Source: Streptomyces sp. NBC_00461 (GTDB lineage: Bacteria; Actinomycetota; Actinomycetes; Streptomycetales; Streptomycetaceae). Taken from it: a stretch of 64,000 nucleotides of DNA. This document shows positions 1-64,000 of the stretch, in pieces (positions within the stretch are counted from its first letter, which is position 1; every line of letters begins with the position of its first letter). The stretch is taken from the NCBI RefSeq assembly GCF_036013935.1, contig NZ_CP107902.1, positions 3,009,001 to 3,073,000 on the forward strand, given 5' to 3'. Below the pieces are notes generated by a model. The model saw only the letters and a program-made list of their open reading frames with translations, did no database searches and was not told the origin of the DNA. Made by a program: the position numbers and the translations under genes.

Positions 1-348
1 GCGGGTCGAATGGATGTACGGGGCAAGGCCCACGCCGTCCGCGACCGAGTGGCCAAGACCCGTCGCCGTCTCCGCGTAACCGAGGACGACCGCGGCGCCC
101 GCCTCCTCGGCACCCAGAAGATCCCGCACCCGGCGCCCGAGCGCGAACCCGTAGCCGTACACGACGGACGGCGACTGCGGTACGTGCTTGCCGAGCACGT
201 TGGACACGAGCAGATGCGCCCGCTTGGGGTTGCGGCGCAGGGCCAGCCCCAGCAGGTCGGTCAGCTCGTCGTCGCCCGTGAGTTCGAGACCGAGCCGCTC
301 GGCGACCCAGGTCCCGGACCAGACCGGGTTGTTCACTGCGTTGTTCAT
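1..348 (-). CDS. Phosphoribosyltransferase of the Ter module (C-terminus beyond window)
   Basis: This gene is truncated by the left edge; its first 116 codons are visible. The ATG at 348 follows an AGGGA ribosome site and lies 24 bases after the stop of the HpcH-type gene, so the two are probably one transcript. The segment VVLGYAETATGLGHSVADG, at about residues 90-108, has the shape of a PRPP-binding loop preceded by a hydrophobic strand, as in orotate-phosphoribosyltransferase-like proteins. Such proteins accompany terD genes in actinobacteria and are predicted to take part in making or salvaging a nucleotide-like metabolite. The substrate cannot be read from the sequence. Confidence 0.72.
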   Translation of the reverse strand, partial: MNNAVNNPVWSGTWVAERLGLELTGDDELTDLLGLALRRNPKRAHLLVSNVLGKHVPQSPSVVYGYGFALGRRVRDLLGAEEAGAAVVLGYAETATGLGHSVADGVGLAPYIHSTR

Positions 349-372
349 GCGTCCCTAGATGGTGAAGTGGGT

Positions 373-1539
373 TCAGCCGGGGATTCCGGCGGCGAGCAGG
401 TCCACGAAGCTGACGTCCTCGCGTGCGACGCCGAACACCTCGGCCCGCAGCATGGTCCGCTCGGCCCACGCACGGTGCGGCTTCACCTCGTTCATCTTGT
501 TGGTGTACGCCGACCTCAGCACACCCCCGCCGCCGCGCTCGGGCCGCAGGATGTCCGCGGCGTCACCGAACTCTTCGTGACTGACCACGGACAGCGCGTG
601 CACGGGCAGTACGTGGGAGGGGTGGATACAGGTCTTGCCCAGCAGGCCGTTGGCCTGGTCCAGGGAGATCTCCCGCAGCAGCCCGTCCATCGCGTGCTCA
701 ATCAGTTTCTCGCGCAGCTCGACGGCCTGCCCCTCCAGGAAGGGGCTGGTGCGCAGCATCGGCTTGAACATGCGCTCCGGCACCCGGAAGTACTCCCACA
801 CGGGCCCGGTCACCGTGAATCCGGTGCCGTCGGCCCGCCCGAGCATGTTCACCACGTCGGAGATCACGGAGGCGACGACATGGACGTCGTACGCCGTCAT
901 GTCGGGGGCCCGGCGCAGCCCGTACGAGGAGCAGAAGTCGGTCACGCCCAGGCGCAGCGCGAGCACGCGGTCGCGGTACTTGTCGACGGCGCGGGCGATG
1001 CCCTCCAGGCTCTCCACCCGCGACTCGCGGTAGAGCAGCTCGGGCGACTCCAGCACCGGCATCGCGAACAGCCGCCGCCCGCTCGCGGCCTCGGCGCTCG
1101 AGAGGGCCTCCAGGAAGGGAATGCCGCGCTCCTCGGTGAACTTGGGAAGCACGAATCCGGACAGCAACCGGACCGTCACCCCGAGCCGCTCCACCAGGTC
1201 GGGAATCTGCTCGGGCGTACGGACCCGGATGAAGAGCAGCGGGAGGCCGGCTCCGGTCCGCGCGTCCAGGTCGGCGAACTGACGGACGAGGTTCTCCTCC
1301 CCCTCCGGCACGTCCGCGTCGTCGATCGAGTCCTCCAGGCACAGCACCATCGAGACAACGCCCAGCCCCGCCTGCTTGACGATGTCGTCGGCGAGCCGCG
1401 GCCGGGTGGCCGGGCTGTAGAGCGTGGCGCCCAGGGCCACGGAGAGCAGCCGGGCCGGAGAGTCCGTGGTGAACTCACACGGCTCCTGGTGGAAGAGGTG
1501 CTGCCGCACCTCCGGGGCGATGTGCCCGAAATGACGCAT
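373..1539 (-). CDS. HpcH/HpaI aldolase / citrate-lyase beta-like protein of the Ter module
   Basis: The 388-residue protein starts at the ATG at 1539, eight bases after a GGGGGAG ribosome site; the open frame extends further upstream but without any ribosome site. It shows the family pattern of a TIM-barrel lyase: a strand ending in LCLEDSIDD (acidic metal-binding residues, about residue 65-75), a downstream arginine strand LLFIRVRTPEQ, and MPVLESPELLYRESR. Family members cleave or form C-C bonds in acyl-CoA or keto-acid substrates. Association with terD-type genes and a phosphoribosyltransferase is a known actinobacterial arrangement. The actual substrate is unknown. Confidence 0.75.
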   Translation of the reverse strand: MRHFGHIAPEVRQHLFHQEPCEFTTDSPARLLSVALGATLYSPATRPRLADDIVKQAGLGVVSMVLCLEDSIDDADVPEGEENLVRQFADLDARTGAGLPLLFIRVRTPEQIPDLVERLGVTVRLLSGFVLPKFTEERGIPFLEALSSAEAASGRRLFAMPVLESPELLYRESRVESLEGIARAVDKYRDRVLALRLGVTDFCSSYGLRRAPDMTAYDVHVVASVISDVVNMLGRADGTGFTVTGPVWEYFRVPERMFKPMLRTSPFLEGQAVELREKLIEHAMDGLLREISLDQANGLLGKTCIHPSHVLPVHALSVVSHEEFGDAADILRPERGGGGVLRSAYTNKMNEVKPHRAWAERTMLRAEVFGVAREDVSFVDLLAAGIPG

Positions 1540-1575
1540 AGGACTCCCCCGTGGCGCAACGTCATGCTCTGGATT

Positions 1576-1598
1576 CGGTAATAGGTGGCCGGTAATAG
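1576..1598. promoter_or_regulatory. Direct repeat in the divergent promoter region of the Ter module
   Basis: The 196-base gap between the HpcH-type gene (minus) and the YGYP-tailed TerD gene (plus) contains CGGTAATAG twice, at 1576-1584 and 1590-1598, a 14-base period. On the minus strand these read CTATTACCG and lie about 40-60 bases upstream of the HpcH start. They could be a regulator site or part of the promoter; no factor can be named. Confidence 0.35.
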
Positions 1599-1735
1599 TA
1601 CGTAGAGATCCATGCCAAGGGTTCCCACTGGGCATGAATTTCTGGTAACTCGGCCATGTCGACGGCGATTCGACACGGCTGCGGGTCGTGTACCCCGCGT
1701 TGTCGTGATCAGAACCGAGAGGGCAGGATGACCGC

Positions 1736-2563
1736 ATGACGCACGCGATGCTGAAGGGGTCGAACGTCCCGCTCGAGGCCGCCACGGTGCGCGCCGTGCT
1801 GCGCTGGACGCCCGGGCAGGGGGTCCCGGATGTCGACGTCTCGGCGCTGCTCCTCGGCCTCGACGGCCGGGTGCGCTCCGACGAGGACTTCGTCTTCTAC
1901 AACCAGCCCCGGCACCCCTCCGGCAAGGCCAGGTGGCTCGGCAAGAAGCGCGTCGCCGACGGCCTCACCGACACGATCCAGACAGATCTGGCCGGAGTCG
2001 AGGCCGGCGTCAGCCGGATTCTCCTGGTCGCATCGGCGGAGGACGTCACCTTCGACCGCGTACAGGGCCTGCGCATCCTGCTGTACGACGCCGCCGTCAC
2101 CGGCGGCGAGCCGCTGATCCACTTCGACATCAAGCCGCAGACGGGCCGGGAGACGGCCCTGATCTGCGGCGAGCTGTACCGCCGGGGCGAGGTCTGGAAG
2201 TTCCGCGCCCTGGGCGAGGGCTACTCGAACGGCCTGAAGGGCCTGGCCACGGAGTTCGGCATCTCGGTGGACGAATCGGAGGCCGCGGCCGAGCTCGGGC
2301 AGGCGCAGTCGGCCGCCACGGTCCTCGCACCCGAGGTCTCCCAGCCGCTCCCGCCCGAGCAGCCGACCGCGGTCCCCGTGCAGCCGGCGTACGGCTACCC
2401 CCAGCAACCTCCGGCCACGCAGCCCGCCTACGGCTACCCCCAGCCCGCCGCGGCGGCCGCCGCGGGCACCCAGTCCGGCTACGGCTACCCGCCCGCGGTG
2501 ACGTCCGCCCCGGACCCGGACTTCCGGCTCCCGCCCCAGGGACCCCAGTTCATCCGGCCGTAG
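1736..2563 (+). CDS. terD: TerD-family protein with YGYP-rich C-terminal tail
   Basis: The first 190 or so residues form a TerD domain: [24 protein letters not shown], and the C-terminal [19 protein letters not shown] block with G-L-x-G-L all align with the two canonical TerD proteins at 4.7-6.0 kb. TerD domains bind calcium and are linked to tellurite, peroxide and phage stress. The tail (residues 195-275) is proline/alanine-rich with three AYGYP/GYGYP units and is not part of the family core; similar tails mediate protein contacts. The ATG at 1736 follows a GGGCAGG stretch. It is transcribed away from the HpcH/phosphoribosyltransferase pair. Confidence 0.85.
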
Positions 2564-2572
2564 GGGCGGCCC

Positions 2573-3310
2573 TCAGCGCTCCACCTTGGACTTGTAGCCC
2601 CGACCCCACTGCAGGCCCCACCCGTACAACCGGTCCAGCTCTGCCTGGAACCCGTAGACGAACTTCACCTCGCGCCGTACGACCAGTTCGCCCTTGACGT
2701 TCTCGATCATCACGACCGCGCACGAGCGGGCCTGGGGATGGCGTTCGTCCAGATGTATCTCGATCCGCGGCCCGTTGCTCGGGTACAGCGTCACGATCGC
2801 GTGCGTGCGGTCGAAGGCCGGTGTCTGGTCGTAGATGTACACGAAGACCAGCAGTCGCTTGATCTCGTCCCGGTGGTCGAGGTTGACGTACATCGTCTCG
2901 CCGGACGCGGACCCGAACCGGTCGTCGCCGCTGAGCTTGACGTACGGCGGCGCGTTGACGTCCCCGAGGAGGTTGCCGAGCGGCTGGACGACGCCCTTGG
3001 TGCCGTCCTGGAGCTCGTACAGACACGCCAGGTCGAGGTCGACGTTGACCATGCTCTGGCTGTGCCCCATGACCTCGGGAGGCCTGAGCGCCTTGAAGGG
3101 GTGCCTCAGCAGGGACTCCCGCTGCGTTCCGCCGATGTCGGAGGTCCGCATCCGCCAGTGCAGGTTGACCCGGAGATGGCCCGTCGCCGCGCCCTGCTTG
3201 GTGAGGGAGACCTGGTGGTGCCGTTTGGTCAGCTCGATGGAGTTCGTGGCCGCGCTGCCCGAGTCGAAGTCGGCCTCGCGTCCGCGCCAGAGCCCGTCAA
3301 AGAAGCCCAT
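2573..3310 (-). CDS. TerA-like (TerD-fold) tellurium-resistance protein
   Basis: The start chosen is the ATG at 3310 (MGFFDGLWRG), preceded by GGGGGCGGG; the frame is open 17 codons further. The 245-residue product has the TerD-type beta-sandwich pattern in divergent form: SIELTKRHHQVSLTK, DLDLACLYEL, an acidic SGDDRFGS insertion, LLVFVYIYDQTPAFDR, and a closing KFVYGFQAELDRLYGWGL. This resembles TerA-type proteins rather than the short TerD type. It converges on the YGYP-tailed TerD gene, with only nine bases between the stops, and follows the DUF475 gene on the same strand. Assignment to the TerD superfamily is firm, TerA by name less so. Confidence 0.7.
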   Translation of the reverse strand: MGFFDGLWRGREADFDSGSAATNSIELTKRHHQVSLTKQGAATGHLRVNLHWRMRTSDIGGTQRESLLRHPFKALRPPEVMGHSQSMVNVDLDLACLYELQDGTKGVVQPLGNLLGDVNAPPYVKLSGDDRFGSASGETMYVNLDHRDEIKRLLVFVYIYDQTPAFDRTHAIVTLYPSNGPRIEIHLDERHPQARSCAVVMIENVKGELVVRREVKFVYGFQAELDRLYGWGLQWGRGYKSKVER

Positions 3311-3364
3311 TCCCGCCCCCAGATTCACCCGGGTCCCTCGGACCCGGCTGTACTTGAACAACCG

Positions 3365-3393
3365 GCGGGGCGGCCGGAGACCGGCCGCCCCGC
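3365..3393 (-). terminator. Hairpin downstream of the DUF475 gene
   Basis: A perfect 13-base stem (3365-3377 with 3381-3393) closes on a three-base loop, 29 bases after the stop of the DUF475 gene on the minus strand. It is a good candidate intrinsic terminator, separating DUF475 from the TerA-like gene. Confidence 0.6.
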
Positions 3394-3421
3394 ACAGAGC
3401 GTTCCCTCACCCGCAGGTGCG

Positions 3422-4570
3422 TCACACCCCGGACGAGATCTCAGTCTTCTCGTCCGAGGCCGTCGCTTTTCCCTCGGCTTCCGCGAGGGCCTTGTTGCGG
3501 CGCACGGAGGACCAGAAGGACCAGCCGATCAGGACGACGCCGACGAGGCCGGTGATGACCTCGTTGATCTGGTACTGGATGGTGACCATGAGGATCACGG
3601 CCAGGGCACCGATCGCGTAGTGCGCGCCGTGCTCCAGGTAGACGTAGTCGTCGAGGGTGCCCTGGCGGACCAGGTAGACGGTGAGCGACCGGACGTACAT
3701 CGCGCCGATACCGAGACCCAGCGCCATCAGCACGATGTCGTTGGTGATGGCGAACGCGCCGATCACGCCGTCGAAGGAGAAGGACGCGTCCAGGACCTCG
3801 AGGTAGAGGAACATGAAGAACGCGGCCTGGCCGGCCAGCACGACGGGCGGCTTCTTCTTGCCGGTCCGCTCGGCCTCTTCCTCCTCCTCGTGCTCCCGCT
3901 CCTCCTCTTCCTCGAGCTTGTCCTCGAAGTAGCCGGAGAGACCGCCGACGACCATGTACGTGATCAGACCCGCGATGCCGGAGATCAGCACCGTCTGCGC
4001 CTTGTCGACGTGCGCGCCGCCGTGCTGGTGGGCGTGGGTGGCGAAGGTGAACGAGGTGACCAGCAGGACGACCAGGGCGATGCAGACCGACAGCATGTCG
4101 ACCTTGCCGAGCTTGGCCAGCGGCCGCTCGATCCAGCGCAGCCACTGGATGTCCCGGTCCTCGAAGATGAAGTCCAGGAAGATCATCAGCAGGAACATGC
4201 CCCCGAAGGCGGCGATTGCCGGATGGGCGTCCGTGACCAGTTCCTGGTAGTGGTCCTTGTTGTTGAGAGCGAGGTCGACCGCGTCTATCGGGCCGATCTT
4301 GGCGCTGATGGCGACGATGACGACGGGGAAGACCAGCCGCATGCCGAAGACGGCGATGAGCACACCGACCGTGAGGAAGATCTTCTGCCAGAAGGCATTC
4401 ATCTTCTTCAGGATCCCGGCGTTGACCACCGCGTTGTCGAACGACAGCGAGATCTCGAGGACGGAGAGGATCGCCACGATGCCGAAGGCCTCCCACCCCC
4501 CGTAGAGGACCGCCGCAGCCAGGCCGATCGCGGTAATCGCGAACGACCAGCCGAAGGTTTTCAGAAGCAC
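3422..4570 (-). CDS. DUF475 (TerC-like) integral membrane protein
   Basis: The 382-residue protein has about eight hydrophobic segments. Its first half carries the TerC-superfamily signature SVLEISLSFDNAVVNAGIL (residues 35-53), where Glu and Asp lie inside the membrane, and its second half repeats it as LEVLDASFSFDGVIGAFA, so the two halves look like an internal duplication. Between them is a highly acidic cytoplasmic loop (long Glu runs, residues 220-240). TerC proteins are proposed to move or sense metal ions, and in Ter modules to anchor soluble TerD proteins at the membrane. Its leader, 4571-4733, contains a hairpin and a TAGACT box (4672-4677, minus strand) that may be its -10 element. 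Confidence 0.85.
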   Translation of the reverse strand: MLLKTFGWSFAITAIGLAAAVLYGGWEAFGIVAILSVLEISLSFDNAVVNAGILKKMNAFWQKIFLTVGVLIAVFGMRLVFPVVIVAISAKIGPIDAVDLALNNKDHYQELVTDAHPAIAAFGGMFLLMIFLDFIFEDRDIQWLRWIERPLAKLGKVDMLSVCIALVVLLVTSFTFATHAHQHGGAHVDKAQTVLISGIAGLITYMVVGGLSGYFEDKLEEEEEREHEEEEEAERTGKKKPPVVLAGQAAFFMFLYLEVLDASFSFDGVIGAFAITNDIVLMALGLGIGAMYVRSLTVYLVRQGTLDDYVYLEHGAHYAIGALAVILMVTIQYQINEVITGLVGVVLIGWSFWSSVRRNKALAEAEGKATASDEKTEISSGV

Positions 4571-4597
4571 TGGCTACCCAATCCTGTGTTGGGGGTC

Positions 4598-4618
4598 CCC
4601 CCAGACGGAGTCTGGGGG
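4598..4618 (-). repeat. G/C hairpin in the leader of the DUF475 gene
   Basis: A nine-base stem (CCCCCAGAC at 4598-4606, GTCTGGGGG at 4610-4618) with a GGA loop sits between runs of G and C, 28-48 bases before the DUF475 start. Sequences of this kind recur between genes in Streptomyces. It could attenuate the downstream gene or terminate the upstream terD transcript. Confidence 0.45.
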
Positions 4619-4733
4619 AGGGTCTCCCCCGCGCCGTACTCGGCTTTACTCAATGTTGACGCTCGCCGCACAGTCTAGGGGGAGGACCCTCCGGCAGGGA
4701 CATGCGGGCCCCGGCCGGCCGGAGAGCTGGGCT

Positions 4734-5309
4734 TTACGAAACATTGACCCCGAAGTCCAGGGCGATGCCGCGCAGGCCCGACGCATATCCCTGTCCCACG
4801 GCCCGGAACTTCCATTCGCCCTGGTAGCGGTAGAGCTCGCCGAAGATCATGGCGGTCTCGGTGGAGGCGTCCTCGGAGAGGTCGTAGCGGGCGAGCTCCT
4901 GGCCGTCGGCCTGGTTGACGACGCGGATGAAGGCGTTGCTCACCTGTCCGAAGGTCTGGCCGCGCTCGTCGGCCATGTGGATCGAGACCGGGAAGACGAT
5001 CTTGTCGCACTGGGCGGGCACCTGGCCGAGCTCGACCAGGATCGACTCGTCGTCGCCCTCGCCCTCACCGGTGAGGTTGTCGCCCGTGTGCTCGACCGAG
5101 CCCTCCGGGCTCTTGAGCTGGTTGTAGAAGACGAAGTATTCGTCGCCCAGCACCCGCCCGCCGTTGCACAACAGGGCGCTGGCGTCGAGGTCGAACGGGG
5201 CTCCGGTGGTGGAGCGCGCGTCCCAGCCGAGCCCGATCAACACCTGAGTGAGGTTGGGTGCGGCCTTGGACAGGGAGACGTTGCCCCCCTTGGCGAGCGT
5301 GACGCCCAT
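4734..5309 (-). CDS. terD: TerD, tandem copy 2
   Basis: The start at 5309 ([13 protein letters not shown]) is preceded by GGGAGGACC and matches the usual N-terminus of the family; 64 upstream codons of open frame are spurious. The 191-residue product is a complete TerD: GLGWDAR, the calcium-binding [37 protein letters not shown], and the C-terminal [22 protein letters not shown] split by the usual turn. It is the same length as, and highly similar to, the next copy at 5423-5998, so the pair is a tandem duplication. The role is stress (tellurite/oxidant) resistance, probably with the DUF475 membrane partner. Confidence 0.93.
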
Positions 5310-5353
5310 GATGCTGGTCCTCCCCGAGATGGTGCTTGTTTGGTTGTCCTGCG

Positions 5354-5390
5354 CGGCCGGCGCCGCACGTAAACGGTGCGGCGCCGGCCG
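5354..5390 (-). terminator. Terminator between the two terD copies
   Basis: A perfect 15-base stem, 5354-5368 with 5376-5390, has a seven-base loop (GTAAACG). It begins 33 bases after the stop of the upstream terD copy on the minus strand. It should separate the two copies into different transcripts or reduce read-through. Confidence 0.65.
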
Positions 5391-5422
5391 ATGAGGCCCT
5401 GACGTGTGCCCTGTGACGTGTC

Positions 5423-5998
5423 TCAGACGTTCACGCCGAAGTCCTGCGCGATGCCGCGCAGGCCCGAGGCGTAGCCCTGGCCGATGGCGCGGAACTTCCA
5501 CTCCGCACCGTGCCGGTACAGCTCGCCGAAGACCATGGCGGTCTCCGTCGAGGCGTCCTCGGAGAGGTCGTAACGCGCGATCTCCGCCTCGCCCGCCTGG
5601 TTCACCACGCGGATGAACGCGTTGCGCACCTGGCCGAAGGACTGCTGGCGGTTCTCGGCGTCGTAGATCGAGACCGGGAAGACGATCTTGTCGACATCGG
5701 CCGGGACGCCGACGAGGTTGATCTTGATCTGCTCGTCGTCGCCCTCGCCCTCACCGGTGATGTTGTCACCGGTGTGCTCGACTGAGCCGTCCGGGCTCTT
5801 GAGGTTGTTGAAGAAGACGAAGTTCGCGTCGCTGGCGACCTTGCCGGACGAGTTCACCAGCAGCGCGCTGGCGTCCAGGTCGAAGTCGGTGCCGGTCGTG
5901 GTGCGGACGTCCCACCCCAGACCGACGATGACCGCGGTCAGGCCCGGGGCCTCCTTGGTCAGCGATACGTTGCCGCCCTTGCTGAGGCTGACTCCCAC
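5423..5998 (-). CDS. terD: TerD, tandem copy 1
   Basis: The preferred start is the GTG at 5998 (product [12 protein letters not shown]), directly behind a GGAGG site and equal in position to the start of the other copy; an in-frame ATG at 6049 would add 17 residues absent from the family. The 191-residue TerD carries [57 protein letters not shown], and [20 protein letters not shown]. These acidic loops are the calcium sites of the family. It lies 113 bases upstream of the second copy and downstream of the peroxiredoxin gene, all on the minus strand. Confidence 0.93.
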
Positions 5999-6111
5999 GA
6001 GTCCTCCATTGGGTTCCAGGGGCGGGGAGCCCCGCGTGCGTTCTGACATCGGATCAACGAGTCGATCCTAGTGACGGGTTCCCGCGGCACGCAGGCCTTG
6101 GGGGCCAACAA

Positions 6112-6570
6112 TCACAGGGTGTCGAGTGCCTTCACGTACTCGTTCAGGTCGCGGGCGTCCGGGAGTGCGTTGACGACGGTCCAGCGCACCACGCCCTCCT
6201 TGTCGATGACGAAGGTGCCGCGCACCGCGCAGCCCTTGTCCTCGGCGAAGACGTCGTAGGCGCGGGAGACCTCGCCGTGCGGCCAGAAGTCGCTCAGCAG
6301 CGGGTACTCGAGGCCCTCCTGCTCGGCGAAGACGCGCAGGGTGTGGATGGAGTCGTTGGAGACGGCGAGCACCTGAGTGTCGCGGTCGGAGAACTGCGGC
6401 AGGCTGTCGCGCACCGCGCACAGCTCACCGGTGCACACGCCGGTGAAGGCGAAGGGGTAGAAGAGCAGGACCACGTTCTTCTCGCCACGGAAGTCGGAGA
6501 GCCGCACGGTGGCGCCGTGGTTGTCCTTGAGCTCGAAGTCGGGGGCCTTGTCGCCGACCTGGATCGCCAT
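6112..6570 (-). CDS. ahpE: AhpE-type peroxiredoxin
   Basis: The 152-residue thiol peroxidase starts at the ATG at 6570 behind AAAGGGAC. The peroxidatic site PFAFTGVC places the reactive cysteine at residue 46, with further cysteines at 51 and in EDKGCAVRG; the resolving mechanism is therefore not obvious. [18 protein letters not shown] and the arginine of [13 protein letters not shown] are typical of the AhpE branch, which reduces hydroperoxides in actinobacteria. It sits between DUF3052 and the terD pair on the minus strand, consistent with an oxidative-stress setting for the module. Confidence 0.9.
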
Positions 6571-6642
6571 CGCAGTTTGTCCCTTTCGGTGAGGCTGTTC
6601 GGGTGGTGGAACCACCCTACGCAGCGATCACCGAAAGCCGAC

Positions 6643-6674
6643 GGACGGGCCGAGCACGACGGCTCGGCCCGTCC
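6643..6674 (-). terminator. Terminator after the DUF3052 gene
   Basis: A perfect 13-base stem (6643-6655 and 6662-6674) with an ACGACG loop starts eight bases beyond the stop of the DUF3052 gene on the minus strand and precedes the ahpE promoter region. Confidence 0.65.
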
Positions 6675-6681
6675 GGCGATG

Positions 6682-7113
6682 TCACTTCTTGGACTTGGCC
6701 GCCTTCGGCGTCACGAGCCGGCTGCCGCTCCAGTCCTTGCCCACACTGACGCTCTTGGAGGCGGACAGCCCCGCGGTCGTCGAGGCTTCGGAGATGTCGC
6801 TCGGCTCCACGTAGCCGTCACGGCCGGTCTTCGGCGTCAGCAACAGGATCGACCCGCCCTCCTCGATGTACGTGGTGGCGTCCACCAGCACATCGGTCAG
6901 GTCGCCGTCGTCGTCGCGGAACCAGAGCACCACGGCATCGGCGACGTCGTCGTAATCCTCGTCCACAAGGTCACTGCCGATGACTTGCTCAATGGCCTCG
7001 CGGAGTTCCTGGTCTACGTCGTCGTCGTAGCCGATCTCCTGGACCACCTGCTCGGGCTGGAACCCCAGCCTGACGGCAGGGCTCGTCTCCGCGTGGTCCG
7101 CGGTCGCGCTCAC
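6682..7113 (-). CDS. DUF3052 family protein
   Basis: The start is taken as the GTG at 7113, six bases after a strong AGGAGG; an ATG six codons upstream has no ribosome site. The 143-residue acidic protein reads RLGFQPEQVVQEIGYDDDVD, with a highly acidic middle (DEDYDDVADAVVLWFRDDDGDL) and a small lysine-rich tail. DUF3052 proteins are actinobacterial, about this size, and are regularly found next to the aceE gene as here, on the opposite strand. No catalytic motif is visible, and its function is unknown. Confidence 0.85.
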   Translation of the reverse strand: MSATADHAETSPAVRLGFQPEQVVQEIGYDDDVDQELREAIEQVIGSDLVDEDYDDVADAVVLWFRDDDGDLTDVLVDATTYIEEGGSILLLTPKTGRDGYVEPSDISEASTTAGLSASKSVSVGKDWSGSRLVTPKAAKSKK

Positions 7114-7466
7114 GGGTTGCCTCCTGATCATGTCTTGGTGAATATCTCAGCCACGCGCGTGCGCGAAGCATTGGCCGTAGTCCACACGGGCGGGGCGGAT
7201 CGCGCAAGTACCCGGCCGTTCAGACCGCCGAAACGGTGACGATCCTGGCCGTGTCACCCCAACTTCAGGCACCCGGTTGCCGCCAAAAGTGACCTACACC
7301 ACACCCTTCTGCCCCCTTTGTGGCATTGGGAACCCGTGAAAGCTGCCGGAGGTCTCGGTTACCTCTCAGTAGAGATGACGTTTGCGTCGGCGAGGTACAC
7401 GATGGGGAACGGTGCAGGCATACCGAAACGCAGCTCAAAACAGCCCTCTGACAGGTAAGGAACAGC
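7114..7466 (+). promoter_or_regulatory. 353-base divergent control region of aceE and DUF3052
   Basis: No gene is apparent here. The last 150 bases before aceE contain two nested short dyads, GAGGT-N7-ACCTC (about 7350-7366) and CTCT-CAGT-AGAG just after it, and an AAGGA ribosome site six bases before the GTG. The length of the region suggests regulated transcription of pyruvate dehydrogenase, but I cannot assign a regulator or a transcription start. Confidence 0.4.
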
Positions 7467-10214
7467 GTGGCTTCCGGATCCGATCGCAACCCGATCATCA
7501 TTGGCGGCCTTCCGAGTCAGGTTCCTGACTTCGACCCCGAGGAGACCCAGGAGTGGCTCGACTCGCTCGACGCCGCCGTCGACGAGCGAGGCCGTGAGCG
7601 GGCCCGCTACCTGATGCTGCGACTGATCGAGCGAGCCCGCGAGAAGCGCGTGGCCGTGCCCGAGATGCGCAGCACGGACTACGTCAACACCATCCCGACC
7701 AAGAGCGAGCCGTTCTTCCCCGGCAACGAGGAGATCGAGCGCAAGGTCCTGAACGCGACCCGCTGGAACGCCGCGGTGATGGTCTCGCGCGCCCAGCGCC
7801 CTGGCATCGGCGTCGGCGGCCACATCGCCACCTTCGCCTCCTCAGCGTCGCTGTACGACGTGGGCTTCAACCACTTCTTCCGCGGCAAGGACGAGGGCGA
7901 CGGCGGTGACCAGGTCTTCTTCCAGGGCCACGCCTCTCCCGGCATCTACGCGCGCGCGTTCCTGCTCGACCGGCTGACCGAGGAGAACCTCGACGGGTTC
8001 CGGCAGGAGAAGTCGAAGGCTCCGCACGGTCTGTCCTCGTATCCGCACCCGCGCTCGATGCCGGACTTCTGGGAGTTCCCGACCGTGTCGATGGGCCTCG
8101 GCCCGATCGGTGCGATCTACCAGGCCCGGATGAACCGCTACATGCACGCGCGCGGCATCGCCGACACCTCGAAGTCGCAGGTGTGGGCGTTCCTCGGCGA
8201 CGGCGAGATGGACGAGCCGGAGTCGCTCGGCCAGCTGACCATCGCCGCCCGTGAGGGCCTGGACAACCTGACCTTCGTCGTCAACTGCAACCTGCAGCGC
8301 CTGGACGGCCCGGTGCGCGGCAACGGCAAGGTCATCCAGGAGCTGGAGTCGGTCTTCCGGGGCGCCGGCTGGAACGTCATCAAGCTGATCTGGGACCGCT
8401 CCTGGGACCCGCTGCTGGCCCAGGACCGCGACGGCCTGCTGGTCAACAAGATGAACACGACGCCGGACGGCCAGTTCCAGACGTACGCGACCGAGTCCGG
8501 CGCGTACATCCGCGACCACTTCTTCGGCGACGACCAGCGGCTGCGCGCGATGGTCGAGGGCATGACCGACGACCAGATCCTGCACCTGGGGCGCGGCGGT
8601 CACGACCACAAGAAGATCTTCGCGGCCTTCTCGGCGGCCAAGGCGCACAAGGGCCAGCCGACGGTGATCCTCGCCAAGACGGTCAAGGGCTGGACGCTGG
8701 GCCCGAACTTCGAGGGCCGCAACGCCACGCACCAGATGAAGAAGCTGACGGTCGACGACCTCAAGCGCTTCCGCGACCGGCTGCACCTGCCGATCTCCGA
8801 CAAGGAGCTGGAGAGCGGGGTTCCGCCGTACTACCACCCGGGGCGGAACTCCGAGGAGATCCAGTACATGCACGACCGCCGCAAGGGCTGCGGCGGCTAC
8901 GTCCCCACCCGCGTCGTGCGCTCCAAGCCGCTGGCACTGCCCGACGACAAGACGTACGCGAGCGTGAAGAAGGGGTCCGGTCAGCAGTCGATCGCCACGA
9001 CGATGGCATTCGTACGACTGCTCAAGGACCTCATGCGGGACAAGGAGCTGGGCAAGCGGTTCGTGCTGATCGCGCCGGACGAGTACCGCACGTTCGGCAT
9101 GGACTCCTTCTTCCCGAGCGCGAAGATCTACAACCCGCTGGGCCAGCAGTACGAGTCGGTCGACCGTGAGCTGCTGCTCGCGTACAAGGAGTCGCCGACC
9201 GGGCAGATGCTGCACGACGGCATCTCCGAGGCGGGCTGCACGGCCTCGCTGATCGCGGCCGGCTCGGCCTACGCCACGCACGGCGAGCCGCTGATCCCGG
9301 TCTACGTCTTCTACTCGATGTTCGGTTTCCAGCGCACGGGCGACCAGTTCTGGCAGATGGCCGACCAGCTGGCGCGTGGCTTCGTGCTGGGTGCGACCGC
9401 GGGACGTACGACGCTGACCGGTGAGGGTCTGCAGCACGCGGACGGCCACTCGCAGCTGCTCGCCTCGACCAACCCGGGCTGTGTCGCCTACGACCCGGCG
9501 TACGCGTACGAGATCGCGCACATCGTGCAGGACGGTCTGCGCCGGATGTACGGCTCCTCGGCCGAGCACCCGCACGGCGAGGACGTGTTCTTCTACCTCA
9601 CCGTCTACAACGAGCCCATCCAGCACCCGGCCGAGCCGGACAACGTGGACGTCGAGGGCATCGTCAAGGGCATCCACCGTCTGAGCGCGGGCACTTCGGG
9701 GTCGATTCCGGCGCAGGTCATGGCGTCGGGTGTGGCCGTGCCGTGGGCCATCGAGGCGCAGAAGATCCTCGCCGAGGAGTGGAACGTCAAGGCCGACGTC
9801 TGGTCGGCGACCTCCTGGAACGAGCTGCGGCGCGAGGCCGTGGACGTCGAGCGGCACAATCTGCTGCACCCGGAGGAGGAGCAGCGGGTGCCGTACGTGA
9901 CGCGGAAGCTGAGCGGGGCCGAGGGCCCGTTCGTGGCCGTCTCCGACTGGATGCGGTCGGTTCCGGACCAGATCGCCCGGTGGGTGCCGGGGACGTACCA
10001 GTCGCTGGGCGCCGACGGGTTCGGCTTCGCGGACACGCGTGGTGCGGCGCGGCGCTTCTTCCACATCGACGCGCAGTCGATCGTGGTGGCGGTGCTGACC
10101 GAGCTGGCCAAGGAGGGCAAGGTCGACCGGTCGGTGCTGAAGCAGGCGATCGACCGGTACCAGCTCCTCGACGTGTCGGCGGCGCACCCGGGAGCGGCGG
10201 GCGGCGACGCATAA
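7467..10214 (+). CDS. aceE: Pyruvate dehydrogenase E1 component, homodimeric type
   Basis: The 915-residue enzyme decarboxylates pyruvate with thiamine diphosphate and passes the acetyl group to E2. The length is that of the homodimeric AceE family, not the split alpha/beta form. It carries the thiamine-diphosphate motif [12 protein letters not shown]...[14 protein letters not shown] (about residues 240-280), the HGISEAGC pyrimidine-site segment, and [20 protein letters not shown]. The start is the GTG at 7467 behind AAGGA. The gene is monocistronic and ends before a strong terminator. Its product, acetyl-CoA, feeds the fatty acid synthase operon 10 kb downstream. Confidence 0.97.
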
Positions 10215-10240
10215 CGCTCCGCGAGAGGTCCGTGTGACTC

Positions 10241-10293
10241 TGCGGGCCGGTGGCGGCTGATCGCGCAGTTCCCCGCGCCCCTTTCGGGGCGCC
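10241..10293. repeat. Dispersed intergenic repeat, short form (copy 1)
   Basis: The segment runs from TGCGGGCCGGTGGCGGCTGA through TCGCGCAGTTCCCCGCGCCC to a CCCCTTTCGGGG hairpin. A close copy lies at 55005-55058, and longer relatives lie at 18771 and 24591. All four are just after a gene stop. Such elements are common in Streptomyces intergenic DNA; their role is uncertain, perhaps termination or RNA 3-prime protection. Confidence 0.6.
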
Positions 10294-10317
10294 GGTGGTA
10301 CCCGGATTCGACCGGTT

Positions 10318-10351
10318 GAAGGGGGCGGGGCCCGCAGGCCCCGCCCCCTTC
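10318..10351 (+). terminator. aceE terminator
   Basis: A perfect 15-base stem (10318-10332 with 10337-10351) is closed by a CGCA loop, followed by ACTGTTTCTTT. It is the strongest terminator candidate in the window and lies between aceE and the channel gene. Confidence 0.8.
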
Positions 10352-10374
10352 ACTGTTTCTTTACGATGCGTGTC

Positions 10375-11112
10375 ATGCAGGAACAATCGGCGCAAGCACG
10401 TTGGGAACACCTCACCCAGCGGCCTCTGCTGGCGCTCGCCGTGGTGTTCGCCCTCGCGTACGCCGTGCCGATCGTGGACAGTTCGGCCGGCCATTCGCTG
10501 ACCGCGGTGTGCACGGCGGTCGAGTGGGTCGTGTGGGGCGCGTTCGCCGCTGACTACGTGGCGCGGCTCGCGCTCTCCCGTCATCGCAGGGAGTTCGTGC
10601 GCGGGCACTGGCTTGACCTGTGCGCGGTGGTCCTGCCGATGCTTCAGCCGCTGCGGCTGCTGCGCATGGTCGCGACGTTGATGCTGGTGGGGCGGCGGGC
10701 CCGGATGGCCCACCAGATCAGGCTGACGACGTACGTCGCCGGCGCGGTCGTGGGGCTGCTGATGTTCGGCTCGCTGGCCGTGCTGTCGGTGGAGCGGGAG
10801 TCACCGGACGGGAACATCCGGACGCTGGGTGACGCCCTGTGGTGGTCGTTCACGACGATGACGACCGTGGGGTACGGGGATCACGCGCCGACCACCGGCC
10901 TGGGGCGCATGATCGCCGTCGGCCTGATGCTCGCCGGCATCGCCCTGCTGGGTGTGGTGACCGCGAACATCGCCGCGTGGTTCCTCGCCCGGTTCGAGAA
11001 GGACGACGTGGAGGAGCGGCGGCAGACGGAGGCGATCGAGGCGCTGACCGAGGAAGTGCGCGCGCTTCGGACCGAGGTCGCGGCGCTCAGGAAGACGTCC
11101 GTGGAGAGATGA
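10375..11112 (+). CDS. Voltage-gated-type potassium channel
   Basis: The start is placed at the ATG at 10375: TACGAT (10362-10367) ends exactly seven bases before it and there is no Shine-Dalgarno, so the mRNA is probably leaderless; an ATG three codons upstream lies over the -10 box. The 245-residue protein has several membrane segments, an S4-like helix with spaced arginines (LRLLRMVATLMLVGRRARM), a pore helix ALWWSFTTMTTVGYGD with the potassium selectivity filter, an inner helix, and a short C-terminal coiled coil (about the last 45 residues). Single-domain bacterial channels of this type form tetramers in the plasma membrane. Confidence 0.88.
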   Translation: MQEQSAQARWEHLTQRPLLALAVVFALAYAVPIVDSSAGHSLTAVCTAVEWVVWGAFAADYVARLALSRHRREFVRGHWLDLCAVVLPMLQPLRLLRMVATLMLVGRRARMAHQIRLTTYVAGAVVGLLMFGSLAVLSVERESPDGNIRTLGDALWWSFTTMTTVGYGDHAPTTGLGRMIAVGLMLAGIALLGVVTANIAAWFLARFEKDDVEERRQTEAIEALTEEVRALRTEVAALRKTSVER

Positions 11113-11115
11113 GGC

Positions 11116-11143
11116 GGGCCCCCGGTCGTCCCACCGGGGGCCC
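11116..11143. terminator. Bidirectional terminator after the potassium channel gene
   Basis: An 11-base perfect stem, GGGCCCCCGGT (11116-11126) with ACCGGGGGCCC (11133-11143), has the loop CGTCCC. It lies between two convergent genes, the channel (stop 11112) and the small DUF4190-like gene (stop 11162). The loop and flanking pairs recur at 55152-55177. Confidence 0.7.
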
Positions 11144-11161
11144 TTCCCTCACGCACCCGGG

Positions 11162-11467
11162 TCAGAACAGTCCGCTGCCCGGGGTTGCCGCCCCTGCGAG
11201 CCAGATGATCGCGAGGAGCGTGTCGATGGCGCCCAGCACGAGGGCGACCAGAGCCGGTACGGGACCTGAGCGTGCCCATGTGCGGCCCATTGCGAGCCAG
11301 CCGCAGACGATCGCCACGGGGCCGAGGATGATCCCCAGCACGAAGAACCCTGCGACCGCGCAGATGACTCCGATGATTCCGAGCGTTGCGCGATCCGGCC
11401 CGGTCCGTGACCAGTTACGGCCACGTGAGCGGGGGTGCCTGCGCGTTCCCTGTCCGAAGCCCGCCAT
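11162..11467 (-). CDS. Small DUF4190-like membrane protein
   Basis: The 101-residue protein has an arginine-rich cytoplasmic N-terminus followed by two hydrophobic segments (LGIIGVICAVAGFFVLGIIL and VPALVALVLGAIDTLLAII) separated by a short loop with GRTWARSG. The two-helix layout with glycine-rich first helix is that of DUF4190 proteins, whose function is not known. Two adjacent ATGs (11470 and 11467) follow AAGGAG; the second has the better spacing. The ribosome site is buried in the 3-prime arm of a perfect 14-base hairpin, which is unusual. Confidence 0.7.
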   Translation of the reverse strand: MAGFGQGTRRHPRSRGRNWSRTGPDRATLGIIGVICAVAGFFVLGIILGPVAIVCGWLAMGRTWARSGPVPALVALVLGAIDTLLAIIWLAGAATPGSGLF

Positions 11468-11473
11468 CATCAA

Positions 11474-11510
11474 CTCCTTGGACCCCGGGGTCTGTTCGGG
11501 GTCCAAGGAG
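11474..11510 (-). promoter_or_regulatory. Hairpin masking the ribosome site of the DUF4190-like gene
   Basis: CTCCTTGGACCCCG (11474-11487) and CGGGGTCCAAGGAG (11497-11510) are perfect complements with a nine-base loop. On the minus-strand mRNA the 5-prime arm begins CTCCTT, the anti-Shine-Dalgarno sequence, and pairs with the AAGGAG that serves the start codon three to six bases later. The structure should block translation unless opened; alternatively it is a terminator for something upstream. Confidence 0.6.
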
Positions 11511-11738
11511 CGGGTACCCCCGGTGCGCTTCCTAATCCTCGGGCTGCCGGCGCGCTGCCCCCCTCCGGCAGCGCGCCGCAGCACCGGTCGCCCCCCAGCA
11601 CCGTACGAACTTGCCCGAGGAACATGCCGTGCGGAGGGGCGTGACCACTGTGGCCTGTGGTGCGCACCGGGAGCGAGGAATCTTTAGCGTCTTCACTCTG
11701 ATGAGCGAAGTCCGTTGAAAACCCGTCAGGTTGGCGCG

Positions 11739-13358
11739 TCAGATGTGAGCCGCGCCCGCACCCGCCTCCGCGTTCGCCCCGCGCTTGGTGAGCAGGGCGA
11801 CGAAGACCGCCACCACCGCGACCGCGCAGGCGACCAGGGACGCCAGGCTCATGCCGGAGATGAACGTGTCGTGCGCGACGTCCGCGATCTTCGCGGCGAT
11901 CGCTTCCGGAGTGCCCTTGGCGACCGGGGGCACGCCGACCTGGACGGCCTCGGAGGCCTGGTCCAGCTGGGCCGGGGTGAGCTTCGGCAGGCCGGCGTCC
12001 TTCCAGTTGCCGGCGAGGTCGCCGTCGACCTTGGACGCCATCACGGCGCCCAGCACCGCCGTACCGAGGCTGCCGCCGATCTGCATCGCGGCCTGCTGGA
12101 GTCCGCCGGCGACACCGGAGAGCTCCATGGGGGCGTTGCCGACGATGACCTCCGTGGCGCCGACCATGACGGGCGCGAGACCGAGGCCGAGCAGGGCGAA
12201 CCAGAGGGACATCACGGCGCTGCCGGTGTCCGAGTCCAGCGTGGACATGCCGTACATGGCGATCGCGGTGGCCGCCATGCCTCCGGCCAGCGGGATGCGC
12301 GGGCCCAGCTTGGTGATCATCACGCCCGCGAGCGGGGAGCCGACGATCATCATGCCGGTGAGCGGAAGCAGGTGCAGACCGGCGTCGATCGGGCTCATCC
12401 CGTGCACGTTCTGCAGGTAGAACGTCACGAAGAACAGGCCGCCCATGAACGCGATGGCCATCAGGACCATCAGCACCACGCCCGCCGACAGCGGAACCGA
12501 GCGGAACAGGCCGAGCGGGATCAGCGGCTCCTTGACCTTCGTCTCCCAGAAGGAGAAGAGCACGAAGCCCACGGCCGAGGCGCCGATGAACGCCCACGTC
12601 CTGCCGTCGCCCCAGCCCCAGGCCGGAGCCTTGATCAGGGCCCAGACCAGGCAGAACATCGCGCCGGACAGCAGGGCGATGCCCGCGATGTCAAAGGAGC
12701 GCGGGGCGTTCTCGGCACGGTGGTCGAGCAGGATCAGCGAACCCAGGACGAGGGCGAGGACGCCCACCGGCACGTTGATGAAGAACACCGACTGCCAGTT
12801 GACGTGCTCGACCAGGACGCCGCCGAGGATCGGGCCGCCCGCGGTGGATGCGCCGATGACCATGCCCCAGATACCGATGGCCATGTTGAGCTTCTCGGCC
12901 GGGAAGGTCGCGCGCAGCAGGCCGAGCGCGGCCGGCATCAGCAGGGCGCCGAACAGGCCCTGGAGGACGCGGAAGGTGACGACCGCGGCGATGCTGCTGG
13001 ACAGGCCGATGGCGCCGGAGGCGGCGGCGAAGCCGGTCACACCGACCAGGAAGGTCTGGCGGTGTCCGAAACGGTCGCCGAGCTTGCCCGCGGTGATCAG
13101 CGACACCGCGAGGGCGAGGAAGTACCCGTTGGTGATCCACTGGACGTCGGCGAAGCTCGCCTTCAGGTCCTTCTGGATCGCCGGGTTGGCGATGGCCACG
13201 ATGGTGCCGTCGAGGGCCACCATCATGACCCCGACGGCGACGGTTATGAGGGTGAACCAGGGGTGGCCGCGCAGCCCGGGGGCCGGCGGCGCGTCCGACG
13301 GGGCTGCCGGCGCCTTGTCCCCCGACCCCGTCGTGTCGATGGTGGTCTGACTAGTCAT
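11739..13358 (-). CDS. DHA2-family (14-TM) MFS multidrug exporter
   Basis: The 539-residue transporter starts at the ATG at 13358; TAGCCT ends seven bases before it, so it is probably leaderless. It has the proton-antiporter signature of the drug:H+ exporters: MMVALDGTIVAIANPAIQKDL in TM1 (motif D1), GKLGDRFGHRQTFL in loop 2-3 (motif A), and a TM5 motif GPILGGVLVEHVNWQSVFFI. About fourteen hydrophobic segments and the EmrB/QacA-like length fit the DHA2 family. It is divergent from a TetR gene whose product is the likely local repressor. The substrate is unknown. Confidence 0.9.
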   Translation of the reverse strand: MTSQTTIDTTGSGDKAPAAPSDAPPAPGLRGHPWFTLITVAVGVMMVALDGTIVAIANPAIQKDLKASFADVQWITNGYFLALAVSLITAGKLGDRFGHRQTFLVGVTGFAAASGAIGLSSSIAAVVTFRVLQGLFGALLMPAALGLLRATFPAEKLNMAIGIWGMVIGASTAGGPILGGVLVEHVNWQSVFFINVPVGVLALVLGSLILLDHRAENAPRSFDIAGIALLSGAMFCLVWALIKAPAWGWGDGRTWAFIGASAVGFVLFSFWETKVKEPLIPLGLFRSVPLSAGVVLMVLMAIAFMGGLFFVTFYLQNVHGMSPIDAGLHLLPLTGMMIVGSPLAGVMITKLGPRIPLAGGMAATAIAMYGMSTLDSDTGSAVMSLWFALLGLGLAPVMVGATEVIVGNAPMELSGVAGGLQQAAMQIGGSLGTAVLGAVMASKVDGDLAGNWKDAGLPKLTPAQLDQASEAVQVGVPPVAKGTPEAIAAKIADVAHDTFISGMSLASLVACAVAVVAVFVALLTKRGANAEAGAGAAHI

Positions 13359-13365
13359 GCGTTCG

Positions 13366-13395
13366 AGGCTAGTGACAGCCGCTGACAATTGACAA
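13366..13395 (-). promoter_or_regulatory. Promoter of the MFS exporter gene
   Basis: On the minus strand TTGTCA (13390-13395) and TAGCCT (13366-13371) are 18 bases apart, and the -10 box ends seven bases before the ATG. The spacer and -35 region contain three TGTCA units, a possible repressor contact. Confidence 0.65.
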
Positions 13396-13407
13396 ACCAA
13401 ATCACAA

Positions 13408-13420
13408 GTCAGTTACTGAC
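13408..13420. promoter_or_regulatory. Possible TetR operator
   Basis: GTCAG-TTA-CTGAC is a perfect five-base-arm dyad in the 66-base gap between the divergent exporter and TetR genes, immediately before the TetR start. Its position would let the regulator control its own transcription and, together with the TGTCA units, the exporter. Confidence 0.45.
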
Positions 13421-13424
13421 GCAT

Positions 13425-14051
13425 ATGGAAACACTCCGCGAACGCAAGAAGCAGCGCACCCGGGACGCGCTGCTGCGGGCCGCCGTCGAACTGTTCACCT
13501 CGCGCGGTTACGAGGGGACGACCGTCGACGACATCGCCGAGGCCGTCGACGTCTCGCAGCGCACCTTCTTCCGCTACTTCGCCGGCAAGGAGGAGGCCGC
13601 CCTCGCCCTGCAGGAACTGGTGGCGGCGCGGTTCGTCGAGGCCGTGCGCGCGCGGCCGGCCCACGAGGCGCCGATGGAGGCGCTGCGCCGGGCGGTCCTG
13701 GAGGGCTGGGACACGCTGAACGACGTCATCGAGGCCGTCGTACCGGTCGAGCTGTATCTGCGGATGCATCAGGTGATCGAGTCGACGCCGGTCCTGGTCG
13801 CCGCCCATCTGCGGCGCAACGAAGAGATCGAGGACGCACTCGCGCGGGTGCTCGCGGGGCGTGAGGGCGTCGACGTGGACGCCGACCCGCGGCCGCGGCT
13901 GACCGTGGCGGTGTTCGGCGGAGTGATGCGGGTGACGGAGCGGCGGTGGAGCACGGGCGAGGACTTCAGCATCGACGCCATGCGCGGGCTGACCATCTCG
14001 TACCTCGAACAGGTGGGGCCCGCACTCACGGAGAACTGGCGATCACGCTGA
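13425..14051 (+). CDS. TetR-family regulator of the divergent exporter
   Basis: The ATG at 13425 gives a 208-residue protein beginning METLRERKKQRTRDAL; a TTG further upstream overlaps the presumed -35 region and is rejected. The N-terminal helix-turn-helix reads GTTVDDIAEAVDVSQRTFFRYF (split here for the recognition helix VSQRTFFRYF), followed by KEEAALAL, standard for TetR. The C-terminal ligand domain is specific to the subgroup with VFGGVMRVTERRW. The divergent layout with a DHA2 exporter is the classical arrangement of a drug-responsive repressor. Confidence 0.9.
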   Translation: METLRERKKQRTRDALLRAAVELFTSRGYEGTTVDDIAEAVDVSQRTFFRYFAGKEEAALALQELVAARFVEAVRARPAHEAPMEALRRAVLEGWDTLNDVIEAVVPVELYLRMHQVIESTPVLVAAHLRRNEEIEDALARVLAGREGVDVDADPRPRLTVAVFGGVMRVTERRWSTGEDFSIDAMRGLTISYLEQVGPALTENWRSR

Positions 14052-14153
14052 GACACGCCGGGAGACAGTGAGGTCATCGCCACGTTTACCGAAACGTGAT
14101 CCCTGTCACTCGGCTCACGCGAGACCCTCTCGTTCTCCTAGTGTGTCCTCCCA

Positions 14154-15371
14154 GTGACTTCCTTCGACACCTCCCCGCAACTGAACGTCGGGCGGGCGCT
14201 GCTCGCCCTGGCCGTCGTCTTCGTCATGCTGGCGACCACCGGCTGGACGGCCCTGCACAGCCATCGGGCGGCGACTCCGCTGCAGGCTTCGCTCTCCTCC
14301 TGGGAGCACGGCCGCATCCACGGGCACCACCTCCCGGACCCCGACGCGGCCCCCGCTCGCCTCGCCCGCTTCTTCACCTCGCTCACCGCTCAGGAGCGCG
14401 CCCGCCTCGCCCACCGCTATCCCCTCGCGGTCGGCAACATGAACGGCGCCCCCATCGAGCTGCGCTACCAAGCCAACAACCTGGCGCTCGTCCAGCAGCG
14501 CAAGGTCGAGCGCAAGCGCATGCACGACCTCCGCCTTTCGGCCCTCGGGCAGCGGGAAGCGGGCCGCCGTATGCACCGCTACGAGTCGCTGACGCACAAG
14601 GGCCGGCACATCCTCGCCTTCGACCCGGACGGCTCGGGGCGGATCGCCGAGGTGATCGGGAACCTGCAGAAGGCCGAGCGCGTGTCGGTCGTCGTCCCCG
14701 GGGTCGACACCGACCTGCTCACCTTCCAGAAGACGAACCGCCGGTACACGGCACCGGTCGGCATGGCCAAGTCGCTGTACGCGGCCGAGCGGGCGGCGAG
14801 CCCGACGACGCCTACGGCCGTGATCGCCTGGGCCGACTACACGGCACCCGCCGGCCTTGGCATCGACTCGGCCACGGCGATGCGCGCGGAGGACGGCGCG
14901 GTGCGGCTGAACGCGATGCTGCGCGGGCTGCCCGGCGACGCGCCCGTGTCGCTGTTCTGCCACAGCTACGGCTCCGTGGTCTGCGGAGTGGCCGCGCACA
15001 CGCTGCCGCGCCGGGTGACCGACATAGCGGTGGCCGCCAGCCCCGGTATGCGCGCGGGGAAGGCCTCCCACCTGCACACCTCCGCCCATGTGTGGGCGAT
15101 GCGCAACGCCACGGACTGGATCCAGGACGTGCCGTACCTGGAGGTCGGCGGGCTGGGGCACGGGGCCGACCCGGTGTCGGCCGCGTTCGGGGCACGGGTG
15201 CTGTCGGCGCAGGGTGCGAAGGGGCATGCCGGTTATTTCGAGCCGGGCACGGAGAGCGTGCTGAACTTCGCGGAGATCGGTGTTGGCGCGTACCGGTCGG
15301 TGCAGTGTGCGAGTGATGGCGACGCGTGCCGGGCGGGTTTGTCCGGCGCGGCCGCGGCCGGACGCGCGTAG
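14154..15371 (+). CDS. Membrane-anchored alpha/beta hydrolase (DUF1023)
   Basis: The 405-residue protein starts with GTG at 14154. One N-terminal hydrophobic segment (ALLALAVVFVMLATTGWTAL, about residues 15-34) is a signal anchor, so the rest is extracytoplasmic. A DUF1023 domain follows: VSVVVPGVDTDLLTF, VIAWADYTAPAGL, and the nucleophile elbow FCHSYGSVVCG, with the catalytic serine in HSYGS at about residue 281. A late His in YFEPGTESVLN context or GLGHGADP may complete the triad. DUF1023 proteins are common in actinobacteria, substrates unknown. There is no clear ribosome site; TAGTGT lies nine bases before the start. Confidence 0.85.
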   Translation: MTSFDTSPQLNVGRALLALAVVFVMLATTGWTALHSHRAATPLQASLSSWEHGRIHGHHLPDPDAAPARLARFFTSLTAQERARLAHRYPLAVGNMNGAPIELRYQANNLALVQQRKVERKRMHDLRLSALGQREAGRRMHRYESLTHKGRHILAFDPDGSGRIAEVIGNLQKAERVSVVVPGVDTDLLTFQKTNRRYTAPVGMAKSLYAAERAASPTTPTAVIAWADYTAPAGLGIDSATAMRAEDGAVRLNAMLRGLPGDAPVSLFCHSYGSVVCGVAAHTLPRRVTDIAVAASPGMRAGKASHLHTSAHVWAMRNATDWIQDVPYLEVGGLGHGADPVSAAFGARVLSAQGAKGHAGYFEPGTESVLNFAEIGVGAYRSVQCASDGDACRAGLSGAAAAGRA

Positions 15372-15437
15372 AGGCGGAGAAATTGCGGTCTGCGCAGGGT
15401 GGCGACGAAGGAGCGGGTCCCGAATACGATGAGCCGC

Positions 15438-16289
15438 ATGGGTGACGTACTGGCCGGATTGCATGCCGCCTGGGAGTTCGAGTCCGACTCCGTGCTCATC
15501 CGTTACGAACGGGGCATACGAACACCCAAGCTCTTCCAGGCGCTCGGTGAGCGTCGTGTTCCGATCGAGGCGATCGCCGGGGTGACGCTGACCCCCGGCA
15601 GGCGCGGCACCGTCGTCCTGCGCATCGAGCCGCGCGCCGGCGCCGACCCGCTGATGGAGGCGGCCGCCGGGCAGCTGAAGGAAGGGTGCGACCCGTACCG
15701 GCTGGTGCTGCCCGCCGAGCGCGAGACGCTCGCCGAGTACTACGCCGACGAACTGCGGACGCAGCTGAAGGACGACGGCGAGGCGGCCGAGCGGTATCTG
15801 GTGAGCGCCCCCGAGGCGCCCCGGCAGTTCAAGGCGTACGACGCGAAGGCGTCCTTCGACGGGAAGACCGTGCACTTCCGGTGGTTCTGGACGGGGGCGT
15901 CGTCGGCGAAGTGGAAGGCCGGCGACCAGAGCTTTCCGGTCGGCGAGCTGAGCGGGGTGGAGTGGCGCTCCCCCGAGGTCTTCGAGGGCCACCTCCGGCT
16001 GACACTGCGGGACGGGGCGGCGTCGCCCGCGCAGCCGGACCAGGATCCGGCGGCCGTGGTGTTCGGGCTCGGGTACGGGCCGGTGCACGAGTCACTGCCG
16101 TTCGCGGCGGCCGTGCTGGCCGCTGTGCGGCACCGCGGGCCGGTGGCAGCGGTGCCGGCCGGCGCGCCGCGCCGCGACCCCGCCGACATCGCCGAGAGGA
16201 TCCGCCACCTGGGGGAACTGCATCAGGCGGGCCTGGTGACGGATGAGGAGTTCTCGGTGAAGAAGGCGGAGCTGCTGGCGGAGCTTTAG
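15438..16289 (+). CDS. DUF4429 protein with C-terminal SHOCT domain
   Basis: The start at 15438 (MGDVLAGLHAAWEF) is supported by TACGAT at 15425-15430, which ends seven bases upstream, and by the absence of a ribosome site. Two DUF4429 units follow one another: one around VPIEAIAGVTLTPGRRGTVVL (residues 40-60) and a second around FPVGELSGVEWRSPEVFEG (residues 165-185), each like a PH-type beta-barrel. The last 35 residues are a SHOCT helix pair (IAERIRHLGELHQAGLVTDE, then EFSVKKAELLAEL). SHOCT units often mediate oligomer or target binding. The role is unknown. Confidence 0.85.
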   Translation: MGDVLAGLHAAWEFESDSVLIRYERGIRTPKLFQALGERRVPIEAIAGVTLTPGRRGTVVLRIEPRAGADPLMEAAAGQLKEGCDPYRLVLPAERETLAEYYADELRTQLKDDGEAAERYLVSAPEAPRQFKAYDAKASFDGKTVHFRWFWTGASSAKWKAGDQSFPVGELSGVEWRSPEVFEGHLRLTLRDGAASPAQPDQDPAAVVFGLGYGPVHESLPFAAAVLAAVRHRGPVAAVPAGAPRRDPADIAERIRHLGELHQAGLVTDEEFSVKKAELLAEL

Positions 16290-16312
16290 CGTCTGCCCGG
16301 TTGCGGTTTCCT

Positions 16313-17329
16313 CTACTCGCGTCCGGCGGATGCGAAGCGCATGTCCGGGTAGCGCGTTCCTGCCACCTTGTCCGCGATCGGTTCCAGCAGGGCCAGTTCG
16401 TCGTCCGTCAGCACGATCTGTGTTGCCGCCGCGTTCTCCTCGATCCTCCTGCGCTTCGTCGTGCCCGGGATCTGGGCCACCGGGAGGCCGTGCACGGCCG
16501 CTCGCTGCTGGACCCAGGCCAGGGCGATCTGGGCGGGGGACACCTCGTGGGCTTCGGCCACCGCACGGATCGGTTCCAGCAGCGTCGCGTTGGCCGCGGC
16601 GTTCTCACCCTGGAAGCGGGGCATCGAGCGGCGGACGTCGCCGTCCGTCAGGTCCTTGTCCGCGTTGGCGAAGGAGCCCGCGAGGAAGCCGCGGCCCAGC
16701 GGGGAGTACGGGACGAGGGCCACGCCCAGTTCGCGGGCGGCCGGCACCACGTTGGCCTCGATGTCCCGGCTGAACAGGGACCACTCCGACTGGACGGCGG
16801 CGATCGGGTGCACGGCCTGCGCGGCGCGCAGTTCCTCGGCCGTGACCTCGCTGAGGCCGAGGTGCTTGACCTTGCCCTGGCGCACCAGCTCGGCCATGGC
16901 GCCGACGGTCTCCTCGATCGGCACGTTCACATCGCGGCGGTGCATGTAGTAGAGGTCGATGACGTCGATGTCGAGGCGGCGGAGGCTTCCCTCGACGGCC
17001 TGGCGGACGTACGCCTCGTCACCGCGGATGATCCGCTTCGTGCGGTCGCCGGCCGGGACGCGTACGCCGAACTTGGTCGCGATCACGACCTCGTCCCGGT
17101 GGGCGTTGACGAACGGGGAGAGGAAGCGTTCGTTGTCCCCGTCGCCGTACCCCTCCGCGGTGTCGTACAGCGTGACGCCGAGTTCCAGCGCCCGCTCCAG
17201 GGTGGCCCGCGACTCCTTCGCGTCGACGGGGCCGTAGGCGAAGCTCATGCCCATGCACCCGAGGCCCTGTACGCCGACCTCGGGGCCGGTGTCGCCGAGT
17301 CGTACGGCCGGGATCCTGCTGTCGGTCAT
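16313..17329 (-). CDS. Aldo/keto reductase
   Basis: The 338-residue NADPH-dependent oxidoreductase has the family tetrad: Asp in TLYDTAEGYGDGDNE (Asp and Tyr), Lys in VVIATKFGVR, and His in DLYYMHRRDVNVPIE. The cofactor segment PIPGTTK is present as AQIPGTTKRRR. It belongs to the YhdN/AKR13-like group. Its ATG overlaps the stop of the MerR gene by four bases (17326-17329), so the two are translationally coupled, and MerR is its likely regulator. The natural substrate is probably a reactive aldehyde or ketone. Confidence 0.93.
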   Translation of the reverse strand: MTDSRIPAVRLGDTGPEVGVQGLGCMGMSFAYGPVDAKESRATLERALELGVTLYDTAEGYGDGDNERFLSPFVNAHRDEVVIATKFGVRVPAGDRTKRIIRGDEAYVRQAVEGSLRRLDIDVIDLYYMHRRDVNVPIEETVGAMAELVRQGKVKHLGLSEVTAEELRAAQAVHPIAAVQSEWSLFSRDIEANVVPAARELGVALVPYSPLGRGFLAGSFANADKDLTDGDVRRSMPRFQGENAAANATLLEPIRAVAEAHEVSPAQIALAWVQQRAAVHGLPVAQIPGTTKRRRIEENAAATQIVLTDDELALLEPIADKVAGTRYPDMRFASAGRE

Positions 17330-17796
17330 CGCACCTTCTCCGCCTCGTGAATCCGGGCACGGCCCGCGTCCGCATAGAAACTGATCTTCCGGTCGAGCAC
17401 CGCGAGGGTGTCCTGGAGTTCGGCGACCCGGGCCAGCACGTCGCGGCGGGTCGCCTCCAGCAGCTCGAAGCGCTGCCCGAACGTGTGGTCGCCCTCGCGC
17501 ACCAGTTCCGCGTACCGCACCATGTCGGCGACCGGCATGCCGGTGAGCCGCAGCTTGCCGACGAGGTCGAGCCAGTCGAGGTCGCGGTTGCTGTAGCGGC
17601 GCTGACCTGTGTGCGAGCGGTCGACGTGCGGCATCAGGCCGATGCGCTCGTACCAGCGCAGGGTGTGCGCGGTCAGCCCGGTGAAGGCGACGACCTCGCT
17701 GATCGTGTAGCTGTCCTGCCCCTCGGGGCGCCGGTGGGGGTGGGGCGGGGCTCCGCAGGCGTCGGTCCGGGTGGGCGTGGTCTCCATCACCGTCAT
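17326..17796 (-). CDS. MerR-family regulator of the aldo/keto reductase operon
   Basis: The ATG at 17796 (MTVMETTP) begins seven bases after a TAGCGT -10 box, so the mRNA is probably leaderless and the alternative ATG three codons later is less likely. The 156-residue product has the MerR DNA-binding head YTISEVVAFTGLTAHTLRWY then ERIGLMPHVDR and GQRRYSNRDLDWLDLV, followed by the long dimerisation helix (ELLEATRRDVLARVAELQDT). There are no cysteines in the effector region, only one in the N-terminal tail, so a metal or thiol sensor is unlikely. It heads the operon with the reductase. Confidence 0.93.
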   Translation of the reverse strand: MTVMETTPTRTDACGAPPHPHRRPEGQDSYTISEVVAFTGLTAHTLRWYERIGLMPHVDRSHTGQRRYSNRDLDWLDLVGKLRLTGMPVADMVRYAELVREGDHTFGQRFELLEATRRDVLARVAELQDTLAVLDRKISFYADAGRARIHEAEKVR

Positions 17797-17803
17797 GCCC
17801 TCA

Positions 17804-17834
17804 ACGCTATGGCCTTGGAGTGCACTCCAAGCAA
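17804..17834 (-). promoter_or_regulatory. MerR-type promoter with operator in a 19-base spacer
   Basis: On the minus strand TTGCTT (17829-17834) and TAGCGT (17804-17809) are 19 bases apart, the over-long spacing expected for MerR-activated promoters. A perfect 18-base palindrome, CTTGGAGTGCACTCCAAG (17814-17831), fills the spacer. Its form resembles operators of aldehyde-responsive MerR regulators. Confidence 0.85.
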
Positions 17835-17912
17835 GCGGAACCGGTAAGAAACAGGCCCGGGAGCCTGACCCCACGAGGAGTATGAACCCGTGGGCCGCTT
17901 AGGCTCGTCCCC

Positions 17913-18731
17913 ATGTCCTTGCAGAGCCTTGCGTTGATCGAGAACTGGCCGGTTCCCACCGCCGCGGCGGGTGTCGTGCGGGGTGACGGGACGGTCCTCG
18001 GCACCCACGGCCCCGTCGACCGGCGCTTTCGGCTGGCCTCGGTCACCAAACCGCTCGCAGCGTACGCCGCGCTCGTCGCGTACGAGGAGGGGGCGATCGA
18101 GCTCGACGAGCCGGCCGGTCCGCCCGGGTCGACGGTCCGGCATCTGCTCGCCCACACCTCGGGGCTCGCCTTCGACGAGCACCGGGTGACCGCCCCGCCC
18201 GGGGAGCGGCGGCTGTACTCCAACGCCGGCTTCGAGCAGCTCGGCGACCACATCGCCAAGGCGACGGAGATCCCCTTCCCCGAGTATCTGCGCCAGGCGG
18301 TGCTGGAGCCGCTGGGGATGACGTCGACGTCGCTGGAGGGCTCGCCCGCGAAGGACGGCTTCTCGACCGTCGGCGACCTGCTGCGCTTCGCCGCCGAGCT
18401 CCAGGCTCCGCGTCTCCTCGACCCCCGCACGGTCGCCGAGGCGATGACGGTGCAGTACCCGGGCACCAAGGGCGTCCTGCCGGGCTATGGCCACCAGAAC
18501 CCGAACGACTGGGGGCTCGGCTTCGAGATCCGCGACTCCAAGTCACCGCACTGGACGGGGAGTTCCTCCTCGCCGCGCACCTTCGGGCACTTCGGTCAGT
18601 CGGGTACGTTCCTGTGGATCGACCCCGCCGCGGGGGTCGCGTGCGCGGCTTTGACGGACCGGGCGTTCGGGGCGTGGGCGGTCGAGGTGTGGCCGGTGTT
18701 CACGGACGCGGTACTGGCAGAAGCGCGCTGA
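17913..18731 (+). CDS. Serine hydrolase, beta-lactamase/PBP4* type
   Basis: The 272-residue protein has the serine-beta-lactamase-fold motifs: SVTK (SxxK nucleophile, about residue 44-47), YSN (YxN, about residue 103), and HFGQSG near the C-terminus (HxGxSG in place of KTG). This is the class C / esterase group, which hydrolyses esters or peptides rather than necessarily antibiotics. No signal peptide is visible, so it is cytoplasmic. TAGGCT ends seven bases before the ATG and no ribosome site is seen; a leaderless transcript is likely. It is shorter than typical family members. Confidence 0.87.
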   Translation: MSLQSLALIENWPVPTAAAGVVRGDGTVLGTHGPVDRRFRLASVTKPLAAYAALVAYEEGAIELDEPAGPPGSTVRHLLAHTSGLAFDEHRVTAPPGERRLYSNAGFEQLGDHIAKATEIPFPEYLRQAVLEPLGMTSTSLEGSPAKDGFSTVGDLLRFAAELQAPRLLDPRTVAEAMTVQYPGTKGVLPGYGHQNPNDWGLGFEIRDSKSPHWTGSSSSPRTFGHFGQSGTFLWIDPAAGVACAALTDRAFGAWAVEVWPVFTDAVLAEAR

Positions 18732-18770
18732 GCTTTCGGCGAGGTTCGCCACGACGGCCGTGATGCGCTG

Positions 18771-18843
18771 CGGCACCGTCGTGGCTGGTCACACCCCCGC
18801 GGCTGAGCCGCACACGGCACAGCCCCGCGCCCCTGAAGGGCGC
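18771..18843. repeat. Dispersed intergenic repeat, long form (copy 1)
   Basis: After GTGGCTGGTC this copy contains an inserted arm CCCGCGGCTGAGCCGCAC (itself a GCGGCT/AGCCGC hairpin) and then ACAGCCCCGCGCCCCTGAAG. A second long-form copy lies at 24591-24664. The ends match the short form at 10241 and 55005. Confidence 0.55.
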
Positions 18844-18856
18844 TGACGAACTGCGG

Positions 18857-19522
18857 CTACCGCTGGTCCGTCGTCATCTCCCACATCAGCAGTTCGGCCC
18901 CGGTCGGCGTCTCCGCCTCCAGGTCCTTGGCGTCCGTGATGCGGGCCGCGTCGCCCGGTCCCAACTCCTCGCCGTCCAGGCGTACTTCACCCCGTACGAC
19001 GTGGACGTAGATGAACGCCCCGTCCGGCACCGCCGTCCGCTCACCCGCCCGCAGCCGCCGCACGTGAAGCATCGCGCCCGCCTCGGGGACCGCGTACGGC
19101 GTCGAGTCCGCGATGCCGTGGACGATCTCGTATCCGGGGTCCCCGCCGGGCTCGCGGGGGGCCAGCCACATCTGGACGAAGGTCAGGGGCGACGAGCCGT
19201 CGTTGCGCTCGACGTGCCGTACGCCCGCCGCCGAACTCAGGCGCTGCACGTCGCCGGGGCGCACCCGTGTCTCGTGGCCGGTGGAGTCGCGGTGGGTGAG
19301 CTCGCCCTCGACCACCCACGTGACGATCTCCGTGTGGCTGTGCGGGTGTTCGCCGAAGCCGGCGCCGGGGGCGAGGCGCTCCTCGTTGCAGGCGATCACC
19401 GCGCCGAAGCGAAGGTTGTCTGGGTCGTAGTGCGGACCGAAGGAGAAGGCGTGCCGCGACTCGATGCCGGCTGCCGGGTCGCCCCCTGGATAGCGCTCCG
19501 CAGCGCGCCGTACGTCCATCAC
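18857..19522 (-). CDS. Pirin-like bicupin
   Basis: I chose the GTG at 19522, immediately before an in-frame ATG, because TACCGT ends exactly seven bases upstream of it and no ribosome site is present; the ATG at 19519 is the alternative. The 221-residue product has the pirin cupin metal site: GFGEHPHSHTEIVTWVVEGE (His-His-His, Glu) with HVERNDGSS. The sequence SRHAFSFGPHYDPDNLRFG is the typical N-terminal block. Pirins bind iron and some are quercetinases, others redox-dependent regulators; which applies here is unknown. It is divergent from fasR. Confidence 0.88.
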   Translation of the reverse strand: MMDVRRAAERYPGGDPAAGIESRHAFSFGPHYDPDNLRFGAVIACNEERLAPGAGFGEHPHSHTEIVTWVVEGELTHRDSTGHETRVRPGDVQRLSSAAGVRHVERNDGSSPLTFVQMWLAPREPGGDPGYEIVHGIADSTPYAVPEAGAMLHVRRLRAGERTAVPDGAFIYVHVVRGEVRLDGEELGPGDAARITDAKDLEAETPTGAELLMWEMTTDQR

Positions 19523-19593
19523 GGACACCACGGTAGACCTCGGCGACCACCCGGCGGCGCGCACTCCCGTCCGGATAAGGCAGTCTTGTCCCC

Positions 19594-20799
19594 GTGCCCG
19601 AACCCGAAACGAGCAAGCCCGAAGCCGTCGCGCGCTTCGTCCATGCGCACGCCGCGACCCTGAAGCGTCTGGAGAAGTCCTCCGGTTCTCTCGCCGCGCA
19701 GGCCATCGCCCGCATGGACGAGACGCTGTCGTGGTACCGGGCGATGCCACCGGAGAACCGTTCCTGGATCGGGCTGGTCGCACAGGCCGGTATCGCCGCC
19801 TTCACCGAGTGGTTCCGGCATCCGGACGCGCCCCAGGCCATCTCGACGGACGTGTTCGGCACCGCGCCGCGCGAGCTGACCCGGGCCATCACGCTGCGGC
19901 AGACCGTGGAGATGGTGCGCACCACCATCGAGGTCATGGAGAGCGCCATCGACGAGGTGGCCGCGCCCGGCGACGAGAGCGTGCTGCGCGAGGCGCTGCT
20001 CGTGTACGCCCGGGAGATCGCGTTCGCCACCGCCCAGGTGTACGCCCAGGCCGCCGAGGCACGCGGTGCCTGGGACGCGCGCCTGGAGTCCCTCGTCGTC
20101 AACGCCGTGCTGAGCGGGGAGGCCGACGAGGGCGCGGTCAGCAGGGCCGCGGCCCTCGGGTGGAACTCGCCCGAGCATGTGTGTGTCGTCCTCGGGACGG
20201 CTCCCGACGGCGACTCCGAGCTGACCGTCGAGGCGATCCGGCGGGCCGCCCGGCACGCCAAGCTGCAGGTGCTCACCGGGGTGCTCGGCGACCGGCTCGT
20301 CGTCATCGCCGGTGGCAGCGACAATCCGATCGCCGTGGCCAAGTCGCTGATCGGGCCGTACGCGGCCGGGCCGGTGGTGGCCGGGCCCGTGGTGGCCGAT
20401 CTGCTCACCGCGACCCGGTCCGCGCAGGCCGCGGCCGCCGGGCTCAAGGCGTGTTTCGCCTGGCAGGACGCCCCACGGCCGGTACTCGCGGACGATCTGC
20501 TTCCGGAGCGCGCGATCGCGGGTGACCCGAACGCGCGCGAGCAGCTGGTGGAGGAGATCTACAGACCGCTGGAGGAGGCCGGGTCCGCTCTTCTGGAGAC
20601 GCTCTCCGTCTATCTTGAGCAGGCGAGCAGTCTCGAAGGCGCCGCGCGGATGCTCTTCGTTCACCCCAACACCGTGCGCTACCGGCTCCGACGTGTGACT
20701 GACGTCACCGGCTGGTCACCTTCCGATGTACGCTCCGCCTTCACGTTGCGGATCGCCCTGATCCTGGGGCGTCTGGCCGAGGGAGATCTCCCGGCCTAG
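19594..20799 (+). CDS. fasR: FasR, transcriptional activator of the fatty acid synthase operon
   Basis: The 401-residue protein starts at the GTG at 19594; CAGTCT ends seven bases upstream. It has a long N-terminal helical domain, a central GGDEF-like region (PEHVCVVLGTAP to DRLVVIAGG), and a C-terminal PucR-type helix-turn-helix: LEGAARMLFVHPNTVRYRLR followed by RVTDVTGW. Location directly before fabD, with the same strand and an 89-base gap, identifies it as FasR, which in S. coelicolor binds the fabD promoter and activates the four-gene operon. It therefore links membrane lipid synthesis to growth. Confidence 0.93.
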   Translation: MPEPETSKPEAVARFVHAHAATLKRLEKSSGSLAAQAIARMDETLSWYRAMPPENRSWIGLVAQAGIAAFTEWFRHPDAPQAISTDVFGTAPRELTRAITLRQTVEMVRTTIEVMESAIDEVAAPGDESVLREALLVYAREIAFATAQVYAQAAEARGAWDARLESLVVNAVLSGEADEGAVSRAAALGWNSPEHVCVVLGTAPDGDSELTVEAIRRAARHAKLQVLTGVLGDRLVVIAGGSDNPIAVAKSLIGPYAAGPVVAGPVVADLLTATRSAQAAAAGLKACFAWQDAPRPVLADDLLPERAIAGDPNAREQLVEEIYRPLEEAGSALLETLSVYLEQASSLEGAARMLFVHPNTVRYRLRRVTDVTGWSPSDVRSAFTLRIALILGRLAEGDLPA

Positions 20800-20801
20800 T
20801 C

Positions 20802-20822
20802 TTTTGTTGGGGGCCTACAAAA
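20802..20822. promoter_or_regulatory. Inverted repeat at the fabD promoter, probable FasR site
   Basis: TTTTGT (20802-20807) and ACAAAA (20817-20822) are separated by nine bases; offset from these, GGGGG and CCCCC form a second dyad in the same segment. The site lies between the fasR stop (20799) and the fabD start. AT-rich arms stand out in this GC-rich DNA. FasR is known to bind this intergenic region in S. coelicolor; that this is its site is inference. Confidence 0.6.
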
Positions 20823-20888
20823 CCCCCTCGTGTTCTTCGTCCCTGTCCTCACGGGCCGCGCAGGCCGTCCACAAGAGAGAGTGTGAGA

Positions 20889-21806
20889 GTGCTCGTACTC
20901 GTCGCTCCCGGCCAGGGTGCCCAGACGCCCGGCTTCCTGACTCCCTGGCTCGACCTCCCCGGTGCCGCCGACCGCGTCGCCGCCTGGTCGGACGCCATCG
21001 GACTGGACCTCGCCCACTACGGCACCCAGGCCGACGCCGACGCGATCCGTGACACGTCCGTCGCGCAGCCGCTGCTCGTCGCCGCCGGCATCCTGTCCGC
21101 CGCGGCACTGGGTGCCATCACGCCGGGCGCCGTCGCGGGCCACAGCGTCGGCGAGATCACCGCCGCCTCCTTCGCGGGCGTCCTCGACGACACCGCTGCG
21201 CTGACCCTCGTACGCAAGCGGGGTCTGGCCATGGCCGATGCCGCCGCGATCACCGGGACCGGCATGTCGGCGCTGCTCGGCGGCGACCCCGACGTGTCCG
21301 TCGCGCACCTGGAGAAGCTGGGCCTGACCCCGGCCAACGTGAACGGCGCGGGCCAGATCGTCGCCGCGGGCACGCTGGAGCAGCTCGCCGTACTGAACGA
21401 GGACAAGCCCGAGGGCGTGCGCAAGGTCGTCCCGCTCAAGGTCGCCGGCGCCTTCCACACGCACCACATGGCACCCGCGGTCGACGCGCTGGCCAAGGCC
21501 GCCGCCGATCTCACCCCCGCCGACCCGAAGTTCACGTACGTCTCGAACAAGGACGGGCAGACGGTCGCCACCGGCGCCGAGGTGCTGGAGCGGCTGGTCG
21601 GCCAGGTGGCCAACCCCGTCCGCTGGGACCGGTGCATGGAGACCTTCAAGGAGCTCGGCGCGACAGCGATCATCGAGGTGTGCCCGGGCGGCACACTGGT
21701 CGGCCTCGCCAAGCGCGCGCTGCCGGGTGTGAAGACCCTGGCGCTCAAGACCCCCGACGACCTCGACGCGGCCCGCGAGCTCATCGCAGAGCACGCCGAA
21801 GCCTGA
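20889..21806 (+). CDS. fabD: Malonyl-CoA:ACP acyltransferase
   Basis: FabD loads malonyl groups onto ACP. The preferred start is the GTG at 20889 (MLVLVAPGQGAQTPG), eight bases behind an AGAGAGA purine run; another GTG at 20883 would add two residues. The product has 305 residues. The nucleophile lies in GHSVGE (Ser86), the oxyanion residues in GQGAQ (residues 8-12), and the catalytic His190 in GAFHTHHM. The ending region IEVCPGGTLVGLAKR is typical. It is the first gene of fabD-fabH-acpP-fabF; the fabH start is 21 bases beyond its stop. Confidence 0.96.
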   Translation: MLVLVAPGQGAQTPGFLTPWLDLPGAADRVAAWSDAIGLDLAHYGTQADADAIRDTSVAQPLLVAAGILSAAALGAITPGAVAGHSVGEITAASFAGVLDDTAALTLVRKRGLAMADAAAITGTGMSALLGGDPDVSVAHLEKLGLTPANVNGAGQIVAAGTLEQLAVLNEDKPEGVRKVVPLKVAGAFHTHHMAPAVDALAKAAADLTPADPKFTYVSNKDGQTVATGAEVLERLVGQVANPVRWDRCMETFKELGATAIIEVCPGGTLVGLAKRALPGVKTLALKTPDDLDAARELIAEHAEA

Positions 21807-21827
21807 GCCCAAAGGAGCCGTACGAAG

Positions 21828-22823
21828 ATGTCGAAGATCAAGCCCAGCAAGGGCGCCCCGTACGCGCGCATCCTGGGCGTGGGCGGCTACCGCCCGACCC
21901 GGGTCGTGCCGAACGAGGTGATCCTCGAAACGATCGACTCGTCCGACGAGTGGATCCGTTCGCGCTCCGGCATCGAGACCCGGCACTGGGCCTCCGACGA
22001 GGAGACCGTCGCCGCGATGTCGATCGAGGCGTCCGGCAAGGCGATCGCCGACGCCGGGATCTCCGCCGAGCAGATCGGCGGCGTGATCGTCTCGACCGTC
22101 TCGCACTTCAAGCAGACCCCGGCCGTCGCCACCGAGATCGCCGACAAGCTCGGCACGGCCAAGGCCGCCGCGTTCGACATCTCGGCGGGCTGCGCCGGCT
22201 TCGGCTACGGCCTCACGCTCGCCAAGGGCATGATCGTCGAGGGCTCCGCGGAGTACGTCCTCGTCATCGGCGTCGAGCGGCTGTCCGACCTGACCGACCT
22301 GGAAGACCGGGCCACGGCCTTCCTGTTCGGCGACGGCGCGGGCGCGGTCGTGGTGGGCCCGTCCCAGGAGCCGCACATCGGCCCGACCGTGTGGGGCTCG
22401 GAGGGCGACAAGTCCGACACCATCAAGCAGACCGTGCCATGGACCGAGTACGACAGCACGGGCAAGTTCCCTGCGATCACGCAGGAGGGCCAGGCGGTGT
22501 TCCGCTGGGCCGTGTTCGAGATGGCGAAGGTCGCCCAGCAGGCGCTGGACGCGGCCGGGATCACCCCGGACGACCTGGATGTCTTCATTCCTCACCAGGC
22601 CAACGAGCGGATCATCGACTCGATGGTGAAGACGTTGAAACTGCCGGAGCACGTCACGGTCGCGCGTGATGTACGCACCACCGGCAACACCTCGGCCGCC
22701 TCGATTCCGCTCGCTATGGAGCGGCTTCTGGCGACCGGCGAGGCGAAGAGCGGCGACACCGCGCTCGTCATCGGATTCGGGGCGGGTCTCGTCTACGCCG
22801 CCACTGTCGTTACCCTCCCCTAG
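21828..22823 (+). CDS. fabH: 3-Oxoacyl-ACP synthase III
   Basis: FabH condenses acyl-CoA starters with malonyl-ACP and so sets the straight or branched start of fatty acids; Streptomyces enzymes prefer branched starters. The 331-residue protein has the Cys-His-Asn triad: Cys122 in ISAGCAGFGYG, His256 in IPHQANERI, and Asn287 in TTGNTSAASIP. The ATG at 21828 follows AAAGGAGC. A ten-base-stem hairpin separates it from acpP. Confidence 0.97.
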   Translation: MSKIKPSKGAPYARILGVGGYRPTRVVPNEVILETIDSSDEWIRSRSGIETRHWASDEETVAAMSIEASGKAIADAGISAEQIGGVIVSTVSHFKQTPAVATEIADKLGTAKAAAFDISAGCAGFGYGLTLAKGMIVEGSAEYVLVIGVERLSDLTDLEDRATAFLFGDGAGAVVVGPSQEPHIGPTVWGSEGDKSDTIKQTVPWTEYDSTGKFPAITQEGQAVFRWAVFEMAKVAQQALDAAGITPDDLDVFIPHQANERIIDSMVKTLKLPEHVTVARDVRTTGNTSAASIPLAMERLLATGEAKSGDTALVIGFGAGLVYAATVVTLP

Positions 22824-22828
22824 GCACT

Positions 22829-22856
22829 CCGTGCCGGATCGACCGGTCCGGCACGG
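22829..22856 (+). promoter_or_regulatory. Hairpin between fabH and acpP
   Basis: CCGTGCCGGA (22829-22838) pairs perfectly with TCCGGCACGG (22847-22856) around an eight-base loop, six bases after the fabH stop. It lies inside an operon rather than at its end, so it may stabilise the upstream RNA end or mark a processing site that lets acpP be made in excess, as ACP needs to be abundant. Confidence 0.5.
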
Positions 22857-22899
22857 GAAGCACTGCCAACCCTCTGGAAATAAACGAAGGAGCGCCAAC

Positions 22900-23148
22900 A
22901 TGGCCGCCACTCAGGAAGAGATCGTCGCCGGTCTCGCCGACATCGTGAACGAGATCGCCGGCATCCCGGTTGAGGACGTCCAGCTGGACAAGTCCTTCAC
23001 CGACGACCTGGACGTCGACTCGCTGTCCATGGTCGAGGTCGTCGTCGCCGCTGAAGAGCGCTTCGACGTCAAGATCCCGGACGAGGACGTCAAGAACCTC
23101 AAGACGGTCGGCGACGCGACCAACTACATCCTCACGCACCAGGCCTGA
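22900..23148 (+). CDS. acpP: Acyl carrier protein of fatty acid synthesis
   Basis: The 82-residue acidic protein carries the phosphopantetheine site DVDSLSMVEVV, with the modified serine at residue 41. The sequence around it (LDVDSLSMVEVVVAAEERF) is typical for primary-metabolism ACP in Streptomyces. The ATG at 22900 follows a strong GAAGGAG. It shuttles acyl chains between FabD, FabH, FabF and the other synthase enzymes in the cytoplasm. Confidence 0.97.
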   Translation: MAATQEEIVAGLADIVNEIAGIPVEDVQLDKSFTDDLDVDSLSMVEVVVAAEERFDVKIPDEDVKNLKTVGDATNYILTHQA

Positions 23149-23228
23149 GCCTTCCAGGCCCCGGCTGCATTGCCCCGCCACCCGGCGGTGGCGCCGCTGA
23201 ATCCCGATCCGTTGGAGAAAGAATTCCC

Positions 23229-24500
23229 GTGAGCCCGACCAATCGCACCGTGGTCGTCACCGGTATCGGCGCAACCACACCGCTGGGTGGCGACGCAGCC
23301 TCTACCTGGGAGGGCCTGATCGCCGGCAAGTCCGGTGTGAAGCCCCTGGAGCAGGAGTGGGCCGCCGAGCAGGCGGTCCGTATTGCCGCGCCGGTCGCCG
23401 TGGAGCCCTCCGAGGTCATCCCGCGCCCGCAGGCCCGACGCCTGGACCGCTCGGCGCAGTTCGCGCTGATCGCGGCCAAGGAGGCCTGGGCCGACGCCGG
23501 TTTCACCGACAAGGCCGGCGAGGACGCGGCCATCGACCCGGACCGTCTCGGCGCCGTCATCGCCTCCGGCATCGGTGGCGTGACGACCCTGCTCGACCAG
23601 TACGACGTGCTCAAGGAGAAGGGCGTACGCCGCGTCTCCCCGCACACCGTTCCCATGCTGATGCCGAACAGCCCGTCCGCCAACGTGGGCCTGCTGGTGG
23701 GCGCCCGCGCGGGCGTGCACACCCCGGTCTCCGCCTGTGCGTCGGGCGCCGAGGCCATCGGCTACGCCATCGAGATGATCCGCACCGGCCGCGCCGACGT
23801 CGTCGTCGCGGGTGGCACGGAGGCGGCCATCCACCCCCTCCCCATCGCCGCGTTCGGCAACATGATGGCGATGTCCAAGAACAACGACGACCCCGAGGGC
23901 GCCTCGCGTCCCTACGACATCGCCCGTGACGGCTTCGTCCTCGGCGAGGGCGCGGGTGTCATCGTCCTGGAGTCCGCCGAGCACGCCGCGGAGCGTGGTG
24001 CGCGCGTGTACGCCGAGGCGGTCGGCCAGGGCATCTCCGCCGACGCGCACGACATCGTGCAGCCGGAGCCCGAGGGCCGTGGCATCTCCCGGGCCCTGCA
24101 GAACCTGTTGGACCGCACCGACCTGAACCCGGCCGAGATCGTGCACGTCAACGCGCACGCCACCTCGACGCCGGCCGGTGACGTGGCCGAGCTGAAGGCA
24201 CTGCGCAAGGTGTTCGGCGACGACGCGGACCACATGGCGGTCTCCGCGACCAAGTCGATGACCGGTCACCTGCTGGGTGGCGCGGGCGGCGTCGAGTCCG
24301 TCGCGACGGTCCTCGCGCTGTACAACCGGATCGCTCCGCCGACCATCAACGTCGAGAACCTCGACCCCGAGGCCGAGGCGAACGCGGACATCGTGCGCGG
24401 CGAGGCCCGCAAGCTTCCCGTCGAGGGGCGGATTGCCGCGCTGAACGACTCGTTCGGGTTTGGTGGGCACAACGTGGTGTTGGCGTTCCGTACGGTCTGA
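23229..24500 (+). CDS. fabF: 3-Oxoacyl-ACP synthase II
   Basis: The 423-residue elongation ketosynthase starts with GTG at 23229 behind GGAGAAAG. The catalytic set is complete: Cys170 in PVSACASGAEAIG, His310 in VNAHATSTPAGD, Lys342 in ATKSMTGHLLG and His347 in the same block. The C-terminal NDSFGFGGHN is present. It is the last gene of the fab operon, followed by a hairpin terminator. Confidence 0.97.
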   Translation: MSPTNRTVVVTGIGATTPLGGDAASTWEGLIAGKSGVKPLEQEWAAEQAVRIAAPVAVEPSEVIPRPQARRLDRSAQFALIAAKEAWADAGFTDKAGEDAAIDPDRLGAVIASGIGGVTTLLDQYDVLKEKGVRRVSPHTVPMLMPNSPSANVGLLVGARAGVHTPVSACASGAEAIGYAIEMIRTGRADVVVAGGTEAAIHPLPIAAFGNMMAMSKNNDDPEGASRPYDIARDGFVLGEGAGVIVLESAEHAAERGARVYAEAVGQGISADAHDIVQPEPEGRGISRALQNLLDRTDLNPAEIVHVNAHATSTPAGDVAELKALRKVFGDDADHMAVSATKSMTGHLLGGAGGVESVATVLALYNRIAPPTINVENLDPEAEANADIVRGEARKLPVEGRIAALNDSFGFGGHNVVLAFRTV

Positions 24501-24528
24501 ATGGCGCCGTCGTTGCTGTCAACGGCGT

Positions 24529-24561
24529 GTGGCCCGCACCCCTGGCCGGGGGGCGGGCCAC
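24529..24561 (+). terminator. Terminator of the fab operon
   Basis: GTGGCCCGC (24529-24537) pairs with GCGGGCCAC (24553-24561); inside, CCCC and GGGG extend the stem around a TGGCC loop. It begins 28 bases after the fabF stop. Confidence 0.7.
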
Positions 24562-24590
24562 TCGCCGTTTTGGTGTCCGTTGTTTGCCGA

Positions 24591-24664
24591 CTGCGAGCCG
24601 GTGGGGGCTGGTCGCGCCCACGCGGCGAAGCCGCATGTCGATACAGCCCCGCGCCCCTCAGGTG
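24591..24664. repeat. Dispersed intergenic repeat, long form (copy 2)
   Basis: The copy reads CTGCGAGCCGGTGGGGGCTG, GTCGCGCCCACGCGGCGAAG, a CGCGGC/GCCGC hairpin, then ATACAGCCCCGCGCCCCTCA. It parallels the element at 18771-18843 and lies between the fab operon terminator and the stop of the DUF3145 gene. Confidence 0.55.
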
Positions 24665-24668
24665 CGTT

Positions 24669-25163
24669 TCAGACGACCTGGTGGAGCCAGCGGACCGGGG
24701 CGCCTTCGCCCGCGTATCTGAAGGGCTCCAGTTCGTCGTCCCAGGGTTTGCCGAGGAGTTTGGCGATCTCGGCCTCCAGGTCCGTCTCGTCGCGCTGAGA
24801 GCGCGTCAGGGCGGCGCGCAGACGGTCCTCGGGGATGAGGATGTCGCCGTGGATGCCGGTGACGGCGTGGAAGATGCCGAGTTCGGGGGTGCAGCTGTAG
24901 CGCTCGCCCTCCGCGGTGGAGCAGGGCTCGGCGGTGACCTCGAAGCGCAGCAGGTGCCAGCCGCGCAGCGCGGAGGCCAGCTTGGAGGCCGTGCCCGCCT
25001 GGGCCTGCCAGGAGAACTCCGAGCGCCAGGTGCCGGGGGCGGCGGGTTGCCGAATCCAGTCGAGGTTGACGCGCGTGCCGAGCACCCCGGCGACGGCCCA
25101 CTCGACGTGCGGGCACAGCGCGCGCGGCGCGGAGTGCACGTACAGAACCCCACGTGTCGTCAC
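24669..25163 (-). CDS. DUF3145 family protein
   Basis: The GTG at 25163 follows GGAGG with six-base spacing and gives a 164-residue protein beginning TTRGVLYVHSAPRALCPHVEW. That block and TWRSEFSWQAQAGTASKLAS, the tryptophan-rich GWHLLRFEVTAEPC, and a C-terminal EPFRYAGEGAPVRWLHQVV are the family hallmarks. DUF3145 is an actinobacterial single-domain protein regularly downstream of fabF. Its function is not established. It converges on the fab operon. Confidence 0.87.
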   Translation of the reverse strand: MTTRGVLYVHSAPRALCPHVEWAVAGVLGTRVNLDWIRQPAAPGTWRSEFSWQAQAGTASKLASALRGWHLLRFEVTAEPCSTAEGERYSCTPELGIFHAVTGIHGDILIPEDRLRAALTRSQRDETDLEAEIAKLLGKPWDDELEPFRYAGEGAPVRWLHQVV

Positions 25164-25430
25164 CGGGACCTCCGGGCAGAGCAGGACAATCTGGCGAACG
25201 GGCGGACGGCGGTGGCCGGGCAGCCACGTTGATGGCGAGGCTACCGTGCGGCGGCGCAAGGAGTGTGACGTACCGTCGGTCCCGATGCGCTGAAACGTCC
25301 GCCATTCACCCGGCAGGACGCTTGTACGGGTGTGAACCGTTGCATGGTGCGTTGATCGGGAACTCCCGCGCGTTGTTATGGGAGGACACATCTGTACGTA
25401 GACGGACTGGACCGAGGGGATCACCGGCGT

Positions 25431-26318
25431 ATGCGGAAGCCAAGCCACCGCTCACGGACCGTTCTCGCCGCCGTGGCGGCGGCCGTCCTGGGCGTCGCCG
25501 GCTGTGACGCCGTCGGTGGCAACTCCGCCGGCCCCACGGGCGGCACGGCGCACAGCGCGAAGCCGACACCGGCGTGGGACGTGAGCCCCCGCTCGATCGC
25601 GGCCGTCGGTGACTCCATCACCCGCGGTTTCGACGCCTGTACGGTCCTGTCGGACTGCCCGGAGGTGTCCTGGGCGACCGGCGACAGCACCGAGGTCGAC
25701 AGCCTCGCCGTCCGGCTGCTGGGCAAGGCGCGGGCGGCCGAGCGCAGCTGGAACTACGCGGTGACCGGGGCCCGGATGGCGGACCTGCCGGGTCAGATGG
25801 CGCAGGCAGCGACACGCAGGCCGCAGTTGGTGACGGTGATGGCGGGGGCCAACGACGCCTGCCGGGCCAGCACCTCCGCCATGACCTCGGTGGGCAGCTT
25901 CCGCGCGGACTTCGAGGACGCGCTGAGCACGCTGCGCGAGTCGCTGCCGAAGACGCAGGTGTACGTGGCGAGCGTGCCGAACCTGAAGCGGCTGTGGTCC
26001 GAGGGCCGCACCAGCCCGCTGGGCAAGCAGGTGTGGAAGCTCGGCATCTGCCCGTCGATGCTGGGCGACGCGGACGCGCTGGACTCGGCGGCGACGCTGC
26101 GCCGGGACACGGTGCAGAAGCGGGTGGAGGCGTACAACAAGGTGCTGCGGGAGGTCTGCGCGAAGGACCGCCGGTGCCGCTTCGACGACGGCGCGGTGTA
26201 CGACTACCGCTTCGGTACGGGCCAGTTGAGCCAGTGGGACTGGTTCCATCCCAGTGTGAACGGGCAGGCGCGGCTGGCGGAGATCGCCTACCGGAAGATC
26301 ACGGCCCGCACGGCGTGA
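25431..26318 (+). CDS. SGNH/GDSL hydrolase lipoprotein
   Basis: The 295-residue protein has a lipoprotein signal with lipobox VAGC (lipid-modified Cys at residue 25), so it is anchored on the outer face of the membrane. The SGNH blocks are complete: block I IAAVGDSITRGFDAC (nucleophilic Ser), a block II glycine in YAVTGARM, block III MAGANDACR and block V DWFHPSVNGQ (Asp and His). The family includes esterases and lipases; the substrate may be a cell-wall or environmental acyl ester. Four further cysteines may form disulfides. Confidence 0.9.
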   Translation: MRKPSHRSRTVLAAVAAAVLGVAGCDAVGGNSAGPTGGTAHSAKPTPAWDVSPRSIAAVGDSITRGFDACTVLSDCPEVSWATGDSTEVDSLAVRLLGKARAAERSWNYAVTGARMADLPGQMAQAATRRPQLVTVMAGANDACRASTSAMTSVGSFRADFEDALSTLRESLPKTQVYVASVPNLKRLWSEGRTSPLGKQVWKLGICPSMLGDADALDSAATLRRDTVQKRVEAYNKVLREVCAKDRRCRFDDGAVYDYRFGTGQLSQWDWFHPSVNGQARLAEIAYRKITARTA

Positions 26319-26346
26319 CTCAGGGGCTTGACCTAAAATTCCGCAC

Positions 26347-27318
26347 ATGAACGAACTCTTCGGCACACTTCCCGACGGCACCCCGGTCCACCGCTGGACC
26401 CTCCAGCGGGCGGGCGTACGGGTACGGATCCTGTCGTACGGCGGGATCGTGCAGTCGGTGGAGACTCCGGACCGGGACGGCCGGGCCGGGAACGTGGTGT
26501 TGGGGTTCGCGGATCTGGACGGCTACCTCAAGCACCCCGAGCCGTTTCTTGGCGCACTGATCGGGCGGTACGCCAACCGGATCGCGGGCGCCCGCTTCCC
26601 GCTCGACGGAGTGACGTACGCCCTGGAGCCGAACAACGCGCCGAGTTCCCTGCACGGCGGCGGGCAGGGCTTCGACAAGCGGGTGTGGGACGTCGCGCCG
26701 GTCGAGCACGGACTGCGTCTCAGCCGTGTCAGCCCGCACGGCGAGGAGGGCTTCCCGGGGCGGCTCGAGGTCACCGTGACGTACACGCTCGACGCCTCGG
26801 GCGCCCTGCGGATCGCCTACGAGGCGGTGACGGACGCACCGACCGTGGTGAACCTGACGAACCACAGCTACTTCCACCTGGGCGGCTCGGGCAATGCCGG
26901 CGGCCACGAACTGCGGATCGCGGCCTCCCGGTTCACCCCGGTCGACGACGACCTGATCCCGACCGGCGACCTGGAAGACGTGGCGGGCACGCGCTTCGAC
27001 TTCCGTGAGGCGCGGAAGGTCGGTTCCGGGTACGACCACAACTTCGTGCTCGACGGCGGGGTGACCGAGGCCGCCCGGGAGGTCGCGGAGCTGTACGACC
27101 CCGCGTCCGGGCGGGTCCTGACCGTGGCGACCACGGAACCCGGCATCCAGCTCTACACCGCCGACCACCTGTCCGCCCCCTTCTCCCCCGGCGACGGCAT
27201 CGCGCTGGAGACCCAGCACTTCCCCGACTCCCCGAACCGGCCGGAGTTCCCGGGCACGGTGCTGCGGCCGGGCGGGGTGTACCGGTCGGAGACGGCCTAC
27301 GGGTTCGGCGCGCGTTAG
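26347..27318 (+). CDS. Aldose 1-epimerase (GalM-like)
   Basis: The 323-residue mutarotase interconverts alpha and beta anomers. Motifs are RYANRIAGARFPLDG, NNAPSSLHGGGQGFDKRVW, NLTNHSYFHLGG (His general acid), and the C-terminal IALETQHFPDSPN with the catalytic Glu. A second, related epimerase lies at 53930. TAAAAT (26334-26339) ends seven bases before the ATG with no ribosome site, suggesting a leaderless transcript. It converges on the GH3 gene, with a terminator between, and may serve the same sugar pathway. Confidence 0.93.
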   Translation: MNELFGTLPDGTPVHRWTLQRAGVRVRILSYGGIVQSVETPDRDGRAGNVVLGFADLDGYLKHPEPFLGALIGRYANRIAGARFPLDGVTYALEPNNAPSSLHGGGQGFDKRVWDVAPVEHGLRLSRVSPHGEEGFPGRLEVTVTYTLDASGALRIAYEAVTDAPTVVNLTNHSYFHLGGSGNAGGHELRIAASRFTPVDDDLIPTGDLEDVAGTRFDFREARKVGSGYDHNFVLDGGVTEAAREVAELYDPASGRVLTVATTEPGIQLYTADHLSAPFSPGDGIALETQHFPDSPNRPEFPGTVLRPGGVYRSETAYGFGAR

Positions 27319-27335
27319 CCACCGGTGAACGCGCG

Positions 27336-27371
27336 AGCCCCGGCCCAGGGGTCAGGTCCCGGGCCGGGGCT
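27336..27371. terminator. Bidirectional terminator between epimerase and GH3 genes
   Basis: AGCCCCGGCCC (27336-27346) pairs with GGGCCGGGGCT (27361-27371) around a 14-base loop, between the convergent stops at 27318 and 27396. Confidence 0.7.
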
Positions 27372-27395
27372 GTTCGTGGGGAGACTCGTCCCGGG

Positions 27396-29834
27396 TCAGA
27401 CGTTAATCGTCGCGGTGAGGCGGCGGTCCGTGATCGAGCGGCTCACCTGGATCTCGTACGAACCCTTCACAAGCGACCACGAGTCGGTCGCCTCGTCCCA
27501 CACCTCGAAGGCGCGGCGCGGGAGTTCGACGACCGCTTCGGCGCTCTCGCCCGGGCCCGCCTCGACGGCCGCGAAGCCCGCGAGCCAGCGCGCAGGGCGG
27601 TCGGGGCCGGCCTCGCTCCGGGCCAGATAGACCTGGACGACCTCGCGGCCCGCGCGTTGACCGGAGTTGCGGACGCGGACCTTGGCGGTGGTGCCGTCGA
27701 TCTCGACGGACTCGTACGTCCAGTCGGTGTAGCCGAGGCCGTGGCCGAAGGGGTACGAGGGGGTCCGGCCCGCCTTCTCCCAGGCGCGGTATCCGATGAA
27801 GAGGTCCTCGGTGTAAGGGAGTTCGCCGTCCTCCGGCACCACCTGGGTGACCGGGGCGTCGGCCAGGGAGCCCCAGGTGGTGGGCAGTCGGCCGCCCGGT
27901 TCGTACGCGCCCGTGAGGACGTCCGCGAGGGCCGCGCCGCCTTCCTGGCCGGGGAACCAGCTGAGCAGGACGGCGGCGACCTCGTCCCGCCACGGAAGCT
28001 CGACCGGGGAGCCGGAGTTGACGACGACGACGGTGTTCGGGTTGGCGGCGGCGACCGCGCGGACCAGTTCGTCCTGGCGGCCGGGCAGGTCGAGGTTCTT
28101 GCGGTCGAAGCCCTCCGACTCCACGCGCTCGGTGGTGGCGACCACGACGACGGCCGTGTCGGCGCCGCGGGCGGCCTCGACGGCTTCGGCGATCAGCTCG
28201 TCGGCGTCGCGCTGCGGCTCCTGGTGGGCGAGGGCGAAGGTGACGACCTTGAAAGGGGCATCCTCGGGGAGGTCGACGACGTGGGTGAGGGACACCTCGA
28301 CCGGTTCGCCCGCGGTCAGTTCGGGCTGGGCGTGGGGCGCCGGTCCGCCGAAGAACGCGTCGAAGGGGTCGTCGGCGGGGCGCTGGATGTCGTCGTAGTG
28401 CGTCGTGCCGTCGACGGTGAGGGTGAAGGAGCCGGTGCCCTTGATGCCGAAGGTGTGCGTGCCGGCGGCGCTGGGGGTGAAGGTGCCGGTCAGCTCGATG
28501 GTGTGGAGGTTGGTGTGCGTGACCCCGTCGGGGAAGTCCGAATCCGTCCACTGGATCTGGCCGCCCGAAGCGCCGCGGGTGCCGATGACGGTGCAGTCCG
28601 CGTCCCGGCACACCGCGCGCAGCTCGAACCCCTTGTCGGCGACGGCGAGTTCGGTGTCGGGGTCGGCGCCGACGGCGTAGCTGAGGCGGCCTTCGGGGAG
28701 GGCGGCGGTGAGGCCGTCGAGCGGGGAGACGATCCGGGACGGGAAGACGGTGGCCGATCCGCCGCCCAGGACACGGGCCTCGCGGGCGGCGGCGCCGATG
28801 AGGGCGACCGTGCCCGGCTTCAGGGGCAGGGCGTTGTTCTCGTTCCGCACGAGGACGAAGGCGCGGCGGGCGATCTCACGGGCCAGCGCCTCGCCGTCGA
28901 CGGTCCGGGGCGGCTCGGTCACGGCGGGCTCGGCGCTCTCCAGGGCGCCGACGCGGGCGGCGAGCCGCAGCACGTTGCGTACGGCCGTGTCGACCGTCGT
29001 CTCCTCGACCCTGCCGTCCCGCACCGCCTGGGCGAGTGGTGCGCCGTATACGGTCTGCGGGCCGGGCATGGCCACGTCGAGGCCGCCCTCGATGTCCGCG
29101 ACCGTCGAACGGGCGGCCGTCCAGTCGGAGACGTTGTAGCCGTCGAAGCCCCACTCGCCGCGCAGGACCTCGTTGACCAGGTGGTGGTGCTCGGTCATCG
29201 TCGTGCCGTTGACCGTGTTGTAGGCGGTCATGATGCCCCAGGGACGGGCGTTCTCGACGATCATCTCGAAGGGGGCCAGGTACAGCTCGCGCAGGGCGCG
29301 TTCGCCGACCAGGTTGTTGACGGTGAGGCGGTCGGTCTCGGCGTCGTTGGCGACGAAGTGCTTGACGGTGGTGCCGACGCCGCCGGACTGGACGCCGCTC
29401 ACATAGCCGGCGCCGATCGCGCCGGTCAGGTACGGGTCCTCGCTGTAGGCCTCGAAGTGACGCCCGCCCAGCGGCGAGCGGTGGAGGTTGACGGTCGGGG
29501 CGAGCAGCACGTGCACGCCCTTGCGGCGGGCCTCCTGGGCGAGCAGGACACCCGCGCGGCGGGCCAGCTCCGGGTCCCAGGTGGCGGCCAGCGCGGTCGG
29601 GGAGGGCAGGGCGATGGAGGGATCGTCGGCGCCCCATCGGACACCCCGCACCCCGATGGGCCCGTCGGACATCACGAGGGACCTCAGGCCGATCTCCGGC
29701 AGGGCGGGCAGGGACCAGACGTCCTGCCCGGACAGCAGCCGGGCCTTGGCGTCCAGGTCCAGCTTGCCGAGCGCCGCCTCCACGGCGGCCTCGCGCGCCT
29801 GGTCGGCCGGAGAGGTTCCAGGGGTTCCCGCCAT
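27396..29834 (-). CDS. GH3 beta-glycosidase with PA14 insertion
   Basis: The 812-residue enzyme starts at the ATG at 29834, seven bases behind AGGAGG. The N-terminal (alpha/beta)8 domain includes TTVKHFVANDAETDR and the nucleophile Asp in GYNVSDW (about residue 237). A PA14 carbohydrate-binding domain (about residues 395-540, DSDFPDGVTH to the beta-sandwich AAGTHTFGIKGTGSF) is inserted in the second domain, and a fibronectin-type-III-like domain closes the protein. No signal peptide is seen, so it acts inside the cell on imported oligosaccharides. The divergent TetR gene is the likely regulator. Beta-glucosidase is the most probable activity; xylosidase is possible. Confidence 0.92.
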   Translation of the reverse strand: MAGTPGTSPADQAREAAVEAALGKLDLDAKARLLSGQDVWSLPALPEIGLRSLVMSDGPIGVRGVRWGADDPSIALPSPTALAATWDPELARRAGVLLAQEARRKGVHVLLAPTVNLHRSPLGGRHFEAYSEDPYLTGAIGAGYVSGVQSGGVGTTVKHFVANDAETDRLTVNNLVGERALRELYLAPFEMIVENARPWGIMTAYNTVNGTTMTEHHHLVNEVLRGEWGFDGYNVSDWTAARSTVADIEGGLDVAMPGPQTVYGAPLAQAVRDGRVEETTVDTAVRNVLRLAARVGALESAEPAVTEPPRTVDGEALAREIARRAFVLVRNENNALPLKPGTVALIGAAAREARVLGGGSATVFPSRIVSPLDGLTAALPEGRLSYAVGADPDTELAVADKGFELRAVCRDADCTVIGTRGASGGQIQWTDSDFPDGVTHTNLHTIELTGTFTPSAAGTHTFGIKGTGSFTLTVDGTTHYDDIQRPADDPFDAFFGGPAPHAQPELTAGEPVEVSLTHVVDLPEDAPFKVVTFALAHQEPQRDADELIAEAVEAARGADTAVVVVATTERVESEGFDRKNLDLPGRQDELVRAVAAANPNTVVVVNSGSPVELPWRDEVAAVLLSWFPGQEGGAALADVLTGAYEPGGRLPTTWGSLADAPVTQVVPEDGELPYTEDLFIGYRAWEKAGRTPSYPFGHGLGYTDWTYESVEIDGTTAKVRVRNSGQRAGREVVQVYLARSEAGPDRPARWLAGFAAVEAGPGESAEAVVELPRRAFEVWDEATDSWSLVKGSYEIQVSRSITDRRLTATINV

Positions 29835-29941
29835 CGGGTGCCTCCTCATCGGGTCGTGCCGCCACGGCGTCCATGCCGTTCATGCCGTCCACGGCGTCCG
29901 GGAACCCATCGTGCACCTGCTACCTGTAACGCGGTAGGTTT

Positions 29942-29964
29942 CGTTATCGGGCCGTAACATAACG
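29942..29964. promoter_or_regulatory. Possible TetR operator between GH3 and TetR genes
   Basis: CGTTAT (29942-29947) and ATAACG (29959-29964) form a dyad with an 11-base gap. Just upstream, CTACC and GGTAG (29920-29937) form another. Both lie in the 157-base divergent region and are unusually AT-rich for this DNA. Confidence 0.5.
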
Positions 29965-29991
29965 GGGAGGGGGATGCCGTACGGTGACGCC

Positions 29992-30552
29992 ATGAACGGC
30001 AGGGTCAGGAGCGAGGAGCGGCGCGCGGAGATCGTGCGGGCGGCGCTCGAAGTGATCGCGGAGCGCGGGTACCGGGGTGCGAGCCTGGCCGCGGTGGCGG
30101 AGCGCGTCGGCCTCACCCAGCAGGGGCTGCTGCACCACTTCCCGACGAAGGACGCGCTGCTCGTCGCGGTACTGAAGGACCGGGACCAGTGGGACGCGAT
30201 GCCGGCAACCCAGTCGCGGATGGACCTGCTGGCCTCGCTCGTCGAGTACAACGCGATGCGGCCCGGCATCATCCAGACCTTCTCGGCTCTGCTGGGCGAG
30301 AGCGTCACGGAGGGGCATCCGGCGCGGGCGTACTTCACCGACCGCTATCGGCAGGTGCGGGAGAGCATGGCGGCGGTCCTGCGCACCGAGTACGGCGACC
30401 GCCTGCCGAACGGCCTGACCCCCGAGCGGACGGCCCCGCTCCTCGTCGCCGTGATGGACGGCCTGCAGTACCAGTGGCTGCTGGACCCGGAGTCGGTGGA
30501 CATGCCGGGCGCGTTCCGGGACTTCGTCGCACTGCTCGGCGAAGAGGCCTGA
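29992..30552 (+). CDS. TetR-family regulator divergent from the GH3 gene
   Basis: I place the start at the ATG at 29992 because TACGGT (29980-29985) ends six bases before it; an ATG at 29974 behind GGGGAGG is possible and would add six residues. The 186-residue protein has the TetR head RRAEIVRAALEVIAERGYRG, ASLAAVAERVGLTQQGLLHH and FPTKDALL. It lies head to head with the GH3 glycosidase and is therefore probably its repressor, responding to a sugar or a cell-derived ligand. Confidence 0.87.
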   Translation: MNGRVRSEERRAEIVRAALEVIAERGYRGASLAAVAERVGLTQQGLLHHFPTKDALLVAVLKDRDQWDAMPATQSRMDLLASLVEYNAMRPGIIQTFSALLGESVTEGHPARAYFTDRYRQVRESMAAVLRTEYGDRLPNGLTPERTAPLLVAVMDGLQYQWLLDPESVDMPGAFRDFVALLGEEA

Positions 30553-30569
30553 ACTCCCGAACTCCCCTG

Positions 30570-30908
30570 CTACTGGCGCCAGATGACGGCCAGCGTCTTG
30601 CTCCCCGCGCACACGGCGGCGAAGGCGATGGCCCAGGCCACGGCTCCGGCGACGATCAGCGCGGCCACGCCGGCCCCGAACCAGAGCAGTTCGAAGCAGA
30701 CGCGGACCGCGCCACGCGTCTTGTACGACGCCTTCTGCGAGCCGAACAGAGCCCACAGCGCGATCAGCACGGCCGGGGCTCCGAGGCCCAGCAGCCAGGC
30801 GAGCGGCGTCGACACGCCCCGGGTGAATCCCCAGTAGCCCACGGCCGCGAGCGCGCCGAGTTCGATGAGGAACAGAACGCCCAGGTTGACTGCCTTGACT
30901 GCCTTCAT
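30570..30908 (-). CDS. YrdB/DUF2568 family small membrane protein
   Basis: The 112-residue protein has four hydrophobic segments: VLFLIELGALAAVGYWGF, PLAWLLGLGAPAVLIALWALF, AVRVCFELLWFGAGVAALIV and AWAIAFAAVCAGSKTLAVIW. This layout and the FGSQKASYKTRGAVR loop match DUF2568 (YrdB). The function is unknown. GATACT ends seven bases before the ATG, an imperfect -10 box. Confidence 0.75.
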   Translation of the reverse strand: MKAVKAVNLGVLFLIELGALAAVGYWGFTRGVSTPLAWLLGLGAPAVLIALWALFGSQKASYKTRGAVRVCFELLWFGAGVAALIVAGAVAWAIAFAAVCAGSKTLAVIWRQ

Positions 30909-30933
30909 GGGCGGCAGTATCGCCCGGAAGGGA

Positions 30934-31323
30934 TCACTCCGGCACGGGCACCGCGGCGACGATCTCTATCTCGATCCGCGCCTCGGGCCTGAAGAGCCGC
31001 GAGACCTCGAAGGTCATGCTCGTCGGCGGGGTCCCGGTGAGGAACTCCCGTCGTACGGCACCGTATTCCGGCAGCTCGTCGAGGTCGGTCAGATACGAGC
31101 GGACGTTGATGACGTCGGCCAGGGTCGCGCCGTGGGCCCGCAGCAGGGCGTCGAGTCCCTCGAAGATGCCGCGCGTCTGCTCGGCGAGGGTGTCGCCCTC
31201 GGCGATCTGGCCGGAGACGAACAACAGGGCGCTGCCGTCGGGGTGTTCGACGCGGGCGACCTGGGAGTAGTAGGGGCTGGCGGGCTGCGGGGCGTCGGCC
31301 GGGCTGTCCAGGGTGACCTTCAT
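30934..31323 (-). CDS. RidA-family enamine/imine deaminase
   Basis: The 129-residue protein, starting at the ATG at 31323, has SPYYSQVARVEHPDGSALLF, GQIAEGDTLAEQTRGIFEGL, the VINVRSYLTDLDE strand with the conserved arginine, and EIEIVAAVPVPE at the end. RidA trimers hydrolyse reactive enamines and imines. The conserved arginine (VRSYLTD) is present. TAGCGT ends seven bases before the ATG and no ribosome site is visible. The divergent LysR gene is only about 60 bases away, and probably controls it. Confidence 0.9.
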   Translation of the reverse strand: MKVTLDSPADAPQPASPYYSQVARVEHPDGSALLFVSGQIAEGDTLAEQTRGIFEGLDALLRAHGATLADVINVRSYLTDLDELPEYGAVRREFLTGTPPTSMTFEVSRLFRPEARIEIEIVAAVPVPE

Positions 31324-31350
31324 GAACTCGACGCTAGGCGCGCCTCCGTG

Positions 31351-31374
31351 ATGCGACAAGCGAATGTCTAGCAT
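31351..31374. promoter_or_regulatory. LysR-type dyad between ridA-like and lysR-like genes
   Basis: ATGC (31351) pairs with GCAT (31371-31374) and GACA (31355-31358) with TGTC (31365-31368), an interrupted dyad. It covers the overlapping -35 regions of two divergent promoters whose -10 boxes are TAGCGT (31331-31336, minus) and TAGCAT (31369-31374, plus). Confidence 0.5.
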
Positions 31375-31381
31375 GGCTGCC

Positions 31382-32344
31382 ATGCCGAAACAGCATCCCG
31401 GGCAGGCCGGGGGTCCCTCGTCTCCCGCGGTGGACGTGCCCGACGTCTCCACCGTCTGGCTGCGTGCGTTCCTGGCGGTCGCGCGGCACGGTTCGTTCAC
31501 CGTGGCCGCGCGGAGGCTCGGGTGGACGCAGTCGGCGGTGTCACGGCAGATCTCCTCCCTGGAGGCCGCGCTGGGCGGGGCCCCGCTCTTCGACCGGCTG
31601 CCGCGCGGTGTACGGCTCACGGAGGCCGGCCGGGTGCTCGTCCCGTACGCGGAGAGCGTCGCGGAGACGCTGCACGGCGCCGCGCGCGAACTGACGGCGC
31701 TGCACCAAGTGGCCGGCGGGCGGCTGCGCTTCGGGGCGTTCCCCACGGCCGATGCGGCGCTGGTGCCGCACGCCCTGGCCGCGTTCCGCACCCGCCACCC
31801 CGGCGTCCGGCTCTCCCGCGAGGAGGGTCTGACGCCCCGGCTCCTGGACCGGCTGTCCTCGGGCCATCTCGATCTGGCGGTCGTCTCGACGACCGCCGGC
31901 GCGCCCCTGGAGTCGTACGACCTCCACCACCTCCTCGACGAGTCGCTGTACGTCGCCGTCCCCGCCGACCATCCGCTGGCCGTCCCGCGCGGCCCGGTGC
32001 GACTCGGTCAACTCGCCGACGCCGACTGGATCTCCGGCAGCTCCCGCCCCGAGGGCACCCTTCTGGACGCGGCCCTGCGCCAGGGTTTCCGCCCGCGTGT
32101 GGCGCACGTCGTGGGCGAGTGGACCGCCAAACAGGGGTACGTCGCCGCAGGCCTCGGAGTCGCTCTGGTCCCGGCCCTGGCCGCCGAGTCCGTGCGACCC
32201 GACATCGCGCTGCTGCCGGTACTGGACGAGAGCGCTCCGGCGCGGGCGGTGTACGCGGCGACGGCACGGGGCCGGTCACCGGCACCAGCTGCGGGGGCGT
32301 TCGTCCTGGCGCTCCGGGAGGCGGTCGCCCGCATCCCCGGTTAG
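31382..32344 (+). CDS. LysR-family regulator
   Basis: Three in-frame ATGs exist (31364, 31373, 31382). The last is chosen because TAGCAT ends seven bases before it; the others would put the -10 box inside the gene. The 320-residue protein has the LysR DNA-binding head: WLRAFLAVARHGSFTVAARR, LGWTQSAVSRQISSLEAALG and LFDRLPRGVRLTEAG, then the two-lobed effector domain (LDLAVVSTT, KQGYVAAGLGVALVPAL). It is divergent from the RidA gene, the usual arrangement for a LysR activator and its target. Confidence 0.9.
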   Translation: MPKQHPGQAGGPSSPAVDVPDVSTVWLRAFLAVARHGSFTVAARRLGWTQSAVSRQISSLEAALGGAPLFDRLPRGVRLTEAGRVLVPYAESVAETLHGAARELTALHQVAGGRLRFGAFPTADAALVPHALAAFRTRHPGVRLSREEGLTPRLLDRLSSGHLDLAVVSTTAGAPLESYDLHHLLDESLYVAVPADHPLAVPRGPVRLGQLADADWISGSSRPEGTLLDAALRQGFRPRVAHVVGEWTAKQGYVAAGLGVALVPALAAESVRPDIALLPVLDESAPARAVYAATARGRSPAPAAGAFVLALREAVARIPG

Positions 32345-32481
32345 GTGCGCGTCCTCGCGCCGAGGATGCGGGGGATGCACACCTGTCACACCGGCACCAT
32401 GGCGTGGACCACTTCCGTCACGCGATACTGCGGGCGTCCCGCAGCACGCTTCCCCACAGCGACGGAAGGACCTGAACTGCC

Positions 32482-33780
32482 GTGAATTCCCTGCCTGTTC
32501 GTGTTCGGATCGGTGTTCTCGGACTTGCTCTGGCGGCAGGGCTGACCGCCCCCGCCACGGCGACCGCGAGTGCAAGCGCGACTGCGGCTGCGGCTGCGAC
32601 GGCCGATGCGACCGCCTCCCCCACGGTCGAGGAACAGCGGCTCGACAAGGCCGTGCCGCGGGAGATCCTGGAGCGGTCCGGGTTCGATGCGGTGGCGCCG
32701 CGGCTGGCCCGGCGGTTGGACAAGGCGCACTCGTACGCGGCGGCTCGGCGGGTCCTCGTGCACGAGGGGTCGGCGCTGTGGCGGCGGGCCGTGGACCGGG
32801 CGCAGGGGCGCGGCCCTGCGGGTGGGGATCTGGCCCGGGACGACGACCGGCCGCTGTACTGGGCCCGGCTCGCGATGACGCGGGAAGTGCGTACCTGGGA
32901 GCCGGGGTTCAAACTGGCTCCGAAGCAACGGGCCGCGCTCATCGATGCGTTGGAGCGCACCTCTCGTGGACAGACCGACGTCCGCCACCCGCACGGCAGG
33001 AAGACCGGGCGCGTTCTGGTCACCGGCTTCGATCCGTTCACACTGGACCGGGACATCCGGATCTCCAACCCCTCCGGGGCCACCGCGCTCGCCCTCGACG
33101 GCACGGTGATCGAGACGGCGGACGGGCCGGCGCGGGTCGAGACCGTGGTGTTCCCGGTGCGCTGGCGGGACTTCGCCGAGGGCACGGTGGAGCGCACGCT
33201 GCGGCCGTATATGAAGCAGGTGGATCTGTTCACCACCGTGAGCCAGGGGCGGGTCGGGCGGTTCGACGTGGAGCGGACCAACGGGGCCTGGCGCGGCGGC
33301 TTCCCGGACAACGACAACGTCAGCAGGACGGAGACCGTCCCGGTCACCGATCCCGCCTCGCAGCCGCAGTGGACGTCGACGACCCTGCCGTACAAGGAGA
33401 TCGTGGCCGCGAGGACAGGCCGGTTCCCGGTGTACGACCACACGGAGGTGACCGAGATACCGGCGGGCGGCACCGATCCGGTCGTACGGCCGAACGGACC
33501 GACCCCCGGTTCGACCGCGCGGGCCGGAGGCGGCGGCGACTACCTCTCCAACGAGATCGCCTACCGGGCGACGCTGCTGCGGGACCGGCTCGGGCTGCAC
33601 GACACCGTGCCGGGCGGCCATGTGCACACGCCGGTCCTGCAGTTCGGGACCGGCAACACCGATCCCTCGACCGGGACGGTCACGGACCCGGAGTTCCTTC
33701 AGAACCGGCGGGACATCATCGAGCAGATGCGGGCGATCCTGCGGACGGCGATCGAGGCGGCCGCACCGCTCAGGAGGTGA
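32482..33780 (+). CDS. Secreted pyroglutamyl-peptidase (C15) homologue lacking the catalytic cysteine
   Basis: The 432-residue protein has a Sec signal peptide (cleavage near ATATA, residue 26-32), a helical region, then a pyroglutamyl peptidase I domain beginning VLVTGFDPFTLDRDIRISNP (residues 178-197). The family triad is Glu-Cys-His. Glu is in FDVERTN (264) and His in GGHVHTP (382), but the cysteine position is Ser356 in GDYLSNEIAYR, where the family has a cysteine before Asn. I see no cysteine anywhere in the protein. It may be a serine-dependent enzyme or a binding protein. The GTG at 32482 follows GAAGGA. The stop overlaps the next, convergent gene by 11 bases. Confidence 0.82.
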   Translation: MNSLPVRVRIGVLGLALAAGLTAPATATASASATAAAAATADATASPTVEEQRLDKAVPREILERSGFDAVAPRLARRLDKAHSYAAARRVLVHEGSALWRRAVDRAQGRGPAGGDLARDDDRPLYWARLAMTREVRTWEPGFKLAPKQRAALIDALERTSRGQTDVRHPHGRKTGRVLVTGFDPFTLDRDIRISNPSGATALALDGTVIETADGPARVETVVFPVRWRDFAEGTVERTLRPYMKQVDLFTTVSQGRVGRFDVERTNGAWRGGFPDNDNVSRTETVPVTDPASQPQWTSTTLPYKEIVAARTGRFPVYDHTEVTEIPAGGTDPVVRPNGPTPGSTARAGGGGDYLSNEIAYRATLLRDRLGLHDTVPGGHVHTPVLQFGTGNTDPSTGTVTDPEFLQNRRDIIEQMRAILRTAIEAAAPLRR

Positions 33781-34576
33781 CGTCCTCGTCCTCGGACTCC
33801 TCCGCCTCCCCGTCGGCACGGTCCTCGTCGGTCTCCTCGCCCAGCAGGTCCCGCGCCAGCAGCGTCGCGCCCGCGACCGCGCCCGGCATCAGGAAGACGG
33901 CGACGAACGGGACCAGGAAGGCCAGGCCCAGGGGCGTGCCGAAGCCCCAGACCAGGGTCTTGCGGGAGCGCAGGAGGGCGAGGCGGGCGGGCAGGTCGAC
34001 GCCGCGGCGCTGGAGGGCGACCGCGGCGAGTTCCTCGGTGAGGAAGAAGCCGGTGACGAAGAAGCCGATCACCGGGACGGCGGTCTGTCCGACGAACGGG
34101 ATGAAGCCGAGGGCGAAGAGCAGGACGCCCCAGAGCACGGCGCGCACGACGATCCGGAGGCTGTCCCTGGCCGAGATCCACAACTCGCGCCACAGCGGCA
34201 GGCCGGACTCCGGCGCGGTGCCGTCCGGGGAGACGTCACGGTCGACCTTCTCGGAGAGGTTCTCGTAGAAGGGCTGCCCTATGAGCAGCGTGACCGCGGT
34301 GAAGGTGAGGACGGCGAGGAGGAGGGCGAGGGCGACGAGCACGGCGGTGAGGAAGCCACGGAAGAGACCCTGCCAGGGGCTCGTCCAGTCATCGGCGAAG
34401 GGGGTCGACCAGGCGACGAAGCCCTCGCCCCACAGGGCCAGCGCGATGAGTGCCGCCAGGTAGAGAACGAGGGTTATCAGCCCTGGTAGCAGCCCGAAGC
34501 CGTATTGCCTGCGGTGCCGGGCCGCCCAGCGTTGGCCCTTGAGCAGATAGGTAAAGCCCACCCCAAGATCGCGCAT
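33770..34576 (-). CDS. EI24/CysZ-like membrane protein
   Basis: The 268-residue protein has about six hydrophobic segments with the EI24-domain features MRDLGVGFTYLLKGQRWAAR, LLIGQPFYENLSEKVDRDV and LWGVLLFALGFIPFVGQTAV. Family members include the sulfate permease CysZ and other transport proteins. The C-terminal 20 residues are strongly acidic (EESEDEDVTS). TAAAGT ends six bases before the ATG at 34576. It overlaps the end of the pyroglutamyl-peptidase homologue by 11 bases on the opposite strand. Confidence 0.83.
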   Translation of the reverse strand: MRDLGVGFTYLLKGQRWAARHRRQYGFGLLPGLITLVLYLAALIALALWGEGFVAWSTPFADDWTSPWQGLFRGFLTAVLVALALLLAVLTFTAVTLLIGQPFYENLSEKVDRDVSPDGTAPESGLPLWRELWISARDSLRIVVRAVLWGVLLFALGFIPFVGQTAVPVIGFFVTGFFLTEELAAVALQRRGVDLPARLALLRSRKTLVWGFGTPLGLAFLVPFVAVFLMPGAVAGATLLARDLLGEETDEDRADGEAEESEDEDVTS

Positions 34577-34625
34577 GGGGGAACTTTATCGGGCAGGGGG
34601 TGGGGCGCCTGTCCGGGCTGCGGGC

Positions 34626-35489
34626 TCACGGGGTCGAGACGGCGACCACGACTCCCCGCTCCGCCGTCGGCGCGACCGCCGCGGTCACCCGTACCGCCGC
34701 TGCCCTTGCCACGCGCCCCGCCCGGGAGGCCGCCGCCAGCAACAGGGGCTGGAGTTGCTCCAGGCCGGACACCAGGAGTTCCTCCCCGGCGATCAGTACC
34801 GGCCGGGCCGCCTTCGTAGTCGCCGCCGCTGCCTCCGTGAGGTCGGCCAGGGGTGGCAACGTCGCCCGGACGACCCCGGCTCCGGCGGCCGCGGCGCGTT
34901 CGGCGAGGGCGACCTGGAGTGGCATCAGCGGGGCCAGGGCCGCGGTCAACGCGTCGGCGACGCGCCGGAGTTCAGGCGAGGACTCGCGCAGTACGTCGGC
35001 CGCGGCGCGCAGCACCGGGGTCACCGCGAGCAGCACCCCCGCGGCCATGCCCGCCACCGCGGGCAGCAGCGGGGACGTCGTCTCGACCAGGTCACCGAGG
35101 GCGTCAGCGAACTCCTCGACGGCCGGCTCGACCGCGTCCAGCACGGGCAGCAGGCTGTCACCGAGCGCCGTCAGCAGCGCCTGCGCCGGCTCGCTCACCG
35201 GGTGCACGGCAAGCGGCGCCCCGCTCGTCCCGAGGCGGGTCAGTGTGTCGACGATCCGGTAGAAGGCCTCCTGCGCCTGCGGCGACGCACTCGCCTCGGC
35301 CAGTTCCGCGGTGGTCTCGCGCAGCACGCGCAGCACCTCGGCACCCGAACCGTCCCGTGGGTCGAAGGTGTTGATCGCGATTCTGGTGATGTTCCCGGCC
35401 GTGTCCAGCAGCTGGCCGGTGATGTCGGTCGTGTTGCGGGCCATGCTCAGCATGTCGTCCCTGCTGGGGAGCGAGGGGATCGTAGCCAT
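34626..35489 (-). CDS. Alanine-rich helical protein of unknown function
   Basis: The 287-residue protein starts at the ATG at 35489 behind GAGGAG and is predicted mostly alpha-helical: long stretches of Ala, Leu, Val, Thr with regularly spaced acidic residues (LLPVLDAVEPAVEEFADALG, LVETTSPLLPAVAGMAAGVL). There is no signal peptide and no recognisable catalytic motif. Codon use and the ribosome site show it is a real gene. Amphipathic apolipoprotein-like repeats suggest binding to membrane or lipid, but this is inference. It is transcribed alone; the 271 bases beyond its start hold no gene. Confidence 0.65.
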   Translation of the reverse strand: MATIPSLPSRDDMLSMARNTTDITGQLLDTAGNITRIAINTFDPRDGSGAEVLRVLRETTAELAEASASPQAQEAFYRIVDTLTRLGTSGAPLAVHPVSEPAQALLTALGDSLLPVLDAVEPAVEEFADALGDLVETTSPLLPAVAGMAAGVLLAVTPVLRAAADVLRESSPELRRVADALTAALAPLMPLQVALAERAAAAGAGVVRATLPPLADLTEAAAATTKAARPVLIAGEELLVSGLEQLQPLLLAAASRAGRVARAAAVRVTAAVAPTAERGVVVAVSTP

Positions 35490-35760
35490 GGACTCTCCTC
35501 GGCCTGGGGCCCGGGTCGGGCGGTTCGGCTGCGGCGGTCGTCCTCAGCATGCCCCCATCCGGCGACGTGTGATGCGCCATCCGGGGTATCCGCGACGCGA
35601 ACTCCCTCTTGTTGCTGTTGAGTCGAACAGGCACATCTCGCCGTACCGATCTCAGGAAGCTCCGGAGGGCCCGGACCACGCGAAGGGGGAATTCGCCCAG
35701 GTCGGGCGGGCGTTGATCACCATGGCACACGCGAGCAGAGGCTGAGACCGAGGAGACCGG

Positions 35761-36912
35761 ATGACGCGAGAGATCCACGGCACCGTCGCGGACGGGTTCG
35801 AGGCGGTGCGTGAGGAGTTCGCCGCGTTGGTGGCGGGGGAACTGGCCGACTACGAGGGACAGTTGTGCGCGTACGTGCACGGCCGGAGGGTCGTCGACCT
35901 GTGGGCCGGTGACGGCAACGACGCCGAGTCGCTGTACGGGGTCTTCTCGTCGACCAAGGGCGCCGCGCACCTGGTCGTCGCGCTCCTCGTGCAGGACGGC
36001 ACGCTCGAACTGGACCGCAAAGTGACCTACTACTGGCCGGAGTTCGGGGTCGAGGGCAAGGCGGCGCTGACGCTGCGGGACCTGCTCGCGCACCGCGCCG
36101 GGCTGGTCGGGCTCGACGCCGGGTTCACCAGGGGCGAGCTGGCCGACGACCGTGTGATCGCCGAACGGCTCGCCGACCAGCGGCCGTTCTGGCGTCCGGG
36201 CACGGCCTTCGGCTACCACGCGCTCGTCATCGGCGCGCTCACCGGTGAGGTGGTACGCCGGGCCACCGGCCACACCCTCCAGGAGGTGTACGAGGAGCGG
36301 GTACGGGTGCCGTACGGGCTGGACTTCTTCCTGGGGCTGCCCGAGGCGCTGGAGCCCCGCTTCCGGTCGGTGCAGCCGATGGCTCCGACGCCGAGGCAGC
36401 AGGCCGCGCTGGACGCGACGCCGAGGGGCCCGCACACGCTCGCCTCGATCGCGCTCAACACGCATGTGCCCGAGCCGGGGGACCTGATGGACTACGCCAA
36501 CTCCCGCACCGTGCGCGCCAAGGGCCCGGCGTCGGCGGGCGGGGTGGCCGCCGCGCGCGGCCTGGCCGGGATGTACGCGGCGGCGATCAGCGAGGTGGCC
36601 GGGCGGCCGCCCCTGCTGAAGCCGGACACCGTCGCCGAGGTCGGCCAGGTCCACTCCGTCGGCTACGACCTGGTGGCCCGCATGCACAGTGCCTTCGGCC
36701 TCGGCTTCCAGGCGACGGCGGATGCCTGGCATCCGTTCCTGGGCGCGGGCGCGTTCGGTCACAGCGGTGCGGCCGGCTCACAGGCGTTCGCGGACCCTCG
36801 CAGTGGACTGGCCTACGGCTACACCCGCCGCCGTTGCGCCTTCCCGGGCGGCGCGGCCCCGGAGAACGCACGGCTGGTGAGGGCCGTGCACACGGCGGCG
36901 CTGGCCGTCTGA
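35761..36912 (+). CDS. Serine hydrolase, EstB / class C beta-lactamase type
   Basis: The 383-residue cytoplasmic protein starts at ATG 35761 behind GAGGAG. The nucleophile motif is SSTK (VFSSTKGAAHLV, about residue 65), the tyrosine motif is YHA in TAFGYHALVIG (YxN degenerate, as in EstB), and GHSGAAGSQAF is near the end. The group, which includes EstB and LpqK-like proteins, hydrolyses esters rather than penicillins. It is separate from the smaller hydrolase at 17.9 kb. Confidence 0.9.
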   Translation: MTREIHGTVADGFEAVREEFAALVAGELADYEGQLCAYVHGRRVVDLWAGDGNDAESLYGVFSSTKGAAHLVVALLVQDGTLELDRKVTYYWPEFGVEGKAALTLRDLLAHRAGLVGLDAGFTRGELADDRVIAERLADQRPFWRPGTAFGYHALVIGALTGEVVRRATGHTLQEVYEERVRVPYGLDFFLGLPEALEPRFRSVQPMAPTPRQQAALDATPRGPHTLASIALNTHVPEPGDLMDYANSRTVRAKGPASAGGVAAARGLAGMYAAAISEVAGRPPLLKPDTVAEVGQVHSVGYDLVARMHSAFGLGFQATADAWHPFLGAGAFGHSGAAGSQAFADPRSGLAYGYTRRRCAFPGGAAPENARLVRAVHTAALAV

Positions 36913-36949
36913 GCACCGGACCGGCCGACGTACCGCTCGAAGAACGACA

Positions 36950-36984
36950 AGAGGCCGCACCCCACGTCCAAGGGTGCGGCCTCT
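36950..36984. terminator. Bidirectional terminator between EstB-like and ohr genes
   Basis: A 13-base perfect stem (36950-36962 with 36972-36984) and nine-base loop lie between convergent stops at 36912 and 37004. Confidence 0.78.
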
Positions 36985-37003
36985 CGCGTACGCAACGAGC
37001 GCG

Positions 37004-37438
37004 TCAGACAAGCGTCACGGTGATGTTGCCGCGGGTCGCCTTCGAGTACGGGCAGACCTGGTGGGCCTTCTTCAGGAGGCCCTTCGCGGTCTCCGTGTCG
37101 ACGTTCGGGATCTCGGCGGAGATTTCGACGATGATGCCGAAGCCGTCGTCGTTCTTGCCGAGGCCGACCTTCGCGGTGACCGTCGCACCGGTGATGTCGG
37201 CCTTCTCCTGGCGGGCGACGACGCCCAGCGCGCCCTGGAAGCAGGCGCTGTAACCGGCCGCGAACAGCTGCTCCGGGTTGGTGCCGGCGCCGTTGCCGCC
37301 CAATTCCTTGGGCGGGTTGACGACGACGTCGAGCTTGCCGTCGTCGGTGGCGACCCGGCCGTCGCGACCGTTGTGTGCGGTGGCGACGGCCGTGTACAGG
37401 ACGTCGGTCTGCTGGATGCCGGTCTGCTGGATGGACAT
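37004..37438 (-). CDS. ohr: Organic hydroperoxide resistance protein
   Basis: The 144-residue OsmC/Ohr-family peroxidase reduces organic hydroperoxides with two cysteines. Cys66 in AAGYSACFQGAL and Cys129 in QVCPYSKATRGN match the Ohr catalytic pair, and LGGNGAGTNPEQLFAAGYSA is the Ohr (not OsmC) signature. The ATG at 37438 follows GAGGAGG. An Ohr regulator (OhrR, MarR family) is often adjacent; here the nearest MarR, at 38.7 kb, is divergent from the oxidoreductase gene instead. Confidence 0.94.
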   Translation of the reverse strand: MSIQQTGIQQTDVLYTAVATAHNGRDGRVATDDGKLDVVVNPPKELGGNGAGTNPEQLFAAGYSACFQGALGVVARQEKADITGATVTAKVGLGKNDDGFGIIVEISAEIPNVDTETAKGLLKKAHQVCPYSKATRGNITVTLV

Positions 37439-37543
37439 GCGGTTGTCTTCCTCCTCGGTCCGCCGCGACTCGCGCCCACGATCGACGGCGGTTTCGGAAA
37501 GAAGTTATCGCATACCGGAAAGCCGGCGACAGACCTGGAGTCG

Positions 37544-38542
37544 TCAGAGCTTGACGATCATCTTCCCGGTGTTGTCACCGCGCAGGACGCCGAGGAAGGC
37601 CTCCAGGTTGTTCTCGATGCCCTCGGCGACGGTCTCGCGGTACTTGAGCTGCCCCGAGGCGACCCAGGGGCCGACCTCCCGCACGAACTCGGGCTGCAGG
37701 TCGTAGTGGTCGCCGACGAGAACGCCCTCGACGCGGAGGCGGTTCTGCAGGATCTTGACCATGTTGCGCGGGCCGACGGCCGGCTCGGTCGAGTTGTACT
37801 GCGAGATCATGCCGCAGATCACGGCCCGCCCCTTGAGGTTGAGCGCGCCGATCGCGGCCTCCAGGTGCTCGCCGCCGACGTTGTCGAAGTAGACGTCGAT
37901 GCCGTCGGGGGCGGCCTCCTTGAGCTGCTCCCAGACCGGGCCGTTCTTGTAGTTGAAGGCGGCGTCGAAGCCGTACTCCTCGATGAGGACCTTGACCTTC
38001 TCGTCGGAGCCGGCGGAGCCGATGACCCGCGAGGCACCCTTGAGCCTGGCGATCTGGCCGACCTGGCTGCCGACGGCACCCGCGGCGCCGGACACGAAGA
38101 CGGCGTCGCCCTCCTTGAACGCGCCGACCCGCAGCAGACCCGCGTACGCCGTCAGGCCGGTCATGCCGAGGACGCCGAGGTACGTGCTCAGCGGCGCGGC
38201 CTCCGGGTCGACCTTGACGGCGGTTTTCGCGTCCACGACCGCGTACTCGCGCCAGCCGAGGAAGTGCAGGAGGTGGTCGCCGACGGCTACGCCCTCGGCG
38301 TTGGAGGCGATGACCTCGCCGACCGCGCCGCCCTGCATGACCTTGCCGAGCTCGAAGGGCGCGACGTACGACTTCGCGTCACTCATGCGGCCGCGCATGT
38401 ACGGGTCGACGGAGAGGTACTGGTTGCGGACCAGCACCTGCCCCTCGCCCGGCGTCCCGACCTCGGTCTCGACCAGGGCGAAGTCCTCTGGCTTCGGCCA
38501 GCCGACGGGACGGCTGAGCAGGTGCCATTCGCGGTTGATCAT
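37544..38542 (-). CDS. NADP-dependent oxidoreductase (MDR superfamily, leukotriene-B4-dehydrogenase-like)
   Basis: The 332-residue zinc-free reductase has the family start NREWHLLSRPVGWPKPEDF, LSVDPYMRGRMSDAKSYVAP, a nucleotide-binding AVFVSGAAGAVGSQVGQIAR, and DVYFDNVGGEHLEAAI. Members reduce alpha,beta-unsaturated ketones and aldehydes with NADPH. AAAGG precedes the ATG at 38542. It is divergent from a MarR gene, and TTCAG boxes close to its start suggest repression by that protein. Confidence 0.93.
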   Translation of the reverse strand: MINREWHLLSRPVGWPKPEDFALVETEVGTPGEGQVLVRNQYLSVDPYMRGRMSDAKSYVAPFELGKVMQGGAVGEVIASNAEGVAVGDHLLHFLGWREYAVVDAKTAVKVDPEAAPLSTYLGVLGMTGLTAYAGLLRVGAFKEGDAVFVSGAAGAVGSQVGQIARLKGASRVIGSAGSDEKVKVLIEEYGFDAAFNYKNGPVWEQLKEAAPDGIDVYFDNVGGEHLEAAIGALNLKGRAVICGMISQYNSTEPAVGPRNMVKILQNRLRVEGVLVGDHYDLQPEFVREVGPWVASGQLKYRETVAEGIENNLEAFLGVLRGDNTGKMIVKL

Positions 38543-38590
38543 GACGAGAGCCTTTCAGGCGTGTGTGGGCAATGCTTCAGATGCGAATAC

Positions 38591-38628
38591 TTCAGCACCT
38601 GAAACAACCATGCTCCTGAATATTTCAG
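38591..38628. promoter_or_regulatory. Twin MarR-type palindromes
   Basis: TTCAG-CAC-CTGAA (38591-38603) and CTGAA-TAT-TTCAG (38616-38628) are perfect 13-base dyads built from the same five-base arm in opposite order, 12 bases apart. Further single TTCAG units lie at 38554 and 38576. They lie in the 115-base gap between the oxidoreductase and MarR genes. Confidence 0.75.
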
Positions 38629-38657
38629 CTTGTCAAGTAACGGGGTACGCTGATCCC

Positions 38658-39104
38658 ATGGCCACACCACCGAAGACCCCTCGTCCCGATGAACTGACCC
38701 TGGAGGTCGTCGAGCTCATCGGTGACATCGTGGCCCGCTATCACGAGGACTACGAGGACGCCGCGGCCGAGCACTCGCTGACCGGCGCCCAGGCCCGTCT
38801 GCTGAGTCTGCTCTCCCTGGAACCGCTGCCCATGCGCAAACTGGCCCAGAAACTCAGGTGCGAGCCGTCCAATGTGACCGGCATCGTCGACCGCCTGGAG
38901 TCCCGTGGCCTGGTGGAACGCCGCTCCGACCCGGCCGACCGGCGCGTGAAGCTGGCGGCGGCTACGCAGGAGGGCCGACGGGTGGCCAAGGACCTGCGCG
39001 AGTCCCTGCGCTTCGCGCGCGAACCGCTGGCGGGGCTCGGCAAGGAGGAACGGATGGCACTGAGGGGCTTGCTGCGGCGGATGCTGCAGCAGACCGAGGA
39101 CTGA
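38658..39104 (+). CDS. MarR-family regulator
   Basis: The 148-residue protein starts at the ATG at 38658; TACGCT ends six bases before it. The winged helix-turn-helix is LPMRKLAQKLRCEPSNVTGI then VDRLESRGLVERRSDPADRR, with the standard wing RRSDPADRR. One cysteine (LRCEPS) lies in the recognition region, rather than in the OhrR position. The palindromes in front of it suggest autoregulation and repression of the divergent oxidoreductase, responding to a phenolic or electrophilic compound. Confidence 0.92.
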   Translation: MATPPKTPRPDELTLEVVELIGDIVARYHEDYEDAAAEHSLTGAQARLLSLLSLEPLPMRKLAQKLRCEPSNVTGIVDRLESRGLVERRSDPADRRVKLAAATQEGRRVAKDLRESLRFAREPLAGLGKEERMALRGLLRRMLQQTED

Positions 39105-39126
39105 GGCCGACAGGATCCGGCATACG

Positions 39127-39163
39127 AGAGGTCCGGCGCACGGGACGTGTGCGCCGGACCTCT
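39127..39163. terminator. Bidirectional terminator between marR-like gene and sugar permease
   Basis: A perfect 15-base stem, 39127-39141 with 39149-39163, and GGGACGT loop separate the convergent stops at 39104 and 39209. Confidence 0.78.
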
Positions 39164-39208
39164 TCGAACAGGGAGCGTTCCGGGCGGCTCAGCTCCTCTT
39201 GCGGGTCG

Positions 39209-40231
39209 TCATGTCTTCTTGCGGCCCGTCATGACGCGCTGGACCAGGATGAACGCGCACAGCAGCACGCCGGTGGCGATCTTCGTCCACCAGGAGCTGA
39301 GCGTGCCCTCGAACTGGATGATGCTCTTGATCAGGCCCAGCACCAGCACTCCGAACAGGGTGCCCACCACATAGCCGGAACCGCCCGTCAGCAGCGTGCC
39401 GCCGATGACGACCGCGGCGATTGCGTCGAGTTCCATGCCGGTCGCGTGCAGCGGGTCACCGGACTGGATGTAGAGGGTGAACAGCAGACCGGCGAGCGCC
39501 GAGCAGAAGCCGCTCACCGTGTACACGGCGATCGTCGTGCCGCCCTGCGGGAGACCCATCAGCAGGGCCGACTGACCGTTGCCGCCGATGGCGTACACGC
39601 GCCGCCCGAAGCGGGTGTAGTGCAGGACGTAGAACGCCACGGCGAGGACGACCAGCGAGACGATCGCGCCGATCGACAGGAACCCCATCCCCAGCGACAC
39701 CTGCGTCTGGGCCATGCTGCTGACCGCGGAGTCACTGATGGAGATCGACTCCTTGCTGATGACCAGGCACAGGCCGCGGAAGAGGAAGAGACCGGCGAGG
39801 GTCACGATGAAGGGCTGGATCTCGAAGTTGTGGATGACGTAGCCCATCAGGAAGCCACCGAACGCGCCCACGACCAGCGCCATGGGGATCACGAGCAGCA
39901 GCGGCACCCCCTGACGCTCCACCAGCCAGGCCGTGAACATGGTCGTGAAGCCGATCACCGAGCCGACGGACAGGTCGATGCCGCCGGACAGGATGACGAA
40001 GGTGACACCGACCGCGGCCACCAGCAGATAGCTGTTGTCGATGAACAGGTTCAGGAAGACCTGCGGTTCGGCGAACCCGTAGTACTGGTACCGGCCCAGG
40101 CCCACCCCGTACATCACGAGGAAGAGCAGGGCCGTCGCCGCGACGGGCAGACGCCGGTCGCCCAGCAGACGCTGGGCCTTGGACGGGGTACGGCTGTCCG
40201 CAGCCGTGGGGCTCTGGGTGGTCGCGCTCAT
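39209..40231 (-). CDS. Furanose-type ABC transporter permease (YjfF-like)
   Basis: The 340-residue membrane protein has about eight to ten TM segments and the RbsC-family signature VGVTFVILSGGIDLSVGSVIG, with the EAA-type loop GGNGQSALLMGLP. Its ATG (40229-40231) overlaps the TGA of the preceding permease by one base. It is the last gene of a four-gene operon, SBP-ATPase-permease-permease. Two unequal permeases with this operon order match the YtfQRT-YjfF galactofuranose system, in which YjfF is the second permease. Confidence 0.88.
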   Translation of the reverse strand: MSATTQSPTAADSRTPSKAQRLLGDRRLPVAATALLFLVMYGVGLGRYQYYGFAEPQVFLNLFIDNSYLLVAAVGVTFVILSGGIDLSVGSVIGFTTMFTAWLVERQGVPLLLVIPMALVVGAFGGFLMGYVIHNFEIQPFIVTLAGLFLFRGLCLVISKESISISDSAVSSMAQTQVSLGMGFLSIGAIVSLVVLAVAFYVLHYTRFGRRVYAIGGNGQSALLMGLPQGGTTIAVYTVSGFCSALAGLLFTLYIQSGDPLHATGMELDAIAAVVIGGTLLTGGSGYVVGTLFGVLVLGLIKSIIQFEGTLSSWWTKIATGVLLCAFILVQRVMTGRKKT

Positions 40232-41340
40232 CACGACACCTCCATCTTCGGAGCGGCGTCGGTCTCCGCGGCGGTGTCCGCCGAAGCCACGGCCGTCTTG
40301 GCGCCACTCTTCGCGCCGAACCGGGCGCCGAACTTGGCACCGAAGACCTTGGCGCGGAACTTCGGGGACTGGAGCAGGCAGACGACGATGACGACGGCGG
40401 CCTTGAAGACCAGGTTGGTCTGGGTCGGCACACCGATGGTGTAGATCGTGGTCGTCAGGGTCTGGATGACGAGGGCGCCGACCACCGTGCCGCCGATGGA
40501 GAACCGGCCGCCCAGCAGTGAGGTGCCGCCGATCACCACCGCGAGGATCGCGTCGAGTTCGATCCACAGACCGGCGTTGTTGCCGTCCGCGGCCGAGGTG
40601 TTGGAGCTGATCATCAGGCCCGCGATGGCGGCGCACAGCGCGCAGAACACGTACACCATGATCTTGATGCGCCGGGACCTGATCCCCACGAGGCGGCTGG
40701 CCTCGGCATTGCCGCCGACCGCCTCGATCAGCAGCCCGAGCGCCGTGCGGCGGGTCAGCGCCACGGTGACGGCCACGACCACGGCCACCACGAAGATGGA
40801 GAACGGCAGCGTCAGCCAGTAGCCGCCGCCGATCAGCTCGTACGGCTTGCTTTCGATGGTGATGATCTGGCCGTCGGTGATCAGCTGGGCGACACCGCGT
40901 CCGGCGACCATGATGATCAGCGTGGCGATGATCGGCTGGATGCCCATCCTGGCGACCAGGAAGCCGTTCCACAGGCCGCAGACGACCGCGGCCAGCAGGC
41001 CCAGGCCCATGGCGAGCAGCACCCCGGACAGGGCGCCCTGGTCGGCCTGGTGGCTGATGTAGGAGCAGGCGAGTGCCCCGGTGATGGCGACCACGGCACC
41101 GACGGAGAGGTCGATGCCGCCGGTGGCGATGACCACGGTCATGCCGACCGCCACCAGGATGAGGGGCGATCCGAACAGCACGATCGAGACGAGGCTGCCG
41201 TAGAGATGGCCGTCCGTCATCTTGACCGAGAAGAAGTCAGGGGTGAAGGGCACGTTGACGAGCAGCAGGAAGACAAGGACCGCGACCGGCCAGAACAGGT
41301 GGTGGTGTGTCAGTGCTCGCCATCGGGAAGTGGTGCTCAC
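40231..41340 (-). CDS. Furanose-type ABC transporter permease (YtfT-like)
   Basis: The 369-residue permease starts with GTG at 41340, overlapping the ATPase stop by four bases (GTGA). It has the RbsC-type motif VGMTVVIATGGIDLSVGAVV and GLLIEAVGGNAEASRLVGI, with about nine TM segments. The last 40 residues form an unusual basic and acidic tail with FGAKFGARFGAKSGAK repeats, extending beyond the membrane part; its role is unclear. Confidence 0.88.
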   Translation of the reverse strand: MSTTSRWRALTHHHLFWPVAVLVFLLLVNVPFTPDFFSVKMTDGHLYGSLVSIVLFGSPLILVAVGMTVVIATGGIDLSVGAVVAITGALACSYISHQADQGALSGVLLAMGLGLLAAVVCGLWNGFLVARMGIQPIIATLIIMVAGRGVAQLITDGQIITIESKPYELIGGGYWLTLPFSIFVVAVVVAVTVALTRRTALGLLIEAVGGNAEASRLVGIRSRRIKIMVYVFCALCAAIAGLMISSNTSAADGNNAGLWIELDAILAVVIGGTSLLGGRFSIGGTVVGALVIQTLTTTIYTIGVPTQTNLVFKAAVVIVVCLLQSPKFRAKVFGAKFGARFGAKSGAKTAVASADTAAETDAAPKMEVS

Positions 41341-42875
41341 TGGTGTTCTCCGCTCGCGATGGTCTCCATGATCCGGCTGCTGGTGATCTCCGGGCCGTTG
41401 GCGAGCTGCGCCACCAGCCGGCGGTCGCGCAGCACTCCGATGGTGTGACTGAGCCGGAGTACCTCCTCCAGCTCGGCCGCGATGTACAGCACGGACATGC
41501 CGTCCTCGGAGAGGGAGACCACGAGTTTCTGGATCTCCGTCTTGGCACCGACGTCGATGCCGCGCGTCGGCTCGTCCAGGATCAGCAGCTTCGGCTGGGT
41601 GATCAGCCACCGGGCCAGCAGCACCTTCTGCTGGTTGCCGCCGCTGAGCTGGCCGGCCCTGGCCTCGGGGTTGGCGGGCCGGATGTCCAGCGCCTTGATG
41701 TACTTGGCGACGAGTTCGTCGCGCTGGGATACCGGGATGGGCCGCGTCCAGCCGCGTGAGGCCTGCAGGGCCAGGATGATGTTCTCCCGCACCGTCAGGT
41801 CGGGCACCAGGCCCTCGGTCTTGCGGTTCTCGGAGCAGAAGGCCACGCCGGCGTCGATCGCGGCGTTCGGGGCGCTCATCGAGACCTGCTTGCCACCGAT
41901 GGACACCTTGCCGCTGTCCGGCTGGTCGGCGCCGAAGAGCAGCCGGGCGAGTTCGGTCCGGCCCGATCCCAGCAGGCCGGCGAGTCCGAGCACCTCGCCC
42001 TTCTTGATCTCCAGGTCGAAGGGGGCGATGCCGCCGCTCCTGCCGAGGCCGTCCGCCTTCAGCAGCGTCTCGCCGACGTCCGAGTGCAGCTGCTGGTCGT
42101 GCAGCTCCTCCAGCTGGTCCAGGGCCTTGCCGATCATCAGCTGGATCAGCCCGACCTGGTCGAGGTCGCTGACCATGTGCTCGCCGACGAGCGTGCCGTT
42201 GCGCAGGACGGTCATCCGGTCGCAGATCTCGTAGATCTGGTCGAGGAAGTGCGAGACGAACAGGATCGCCACGCCCTCGTCCTTGAGCCGCCGCATCAGG
42301 CGGAACAGCTCGTGGACCTCGTCACGGTCGAGGCTGGACGTCGGCTCGTCCAGGACCAGCACCTTGGTGCCCGATCCCTGGCCGTCGCTGTCGCCGGTGC
42401 CCACCGACCGCACGATCGCGACCAGTTGCTGCACGGCCAACGGGTACGAGGACAGGGGCGCGGTCACGTCGATGTCGAGGCCGAGCCGGTCCACCAGCTC
42501 CGCCGCCTCCTTGCGCATCCGCTTCCACTGGATACGGCCCATGCGGGTCGGCTCGCGTCCGATGAAGATGTTCTCCGCCACCGACAGGTTGGGGCAGAGG
42601 TTCACCTCCTGGTAGACGGTGCTGATGCCGGCCTGCTGCGCCTGCAGCGGGCTGCCGAACAGCACGGACTTGCCGTCCAGGGTGATCGTGCCGCCGTCCA
42701 GGGAGTACACCCCCGTCAGCACCTTGATGAGAGTGGACTTCCCGGCTCCGTTCTCGCCCATCAGGGCGTGGATCTCGCCGGGGAAGAGCCGGAAGTCGAC
42801 GCCCGACAGAGCCCGTACCCCCGGAAACTCCTTCACTATGCCCGTCATCTCCAGGACGGGCCGCGGCTCTGCCAT
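41337..42875 (-). CDS. Sugar ABC transporter ATPase (YtfR-like, two nucleotide-binding domains)
   Basis: The 512-residue protein is a tandem ATPase of the RbsA/XylG/YtfR type. The N-terminal Walker A is GENGAGKST, with a signature SSYPLAVQQ (degenerate LSGGQ) and VLDEPTSSLDRDE; the second half has a degenerate P-loop GLLGSGRTEL, the signature LSGGNQQK and [15 protein letters not shown]. This asymmetry is normal in the family. It energises the two permeases that follow with overlapping starts. Confidence 0.93.
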   Translation of the reverse strand: MAEPRPVLEMTGIVKEFPGVRALSGVDFRLFPGEIHALMGENGAGKSTLIKVLTGVYSLDGGTITLDGKSVLFGSPLQAQQAGISTVYQEVNLCPNLSVAENIFIGREPTRMGRIQWKRMRKEAAELVDRLGLDIDVTAPLSSYPLAVQQLVAIVRSVGTGDSDGQGSGTKVLVLDEPTSSLDRDEVHELFRLMRRLKDEGVAILFVSHFLDQIYEICDRMTVLRNGTLVGEHMVSDLDQVGLIQLMIGKALDQLEELHDQQLHSDVGETLLKADGLGRSGGIAPFDLEIKKGEVLGLAGLLGSGRTELARLLFGADQPDSGKVSIGGKQVSMSAPNAAIDAGVAFCSENRKTEGLVPDLTVRENIILALQASRGWTRPIPVSQRDELVAKYIKALDIRPANPEARAGQLSGGNQQKVLLARWLITQPKLLILDEPTRGIDVGAKTEIQKLVVSLSEDGMSVLYIAAELEEVLRLSHTIGVLRDRRLVAQLANGPEITSSRIMETIASGEHQ

Positions 42876-42909
42876 GGCAGTGCTCCTCGTGGGATTCGTT
42901 TCCCCCGCA

Positions 42910-42950
42910 GGGAGCCCCGGGACCGAGGGCTCGGTCGTCCGGAGGCTCCC
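42910..42950 (-). terminator. Hairpin between binding protein and ATPase genes
   Basis: GGGAGCC (42910-42916) pairs with GGCTCCC (42944-42950), and an inner ACCGAG/CTCGGT (42922-42927, 42930-42935) extends the structure. Placed after the binding-protein stop on the minus strand, it may stop part of transcription so that binding protein is made in excess, as is usual for ABC operons. Confidence 0.5.
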
Positions 42951-42969
42951 TGGCGGTGGGTGTGGTCGG

Positions 42970-43974
42970 TCAGTACTTGCGGTTCGGGAGCTCGGCCTTC
43001 GCCTGGTCCTGCGTGAAGTCGCCCTCCTTGGTCTTGATCCAGCGCTCGACCTTCTGGCCGTCGTGGACCTTCTTCACGACCTCCATCAGCTGGGGGCCGA
43101 GCAGCGGGTTGCACTCGACGATGCCGTTGATCTTGCCCTGGGACATGGCGACGAAGCCGTCGTGGACGCCGTCGACCGAGACGATCAGGATGTCCTTGCC
43201 GGGCTTCTTGCCGGCTGCCTCGATCGACTGGATGGCGCCGATGGCCATGTCGTCGTTGTGCGCGAAGAGCACGTTGATGTCCTTGTGGGACTGCAGCAGG
43301 GCCGCCATGACCTGCTTGCCGCCGGCGCGGGTGAAGTCGCCGCTCTGGCTGGCGACGATCTTCCAGTCGTCCTTGTGCTCGGCCGCCATGACCTCCTTGA
43401 AGCCCTTGCCGCGCTCGATCGCGGGGGCGGCTCCGGTGGTGCCCTCCAGCTGGGCGATCTTCACCGGGCCCTTGAGGCCGGCCTTGGCTATGACCTTCTC
43501 CAGCATCCGGGCCGCGCGCCGGCCCTCGTCGGTGAAGTCGGAGCCGACGAGCGTGACGTACAGCGAGTCGTCGGAGGTCTCCACCGAGCGGTCGGTGAGG
43601 ACCACCGGGATCTTCGCGGCCTTGGCCTCCTTGAGCACCGCGTCCCAGCCGGTGACGACCACCGGCGAGAAGGCGATGACGTCCACCTTCTGCGCGATGT
43701 AGTTGCGGATCGCGGAGATCTGGTTCTCCTGCTTCTGCTGGGCGTCGGAGAACTTGAGGGTGTAACCCGCCTCCTTGGCCGCGGACTTCACGGAGGTGGT
43801 GTTGGCGGCGCGCCAGCCGCTCTCCGCGCCGACCTGGGAGAAGCCGAGCGTGATCGCCTTGCTGCCGCCCCCGGAGCCGGAGGAGCCGCTGTCGTCCTTC
43901 TTGGCACAGGCGGCCAGTCCACCCGCGGCTGCCACGCCGACCGCCGCGGTGAGGAAGTTCCTTCTGTTGAGCAT
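42970..43974 (-). CDS. Furanose-binding lipoprotein (YtfQ-like)
   Basis: The 334-residue precursor starts at ATG 43974, six bases behind AAAGGAG. The signal has both a twin-arginine motif (NRRNFLT) and a lipobox LAAC with Cys23, so it may be a Tat-exported lipoprotein. The mature part closely follows galactofuranose-binding YtfQ: GFSQVGAESGWRAANTTSVK, then DAQQKQENQISAIRNYIAQK, VVVTGWDAVLKEAKAAKIPV, SQSGDFTRAGGKQVM and FAHNDDMAIGAIQ. Galactofuranose or arabinofuranose is the expected ligand. A motif shared with three other units lies 85 bases upstream. Confidence 0.9.
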   Translation of the reverse strand: MLNRRNFLTAAVGVAAAGGLAACAKKDDSGSSGSGGGSKAITLGFSQVGAESGWRAANTTSVKSAAKEAGYTLKFSDAQQKQENQISAIRNYIAQKVDVIAFSPVVVTGWDAVLKEAKAAKIPVVLTDRSVETSDDSLYVTLVGSDFTDEGRRAARMLEKVIAKAGLKGPVKIAQLEGTTGAAPAIERGKGFKEVMAAEHKDDWKIVASQSGDFTRAGGKQVMAALLQSHKDINVLFAHNDDMAIGAIQSIEAAGKKPGKDILIVSVDGVHDGFVAMSQGKINGIVECNPLLGPQLMEVVKKVHDGQKVERWIKTKEGDFTQDQAKAELPNRKY

Positions 43975-44058
43975 GTTCTTCTCCTTTGAAGAGCCGGCCC
44001 GGGGATGGACCGCTGGTACTTCTGGGACCGGCCGCACTACGTCCAGCCTGTCGATCAT

Positions 44059-44073
44059 TGTTCGGTATTTCGG
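44059..44073 (-). promoter_or_regulatory. Shared sugar-island motif, copy a
   Basis: On the minus strand the bases read CCGAAATACCGAACA, before the YtfQ-like operon, in the 133-base gap after the LacI gene. It matches copies b (48773) and c (46490) at 12 or more of 15 positions. It contains two CCGAA units eight bases apart. Confidence 0.7.
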
Positions 44074-44107
44074 CCACACGGAACCACATGTGTGGCTGGT
44101 CGGTTCG

Positions 44108-45154
44108 TCAGAGAGGTACGCCCTCCGGTTGGACGGCGTACGGGAAAGTACTGGCTCGGACGACGAGTTGGGGTTCGATGGCGATCCTGCGCGCGGTGGC
44201 GTGCGGCCGGCCCTCGATCAGCTCCAGGAGCATCGCGATGCCGCGCCTTCCCACCGTCGAGAAGTCCTGCCGGACGGTGGTGAGGGGAGGAGCGAAGAAC
44301 TCCGACTCCGGGATGTCGTCGAAGCCCACCACCGCCACGTCCTGGGGAGTGCGCACCCCGGCCTCCCGCAGCGCCCGCAACGCCCCCAGCGCCATCTGGT
44401 CGTTGGCGACGAAGACGGCGGTCAGCCCCCGGCCCACCCAGCCGGCCAGTTCCTGGCCGGCGCGGTAACCCGACAGCGGACTCCAGTCCCCGCGCAGCAT
44501 CATGGGTGGCTCGACCCCCGCCGCTTCGAGGGTCGCCCGCCAGCCGGCCGCCCGGTCGGCCGCCTCCTGCCAGTCCTCGGGCCCGGCGAGGTGCCAGACG
44601 TTACGGTGACCCGCGGCAAGCAGGTGGCCGGTGGCCAGCCGGGCTCCGAGGTGCTGGTCCACGCTGACGCTGGGAATCTCCACGCCCGGCCCGCTGCCCA
44701 CCACCACCACCGGGAAGGGGCAGCGCAGTTCGGTCAGCGCGCCCACCGCGGACCGCTGCGGGGCGATCGCGACCACTCCCTCCACCCCGCCCTCACTGAG
44801 GTGGTCCAGGGCCTCGGACAGCGTCTCCTTGGTCAGTTTGCGCAGAGTGACCGTCGAGACGAGATACCCCTCGGCCCGCGCCGCCTCCTCCAGCGCGAAC
44901 AAGGTACTGGCCGGTCCGTAGAGGGTGGTGTCGGAGGCCACCACCCCCAATGTCCGGGTGCGCCGGGTCACCAGGGCCCGTGCGGAGGAGTTGCGGCGGT
45001 AGCCCGTCTCCTCGATCACACGCAGCACCCTGGCCCGTGTCTCGTCCCGCACATTGGGGTGGTCACCCAGCACGCGGGACACGGTCTGGTGGGACACGCC
45101 CGCCAGGCGTGCCACGTCGGCCATGGTGGGCGGCCGAAGCTGCTCGTGGGTCAC
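44108..45154 (-). CDS. LacI-family regulator of the sugar island
   Basis: The GTG at 45154 lies seven bases behind AAGGAGG; the 348-residue product starts THEQLRPPTMADVARLAGVS. The helix-turn-helix and hinge are VARLAGVSHQTVSRVLGDHP, then NVRDETRARV and NSSARALVTRRT. The effector domain has FDDIPESEFFAPPLTTVRQD, typical for sugar-responsive members. The gene lies directly upstream of the YtfQ-like operon on the same strand. A LacI-type operator (45347-45362) lies 193 bases before its start. Confidence 0.93.
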   Translation of the reverse strand: MTHEQLRPPTMADVARLAGVSHQTVSRVLGDHPNVRDETRARVLRVIEETGYRRNSSARALVTRRTRTLGVVASDTTLYGPASTLFALEEAARAEGYLVSTVTLRKLTKETLSEALDHLSEGGVEGVVAIAPQRSAVGALTELRCPFPVVVVGSGPGVEIPSVSVDQHLGARLATGHLLAAGHRNVWHLAGPEDWQEAADRAAGWRATLEAAGVEPPMMLRGDWSPLSGYRAGQELAGWVGRGLTAVFVANDQMALGALRALREAGVRTPQDVAVVGFDDIPESEFFAPPLTTVRQDFSTVGRRGIAMLLELIEGRPHATARRIAIEPQLVVRASTFPYAVQPEGVPL

Positions 45155-45497
45155 GGCCGCACCTCCTTGGCGCTCGTCTGCCGGCAAGGCCTGCGTTGTG
45201 GGCGGAGGGCCCCGCCCCGGCGGCTTCGCACAGGTCTCCGGGAAGGCCCAACAGCACTGGCGGGAATGGGGAGTCGGGACACTGCGGGCACGACGCTCGT
45301 ATCTCCCACGCTGACGCTGGACGCTGACCGGTGAATGCGAAGGTCATTGTGAGCGCTAACAAATCACGCCGGTCAAGAGGGCTGCAGGCGTAAGGCCGTC
45401 ACGGTTGAATAACGCGGCCGGAAGGACTTGGCCGAGCGGTTCGCTCAGCAGTACCTCAACCACGGTCACACCAGCGGAAGTTGGCGTCCGGTCAGCG
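45155..45497. other. 343-base region upstream of the LacI gene
   Basis: No gene is convincing here. It contains the LacI-type operator at 45347-45362. Open frames crossing it on either strand lack starts with ribosome sites and have the wrong codon bias. It is bounded by the stop of the SCO2400-like gene on the same strand. Confidence 0.55.
45347..45362. promoter_or_regulatory. LacI-family operator
   Basis: TTGTGAGCGCTAACAA has arms TTGT/ACAA and a central AGCGCT, the usual CG-centred dyad bound by LacI-type repressors, with a single mismatched pair. It is upstream of the lacI-like gene and probably mediates autoregulation. Confidence 0.75.
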
Positions 45498-46265
45498 CTA
45501 CGAGCACCACCACAGGAATCGCTTGCACGTTTCCGACGGCTGCGGGGACGGGTCGGAGGTCGTCGGGTCGGAGGTCGGGGTCGAGCCCGAGGCGGGCGGG
45601 GGCGTCGAGTCGGCGGAGCCGGGGGGAGCCGCTGATCGGGTTGCCTTGCCGGTCGGGGTCGCGTCGTCCTCGCCGTCGGCGGACTTGGACGCCGACGGCG
45701 AGGCGGAGGCGGGCGGGGACGTCGAGGACTTGCTGTCGGGGATCCCCGTCCCGTCGCCCAAGGGCCGTGCGGACTCGCTCGGCTCCGCCGTCGAGCGGTC
45801 GACCTCGGACTCGCCCCCGGCCGCGGACGGGTCGTGGGACGAGAACCCCGGCGCGTCCACACCGAGTTCGGCCAGGCTCAGACCACCCGCCGCCAGGACG
45901 AAACCCGCGGCGACGAGCAGCGTGCGCTTGCGGCGTCGGCGATGGAGCGCGGCCTTGCGGTCGCGACGGCTCGCATCCGTCGCGCCGCCCGCGGTGGCGG
46001 GACTCCGTCGACCGCCCCGGCCCTGCTCGCGACGGCGCGCGGCGCGACCGTGCGGCTCGTCGCCCTCGTCCTCACGACCGTCGCCGTCGTCGGCATGCCC
46101 ATCGGGAGCCACGGGGACATCATGATCGGCGAGAGCAACGGTTTCGTCGTACGGCTCCGGCTCGTAGGCATCCCGGTACGCACGTAGCTGCTCGACGTGT
46201 GTCCCGCACCCCGGACAGGCGAGGGCGCCGTTGAGGTGCCGTTGGCACGGGTGGCAGTAGTCCAT
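45498..46265 (-). CDS. Zinc-ribbon, single-TM protein (SCO2400-like)
   Basis: The 255-residue protein starts YCHPCQRHLNGALACPGCG, a four-cysteine zinc ribbon (residues 4-20). An acidic then arginine-rich stretch is followed by one membrane helix (RTLLVAAGFVLAAGGLSLAE, about residues 113-132), and then a long Ser/Thr/Pro-rich region that would be outside the cell, ending CKRFLWWCS. The layout, with the zinc ribbon inside and the tail outside, and the ending match a Streptomyces family I know as SCO2400-like. The function is unknown. No strong ribosome site is present; TAACCT lies nine bases before the ATG. Confidence 0.75.
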   Translation of the reverse strand: MDYCHPCQRHLNGALACPGCGTHVEQLRAYRDAYEPEPYDETVALADHDVPVAPDGHADDGDGREDEGDEPHGRAARRREQGRGGRRSPATAGGATDASRRDRKAALHRRRRKRTLLVAAGFVLAAGGLSLAELGVDAPGFSSHDPSAAGGESEVDRSTAEPSESARPLGDGTGIPDSKSSTSPPASASPSASKSADGEDDATPTGKATRSAAPPGSADSTPPPASGSTPTSDPTTSDPSPQPSETCKRFLWWCS

Positions 46266-46436
46266 GACGCGGGAAGGTTAAGTTCCCTCACGGTCACGTT
46301 CCTAGCCACGGCCGTGAAGGTTGTGTGACGGACCGGCCATATCGGCACGACCGACGGAGTGAGATGGCACACATCACGGAGTGGCGACTTTCGCAAGAGG
46401 CGTGGAACCTGCCGAAACCGTTACCCGTTACACCCA

Positions 46437-46466
46437 TTGACACCCCCCTCACGCGGTACTTACTGT
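46437..46466 (+). promoter_or_regulatory. Promoter of the dehydratase/dehydrogenase operon
   Basis: TTGACA (46437-46442) and TACTGT (46461-46466) are 18 bases apart. The expected transcription start, about 46473, is directly before the cluster of NCGAA units at 46478-46510, so a protein bound there would block elongation. Confidence 0.7.
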
Positions 46467-46489
46467 CTGCCCAGCATTTCGAACGTGTG

Positions 46490-46504
46490 ACGAAATCTCG
46501 AACA
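46490..46504 (+). promoter_or_regulatory. Shared sugar-island motif, copy c
   Basis: ACGAAATCTCGAACA lies 17 bases before the enolase-superfamily start. NCGAA units occur at 46479, 46490, 46498 and 46506 (spacing 11, 8, 8). The 11-8 spacing is repeated at copy b. Confidence 0.72.
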
Positions 46505-46521
46505 GCCGAAGGGTAACTTCC

Positions 46522-47685
46522 GTGCGCATCACCGGAATCAGCACGCATGTGGTCGGTACGCCGTGGCGCAACCTGACCTACGTCCTGGTGCACACCGACG
46601 AAGGCATCACGGGTGTCGGCGAGACCCGCATGCTGGGCCACACCGACGCGCTGGTCGGATACCTGAGGGAGGCCGAGCAGAACCACATTCTCGGGTCCGA
46701 CCCGTTCGCCGTCGAGGACCTGACCCGCCGCATGAAGTACGGCGACTACGGCCGCGCCGGCGAGATCGTGATGTCCGGCATCGCCGTCGTGGAGATGGCC
46801 TGTTGGGACATCAAGGGTAAGGCCCTCGGTGTGCCCGTGTGGCAGCTGCTCGGCGGCAAGGTCACCGACAAGGTCAAGGCCTACGCCAACGGGTGGTACA
46901 CGACCGAGCGGACGCCCGAGGCGTACCACAAGGCCGCTCAGGGCGTCATGGAACGCGGCTACAAGGCGCTGAAGATCGACCCCTTCGGCACGGGGCACTT
47001 CGAGCTCGACCATGAGCAGACCCTGTACGCGGTCTCCCTGATCGAGGCCGTCCGGGACGCCATCGGCCCCGACACCGAGCTGATGCTGGAGATGCACGGC
47101 CGCTTCTCCCCCGCCACCGCCGTCCGGCTGGCCAAGGAGCTCGCACCCTTCAAGCCCGCCTGGCTGGAGGAGCCGGTTCCGCCGGAGAACCTGAAGGCGC
47201 TGGAGAAGGTCGCCGCGAAGGTGGACATGCCGCTGGCCACGGGTGAGCGCATCCACGACCGGATCGAGTTCCGGGAGCTCTTCGAGAGCCAGGCCGTCGA
47301 CATCATCCAGCCGGACGTCGGCCACATCGGCGGCATCTGGGAGACGCGCAAGCTCGCCGCGACCGCCGAGACCCACTACATGCTGGTCGCCCCGCACAAC
47401 GTGGGTGGGCCCGTGCTCACTGCCGCCTCGCTCCAGGTCGGCTTCACCGCCCCGAACTTCAAGATCCTTGAGCACTTCAACGACTTCGCGGACGCCGAGA
47501 TCAAGAAGGTGGTCAAGGGCGCGCCGCAGGTGAACCCGGAGGACGGCTGCTTCCACATCTCCGACGCGCCCGGCCTGGGCGTGGAGCTGGACGTGGACGC
47601 CGCTGCCGAGTTCCCCCAGCAGCGGGCGCACTTCGACCTGTGGGCCGAGGGCTGGGAGAAGCGGAACCCGAAGGACGCCCAGTGA
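46522..47685 (+). CDS. Enolase-superfamily sugar-acid dehydratase (mandelate racemase/DgoD type)
   Basis: The 387-residue enzyme starts with GTG at 46522 behind GAAGGG. The features are the KxK base motif KALKIDPFGTG, metal ligands in LMLEMHGRF, WLEEPVPPENL and LATGERIHD, then QPDVGHIGGIWETRK and the His in APHNVGGPV. These place it in the mandelate racemase / galactonate dehydratase branch. The neighbours suggest dehydration of a sugar acid made from imported galactose or arabinose; the exact acid is unknown. The gene's TGA overlaps the GTG of the next gene (GTGA). Confidence 0.85.
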   Translation: MRITGISTHVVGTPWRNLTYVLVHTDEGITGVGETRMLGHTDALVGYLREAEQNHILGSDPFAVEDLTRRMKYGDYGRAGEIVMSGIAVVEMACWDIKGKALGVPVWQLLGGKVTDKVKAYANGWYTTERTPEAYHKAAQGVMERGYKALKIDPFGTGHFELDHEQTLYAVSLIEAVRDAIGPDTELMLEMHGRFSPATAVRLAKELAPFKPAWLEEPVPPENLKALEKVAAKVDMPLATGERIHDRIEFRELFESQAVDIIQPDVGHIGGIWETRKLAATAETHYMLVAPHNVGGPVLTAASLQVGFTAPNFKILEHFNDFADAEIKKVVKGAPQVNPEDGCFHISDAPGLGVELDVDAAAEFPQQRAHFDLWAEGWEKRNPKDAQ

Positions 47686-48689
47686 GCTCCGCGGCCGTCG
47701 TCGTCGACGCCCCGGGCGCCTTCCACCTGGCCGAGCACACACCTCGGGACCCCGGTCCGGGCGAGGCTCTGGTGCGGGTGCACGCGAGCGGGATCTGCGG
47801 CAGCGACCGGGAGGTGTTCCAGGGCAACCGGCCCGAGGGATACGTGCGCTACCCGCTCACGCCCGGCCACGAGTGGTCCGGAACGGTGGAGCGGGTCGGC
47901 GCCGGGGTCACCGAGTCGCTGGTCGGCCGCAAGGTGGTCGGCGAAGGCTTCCGGAACTGCCAGGTGTGCGACCGCTGCCACGCGGGTGAGACCACACTGT
48001 GCAGCGCCGGGTACGAGGAGACCGGGTTCACCCAGCCGGGCGCGATGGCGCCCACGCTGACCCTCCCGGCGAGGTTGCTGCACGTGCTGTCCGACGACGC
48101 CGACCTGACGGCGGCGGCCCTGCTGGAGCCGGCCGCCTGCATCGCGGCCGCTGCTCTCAAGGCGAACGCGCAGCCGGGCGAGAAGGTCGCCGTGGTCGGC
48201 ACCGGCACCCTCGGAATGTTCGCGGTGCAGTTCCTCAAGGCCGTCTCGCCGGTGGAGCTGCTGGTCGTCGGCACCCGCCGGGACCGCGAGGCGCTGTCGC
48301 GGCAGTACGGCGCGACCGACTTCCGTACGAAGGACGAGCCGCTCCCGGACGACTTCGACGTCGTCATCGAGACCGCCGGGTCCGCCGACGCCGCGCGGAC
48401 CTCCGCCGCCCTGCTGCGGCGTGGCGGGCGCCTGGTCCTCACCGGGATCCCGGCGCCCGGCGCGAACGGGCTCGACCCCACGGATCTCGTCGTACGGCAG
48501 CTGGAGGTGCACTCGGTCTTCGGAGCGCCGCCGGACGCGTGGGCTCACACCGTGCGGGTGTTCGGGGCCGGGTTGCTCGACCCGCTGCCGCTGGTCACAC
48601 ACGAGCTGCCGCTCGCGGAGTTCCCGCAGGCCATCGAGCTCGTCGGCTCCGGCGATCCGAAGGTCGGCAAGGTCCTCCTTCGCCCCTAG
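47682..48689 (+). CDS. Zinc-dependent sugar/alcohol dehydrogenase
   Basis: The 335-residue MDR dehydrogenase starts at the GTG at 47682, overlapping the dehydratase stop by four bases, so the two are co-translated. Catalytic zinc ligands: Cys in ASGICGSDREVF and His-Glu in LTPGHEWSG. The structural zinc site CQVCDRCHAGETTLC is complete. The nucleotide-binding segment is KVAVVGTGTLGMFAVQFLKA. It probably oxidises the sugar or alcohol that the dehydratase branch uses. Substrate unknown. Confidence 0.9.
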   Translation: MSSAAVVVDAPGAFHLAEHTPRDPGPGEALVRVHASGICGSDREVFQGNRPEGYVRYPLTPGHEWSGTVERVGAGVTESLVGRKVVGEGFRNCQVCDRCHAGETTLCSAGYEETGFTQPGAMAPTLTLPARLLHVLSDDADLTAAALLEPAACIAAAALKANAQPGEKVAVVGTGTLGMFAVQFLKAVSPVELLVVGTRRDREALSRQYGATDFRTKDEPLPDDFDVVIETAGSADAARTSAALLRRGGRLVLTGIPAPGANGLDPTDLVVRQLEVHSVFGAPPDAWAHTVRVFGAGLLDPLPLVTHELPLAEFPQAIELVGSGDPKVGKVLLRP

Positions 48690-48772
48690 CCGTACGCCGG
48701 TACGGGGACGACATGACGGCCTCCGTACCGGCGTACACCCAAGTCCCGCACGACTTGAGCCGCGAACTTCGT

Positions 48773-48787
48773 CCGAAATATCGAACA
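48773..48787 (+). promoter_or_regulatory. Shared sugar-island motif, copy b
   Basis: CCGAAATATCGAACA lies 13 bases before the start of the TIM-barrel-like gene. NCGAA units at 48762, 48773 and 48781 repeat the 11-8 spacing of copy c. A TTGAGC at 48755 could be a -35 element. Confidence 0.72.
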
Positions 48788-48800
48788 CTAAGGACTCCTT

Positions 48801-49769
48801 GTGACCGACGCTTCCGCCCCGGCAGCCCGTCGACCCGGCGAACAGGCGCTCGCCGCCCTGGGTCTGGGCGCGCCCGACCTCTCCCCCGCCGACGCCTCAC
48901 CCCACACCTTCCCGGGTGGCGGCCGCTGGCGCACCGAGATCCCCTCGTGCGAGGGCCCCGAAGCGCTGGCCGTCGTCCTGAAGGAGGCCTCGCGGCTCGA
49001 TGTGCCGATCCACCGGATCAGCCAGGGCAGCGGCGTGTGGATGCTGACCGACGCCGAGATCACCGAGATGGTCGAGGCGACCGGCGAACGTGACATCGAA
49101 CTCTGCCTGTTCACCGGCCCACGCGGCACCTGGGACATCGGCGCTTCCACGCGCACCGACTCACGGGGGGCCGGTCTGCGCGCCCGCGGGCACGACGCCG
49201 TCGCCGGGTGCGTCGAGGACGCCGTCCGCGCGACGGAGTTGGGCGTCCAGTGCCTCCTCGTCGCCGACGAGGGCGTGCTGTGGACGCTGCACCGCGCACG
49301 CGCCGCCGGGATCATCCCGGCCGACACCACCCTGAAGGTCTCGGCGCTGATCGGTCCGGTCAACCCGGCCGCGTACGCGGTGTACGAGCAGTTGGGCGGC
49401 GACTCCATCAACGTGCCCAGCGATCTGACGCTGGACCACCTCACCGAGATCCGCCGGGTCTCCGCCGCCCCCATGGACATGTACATCGAGGCCCCCGACG
49501 ACCTGGGCGGATATGTCCGGATGTACGAGGTCGCCGAGCTGATCCGGCGCGGCGCACCGCTGTACCTGAAGTTCGGGCTCTCCAAGGCTCCCGGCATCTA
49601 CCCCTACGGGCACCACATGCGGGACCTGACGCTGTCCACCGCCCGCGAGAGAGTGCGGCGCGGCCGGCTGGCCCTCGATCTGCTCGCGCGGCACGGAGCC
49701 GACGGCGACATGGCCCCCCTCGGTTCACGGCTGCCGGGGACTCTCAAGAGATTCAACAAGTCCGCATAA
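48801..49769 (+). CDS. Unrecognised TIM-barrel-like protein of the sugar island
   Basis: The 322-residue protein starts with GTG at 48801, six bases behind AAGGA. I do not recognise it with confidence. Alternating hydrophobic strands and helices (RDIELCLFTGPRGTWD, GVQCLLVADEGVLW, TLKVSALIGPVNPAA, SINVPSDLTLD, MDMYIEAPDDLGG, APLYLKFGLSK) read like a beta/alpha barrel, and the sequence loosely recalls U32-type peptidases, but no cysteine ligand cluster of that family is seen. It lies between the dehydrogenase and the ChvE-like operon and has the shared operator, so it probably acts in the same catabolic route. Confidence 0.6.
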   Translation: MTDASAPAARRPGEQALAALGLGAPDLSPADASPHTFPGGGRWRTEIPSCEGPEALAVVLKEASRLDVPIHRISQGSGVWMLTDAEITEMVEATGERDIELCLFTGPRGTWDIGASTRTDSRGAGLRARGHDAVAGCVEDAVRATELGVQCLLVADEGVLWTLHRARAAGIIPADTTLKVSALIGPVNPAAYAVYEQLGGDSINVPSDLTLDHLTEIRRVSAAPMDMYIEAPDDLGGYVRMYEVAELIRRGAPLYLKFGLSKAPGIYPYGHHMRDLTLSTARERVRRGRLALDLLARHGADGDMAPLGSRLPGTLKRFNKSA

Positions 49770-49779
49770 CGTTCGAACA
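49765..49779 (+). promoter_or_regulatory. Shared sugar-island motif, degenerate copy d
   Basis: CATAACGTTCGAACA keeps the TCGAACA half and a few other positions of copies a-c, and lies 128 bases before the ChvE-like start. GTTCGAAC in it is a perfect eight-base palindrome. Confidence 0.45.
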
Positions 49780-49907
49780 ACGCCCCTTCACAAAAGAAGA
49801 CGGGCGCAAACAGAATCCCTCACATCTCTCGGTCCCGTCCGCACCGCCCCAAAAGCGTCCTTGCACAGTCAGACCGAGCCTGCCCACACACATCAAGGAT
49901 GATGATC

Positions 49908-51014
49908 ATGCGCACTCGCAGAGCCGCACTCGCCTCCATCGCCGGAGCCGCCTGCCTCGCCCTCACCCTGTCCGCCTGCGGACAGAGCGGTGAAGGCGGC
50001 AGCAAGCAGGACAAGGGCAGCGCCAAGGGCGGCACCATCGGTATCGCGATGCCCACCAAGTCCTCCGAGCGCTGGATCGCCGACGGCAAGAACGTCGTCA
50101 AGGACCTGCAGGCCAAGGGCTACAAGACCAAGCTGGTCTACGGCGAGGACGACCCCGACCAGCAGGTCTCGCAGATCGAGAACCTGATCACGCAGGGCGT
50201 CAAGGGCCTGATCGTCGCGGCCATCGACAACAAGTCGCTGAACAACGTGCTGCAGCAGGCCGCGGACGCCAAGATCCCGGTGATCGCCTACGACCGTCTG
50301 ATCCTCGGCACGAAGAACGTCGACTACTACGCGTCCTTCGACAACGAGAAGGTCGGTCAGCTGCAGGCCAACTACATCGTCCAGAAGCTGGGCCTGGACA
50401 AGGGCAAGGGCCCGTTCAACATCGAGCTGTTCGCCGGCTCCAACGACGACAACAACACCAAGTACTTCTTCAACGGCGCGATGAGCGTGCTGCAGCCGTA
50501 CATCGACAAGAAGAAGCTCGTCGTCAAGTCCGGCCAGACCAAGCTCACCCAGGTCACCACCCTGCGCTGGGACGGCGCCACCGCGCAGAAGCGCATGGAG
50601 GACATCCTCACCTCCACGTACAGCAGCGCCAAGGTGGACGCGGTCCTGTCCCCCTACGACGGCATCTCCATCGGCATCCTCGCCGCCCTGAAGTCGGACG
50701 GTTACGGCTCCGGCAGCAAGGCCATCCCGGTCATCACCGGCCAGGACGCCGAGCTCGCCTCGGTGAAGTCGATCATCGCGGGCCAGCAGACGCAGACCGT
50801 CTACAAGGACACCCGCAAGCTCGCCGATGTCGCCGCGGGCATGGTCGACGACGTCCTCAAGGGCAAGAAGCCTCAGGTCAACGACACCAAGACATACGAC
50901 AACGGCACCAAGGTCGTCCCCGCCTACCTGCTGCAGCCGGTGAGCGTCGACAAGACGAACTACACCAAGGAACTGGTCGACACGGGCTACTACACGGCCG
51001 GCGAGCTGAAGTAG
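49908..51014 (+). CDS. Sugar-binding lipoprotein (ChvE/XylF-like)
   Basis: The 368-residue precursor starts at the ATG at 49908, eight bases behind AAGGA; two earlier ATGs overlap the ribosome site. A lipobox LSAC puts the lipid on Cys24. The mature protein has the ChvE/XylF pattern: [50 protein letters not shown] and [20 protein letters not shown]. ChvE binds galactose, arabinose, xylose and glucose. It is the first gene of SBP-ATPase-permease-epimerase, with short gaps. Confidence 0.92.
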
Positions 51015-51066
51015 TCCCTCAGCCGGTGAACACGGCGACCATTCCTACGGATTGAAAGGGCACACC

Positions 51067-52617
51067 ATGGCGGGACCCGTCCTGGATATGCGCTCGATCG
51101 TCAAGACCTTTCCCGGGGTCAAAGCGCTGTCGGACGTCACGCTGACCGTCCGTCAGGGCGAGGTCCATGCCATCTGCGGTGAGAACGGCGCCGGGAAGTC
51201 CACCTTGATGAAGGTGCTCTCCGGCGTCCATCCGCACGGCACGTACGAGGGCGACATCCTCTTCGAGGGTGAGACCTGCGAGTTCAAGGACATCCGGGCG
51301 AGCGAGCAGCACGGCATCGTGATCATCCATCAGGAGCTGGCGCTGGTGCCGTTCCTGTCGATCGCGGAGAACATCTTCCTCGGCAACGAACACGCCTCGG
51401 GCGGGTTCATCAACTGGAACGAGACGCTGAAGCACGCCACCGAGCTGCTGCGCCGGGTCGGTCTGAGCGACCACCCGGAGACCCGGATCGCCGACATCGG
51501 CGTGGGCAAGCAGCAGCTGGTGGAGATCGCCAAGGCGCTGTCCAAGAAGGTGAAGCTGCTCATCCTCGACGAGCCGACGGCGGCTCTGAACGACGAGGAC
51601 AGCGGCAAACTCCTGGATCTCATCCTGGAGTTGAAGAAGCAGGGCATCACCTCGATCATCATCTCCCACAAGCTGAACGAGATCCGGCGGGTCGCCGACT
51701 CGGTGACGATCATCCGCGACGGCAAGTCCATCGAGACCCTCGATGTGAAGTCGGCGGAGACCACCGAGGACCGGATCATCTCGGGCATGGTCGGCCGCGA
51801 CCTCGACCACCGCTTCCCCGAACGCACGGCGTACGAGGGCGAGTCGGACGCGGCACCCGCGCTGGAGATCCGCAACTGGACGGTGCACCACCCGATCGAC
51901 CAGCAGCGCAAGGTGGTCGACGACGTGTCGATCAACGTGCGGCGCGGGGAGATCGTCGGCATCGCGGGCCTGATGGGCGCGGGCCGCACGGAGTTGGCCA
52001 TGAGCGTCTTCGGGCGCAGCTACGGTCGGCACGCGGGCGGCACGGTCCTCAAGGACGGCACGGAGATCCGTACGAAGACCGTCGCGGAGGCGGTCGAGCA
52101 CGGCATCGCGTACGTCACCGAGGACCGCAAGCACTACGGCCTCAACCTCATCGACAACATCAACCGGAACATCTCGCTGACCGCGCTGAACAAGGTGGCC
52201 AAGCGCGGTGTGGTCGACGAGCACGAGGAGCGCAAGGTCTCGGAGCGCTTCCGCAAGTCCATGAACATCAAGGCGCCGACAGTCTTCGAGACGGTGGGCC
52301 GGCTGTCCGGCGGCAACCAGCAGAAGGTCGTCCTCAGCAAGTGGATCTTCGCGGGTCCCGAGGTGCTGATCCTGGACGAGCCGACGCGCGGTATCGACGT
52401 GGGCGCCAAGTACGAGATCTACACGGTCATCGACCAGCTGGCCGCCGAGGGCAAGGCGGTCGTCTTCATCTCCTCCGAGCTGCCGGAGCTGCTCGGTATG
52501 TGCGACCGCATCTACACCATGGCCGCCGGGCGGCTCACGGGTGAGGTCCCGAGGGCCGAGGCCACGCAGGAAGTGCTGATGCGCCAGATGACGAAGGACA
52601 AAGAGGTAACCCGATGA
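51067..52617 (+). CDS. Sugar ABC transporter ATPase (GguA/XylG-like)
   Basis: The 516-residue double ATPase starts at the ATG at 51067 behind GAAAGG; a TTG five codons upstream lies over the ribosome site. It has Walker [28 protein letters not shown] (degenerate signature) and [16 protein letters not shown] in the first half, and [17 protein letters not shown] and [15 protein letters not shown] in the second. Its stop overlaps the permease start by four bases. Confidence 0.95.
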
Positions 52618-53861
52618 GCACGGATGTGACGGACAAGGTCCCGGCCTCGGCTCCGCCCGGCAAGAGCGGAGGCACGGCCGCCGACAGCAACCTGCTGCAG
52701 CTCATACTCGGCGGCCTGCGCCGCAACATGCGGCAGTACGGCATGCTGATCGCGCTCGGCCTGATCGTGGTCCTGTTCCAGGTGTGGACCGGCGGGGACC
52801 TGCTGCTGCCACGAAACGTCTCCAACCTGGTGCTGCAGAACAGCTACATCCTGATCCTCGCGATCGGCATGATGCTGGTGATCATCGCGGGTCACATCGA
52901 CCTGTCGGTCGGATCGCTGACGGCGTTCGTGGGCGCGTTCGCGGCCGTGCTGACGGTGCAGCACGGTGTGGCGTGGCCGATCGCCCTCGTACTGTCCCTG
53001 CTGGTGGGCGCGGTCGCGGGCTCGGTGCAGGGCTTCCTGATCGCGTATCTCGGCATACCGTCCTTCATCGTGACTCTCGCGGGCATGCTGCTCTTCCGCG
53101 GTCTGACGGAGATCTTCCTGCAGGGCCAGACCCTCGGCCCGTTCCCGAACGGTTTGCAGAAGCTCGGCAACGGCTTCCTGCCCGAGGTCGGCCCGAACAC
53201 CAACTACCACAACCTCACGCTGCTGCTGGGCTTCGTCCTGCTGGCCTTCGTGATCTACCAGGAGGTCCGCGACCGCAAGCGCGAGCAGGAGTTCTCGCTG
53301 GACGTGCTGCCGCGCAACGCCTTCCTGCTGAAGCTGGTCGCGATCGCCGCCGCGGTCCTCGCGGTCACGATGCTGCTCGCCAGCTATCAGGGCGCCCCGA
53401 TCATCCTGATCGTCCTCGGTGTGCTGGTGGTCGGCTACGGCTACGTCATGCGCAACGCGGTCTTCGGCCGTCACATCTACGCGATCGGCGGCAACCTGCC
53501 GGCGGCGAAGCTGTCCGGCGTCAAGGACAAGAAGGTCACCTTCCTTGTCTTCCTGAACATGGGCGTGCTCGCGGCCCTGGCGGGTCTGGTGGTCGCCGCC
53601 CGTCTGAACGCGGCCTCTCCGAAGGCGGGCCTCAACTTCGAACTCGAGGCGATCGCCTCGTCGTTCATCGGTGGCGCGTCCATGAGCGGCGGTGTGGGTA
53701 CCGTCCTCGGCGCGATCATCGGTGGTCTCGTGCTCGGCGTGCTGAACAACGGCATGAACCTCCTCAGCGTCGGCACGGACTGGCAGCAGGTCATCAAGGG
53801 CCTCGCCCTGCTGGCCGCCGTCGGCTTCGACGTCTGGAACAAGCGCAAGTCCGGTTCGTAG
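52614..53861 (+). CDS. Sugar ABC transporter permease (GguB/XylH-like)
   Basis: The 415-residue membrane protein has about ten TM segments and the RbsC-family motif [19 protein letters not shown], the EAA-type loop [17 protein letters not shown], and [18 protein letters not shown]. The long inserted stretch with [14 protein letters not shown] and a charged loop [10 protein letters not shown] is typical of XylH/GguB, not of RbsC. It shares ATGA with the ATPase, so translation is coupled. Confidence 0.94.
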
Positions 53862-53878
53862 ACCGGGAAAACAGGAGT

Positions 53879-53902
53879 GGGCCCCGCCGGAAGGCGGGGC
53901 CC
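53879..53902 (+). terminator. Hairpin after the GguB-like permease gene
   Basis: GGGCCCCGCC (53879-53888) pairs with GGCGGGGCCC (53893-53902) around GGAA, followed by TTCCC. It starts 18 bases after the permease stop, and may terminate or attenuate before the epimerase gene. Confidence 0.7.
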
Positions 53903-53929
53903 TTCCCATGGGAGGGAGACGCAGGACCA

Positions 53930-54976
53930 GTGAAATCGCTCTTCGGCAAGCTCGCCGACGGCACGGAGATCCACAGCTGGGCGCTGGAGAACGGCGGGAC
54001 CCGGCTGAAGGTCCTCTCCTACGGCGGGATCGTGAAGTCCCTGGAGATCCCGGACCGCCACGGCCGGTACGCGAACGTCTCCCTCGGTTTCAGCACCCTT
54101 GAGGAGTACGTGTCCCACTCCCCGTACTTCGGCGCGCTGATCGGCCGTTACGGCAACCGCATCGACGCGGGCCGGTTCACACTCGACGGCGAGCGGCACC
54201 AGACCGACGTCAACGACGGCGGGAACAGCCTGCACGGCGGCGCCCAGGGCTTCGACCGGCAGGTGTGGGACATCGAGCCGTTCACCAGGGACTCGGACAT
54301 CGGCCTGCACCTGTACTACACGTCCGTCGACGGCGAGATGGGCCACCCGGGCACGCTGAAGGTGAAGGTGACGTACACCCTCACCGAGCACGGCGACTGG
54401 CGCATCGACTACGAGGCCACCACGGACAAGGCCACCGTCGTCAACCTCACCAGCCACGTCTACTGGAACCTCGCCGGCGAGGGCAGCGGCACCATCGAGA
54501 ACCATGAGCTGTCCATCGGCGCCTCCCGCTACACGCCGACCGGTCCAGGGCTGATCCCCACGGGCGAGCTGGCCGAGGTCGCGGGCACTCCCTTCGACTT
54601 CCGCGAGGCCAAGCCGGTCGGCCGTGACCTGCGGGTCGCCGACCAGCAGGTGCTGTACGCCAAGGGCTTCGATCACAACTGGGTGCTCGACACGGGCGTC
54701 ACGGCCGAGCCGGAACACGCCGCGGCGCTGCACGACCCGCGCTCCGGCCGCACCCTGAAGATCGCCACCGACCAGCCGGGGCTGCAGTTCTACTCCGGCA
54801 ACTTCCTCGACGGCACCCTCGTCGGCACCTCCGGCCGCACCTACCGGCAGGGCGACGGCCTGTGCCTGGAGACGCAGCACTTCCCGGACTCGCCGAACGA
54901 GCCTTCGTGGCCGTCGACCGTGCTCCGACCTGGTCAGACGTACCGGACGACGACGATCCACTCGTTCTCGGCGTAG
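53930..54976 (+). CDS. Aldose 1-epimerase (sugar-island copy)
   Basis: The 348-residue mutarotase starts with GTG at 53930 close behind AGGA. It has RYGNRIDAGRFTLDG, NDGGNSLHGGAQGFDRQVW, VNLTSHVYWNLAGEG (catalytic His) and CLETQHFPDSPNEP (catalytic Glu). Compared with the copy at 26.3 kb it is 25 residues longer and has FYSGNFLDGTLVGTSGRTYR at the end, the usual GalM form. It follows the importer by 68 bases and would prepare the imported sugar for dehydrogenase or kinase. Confidence 0.95.
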   Translation: MKSLFGKLADGTEIHSWALENGGTRLKVLSYGGIVKSLEIPDRHGRYANVSLGFSTLEEYVSHSPYFGALIGRYGNRIDAGRFTLDGERHQTDVNDGGNSLHGGAQGFDRQVWDIEPFTRDSDIGLHLYYTSVDGEMGHPGTLKVKVTYTLTEHGDWRIDYEATTDKATVVNLTSHVYWNLAGEGSGTIENHELSIGASRYTPTGPGLIPTGELAEVAGTPFDFREAKPVGRDLRVADQQVLYAKGFDHNWVLDTGVTAEPEHAAALHDPRSGRTLKIATDQPGLQFYSGNFLDGTLVGTSGRTYRQGDGLCLETQHFPDSPNEPSWPSTVLRPGQTYRTTTIHSFSA

Positions 54977-55004
54977 ACGCTCCGCCGGGAGGCCGGTGGG
55001 GAGC

Positions 55005-55058
55005 TGCGGGTCGGCTGTGGCTGGTCGCGCAGTTCCCCGCGCCCCCTTTGGGGGCGCG
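55005..55058. repeat. Dispersed intergenic repeat, short form (copy 2)
   Basis: TGCGGGTCGGCTGTGGCTGG, TCGCGCAGTTCCCCGCGCCC and a CCCCCTTTGGGGG hairpin follow the epimerase stop. It is the closest relative of the element at 10241-10293. Confidence 0.6.
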
Positions 55059-55111
55059 ACATCACACTCTCTTCACACGTTGAACGGCGTCACCTCAGCC
55101 TCCGTATGTAT

Positions 55112-55177
55112 GGGTGGCCCGTGCTCCCCCGCACGGGCCACCCAAAGACGACGGGCCCGGTCGTCCCACCGGGCCCG
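55112..55177. terminator. Two back-to-back hairpins before the aminotransferase gene
   Basis: First, a 13-base stem (55112-55124 with 55131-55143) with TCCCCC loop; then, eight bases on, a ten-base stem CGGGCCCGGT/ACCGGGCCCG (55152-55161, 55168-55177) with loop CGTCCC. The second shares GGT-CGTCCC-ACC with the hairpin at 11116-11143. The pair may end the sugar operon or lie in the aminotransferase leader. Confidence 0.6.
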
Positions 55178-55194
55178 CCCCATACGGAGGTTCC

Positions 55195-57033
55195 ATGGCC
55201 GACAACGTCACCTCGCTGTTCCGCAGCAATGCGGCACACAGCCCGTCGATGGCGGCGTTGACACGTGATGGCGGCGACGGGACCGGCCCCGTGGACTTCT
55301 GTATTCCCTGCAACCCCTACTTCCCGACCCCGGCGATGTTCGACACCATGTCGGCCCGGCTTCGCGACATCGTCACGTACTACCCGAGCAGCGCCGACAC
55401 GATCACGGCCGAGCTGTGCAGCCTGCTCCAGCTCCCGCCGCAGTGCGTGGCGATGGGCAACGGCTCGACCGAGCTGATCACCTGGATCGACCATCTGATG
55501 GTCCGTGAGTCCCTCGCCATCCCCGTCCCCACCTTCGGCCGCTGGACCGACCAGCCCATGGAGACCGGCAAGCGGGTCGACATGTTCCCGCTGCAGGAGT
55601 CCAACGGCTTCTCCCTGGACCTCGCCCAGTACGCCGAGTTCATCCGGGCCCGCGGCACCCGCGTCGCCGTCGTCTGCAACCCGAACAATCCCGACGGCGG
55701 CTATCTGCAGAAGCAGACGCTGGTGCAGTTCATGGACGCGATGGCCGACCTCGACCTGATCGTCGTCGACGAGTCCTTCCTGGAGTTCGCGGACGCCGAG
55801 GCCGAACCGTCCGTCGTGCAGGAGGCGATGATCCGCCCGAACGTGATCGTGCTGCGCAGCCTCGGCAAGAACTTCGGCCTGCACGGCATACGTTTCGGCT
55901 ATCTGGTCGCCAACCCGGCGCTCGCGGGCCGGGTCCGCTCCATGCTCCCCAAGTGGAACCTCAACTCCTTCGCCGAGTACGTGGTGTTCATGCTCAAGGA
56001 GCACGGCGCCGAGTATGCGCAGAGCCTCCACCAGGTGCGCCGCGACCGCCTGGACATGGCCAGCCAGCTCTCCGCGCTGCCCGGTCTGACCGTCTATCCC
56101 TCCCAGGGCAACTTCCTCTTCGTGCGCCTCCCGGTGGGCGCCGAAGGCACCGTCGTCCGCGACCGGATGCTCACCGAGCACCGCATCCTGGTCCGCGAGT
56201 GCGGCAACAAGATCGGCTCGTCCAGCCGCTTCCTGAGGCTCGTGGTGCGCCCCCAGGTGGATGTGCGTCGCCTGGTGTCCGGCCTGGAACAGGTGCTCTA
56301 CGGGACCAGGAGGGGAGCCGCCGTACCGGAGCTGAGCACAGGGACCAGCTACAGCTCGGGTACGGCGGCCGTGGACCGGCTGGTCGGCGCCACCAACGGG
56401 GCGGGCATGCCGCTCGCCGCGCAGGCGGGGCAGTTCATGGGCGCCGGGGTGCCGATGCCGGCTGTGGCGCAGGCGGCACCGCAGCCGGTCGCCGCACAGA
56501 TGCCGATGTATGCGGCGATGCAGGCGGTACCCGAGCCCATGCAGAGGCAGATGCCTGCCGCGATGCAGGCCGTACCCGAGCCCATGCAAAGGCAGATGCC
56601 TGCCGCGATGCAGGCCGTACCCGAGCCCATGCAAAGGCAGATGCCTGCCGCGATGCAGGCCGTACCCGAGCCCATGCAAAGGCAGATGCCTGCCGCGATG
56701 CAGGCCGTACCCGAGCCCATGCAAAGGCAGATGCCTGCCGCGATGCAGGCCGTACCCGAGCCCATGCAAAGGCAGATGCCGGTCCAGCCGATGCAGCCGG
56801 TTCCGGAGCCGGTGCCCGCGCAGATGCAGCCGGTACCCCCACAGATGCAGCCGGCCGCCGCGCAGATGCCGACGCCGCCCGTGCCCGGGCCTACGCCGCC
56901 GGGCGTCCCGGCCCGCGGGGGCCTCACGGCCGCGCAGGTGCGGGGTATGACCGGCCCCGCGCAGGGACTTACTCCGGCGCCGGCCACCGGGTGGCCCAAC
57001 GCCCAGAGCTGGCCCAGCGCGGCGGGAGCCTGA
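55195..57033 (+). CDS. Class I/II aminotransferase with Met/Gln/Pro-repeat tail
   Basis: The 612-residue protein starts at ATG 55195 behind CGGAGG. Residues 1-370 or so are a histidinol-phosphate-aminotransferase-like domain: FCIPCNPYFPTPAMFD, AMGNGSTELITW, VAVVCNPNNPDGGYL, LIVVDESFLEFAD and the PLP lysine in LRSLGKNFGLHGIRFGYL; SSRFLRLVVRP has the substrate arginine. After a short linker, a tail of about 170 residues is built from MQAVPEPMQRQMPAA repeats (six copies), then further Met/Gln/Pro-rich sequence. The DNA of the repeats is nearly identical. The natural substrate is unknown, and the tail is not needed for the fold. Confidence 0.88.
   Translation: MADNVTSLFRSNAAHSPSMAALTRDGGDGTGPVDFCIPCNPYFPTPAMFDTMSARLRDIVTYYPSSADTITAELCSLLQLPPQCVAMGNGSTELITWIDHLMVRESLAIPVPTFGRWTDQPMETGKRVDMFPLQESNGFSLDLAQYAEFIRARGTRVAVVCNPNNPDGGYLQKQTLVQFMDAMADLDLIVVDESFLEFADAEAEPSVVQEAMIRPNVIVLRSLGKNFGLHGIRFGYLVANPALAGRVRSMLPKWNLNSFAEYVVFMLKEHGAEYAQSLHQVRRDRLDMASQLSALPGLTVYPSQGNFLFVRLPVGAEGTVVRDRMLTEHRILVRECGNKIGSSSRFLRLVVRPQVDVRRLVSGLEQVLYGTRRGAAVPELSTGTSYSSGTAAVDRLVGATNGAGMPLAAQAGQFMGAGVPMPAVAQAAPQPVAAQMPMYAAMQAVPEPMQRQMPAAMQAVPEPMQRQMPAAMQAVPEPMQRQMPAAMQAVPEPMQRQMPAAMQAVPEPMQRQMPAAMQAVPEPMQRQMPVQPMQPVPEPVPAQMQPVPPQMQPAAAQMPTPPVPGPTPPGVPARGGLTAAQVRGMTGPAQGLTPAPATGWPNAQSWPSAAGA
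56518..56787 (+). repeat. 45-base minisatellite in the aminotransferase gene
   Basis: Six tandem 45-base units begin at 56518, 56563, 56608, 56653, 56698 and 56743. Units 2-5 are identical; unit 1 differs at two silent positions; unit 6 diverges only in its last six bases. The reading frame is kept because 45 is a multiple of three. The identity suggests recent expansion by slippage or unequal recombination. Confidence 0.95.
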
Positions 57034-57039
57034 GGCCCC

Positions 57040-58017
57040 TCACCCTCGTCTGCGGCCGTCCAGGAGGGCCAGCCCCAGCGGCGTGACCGTGTGCAGCACA
57101 ACGCGGCCCGCCCGGCACGTGCTGAGCAGGCCCGCCTTGCGCAGGATGCCGACGTGGTGGCTGGCGGTGGCCGGGGCCACGCCCGTGTCGTGGGCGAGTT
57201 CGGTCGTCGTCACGCCGCGGTCGGCGACCGATTCGAGGATCTCGGCGCGCGTGCGGCCGAGAAGGGCGTCCAGGGAGCGCGGGCCCGATGTCGTACTCAG
57301 CGCGTCCTCGTGCGGCATGGGGTAGACCACGACGCACGGCAGCGCGGGATCCTTGAGCAGCGTGGGCGTGCGCCGGCAGAAGTACGAGGGCAGCACGAGC
57401 AGGCCACGCCCGTCGAGGTGGACGTCACGCTCGACGCCCAGACCGGTGACCTCCAGGACCGGCCGGCGCCAGACGAGCCCGGGATGCAGCGTGTTGAGCA
57501 GTCCGCCGAGGTCGCCGTCAGCCAGGTAGCGGTCGTGGACGGCGCGTTCGGCGTCGAAGCGGCTGCGGACGCGGCCCCACCAGGGGGCCAGTGCGGTCGC
57601 GAAGTAGTGCCGGTACAGGCGTCCCAGATGCGTGAGCGCACCTCTGTCGCCGTCGGCGAGCCGGCGGGCCCAGGAGGGCAACCGGCGTCCGGTGCGCGCC
57701 AGTTCGGCCAGATCGTGTCCCAGCCGCTGTCGTGGAGTGGACAGCAGCGCACCGATTCCGGCATCCAGCCCGCCCGAACCGGCCGCCGGGGTCAGGAAGT
57801 CCGCCGAGTACCCGACGGGCGGCGCGAGCCGCAGCAACGCGCCCACGGGGGCGGCCAGCCGGCGCCGTACCGTGTGCCGCCAGGCGCCGAAGACGAGGGA
57901 CGCGGTGTCGGTCTGCAGCAGGTGCATGCTGAGCAGCGCTTCCCACATGGGGTCGGGAGCCTGCGCCAGCCGGATCTGAGCCAGGTCGTCGTCGGTGAAG
58001 TGAATGCGTACGGCCAT
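57040..58017 (-). CDS. ArsR-like winged-helix regulator with large N-terminal domain
   Basis: The ATG at 58017 (MAVRIHFTDDDLAQIRLA) gives 325 residues. The first 240 form a domain I do not fully recognise but which is common in Streptomyces ArsR-like proteins (possibly DUF5937): a helical start, then VLEVTGLGVERDVHLDGRGL and PSYFCRRTPTLL. The last 75 residues are a winged helix: RAEILESVADRGVTTTELAH, DTGVAPATASHHVGILRKAG and LLSTCRAGRVVLHTVTPLG. It converges on the aminotransferase gene with six bases between stops. The target is unknown. Confidence 0.82.
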   Translation of the reverse strand: MAVRIHFTDDDLAQIRLAQAPDPMWEALLSMHLLQTDTASLVFGAWRHTVRRRLAAPVGALLRLAPPVGYSADFLTPAAGSGGLDAGIGALLSTPRQRLGHDLAELARTGRRLPSWARRLADGDRGALTHLGRLYRHYFATALAPWWGRVRSRFDAERAVHDRYLADGDLGGLLNTLHPGLVWRRPVLEVTGLGVERDVHLDGRGLLVLPSYFCRRTPTLLKDPALPCVVVYPMPHEDALSTTSGPRSLDALLGRTRAEILESVADRGVTTTELAHDTGVAPATASHHVGILRKAGLLSTCRAGRVVLHTVTPLGLALLDGRRRG

Positions 58018-58117
58018 GGTCCCCATGCTGGGCCGTCCCGCGCCGCCTGCCATCCTCAGAAGTCATGGGGTGGCAGGCGGACGGGCGGACAGGCGGACAG
58101 GCGGACGCCCTACGGTC

Positions 58118-58504
58118 TCAGCACTCCTTGACGGAGCTGACCTGGTCGCGGACGGGCGAGGCCAGGTCGATGGCCTGACCGTCCAGGATCACCTGGATCT
58201 CGTTCTCGTAGTCGGCGTCCTTGTACAGGCACCAGCGGCTGCCGGAGATGTTCTTCACCGACCACACGTGGTCGTTGAGGCCGCCGGCCAGGACGCCCAG
58301 GTCGGAGGCGCCGTCCGCCAGCGAGTAGTGGGCACCGCCGCCCTGCCCGTCGTGGTAGATGCAGAACTCCGACGGGTCGCACGGCCAGGTGGCCGGGTCG
58401 CCCGGAGCCGGGGCCGCCTGCGCGGGTGCGGTGACGGCGAGCATGGCGGCACTGCCGGCGAGTGCGGCCAGTCCGAGGGCGAGGCGGTGCTTGCGAAGGG
58501 CCAT
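58118..58504 (-). CDS. Secreted peptidase-inhibitor family I36-like protein
   Basis: The 128-residue precursor has a Sec signal (cleavage after APAQA, residue 30). The small mature domain begins WPCDPSEFCIYHDGQGGGAH and continues NDHVWSVKNISGSRWCLYKD, with four cysteines likely in two disulfides. This is the beta-gamma-crystallin-like fold of I36 inhibitors (SMPI type) of Streptomyces. AAAGGAA precedes the ATG. It may protect the cell or its neighbours from proteases. Confidence 0.83.
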   Translation of the reverse strand: MALRKHRLALGLAALAGSAAMLAVTAPAQAAPAPGDPATWPCDPSEFCIYHDGQGGGAHYSLADGASDLGVLAGGLNDHVWSVKNISGSRWCLYKDADYENEIQVILDGQAIDLASPVRDQVSSVKEC

Positions 58505-58642
58505 GGTGTGGTTCCTTTCCCCGTTGCTTGCACGAACAGGAACCAGCCTGGTGCGGAGGCGTCCGCCGGCGCACGCGCCTTCGATCTGGGTCGAATCACG
58601 GCCAGGGGTGGCCCGTGGTGCGGGCCACCCCCGTCACGCGTG

Positions 58643-59293
58643 TCAGTGCTTCGGGCACTCCTGCCACGCCATGTGGTAGACGGTGCTGATGTCCCCGTCG
58701 GTCGAGTCCATCGTCATGAAGCTGACCTTGCCCGGGTTCGCGGTCCCCGCGTTCACTCTCAGCTCGGTGTTGATGTTGAAGTTGCGGAGAACTCCGCAGG
58801 GCGCCCAGACCAGTTGGGCCCAGTCGGTGCTGTCGGTGGCCTGCCAGTCGTCGTTGTACGAGCCACTGAAGGGATGGGTCTTGGGCACCGTGCTGGAGGA
58901 GCCCTGGAAGTAGTACGAGGCCTTCTGCGTGGCGGACGCTCCCGGCTGGAGCGAGAGGAAGCCCCGGTAGTCGGCGCTGGCGATGGCGTAGGTGAAGCCC
59001 TGCGGGACGTGCACGATCAGGTTGAGCTGGCAGTTCTTACGGAAGGCCGTGGGGTCGGAGCTGCCGCCGGCCTTCGCGAGATAGTCGCTGTACGTCACCG
59101 TGAAGGCCGTGTTGTCGGGGGAGACGGCGACGGCCGCGGTGCCCGCGGGGCAGCCCGAGCCGTTCACCGTCGCCACATCGATGACGATCTTGTCCGGGGG
59201 CGGGTTGTCGACGACGGGGGACGAGCTCTGGGCGGGTAGCGCGGTGGTGAGCAGAGCGGCTATGGCGCCGCTCATCAGGAGTCCGCCAGACAT
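58643..59293 (-). CDS. Secreted DUF4360 protein
   Basis: The ATG at 59293 follows GGAGAG and gives a 216-residue precursor with a signal peptide (MSGGLLMSGAIAALLTTALP, cleavage near AQS). DUF4360 features are VATVNGSGCPAGTAAVAVSP, FTVTYSDYLAKAG, RKNCQLNLIVHVPQGFTYAI and APCGVLRNFNINTELRV. Four cysteines are spaced to form two disulfides. The family is secreted by fungi and Streptomyces; function unknown. Confidence 0.83.
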   Translation of the reverse strand: MSGGLLMSGAIAALLTTALPAQSSSPVVDNPPPDKIVIDVATVNGSGCPAGTAAVAVSPDNTAFTVTYSDYLAKAGGSSDPTAFRKNCQLNLIVHVPQGFTYAIASADYRGFLSLQPGASATQKASYYFQGSSSTVPKTHPFSGSYNDDWQATDSTDWAQLVWAPCGVLRNFNINTELRVNAGTANPGKVSFMTMDSTDGDISTVYHMAWQECPKH

Positions 59294-59484
59294 GGTCTCT
59301 CCGGTTCTGTGAGTGGGGGGTGGCTCGCCCCGGCGCTCAAGCAACCCTTTGGAGAAACCGTGGGGTTCCTGTGAAGACCGGAGGCGATCGCATCGTAGGG
59401 AGACGCACATACGGCGGCCAGGTCGAACTCAAGCCATTCACAGGTGTGGTTTTCACAGGGCGAACGCGCGCCCCGACTCTGTTC

Positions 59485-59943
59485 CTACGGGTTCTCCCAG
59501 GCCGCCGGCTCCGCCGCCAGCTGCCGCACAGGCTCCGGCAGGGCGTCCGCCGCGATGTCGGCGATGGTGACGCCTTCGAGGATCCTGCGCACGTTGGCCC
59601 GCAGGGCGATCCACAGGGGCAGCAGGGGCTGCGCGGATCCCGTGTACTCCAAGCCGGTGGGCCGCTCGCCGCGCACGGAGACGATCGGGCCGTCGACGGC
59701 ACGGATCACGTCCGCGACGGTGATCTTCGCGGCCTCGCGCGCCAGCCGGTAGCCGCCGTTGCCCCCGCGCCGGCTGTCGACGACTCCACCGCGCCGCAGG
59801 TCACCGAGGATGCCTTCGAGGAACTTGTGCGGGATGTCCTGCGCGGCGGCGATGGCCTCGGCCTTCACCGGAGAGCCGTCGTGGCGCACAGCGAGCTCCA
59901 GAACCGCCCGTACCGCGTAATCCGCCCGTGCCGAGATCCTCAT
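59485..59943 (-). CDS. Rrf2-family regulator without iron-sulfur cysteines
   Basis: The 152-residue protein begins MRISARADYAVRAVLELAVR at 59943. The winged helix has AEAIAAAQDIPHKFLEGILG and LRRGGVVDSRRGGNGGYRL, the usual Rrf2 motif. IscR, NsrR and RsrR have three cysteines for a cluster; this protein has none, as in CymR-like members. CACAAT ends six bases before the ATG, and a dyad surrounds the promoter. It is divergent from the GH35 gene, with a 92-base gap. Confidence 0.88.
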   Translation of the reverse strand: MRISARADYAVRAVLELAVRHDGSPVKAEAIAAAQDIPHKFLEGILGDLRRGGVVDSRRGGNGGYRLAREAAKITVADVIRAVDGPIVSVRGERPTGLEYTGSAQPLLPLWIALRANVRRILEGVTIADIAADALPEPVRQLAAEPAAWENP

Positions 59944-59948
59944 AGGAC

Positions 59949-59977
59949 CATTGTGCTGGGTCCGGCCGTACACAATG
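59949..59977. promoter_or_regulatory. Inverted repeat between Rrf2 and GH35 genes
   Basis: CATTGTG (59949-59955) and CACAATG (59971-59977) form a perfect seven-base dyad with a 15-base gap. The left arm covers the presumed -10 box of the Rrf2 gene, so the site is a natural autoregulatory operator that could also control the GH35 gene. Confidence 0.65.
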
Positions 59978-60035
59978 ACCTCGCGCGACGACCTCGCACG
60001 CGCCGCCGACGGCACCGGCACGACGGGAGGCTCCC

Positions 60036-62978
60036 TTGGAGCTCAGCAGACGTACCTTCAGCGCCCTCGCCGGCACCACCGCGCTCGGCCTGGCACTCGG
60101 CGGCAGCGGGGCCGCGACCTGCGCCTACGCCGCCCCGACCGCCCCTACGGGCCCGCCGCCCGGCCCGCCGGGAGCGGACGGGCGACGGCACACGGTCGGC
60201 TTCGACCGCCACTCGCTCCTGGTCGACGGCCGCCGGCTGGTCGTCTGGTCCGGCGAGATGCACCCCTTCCGGCTGCCGAGCCCGTCGCTGTGGCGCGACG
60301 TCCTGCAGAAAATGCACGCCCACGGCTACAACGCGGTCAGTATCTACGTGTCGTGGAACTACCACTCCCCCGCCCCGGGACAGTACGACTTCACCGGCAT
60401 CCGCGACCTGGACCTGTTCCTGCGGACGGCGAGCGAGACCGGCCTGTACGTCATCCTGCGTCCCGGCCCCTACATCAACGCCGAGATCGACGGCGGCGGC
60501 TTCCCCGGCTGGCTGACCGCCACCGAGGGCACGGCGCGGACCGCCGACCCCACCTATCTGTCGTACGTCGACCAGTGGCTGACCCGGGTGAACGCCATCG
60601 CCGCCCGGCACCAGTACACCGACGGCAAGGGCACGATCCTGCTCTACCAGATCGAGAACGAGTACGACGCGCACGTCGGCGAACCGGCCGGCCGCGACTA
60701 CATGGCCCACCTGTACAAGAAGGTGCGAGCCGACGGAATCGACGTCCCGCTGTTCCACAACGACAAGGGCCGGAACGGCTATTGGACCCCTGGTTCCTTC
60801 GACACCGGCGGGGAGCAGAGGCGTTGGCTGTACGGCTTCGACGGCTACCCCTCGCCCACACAACTGCCCCCTGACTGGGGCCACTTCGGGATCGGCGGAG
60901 TCAAGGGCGGAGCCACCGCCAGCCCTCGGACCCCCGGCTTCGTGCCCGAGTTCGGGGGCGGCTGGTTCGACCCGTGGGGCGGTGCCTGGTTCGACGGCAA
61001 GGGGTACGAGGAGTCGCGGCGCATCCGGGACGCGGCCTACGAGCGGCGCTTCTACCTCACCAACCTCGCCAACGGCATCACGCTGCACAGCGTCTACATG
61101 ACCTTCGGCGGCACCTCGTGGGGCTGGCTGCCCGCGCCCGTCGTCTACACGTCGTACGACTACGGGGCGGCCATCGACGAGGGACGCCGGCCCACCACCA
61201 AGCTGATCCCCATGCACCAGCTCGGGCATCTGCTGCGCCACGTCCCCGACTTCGCCAAACTGGACCGGGCGGCGGACGTCACGGCGGACGGCCTGAAGGT
61301 GTACCACCTGACCAACCCCGACACCGGCACCCATGTGTACGTCCTGCGCAACGACGGCGCGGTGCCGGTCGACGCCACGCTGCCGGTCCCCGGCGCCGAA
61401 CTTCCCGTCACCGTCCCGGCGCAGGACGCACGGCTGCTGGCCGCCGGGATCAGGCTGGGGCGGCGGACGGTGCGGTACTCCAACGCCCAGCCCATGCTGG
61501 CCCTCGGCGCCGGGCGCCAGGAGATCGCCGTGCTCACCGGGCGGGCGGGCGAGTCGACGGTGACCGCGCTGGTGTGCGCGAGCCGGCCGACGGTCACGGT
61601 GCTGGACGGGCGGGCCGAAGTGTCGTACGCGGCAGGGCTGTTGCGTATCGAGGCCCAACTCGACGGCCTGACGCGGCTGTTGGTCTCCGGCGGCGGCAGC
61701 GCCACACCCCTCCTGCTGCTCCTCGCCGACGACGAGACCTCCCTGCGGCTGTTCCCGCGCGACACCCCTGCCGGCCCGGTGCTGGTGTACGGGCCCGCCC
61801 TGTTGCGGACCGCGGCCGTCGACGGCGCGGCGGTCCGGCTGACCGGGGACACCGTCGGGGCCGCCGAGCTGGAGGTGTGGGGACCCCGCGGTATCCAGGA
61901 AGTCAGCTGGAACGGCGTGGAGTTGCAGACCCACCCCACCTCCTCCGGAAGTCTGCGCGGCACCCGCCCGCTCGCCGGTGTCGGGACGGTCGCGCTGCCC
62001 GCCCTGCGCACGGGCTGGCGCCGGAGGAACGAGAACCCGGAGTCGGCGCCCCACTTCGACGACTCCTCCTGGACACCGGCCGACAAGACCTCCTCGCACA
62101 GCACCACCCCGGTACCGGCCGGTCAGCCCGTCCTGTTCGCCGACGACTACGGCTTCCACTACGGCGACGTCTGGTACCGCGGGCACTTCGCCGACGCGAG
62201 CGGCGCCGAGTCCGTGTCGCTCGCCTGCAGCACGGGCACGCAGGGACTGCTGATGGCCTGGCTGGACGGGAAGCCACTGGGGACGCACCGGATGCCGGTG
62301 CCCGACAACAGCAGTGTGCGGCAGGGCAGTTGGGCGGCCACGGCGGTCTTCGCCGTCCCCGACGCCCTGCGGACGGCCGGCCCCCACGTCCTGTCCGTCC
62401 TCGTCCGCCGCATGCAGCACGACCAGGACGGCAAGGCGCGGGACACGCACAAGGTGGCGCGCGGGCTGACGGCGGTCACCTTCACGGGGGCCGGCCCGAA
62501 GGTGAGCTGGCGCCTGCAGGGAGAGGCGGCACCCGACCCCGTGCGCGGGCCGCAGAACAATGGCGGGCTGTACGGGGAGCGGCAGGGCTGGCATCTGCCG
62601 GGGCAGGGCGACGACGGCTGGGAGGCCGTGGAGTTGCCGCGCGCGGACCGACGGCAGGGAGTGACCTGGTATCGGACGACCTTCGGGCTCGCGGTCGAGG
62701 CCGGCACCGACGCCTCCATCGGCCTGGTCCTCGACGACGACCCGGACCGCGCCTACCGCGTCCAGATCTTCCTCAACGGCTGGAACATGGGCCAGTACAT
62801 CAACGACGTAGGCCCGCAGCACACCTTCGCGCTCCCCAACGGGATCCTGCGCACACGTGGTTCCAACACACTCACCCTGGCCGTCCTGTCCGACGGGACC
62901 ACACCGTCGGGTCCGTCGGACGTACGGCTGACGTTGCTCGGGGCGGCGGCGGGAGGGGTGCCGGTGACCCTGGTCTGA
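60036..62978 (+). CDS. Secreted GH35 beta-galactosidase
   Basis: The TTG at 60036, five bases behind GGGAGG, begins a 980-residue protein. The N-terminus has a Tat motif SRRTFSALAG and cleavage region near CAYAAP, so it is exported folded. The GH35 catalytic domain has Glu209 in LYQIENEYDA (acid/base) and Glu305 in FVPEFGGGWFDPWG (nucleophile); the start HTVGFDRHSLLVDGRRLVVW is typical. The C-terminal half has several beta-sandwich (jelly-roll) domains. It would remove terminal galactose from plant arabinogalactan or galactan, whose products match the importers of the sugar island. Confidence 0.93.
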   Translation: MELSRRTFSALAGTTALGLALGGSGAATCAYAAPTAPTGPPPGPPGADGRRHTVGFDRHSLLVDGRRLVVWSGEMHPFRLPSPSLWRDVLQKMHAHGYNAVSIYVSWNYHSPAPGQYDFTGIRDLDLFLRTASETGLYVILRPGPYINAEIDGGGFPGWLTATEGTARTADPTYLSYVDQWLTRVNAIAARHQYTDGKGTILLYQIENEYDAHVGEPAGRDYMAHLYKKVRADGIDVPLFHNDKGRNGYWTPGSFDTGGEQRRWLYGFDGYPSPTQLPPDWGHFGIGGVKGGATASPRTPGFVPEFGGGWFDPWGGAWFDGKGYEESRRIRDAAYERRFYLTNLANGITLHSVYMTFGGTSWGWLPAPVVYTSYDYGAAIDEGRRPTTKLIPMHQLGHLLRHVPDFAKLDRAADVTADGLKVYHLTNPDTGTHVYVLRNDGAVPVDATLPVPGAELPVTVPAQDARLLAAGIRLGRRTVRYSNAQPMLALGAGRQEIAVLTGRAGESTVTALVCASRPTVTVLDGRAEVSYAAGLLRIEAQLDGLTRLLVSGGGSATPLLLLLADDETSLRLFPRDTPAGPVLVYGPALLRTAAVDGAAVRLTGDTVGAAELEVWGPRGIQEVSWNGVELQTHPTSSGSLRGTRPLAGVGTVALPALRTGWRRRNENPESAPHFDDSSWTPADKTSSHSTTPVPAGQPVLFADDYGFHYGDVWYRGHFADASGAESVSLACSTGTQGLLMAWLDGKPLGTHRMPVPDNSSVRQGSWAATAVFAVPDALRTAGPHVLSVLVRRMQHDQDGKARDTHKVARGLTAVTFTGAGPKVSWRLQGEAAPDPVRGPQNNGGLYGERQGWHLPGQGDDGWEAVELPRADRRQGVTWYRTTFGLAVEAGTDASIGLVLDDDPDRAYRVQIFLNGWNMGQYINDVGPQHTFALPNGILRTRGSNTLTLAVLSDGTTPSGPSDVRLTLLGAAAGGVPVTLV

Positions 62979-63007
62979 CCCTCCTGCCTCCGCCCCGGCG
63001 CGGGCGG

Positions 63008-64000
63008 CTACCGGGCCAGTCGGATCACGTTCCAGGACAGCGGTTCGAGTACGGCGGTGAGGGTGCCGTCCGTCAGGGCGGTGCCCTCGACCGCGTGCGG
63101 GGCGACCCGCTCGGGCTCGTCGAGGGTGTTGCGGGCGTCCGGGTCGGCGTCCGCGAGGGCGCTGTGCTCGACGACGGACGTCAGGTCGAGGCCGTTCAGG
63201 GCGACCTCGACCGGAAGCGCCTCGGTGCGGCTGCGGTTGACGGCGAAGACGGTGACGGTACCGTCCTCCGCGCGCACGGCCGTGGCGTGCAGCAGGTCGG
63301 CCTCGCCGTACTTCTTCGTCTCGTACGTGGGTGAGTCGACCCGGACGTCGAGGACCTGGCCGCGGCCGTACTGCGAGGCCTGGGCGAAGGGGAAGAAGGT
63401 TGTCTGGCGCCAGGCCGGGCCGCCGGGCTCCGTCATGATCGGGGCGATGACGTTGACCAGCTGGGCGAGACAGGCGACGGTGACGCGGTCCGCGTGCCGC
63501 AGCAGGGCTATGAGGAGCGAGCCGAAGACGACGGCGTCGGTGACGCTGTAGTTGTCCTCCAGGAGGCGGGGGGCCTCCGCCCAGTCCCGCGCGCCGGAGT
63601 TCTCGATCGCGTGCCACTCCGAGATGTACCAGACGTTCCACTCGTCGAAGGAGAGGTTGATCTTCTTCTTGGACTTCAGCCTGGCGCCCACGTGATCACA
63701 CGTGGCGACCACGTTCTCGATGAAGGACTCCATGTCGACGGCGGAGGCCAGGAAGGAATCGACGTCGCCGTCCTCGGGCTGGTAGTAGGCGTGCAGGGAG
63801 ATGTAGTCGACGAGATCGTACGTCTCCTCCAGGACCGTCGCCTCCCACGCGGCGAAGGTCGGCATGGACTGGCTGGAGGAGCCACAGGCGACGAGTTCGA
63901 CGCCCGGGTCGATCTGGCGCATCGCGCGGGCGGTCTCGGCGGCGATCCGGCCGTACTCCTGGGCGGTCTTGTGGCCGGTCTGCCAGGGGCCGTCCATCTC
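63008..64000 (-). CDS. GH51 alpha-L-arabinofuranosidase (N-terminus beyond window)
   Basis: About 331 residues of the C-terminal part are visible; the gene continues beyond 64000. The first codon read is Glu followed by MDGPWQTGHKTAQEYG, which is the family acid/base motif NEMDGPWQ, so Glu is presumably catalytic. SFDEWNVWY carries the nucleophile Glu, and ISLHAYYQ the conserved His and Tyr. The last 130 residues form the usual C-terminal beta-sandwich. No signal can be judged. It removes arabinofuranose side chains and is paired with the GH35 gene convergently, with a 29-base gap. Confidence 0.93.
   Translation of the reverse strand, partial: EMDGPWQTGHKTAQEYGRIAAETARAMRQIDPGVELVACGSSSQSMPTFAAWEATVLEETYDLVDYISLHAYYQPEDGDVDSFLASAVDMESFIENVVATCDHVGARLKSKKKINLSFDEWNVWYISEWHAIENSGARDWAEAPRLLEDNYSVTDAVVFGSLLIALLRHADRVTVACLAQLVNVIAPIMTEPGGPAWRQTTFFPFAQASQYGRGQVLDVRVDSPTYETKKYGEADLLHATAVRAEDGTVTVFAVNRSRTEALPVEVALNGLDLTSVVEHSALADADPDARNTLDEPERVAPHAVEGTALTDGTLTAVLEPLSWNVIRLAR

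Follow-up and report, generated by a model that had tools for sequence, protein, structure and literature searches.

Three transcription units in a sugar island of Streptomyces sp. NBC_00461 share a conserved 15-base motif, which is probably bound by an IclR-family protein encoded at genome positions 3076664-3077413. The motif, its conservation and its link to the iclR gene emerged from comparison of sequences. Our whole explanation, to which we give a probability of about 0.85, is that this protein would bind the motif and repress the island units and its own gene and, acting in trans, also glycosidase genes, with a sugar acid or keto-deoxy acid as the probable inducer.

Motif and sites in the sugar island

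The motif (A/C)CGAAAT(A/C)(T/C)CGAACA was found at 44059-44073 (minus strand), 46490-46504 and 48773-48787 of the window, the whole 64,000-nucleotide stretch analyzed, with 12 of 15 positions identical. The island contains the following features.

42970..43974, minus strand: ytfQ-like sugar-binding protein gene (Pfam Peripla_BP_4)
44108..45124, minus strand: LacI-family regulator gene, start codon uncertain (Pfam LacI, NCBIfam)
45349..45361, plus strand: LacI-type sequence GTGAGCGCTAACA, apart from the motif (seen in the sequence)
46522..47685, plus strand: enolase-superfamily sugar-acid dehydratase gene (Pfam MR_MLE_N, MR_MLE_C)
47682..48689, plus strand: zinc-type dehydrogenase gene (Pfam ADH_N, ADH_zinc_N)
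48801..49769, plus strand: TIM-barrel-like protein gene, U32-related (a distant homologue matches Peptidase_U32)
49899..53861, plus strand: ChvE-GguA-GguB sugar transporter genes (NCBIfam, all three over cut-off)
44059..44075, minus strand: operator a, before the ytfQ-like operon, GGCCG-N6-CGAAC plus A
46437..46466, plus strand: dehydratase operon promoter, TTGACA-N18-TACTGT (pattern seen in the sequence)
46477..46504, plus strand: operator b, CGAAC (46480-46484), CGAAAT (46491-46496), CGAAC (46499-46503)
48763..48787, plus strand: operator c, before the TIM-barrel gene, CGAAC (48763-48767), GTCCG-N6-CGAAC (48771-48786)
49766..49781, plus strand: proposed fourth copy, judged a separate element, possibly a GlnR box, ATAAC-n6-ACAAC

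The best NCBIfam match of the dehydratase was galactonate dehydratase, under the cut-off. Selenocysteine in this enzyme was considered and rejected: in 18 orthologues with a reported in-frame TGA, the aligned coding part was free of stops, and in the sole alignment running on the TGA came after the last residues. The TIM-barrel-like protein itself matched no Pfam or NCBIfam family when both were searched. Its structure model (mean pLDDT 67.7) gave class II aldolases as best structure matches with TM-scores of about 0.45, and this likeness is only a hint.

Scans of the window and the genome bore out the motif at the three sites given in the preliminary description. Its core CGAAATNNCGAACA occurred only four times in a scan of the whole 10.37-Mb genome, three times at the island sites and once upstream of a GH54 arabinofuranosidase gene. 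The window held 14 places within 3 mismatches of the motif against a shuffled mean of 3.7, and 121 Streptomyces genomes held 155 exact motifs against 15 for a swapped-halves control, so that the three main sites stood above the background rate. One-mismatch places numbered 43 genome-wide; 18 of them lay inside called genes, and part of the weak matches is therefore background. These 18 places favor a reading of the repeats as chance or codon bias, to which we give practically no probability, since the control rate in the same 121 genomes and the retention of the motif at fixed genes refuted chance as the origin of the three main sites. Strict palindromes were too unspecific for delimiting the regulon, with 36 places for GTTCGNNNNNNCGAAC and 301 for TTCGNNATNNCGAA with one mismatch in the genome search.

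Conservation was followed in 80 dehydratase loci, 70 of which include at least 3 kb upstream. All 80 orthologous dehydratase upstreams contained the motif within 1 mismatch. With 2 mismatches allowed, it preceded 74 of 76 orthologous TIM-barrel genes and 12 of 12 ytfQ genes, so all three main sites were conserved before orthologues. At the same tolerance it preceded none of 78 orthologous dehydrogenase genes.

The upstream unit with 11-8 spacing noticed earlier in two copies was confirmed, with boxes ordered CGAAC, CGAAAT and CGAAC at 46480/46491/46499 and 48763/48774/48782. In both downstream copies (46490-46504 and 48773-48787), the first and last CGAAC boxes are thus 19 bp apart. Such a CGAAC-like box stood 19 bp upstream before dehydratase (80/80), TIM-barrel (73/74) and iclR (25/25) genes, and before none of the 12 ytfQ genes. 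A left box matching at least 3 of 5 positions at N6 spacing was found in 74/74 TIM-barrel and 12/12 ytfQ upstreams, 9/80 dehydratase upstreams and 0/25 iclR upstreams; the last have GTTGA as left box, at N5 spacing. The left half-box of operator b is weak, reading TGACG or TGCCG in 68 of 80 dehydratase upstreams, and GTCCG is the left box in 73 of 74 TIM-barrel upstreams.

The promoter TTGACA-N18-TACTGT was indeed present, but it precedes the dehydratase copy rather than the copy before the TIM-barrel gene, as had been stated. With a spacer of N16-19 it recurred in 77 of 80 orthologous dehydratase upstreams. The suggested placement of the operator at a position suited to a repressor of the dehydratase promoter is well supported. 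Operator b starts 10 bp past the -10 hexamer, and operator c ends 13 bp ahead of the start codon. This placement suits repression and argues against an IclR protein acting as activator, or as both activator and repressor. We regard that variant as unlikely, though it deserves some weight: the family has activators (PMC8222616), and operator a and the sites of some glycosidase genes lie farther from the start codon.

The preliminary description had the operator shared by four units. This is well supported for the ytfQ, dehydratase and TIM-barrel units, but not supported for the fourth, the ChvE-like operon. The supposed weaker copy at 49765-49779 was absent among window places within 3 mismatches of the motif, and its TTCGAACA occurred upstream of only 1 of 75 orthologous ChvE genes; it was rejected as a copy of the same operator. 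CATAACGTTC was found in 51 of the 75 ChvE upstreams. The element at 49766..49781 may, by its sequence, be a GlnR box, for which the form gTnAc-n6-GaAAc has been described, with SCO2404 and SCO2400 among the listed GlnR targets (PMC10704036). The similar ATAAC-n6-GAAAC preceded 25 of 75 ChvE orthologues, 0 of 80 dehydratase, 0 of 76 TIM-barrel and 0 of 30 iclR genes, and the difference is the second half, which reads ACAAC in this window.

An IclR-family gene as candidate regulator

The IclR-family gene lies on the minus strand, 3.7 kb beyond the window end; an SMP-30 lactonase gene comes after it, and the same kind of site stands before it. The 250-aa product has an N-terminal helix-turn-helix (PF09339, E 1.3e-12, over cut-off) and a C-terminal effector domain (PF01614, E 1.6e-48).

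The gene was present in 84 of the 121 genomes, and 151 of the 155 exact motifs fell in those 84, although these genome counts are not independent because the genomes are related. At least one exact motif occurred in 75 of 84 genomes with iclR versus 4 of 37 without it, and the 4 motifs in the latter are at about the rate of the swapped-halves control (15 in 121). Nine of the 84 had no exact motif anywhere, some of them having sites with 1-2 mismatches. All 78 genomes with the dehydratase gene had iclR.

The site preceded iclR in all 30 closest loci and in 16 of 20 other sampled loci, the remaining 4 of 20 being without it; among seven distant homologues, only one had a clear upstream site. In 13 genomes iclR and the dehydratase gene form a divergent pair, always with an intervening site within 1 mismatch. 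Co-occurrence among related genomes alone would not name the binder, and an unlinked regulator could merely travel together with iclR and the dehydratase. We consider this quite improbable, given the site upstream of iclR itself, its position between the divergent genes and its agreement with the published form of IclR motifs.

The neighboring LacI-family protein (44108-45124), whose gene lies between two of the units, is still less probable as the binder and was rejected. The motif within 2 mismatches preceded none of 12 orthologous lacI genes. Within the fetched flanks, only 12 of 80 dehydratase loci had a close lacI homologue, while the dehydratase site is conserved in every one of the 80; LacI is therefore a poor candidate. 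As had been noted, the motif is distinct from the LacI-type operator, GTGAGCGCTAACA at 45349-45361 being a different sequence.

Proposed mechanism and predicted regulon

We infer binding, repression, effector and sugar as follows. The motif would belong to an IclR-family group-1 operator (GTTCG-N6-CGAAC) and be its stronger half; in most cases another CGAAC box lies 19 bp off. The IclR protein would bind most likely as a dimer or tetramer. It would repress the ytfQ, dehydratase-dehydrogenase and TIM-barrel units and its own gene, as well as several secreted arabinofuranosidase-type glycosidases in trans. The repression would probably be lifted by an oxidation product of L-arabinose or of a relative, either a sugar acid or a keto-deoxy acid.

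Genes beside the 43 one-mismatch places that resemble enzymes, transporters or regulators were scanned with Pfam, and similar sites were found before GH54, GH43, GH127, GH62 and GH27 genes. For the control, genes beside 3 of 10 places were scanned, and 1 of the 10 matches likewise stood before a GH27 gene. The sites before arabinofuranosidase-type genes make repression of L-arabinose and arabinan use the likeliest role. Published co-induction is by xylose, not arabinose, which we counted against our explanation.

More tentatively, and at somewhat less than even odds, this IclR-family protein may be a previously undescribed regulator and, in Streptomyces, the chief repressor of the use of arabinan and arabinogalactan. 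Secreted arabinofuranosidases encoded at scattered places (GH54, GH62, GH43, GH127) would thereby be linked with a non-phosphorylative route for L-arabinose. In that route the enolase-superfamily enzyme would replace the usual IlvD/EDD dehydratase, and the U32-related TIM-barrel protein would be the keto-deoxy-acid aldolase.

A conserved Streptomyces sugar island thus gains a candidate regulator and operator, with a predicted regulon of plant-polysaccharide enzymes scattered over the chromosome. The analysis further indicates a sugar-acid pathway, for which the aldolase candidate is as yet unnamed.

Comparison with known systems

No paper describing this regulon was found by title or abstract opening, with subscription papers, RegPrecise and supplements outside the scope. 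A regulon of enolase-type dehydratase, U32-like protein and arabinofuranosidases did not appear in the portion of PMC8222616 available to us and may stand in its supplementary tables. The regulon appears to be new, and the operator class, judged from its sequence, is already known. The earlier statement that no described factor has this site did not hold, since the site fits a described IclR-family class: the group-1 subgroup has NGTYCRAW4TYGRACN in tandem or three-box sites, the tandem sites being 18-22 nt apart in many, not all, members (PMC8222616). Group-1 operators and the motif have in common tandem boxes, here 19 bp apart, and, most clearly before the TIM-barrel genes, the GTYCG-N6-CGAAC form; both stand with sugar or sugar-acid genes and before the gene of the regulator, here the candidate iclR (PMC8222616).

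PcaU and PobR of Acinetobacter, also of the IclR family, are similar in their GTTCG/CGAAC-type palindrome with an external direct half-site, but differ in controlling aromatic-acid catabolism and in a spacer of 5 versus 6 here (PMC8222616). KdgR, another member, was the second-best NCBIfam match of the IclR protein at 165 bits, far under the cut-off of 275. It resembles the proposed regulator in acting on sugar-acid breakdown, whereas its listed motif differs in form from that of the island.

Occurrence of the motif and its neighbouring genes

The 15-base motif (A/C)CGAAAT(A/C)(T/C)CGAACA, with CGAAATNNCGAACA as its 12 fixed positions, was present at the three places named in the preliminary description:

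44059-44073, minus strand: degenerate 15-mer, operator a (ytfQ-like operon)
46490-46504: degenerate 15-mer, operator b (dehydratase operon)
48773-48787: degenerate 15-mer, operator c (TIM-barrel-like protein gene, TIM)

In the 10.37-Mb genome, CGAAATNNCGAACA occurs four times; three are these copies, and the fourth (genome 2943716-2943729) has a GH54 arabinofuranosidase gene 70 bp downstream. With one mismatch allowed, 43 places were found, exceeding the 10 obtained with a control in which the motif halves were swapped, leaving composition and CpG unchanged. A simple gene caller placed 25 of the 43 in intergenic DNA, and nine lay within 240 bp upstream of genes with glycosidase or AbfB domains (two GH54, two GH27, two GH43, a divergent GH43/GH97, GH127 and an AbfB protein). 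Six of the ten control places were also intergenic and one preceded a GH27 gene, so the glycosidase link leans also on exact sites and other genomes. The exact motif occurred 155 times in 79 of 121 Streptomyces genomes. Twenty of these places, drawn from the upper portion of the match list, were examined: three were at the dehydratase, seven were within 270 bp ahead of glycosidase genes (two GH62, two GH54, two GH43, one GH127), and some of the remainder were intragenic. We take GH51, GH54, GH62 and GH127 to be arabinofuranosidase families, partly from their Pfam names. At one fetched locus (L032:13668-13730), three tandem motif copies with 0 and 2 mismatches stand upstream of a GH54 gene.

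Conservation upstream of orthologous genes

Up to 250 bp upstream of each orthologous gene was scanned at the loci of the best 80 of at least 575 dehydratase relatives in named genomes, all 80 titled Streptomyces.

Table. Upstream regions with a site at 0, at most 1 and at most 2 mismatches
Dehydratase: 65, 80, 80 of 80
TIM: 17, 63, 74 of 76
ytfQ: 2, 7, 12 of 12
ChvE: 0, 5, 28 of 74
Dehydrogenase (zinc-type): 0, 0, 0 of 78
lacI (local LacI-family regulator): 0, 0, 0 of 12

Shuffled sequences gave means of at most 2.5 loci at two mismatches, and conservation ahead of the dehydratase, TIM and ytfQ orthologues was confirmed. We concluded that the operator is real, conserved and of a known kind.

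The TTGACA-N18-TACTGT promoter previously assigned to operator c exists (46437-46466) but precedes operator b; TTGACA-N16-19-TACTGT is retained in 77/80 dehydratase upstreams. Operator b starts 10 bp past the -10 hexamer, and 13 bp separate the end of operator c from the start codon; repression is therefore the likeliest mode at the predicted operators. A CGAAACCGTT block (46413-46422) upstream of the dehydratase promoter is strongly conserved across the 80 upstreams. Adjoining operator a, ATGATCGACAGG (44047-44058, minus strand) is conserved in the 12 ytfQ upstreams and is perhaps a second binding site.

A weaker copy at 49765-49779, ahead of the ChvE-GguA-GguB transporter genes, had been counted as the same operator. 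We rejected it, since it exceeds three mismatches and TTCGAACA is conserved in 1/75 ChvE upstreams. CATAACGTTC is conserved in 51/75, and a GlnR-like ATAAC-n6-GAAAC was found in 25/75 ChvE upstreams and in none of 80 dehydratase, 76 TIM and 30 iclR upstreams. GlnR targets named in a review include SCO2400 and the ABC-transporter sugar-binding protein SCO2404 (PMC10704036). SCO2404 would be the counterpart of ChvE, and the window holds a SCO2400-family gene:

45498-46265: SCO2400-family gene

The odds that the region is a GlnR box are about even. The 28 weak ChvE-upstream matches include a reverse-strand one where the TIM gene ends; it may be an additional true site.

A candidate IclR-family regulator

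The own-genome scan also placed TGAAATTTCGAACA 56 bp upstream of a regulator gene, which is followed by a SMP-30/gluconolactonase gene:

genome 3076664-3077413, minus strand: IclR-family gene (iclR), 3.7 kb past the window end

Among the best-scoring 30 of 87 iclR matches, all 30 upstreams carried a site at up to two mismatches, and 24 had a divergent pair 23 bp apart. Twenty further upstreams were selected; most belonged to more distant copies, and eight of the nine iclR genomes without the exact motif (all but G081) were represented. Of the 20, 16 had a site, and none was found at L248, L250, L253 and L260.

Across the 121 genomes, iclR (E up to 1e-40) was matched in 84 and the dehydratase (E up to 1e-150) in 78, each of them with iclR. 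The exact motif was present in 75/84 carriers (151 occurrences) and 4/37 non-carriers (4 occurrences), the latter equalling the rate of the swapped control (15 in 121); because the genomes are related, the Fisher value (3.8e-17) cannot be read as a true probability. A divergent arrangement of iclR and the dehydratase gene, with 182-447 bp between them, was seen in at least 13 genomes (G002, G004, G006, G015, G019, G021, G028, G030, G041, G085, G093, G114, G119), and a site of at most one mismatch lies in the gap in 13/13. The iclR product is a well-supported new candidate regulator; we infer its binding, its effector and the sugar.

Among seven distant iclR homologues (51-56% identity), TIM was nearby in six, GH51 in four and the dehydratase in three, and one had a clear upstream site, GTTCGATATTTCGGAC. 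The seventh, lacking a nearby TIM gene, adjoins a gene of IlvD/EDD, the usual L-arabinonate dehydratase family. The conserved TIM protein (48801-49769) had no sequence match in Pfam, NCBIfam or PDB; its distant homologues match Peptidase_U32 and neighbour iclR, GH51 and dehydratase genes, and it is possibly an aldolase. In a distant actinobacterium, a D-arabinono-1,4-lactone oxidase domain gene (L349:8204-9478) directly follows iclR and TIM. Elsewhere in the window, the short peptide MQAVPEPMQRQMPAA recurs several times in the C-terminal part of an aminotransferase-like reading frame (55336-57033).

In proteome data for Streptomyces sp. SirexAA-E, SACTE_1895, 1896, 1898, 1899, 1900 and 1901 were more than 1.5-fold up on xylose versus glucose, and SACTE_1898 on xylan too (PMC12772271). 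These correspond to the island by name and order, and the data are joint induction of its counterparts, though the inducer was xylose.

Operator architecture

A CGAAC-like box stands 19 bp upstream of the site in 80/80 dehydratase, 73/74 TIM and 25/25 iclR upstreams, which explains the 11-8 spacing noted earlier; it was not found at the ytfQ operators (0/12). The TIM operator has the form GTCCG-N6-CGAAC in 73/74 upstreams, and the left half-box at the dehydratase operator is weak (TGACG or TGCCG in 68/80). Among IclR group-1 sites, Suvorova and Gelfand (PMC8222616) distinguish the subgroup NGTYCRAW4TYGRACN and also describe three-box and tandem arrangements; the tandem spacing is 18-22 nt there, and the CGAAC-like box lies at 19 bp here.
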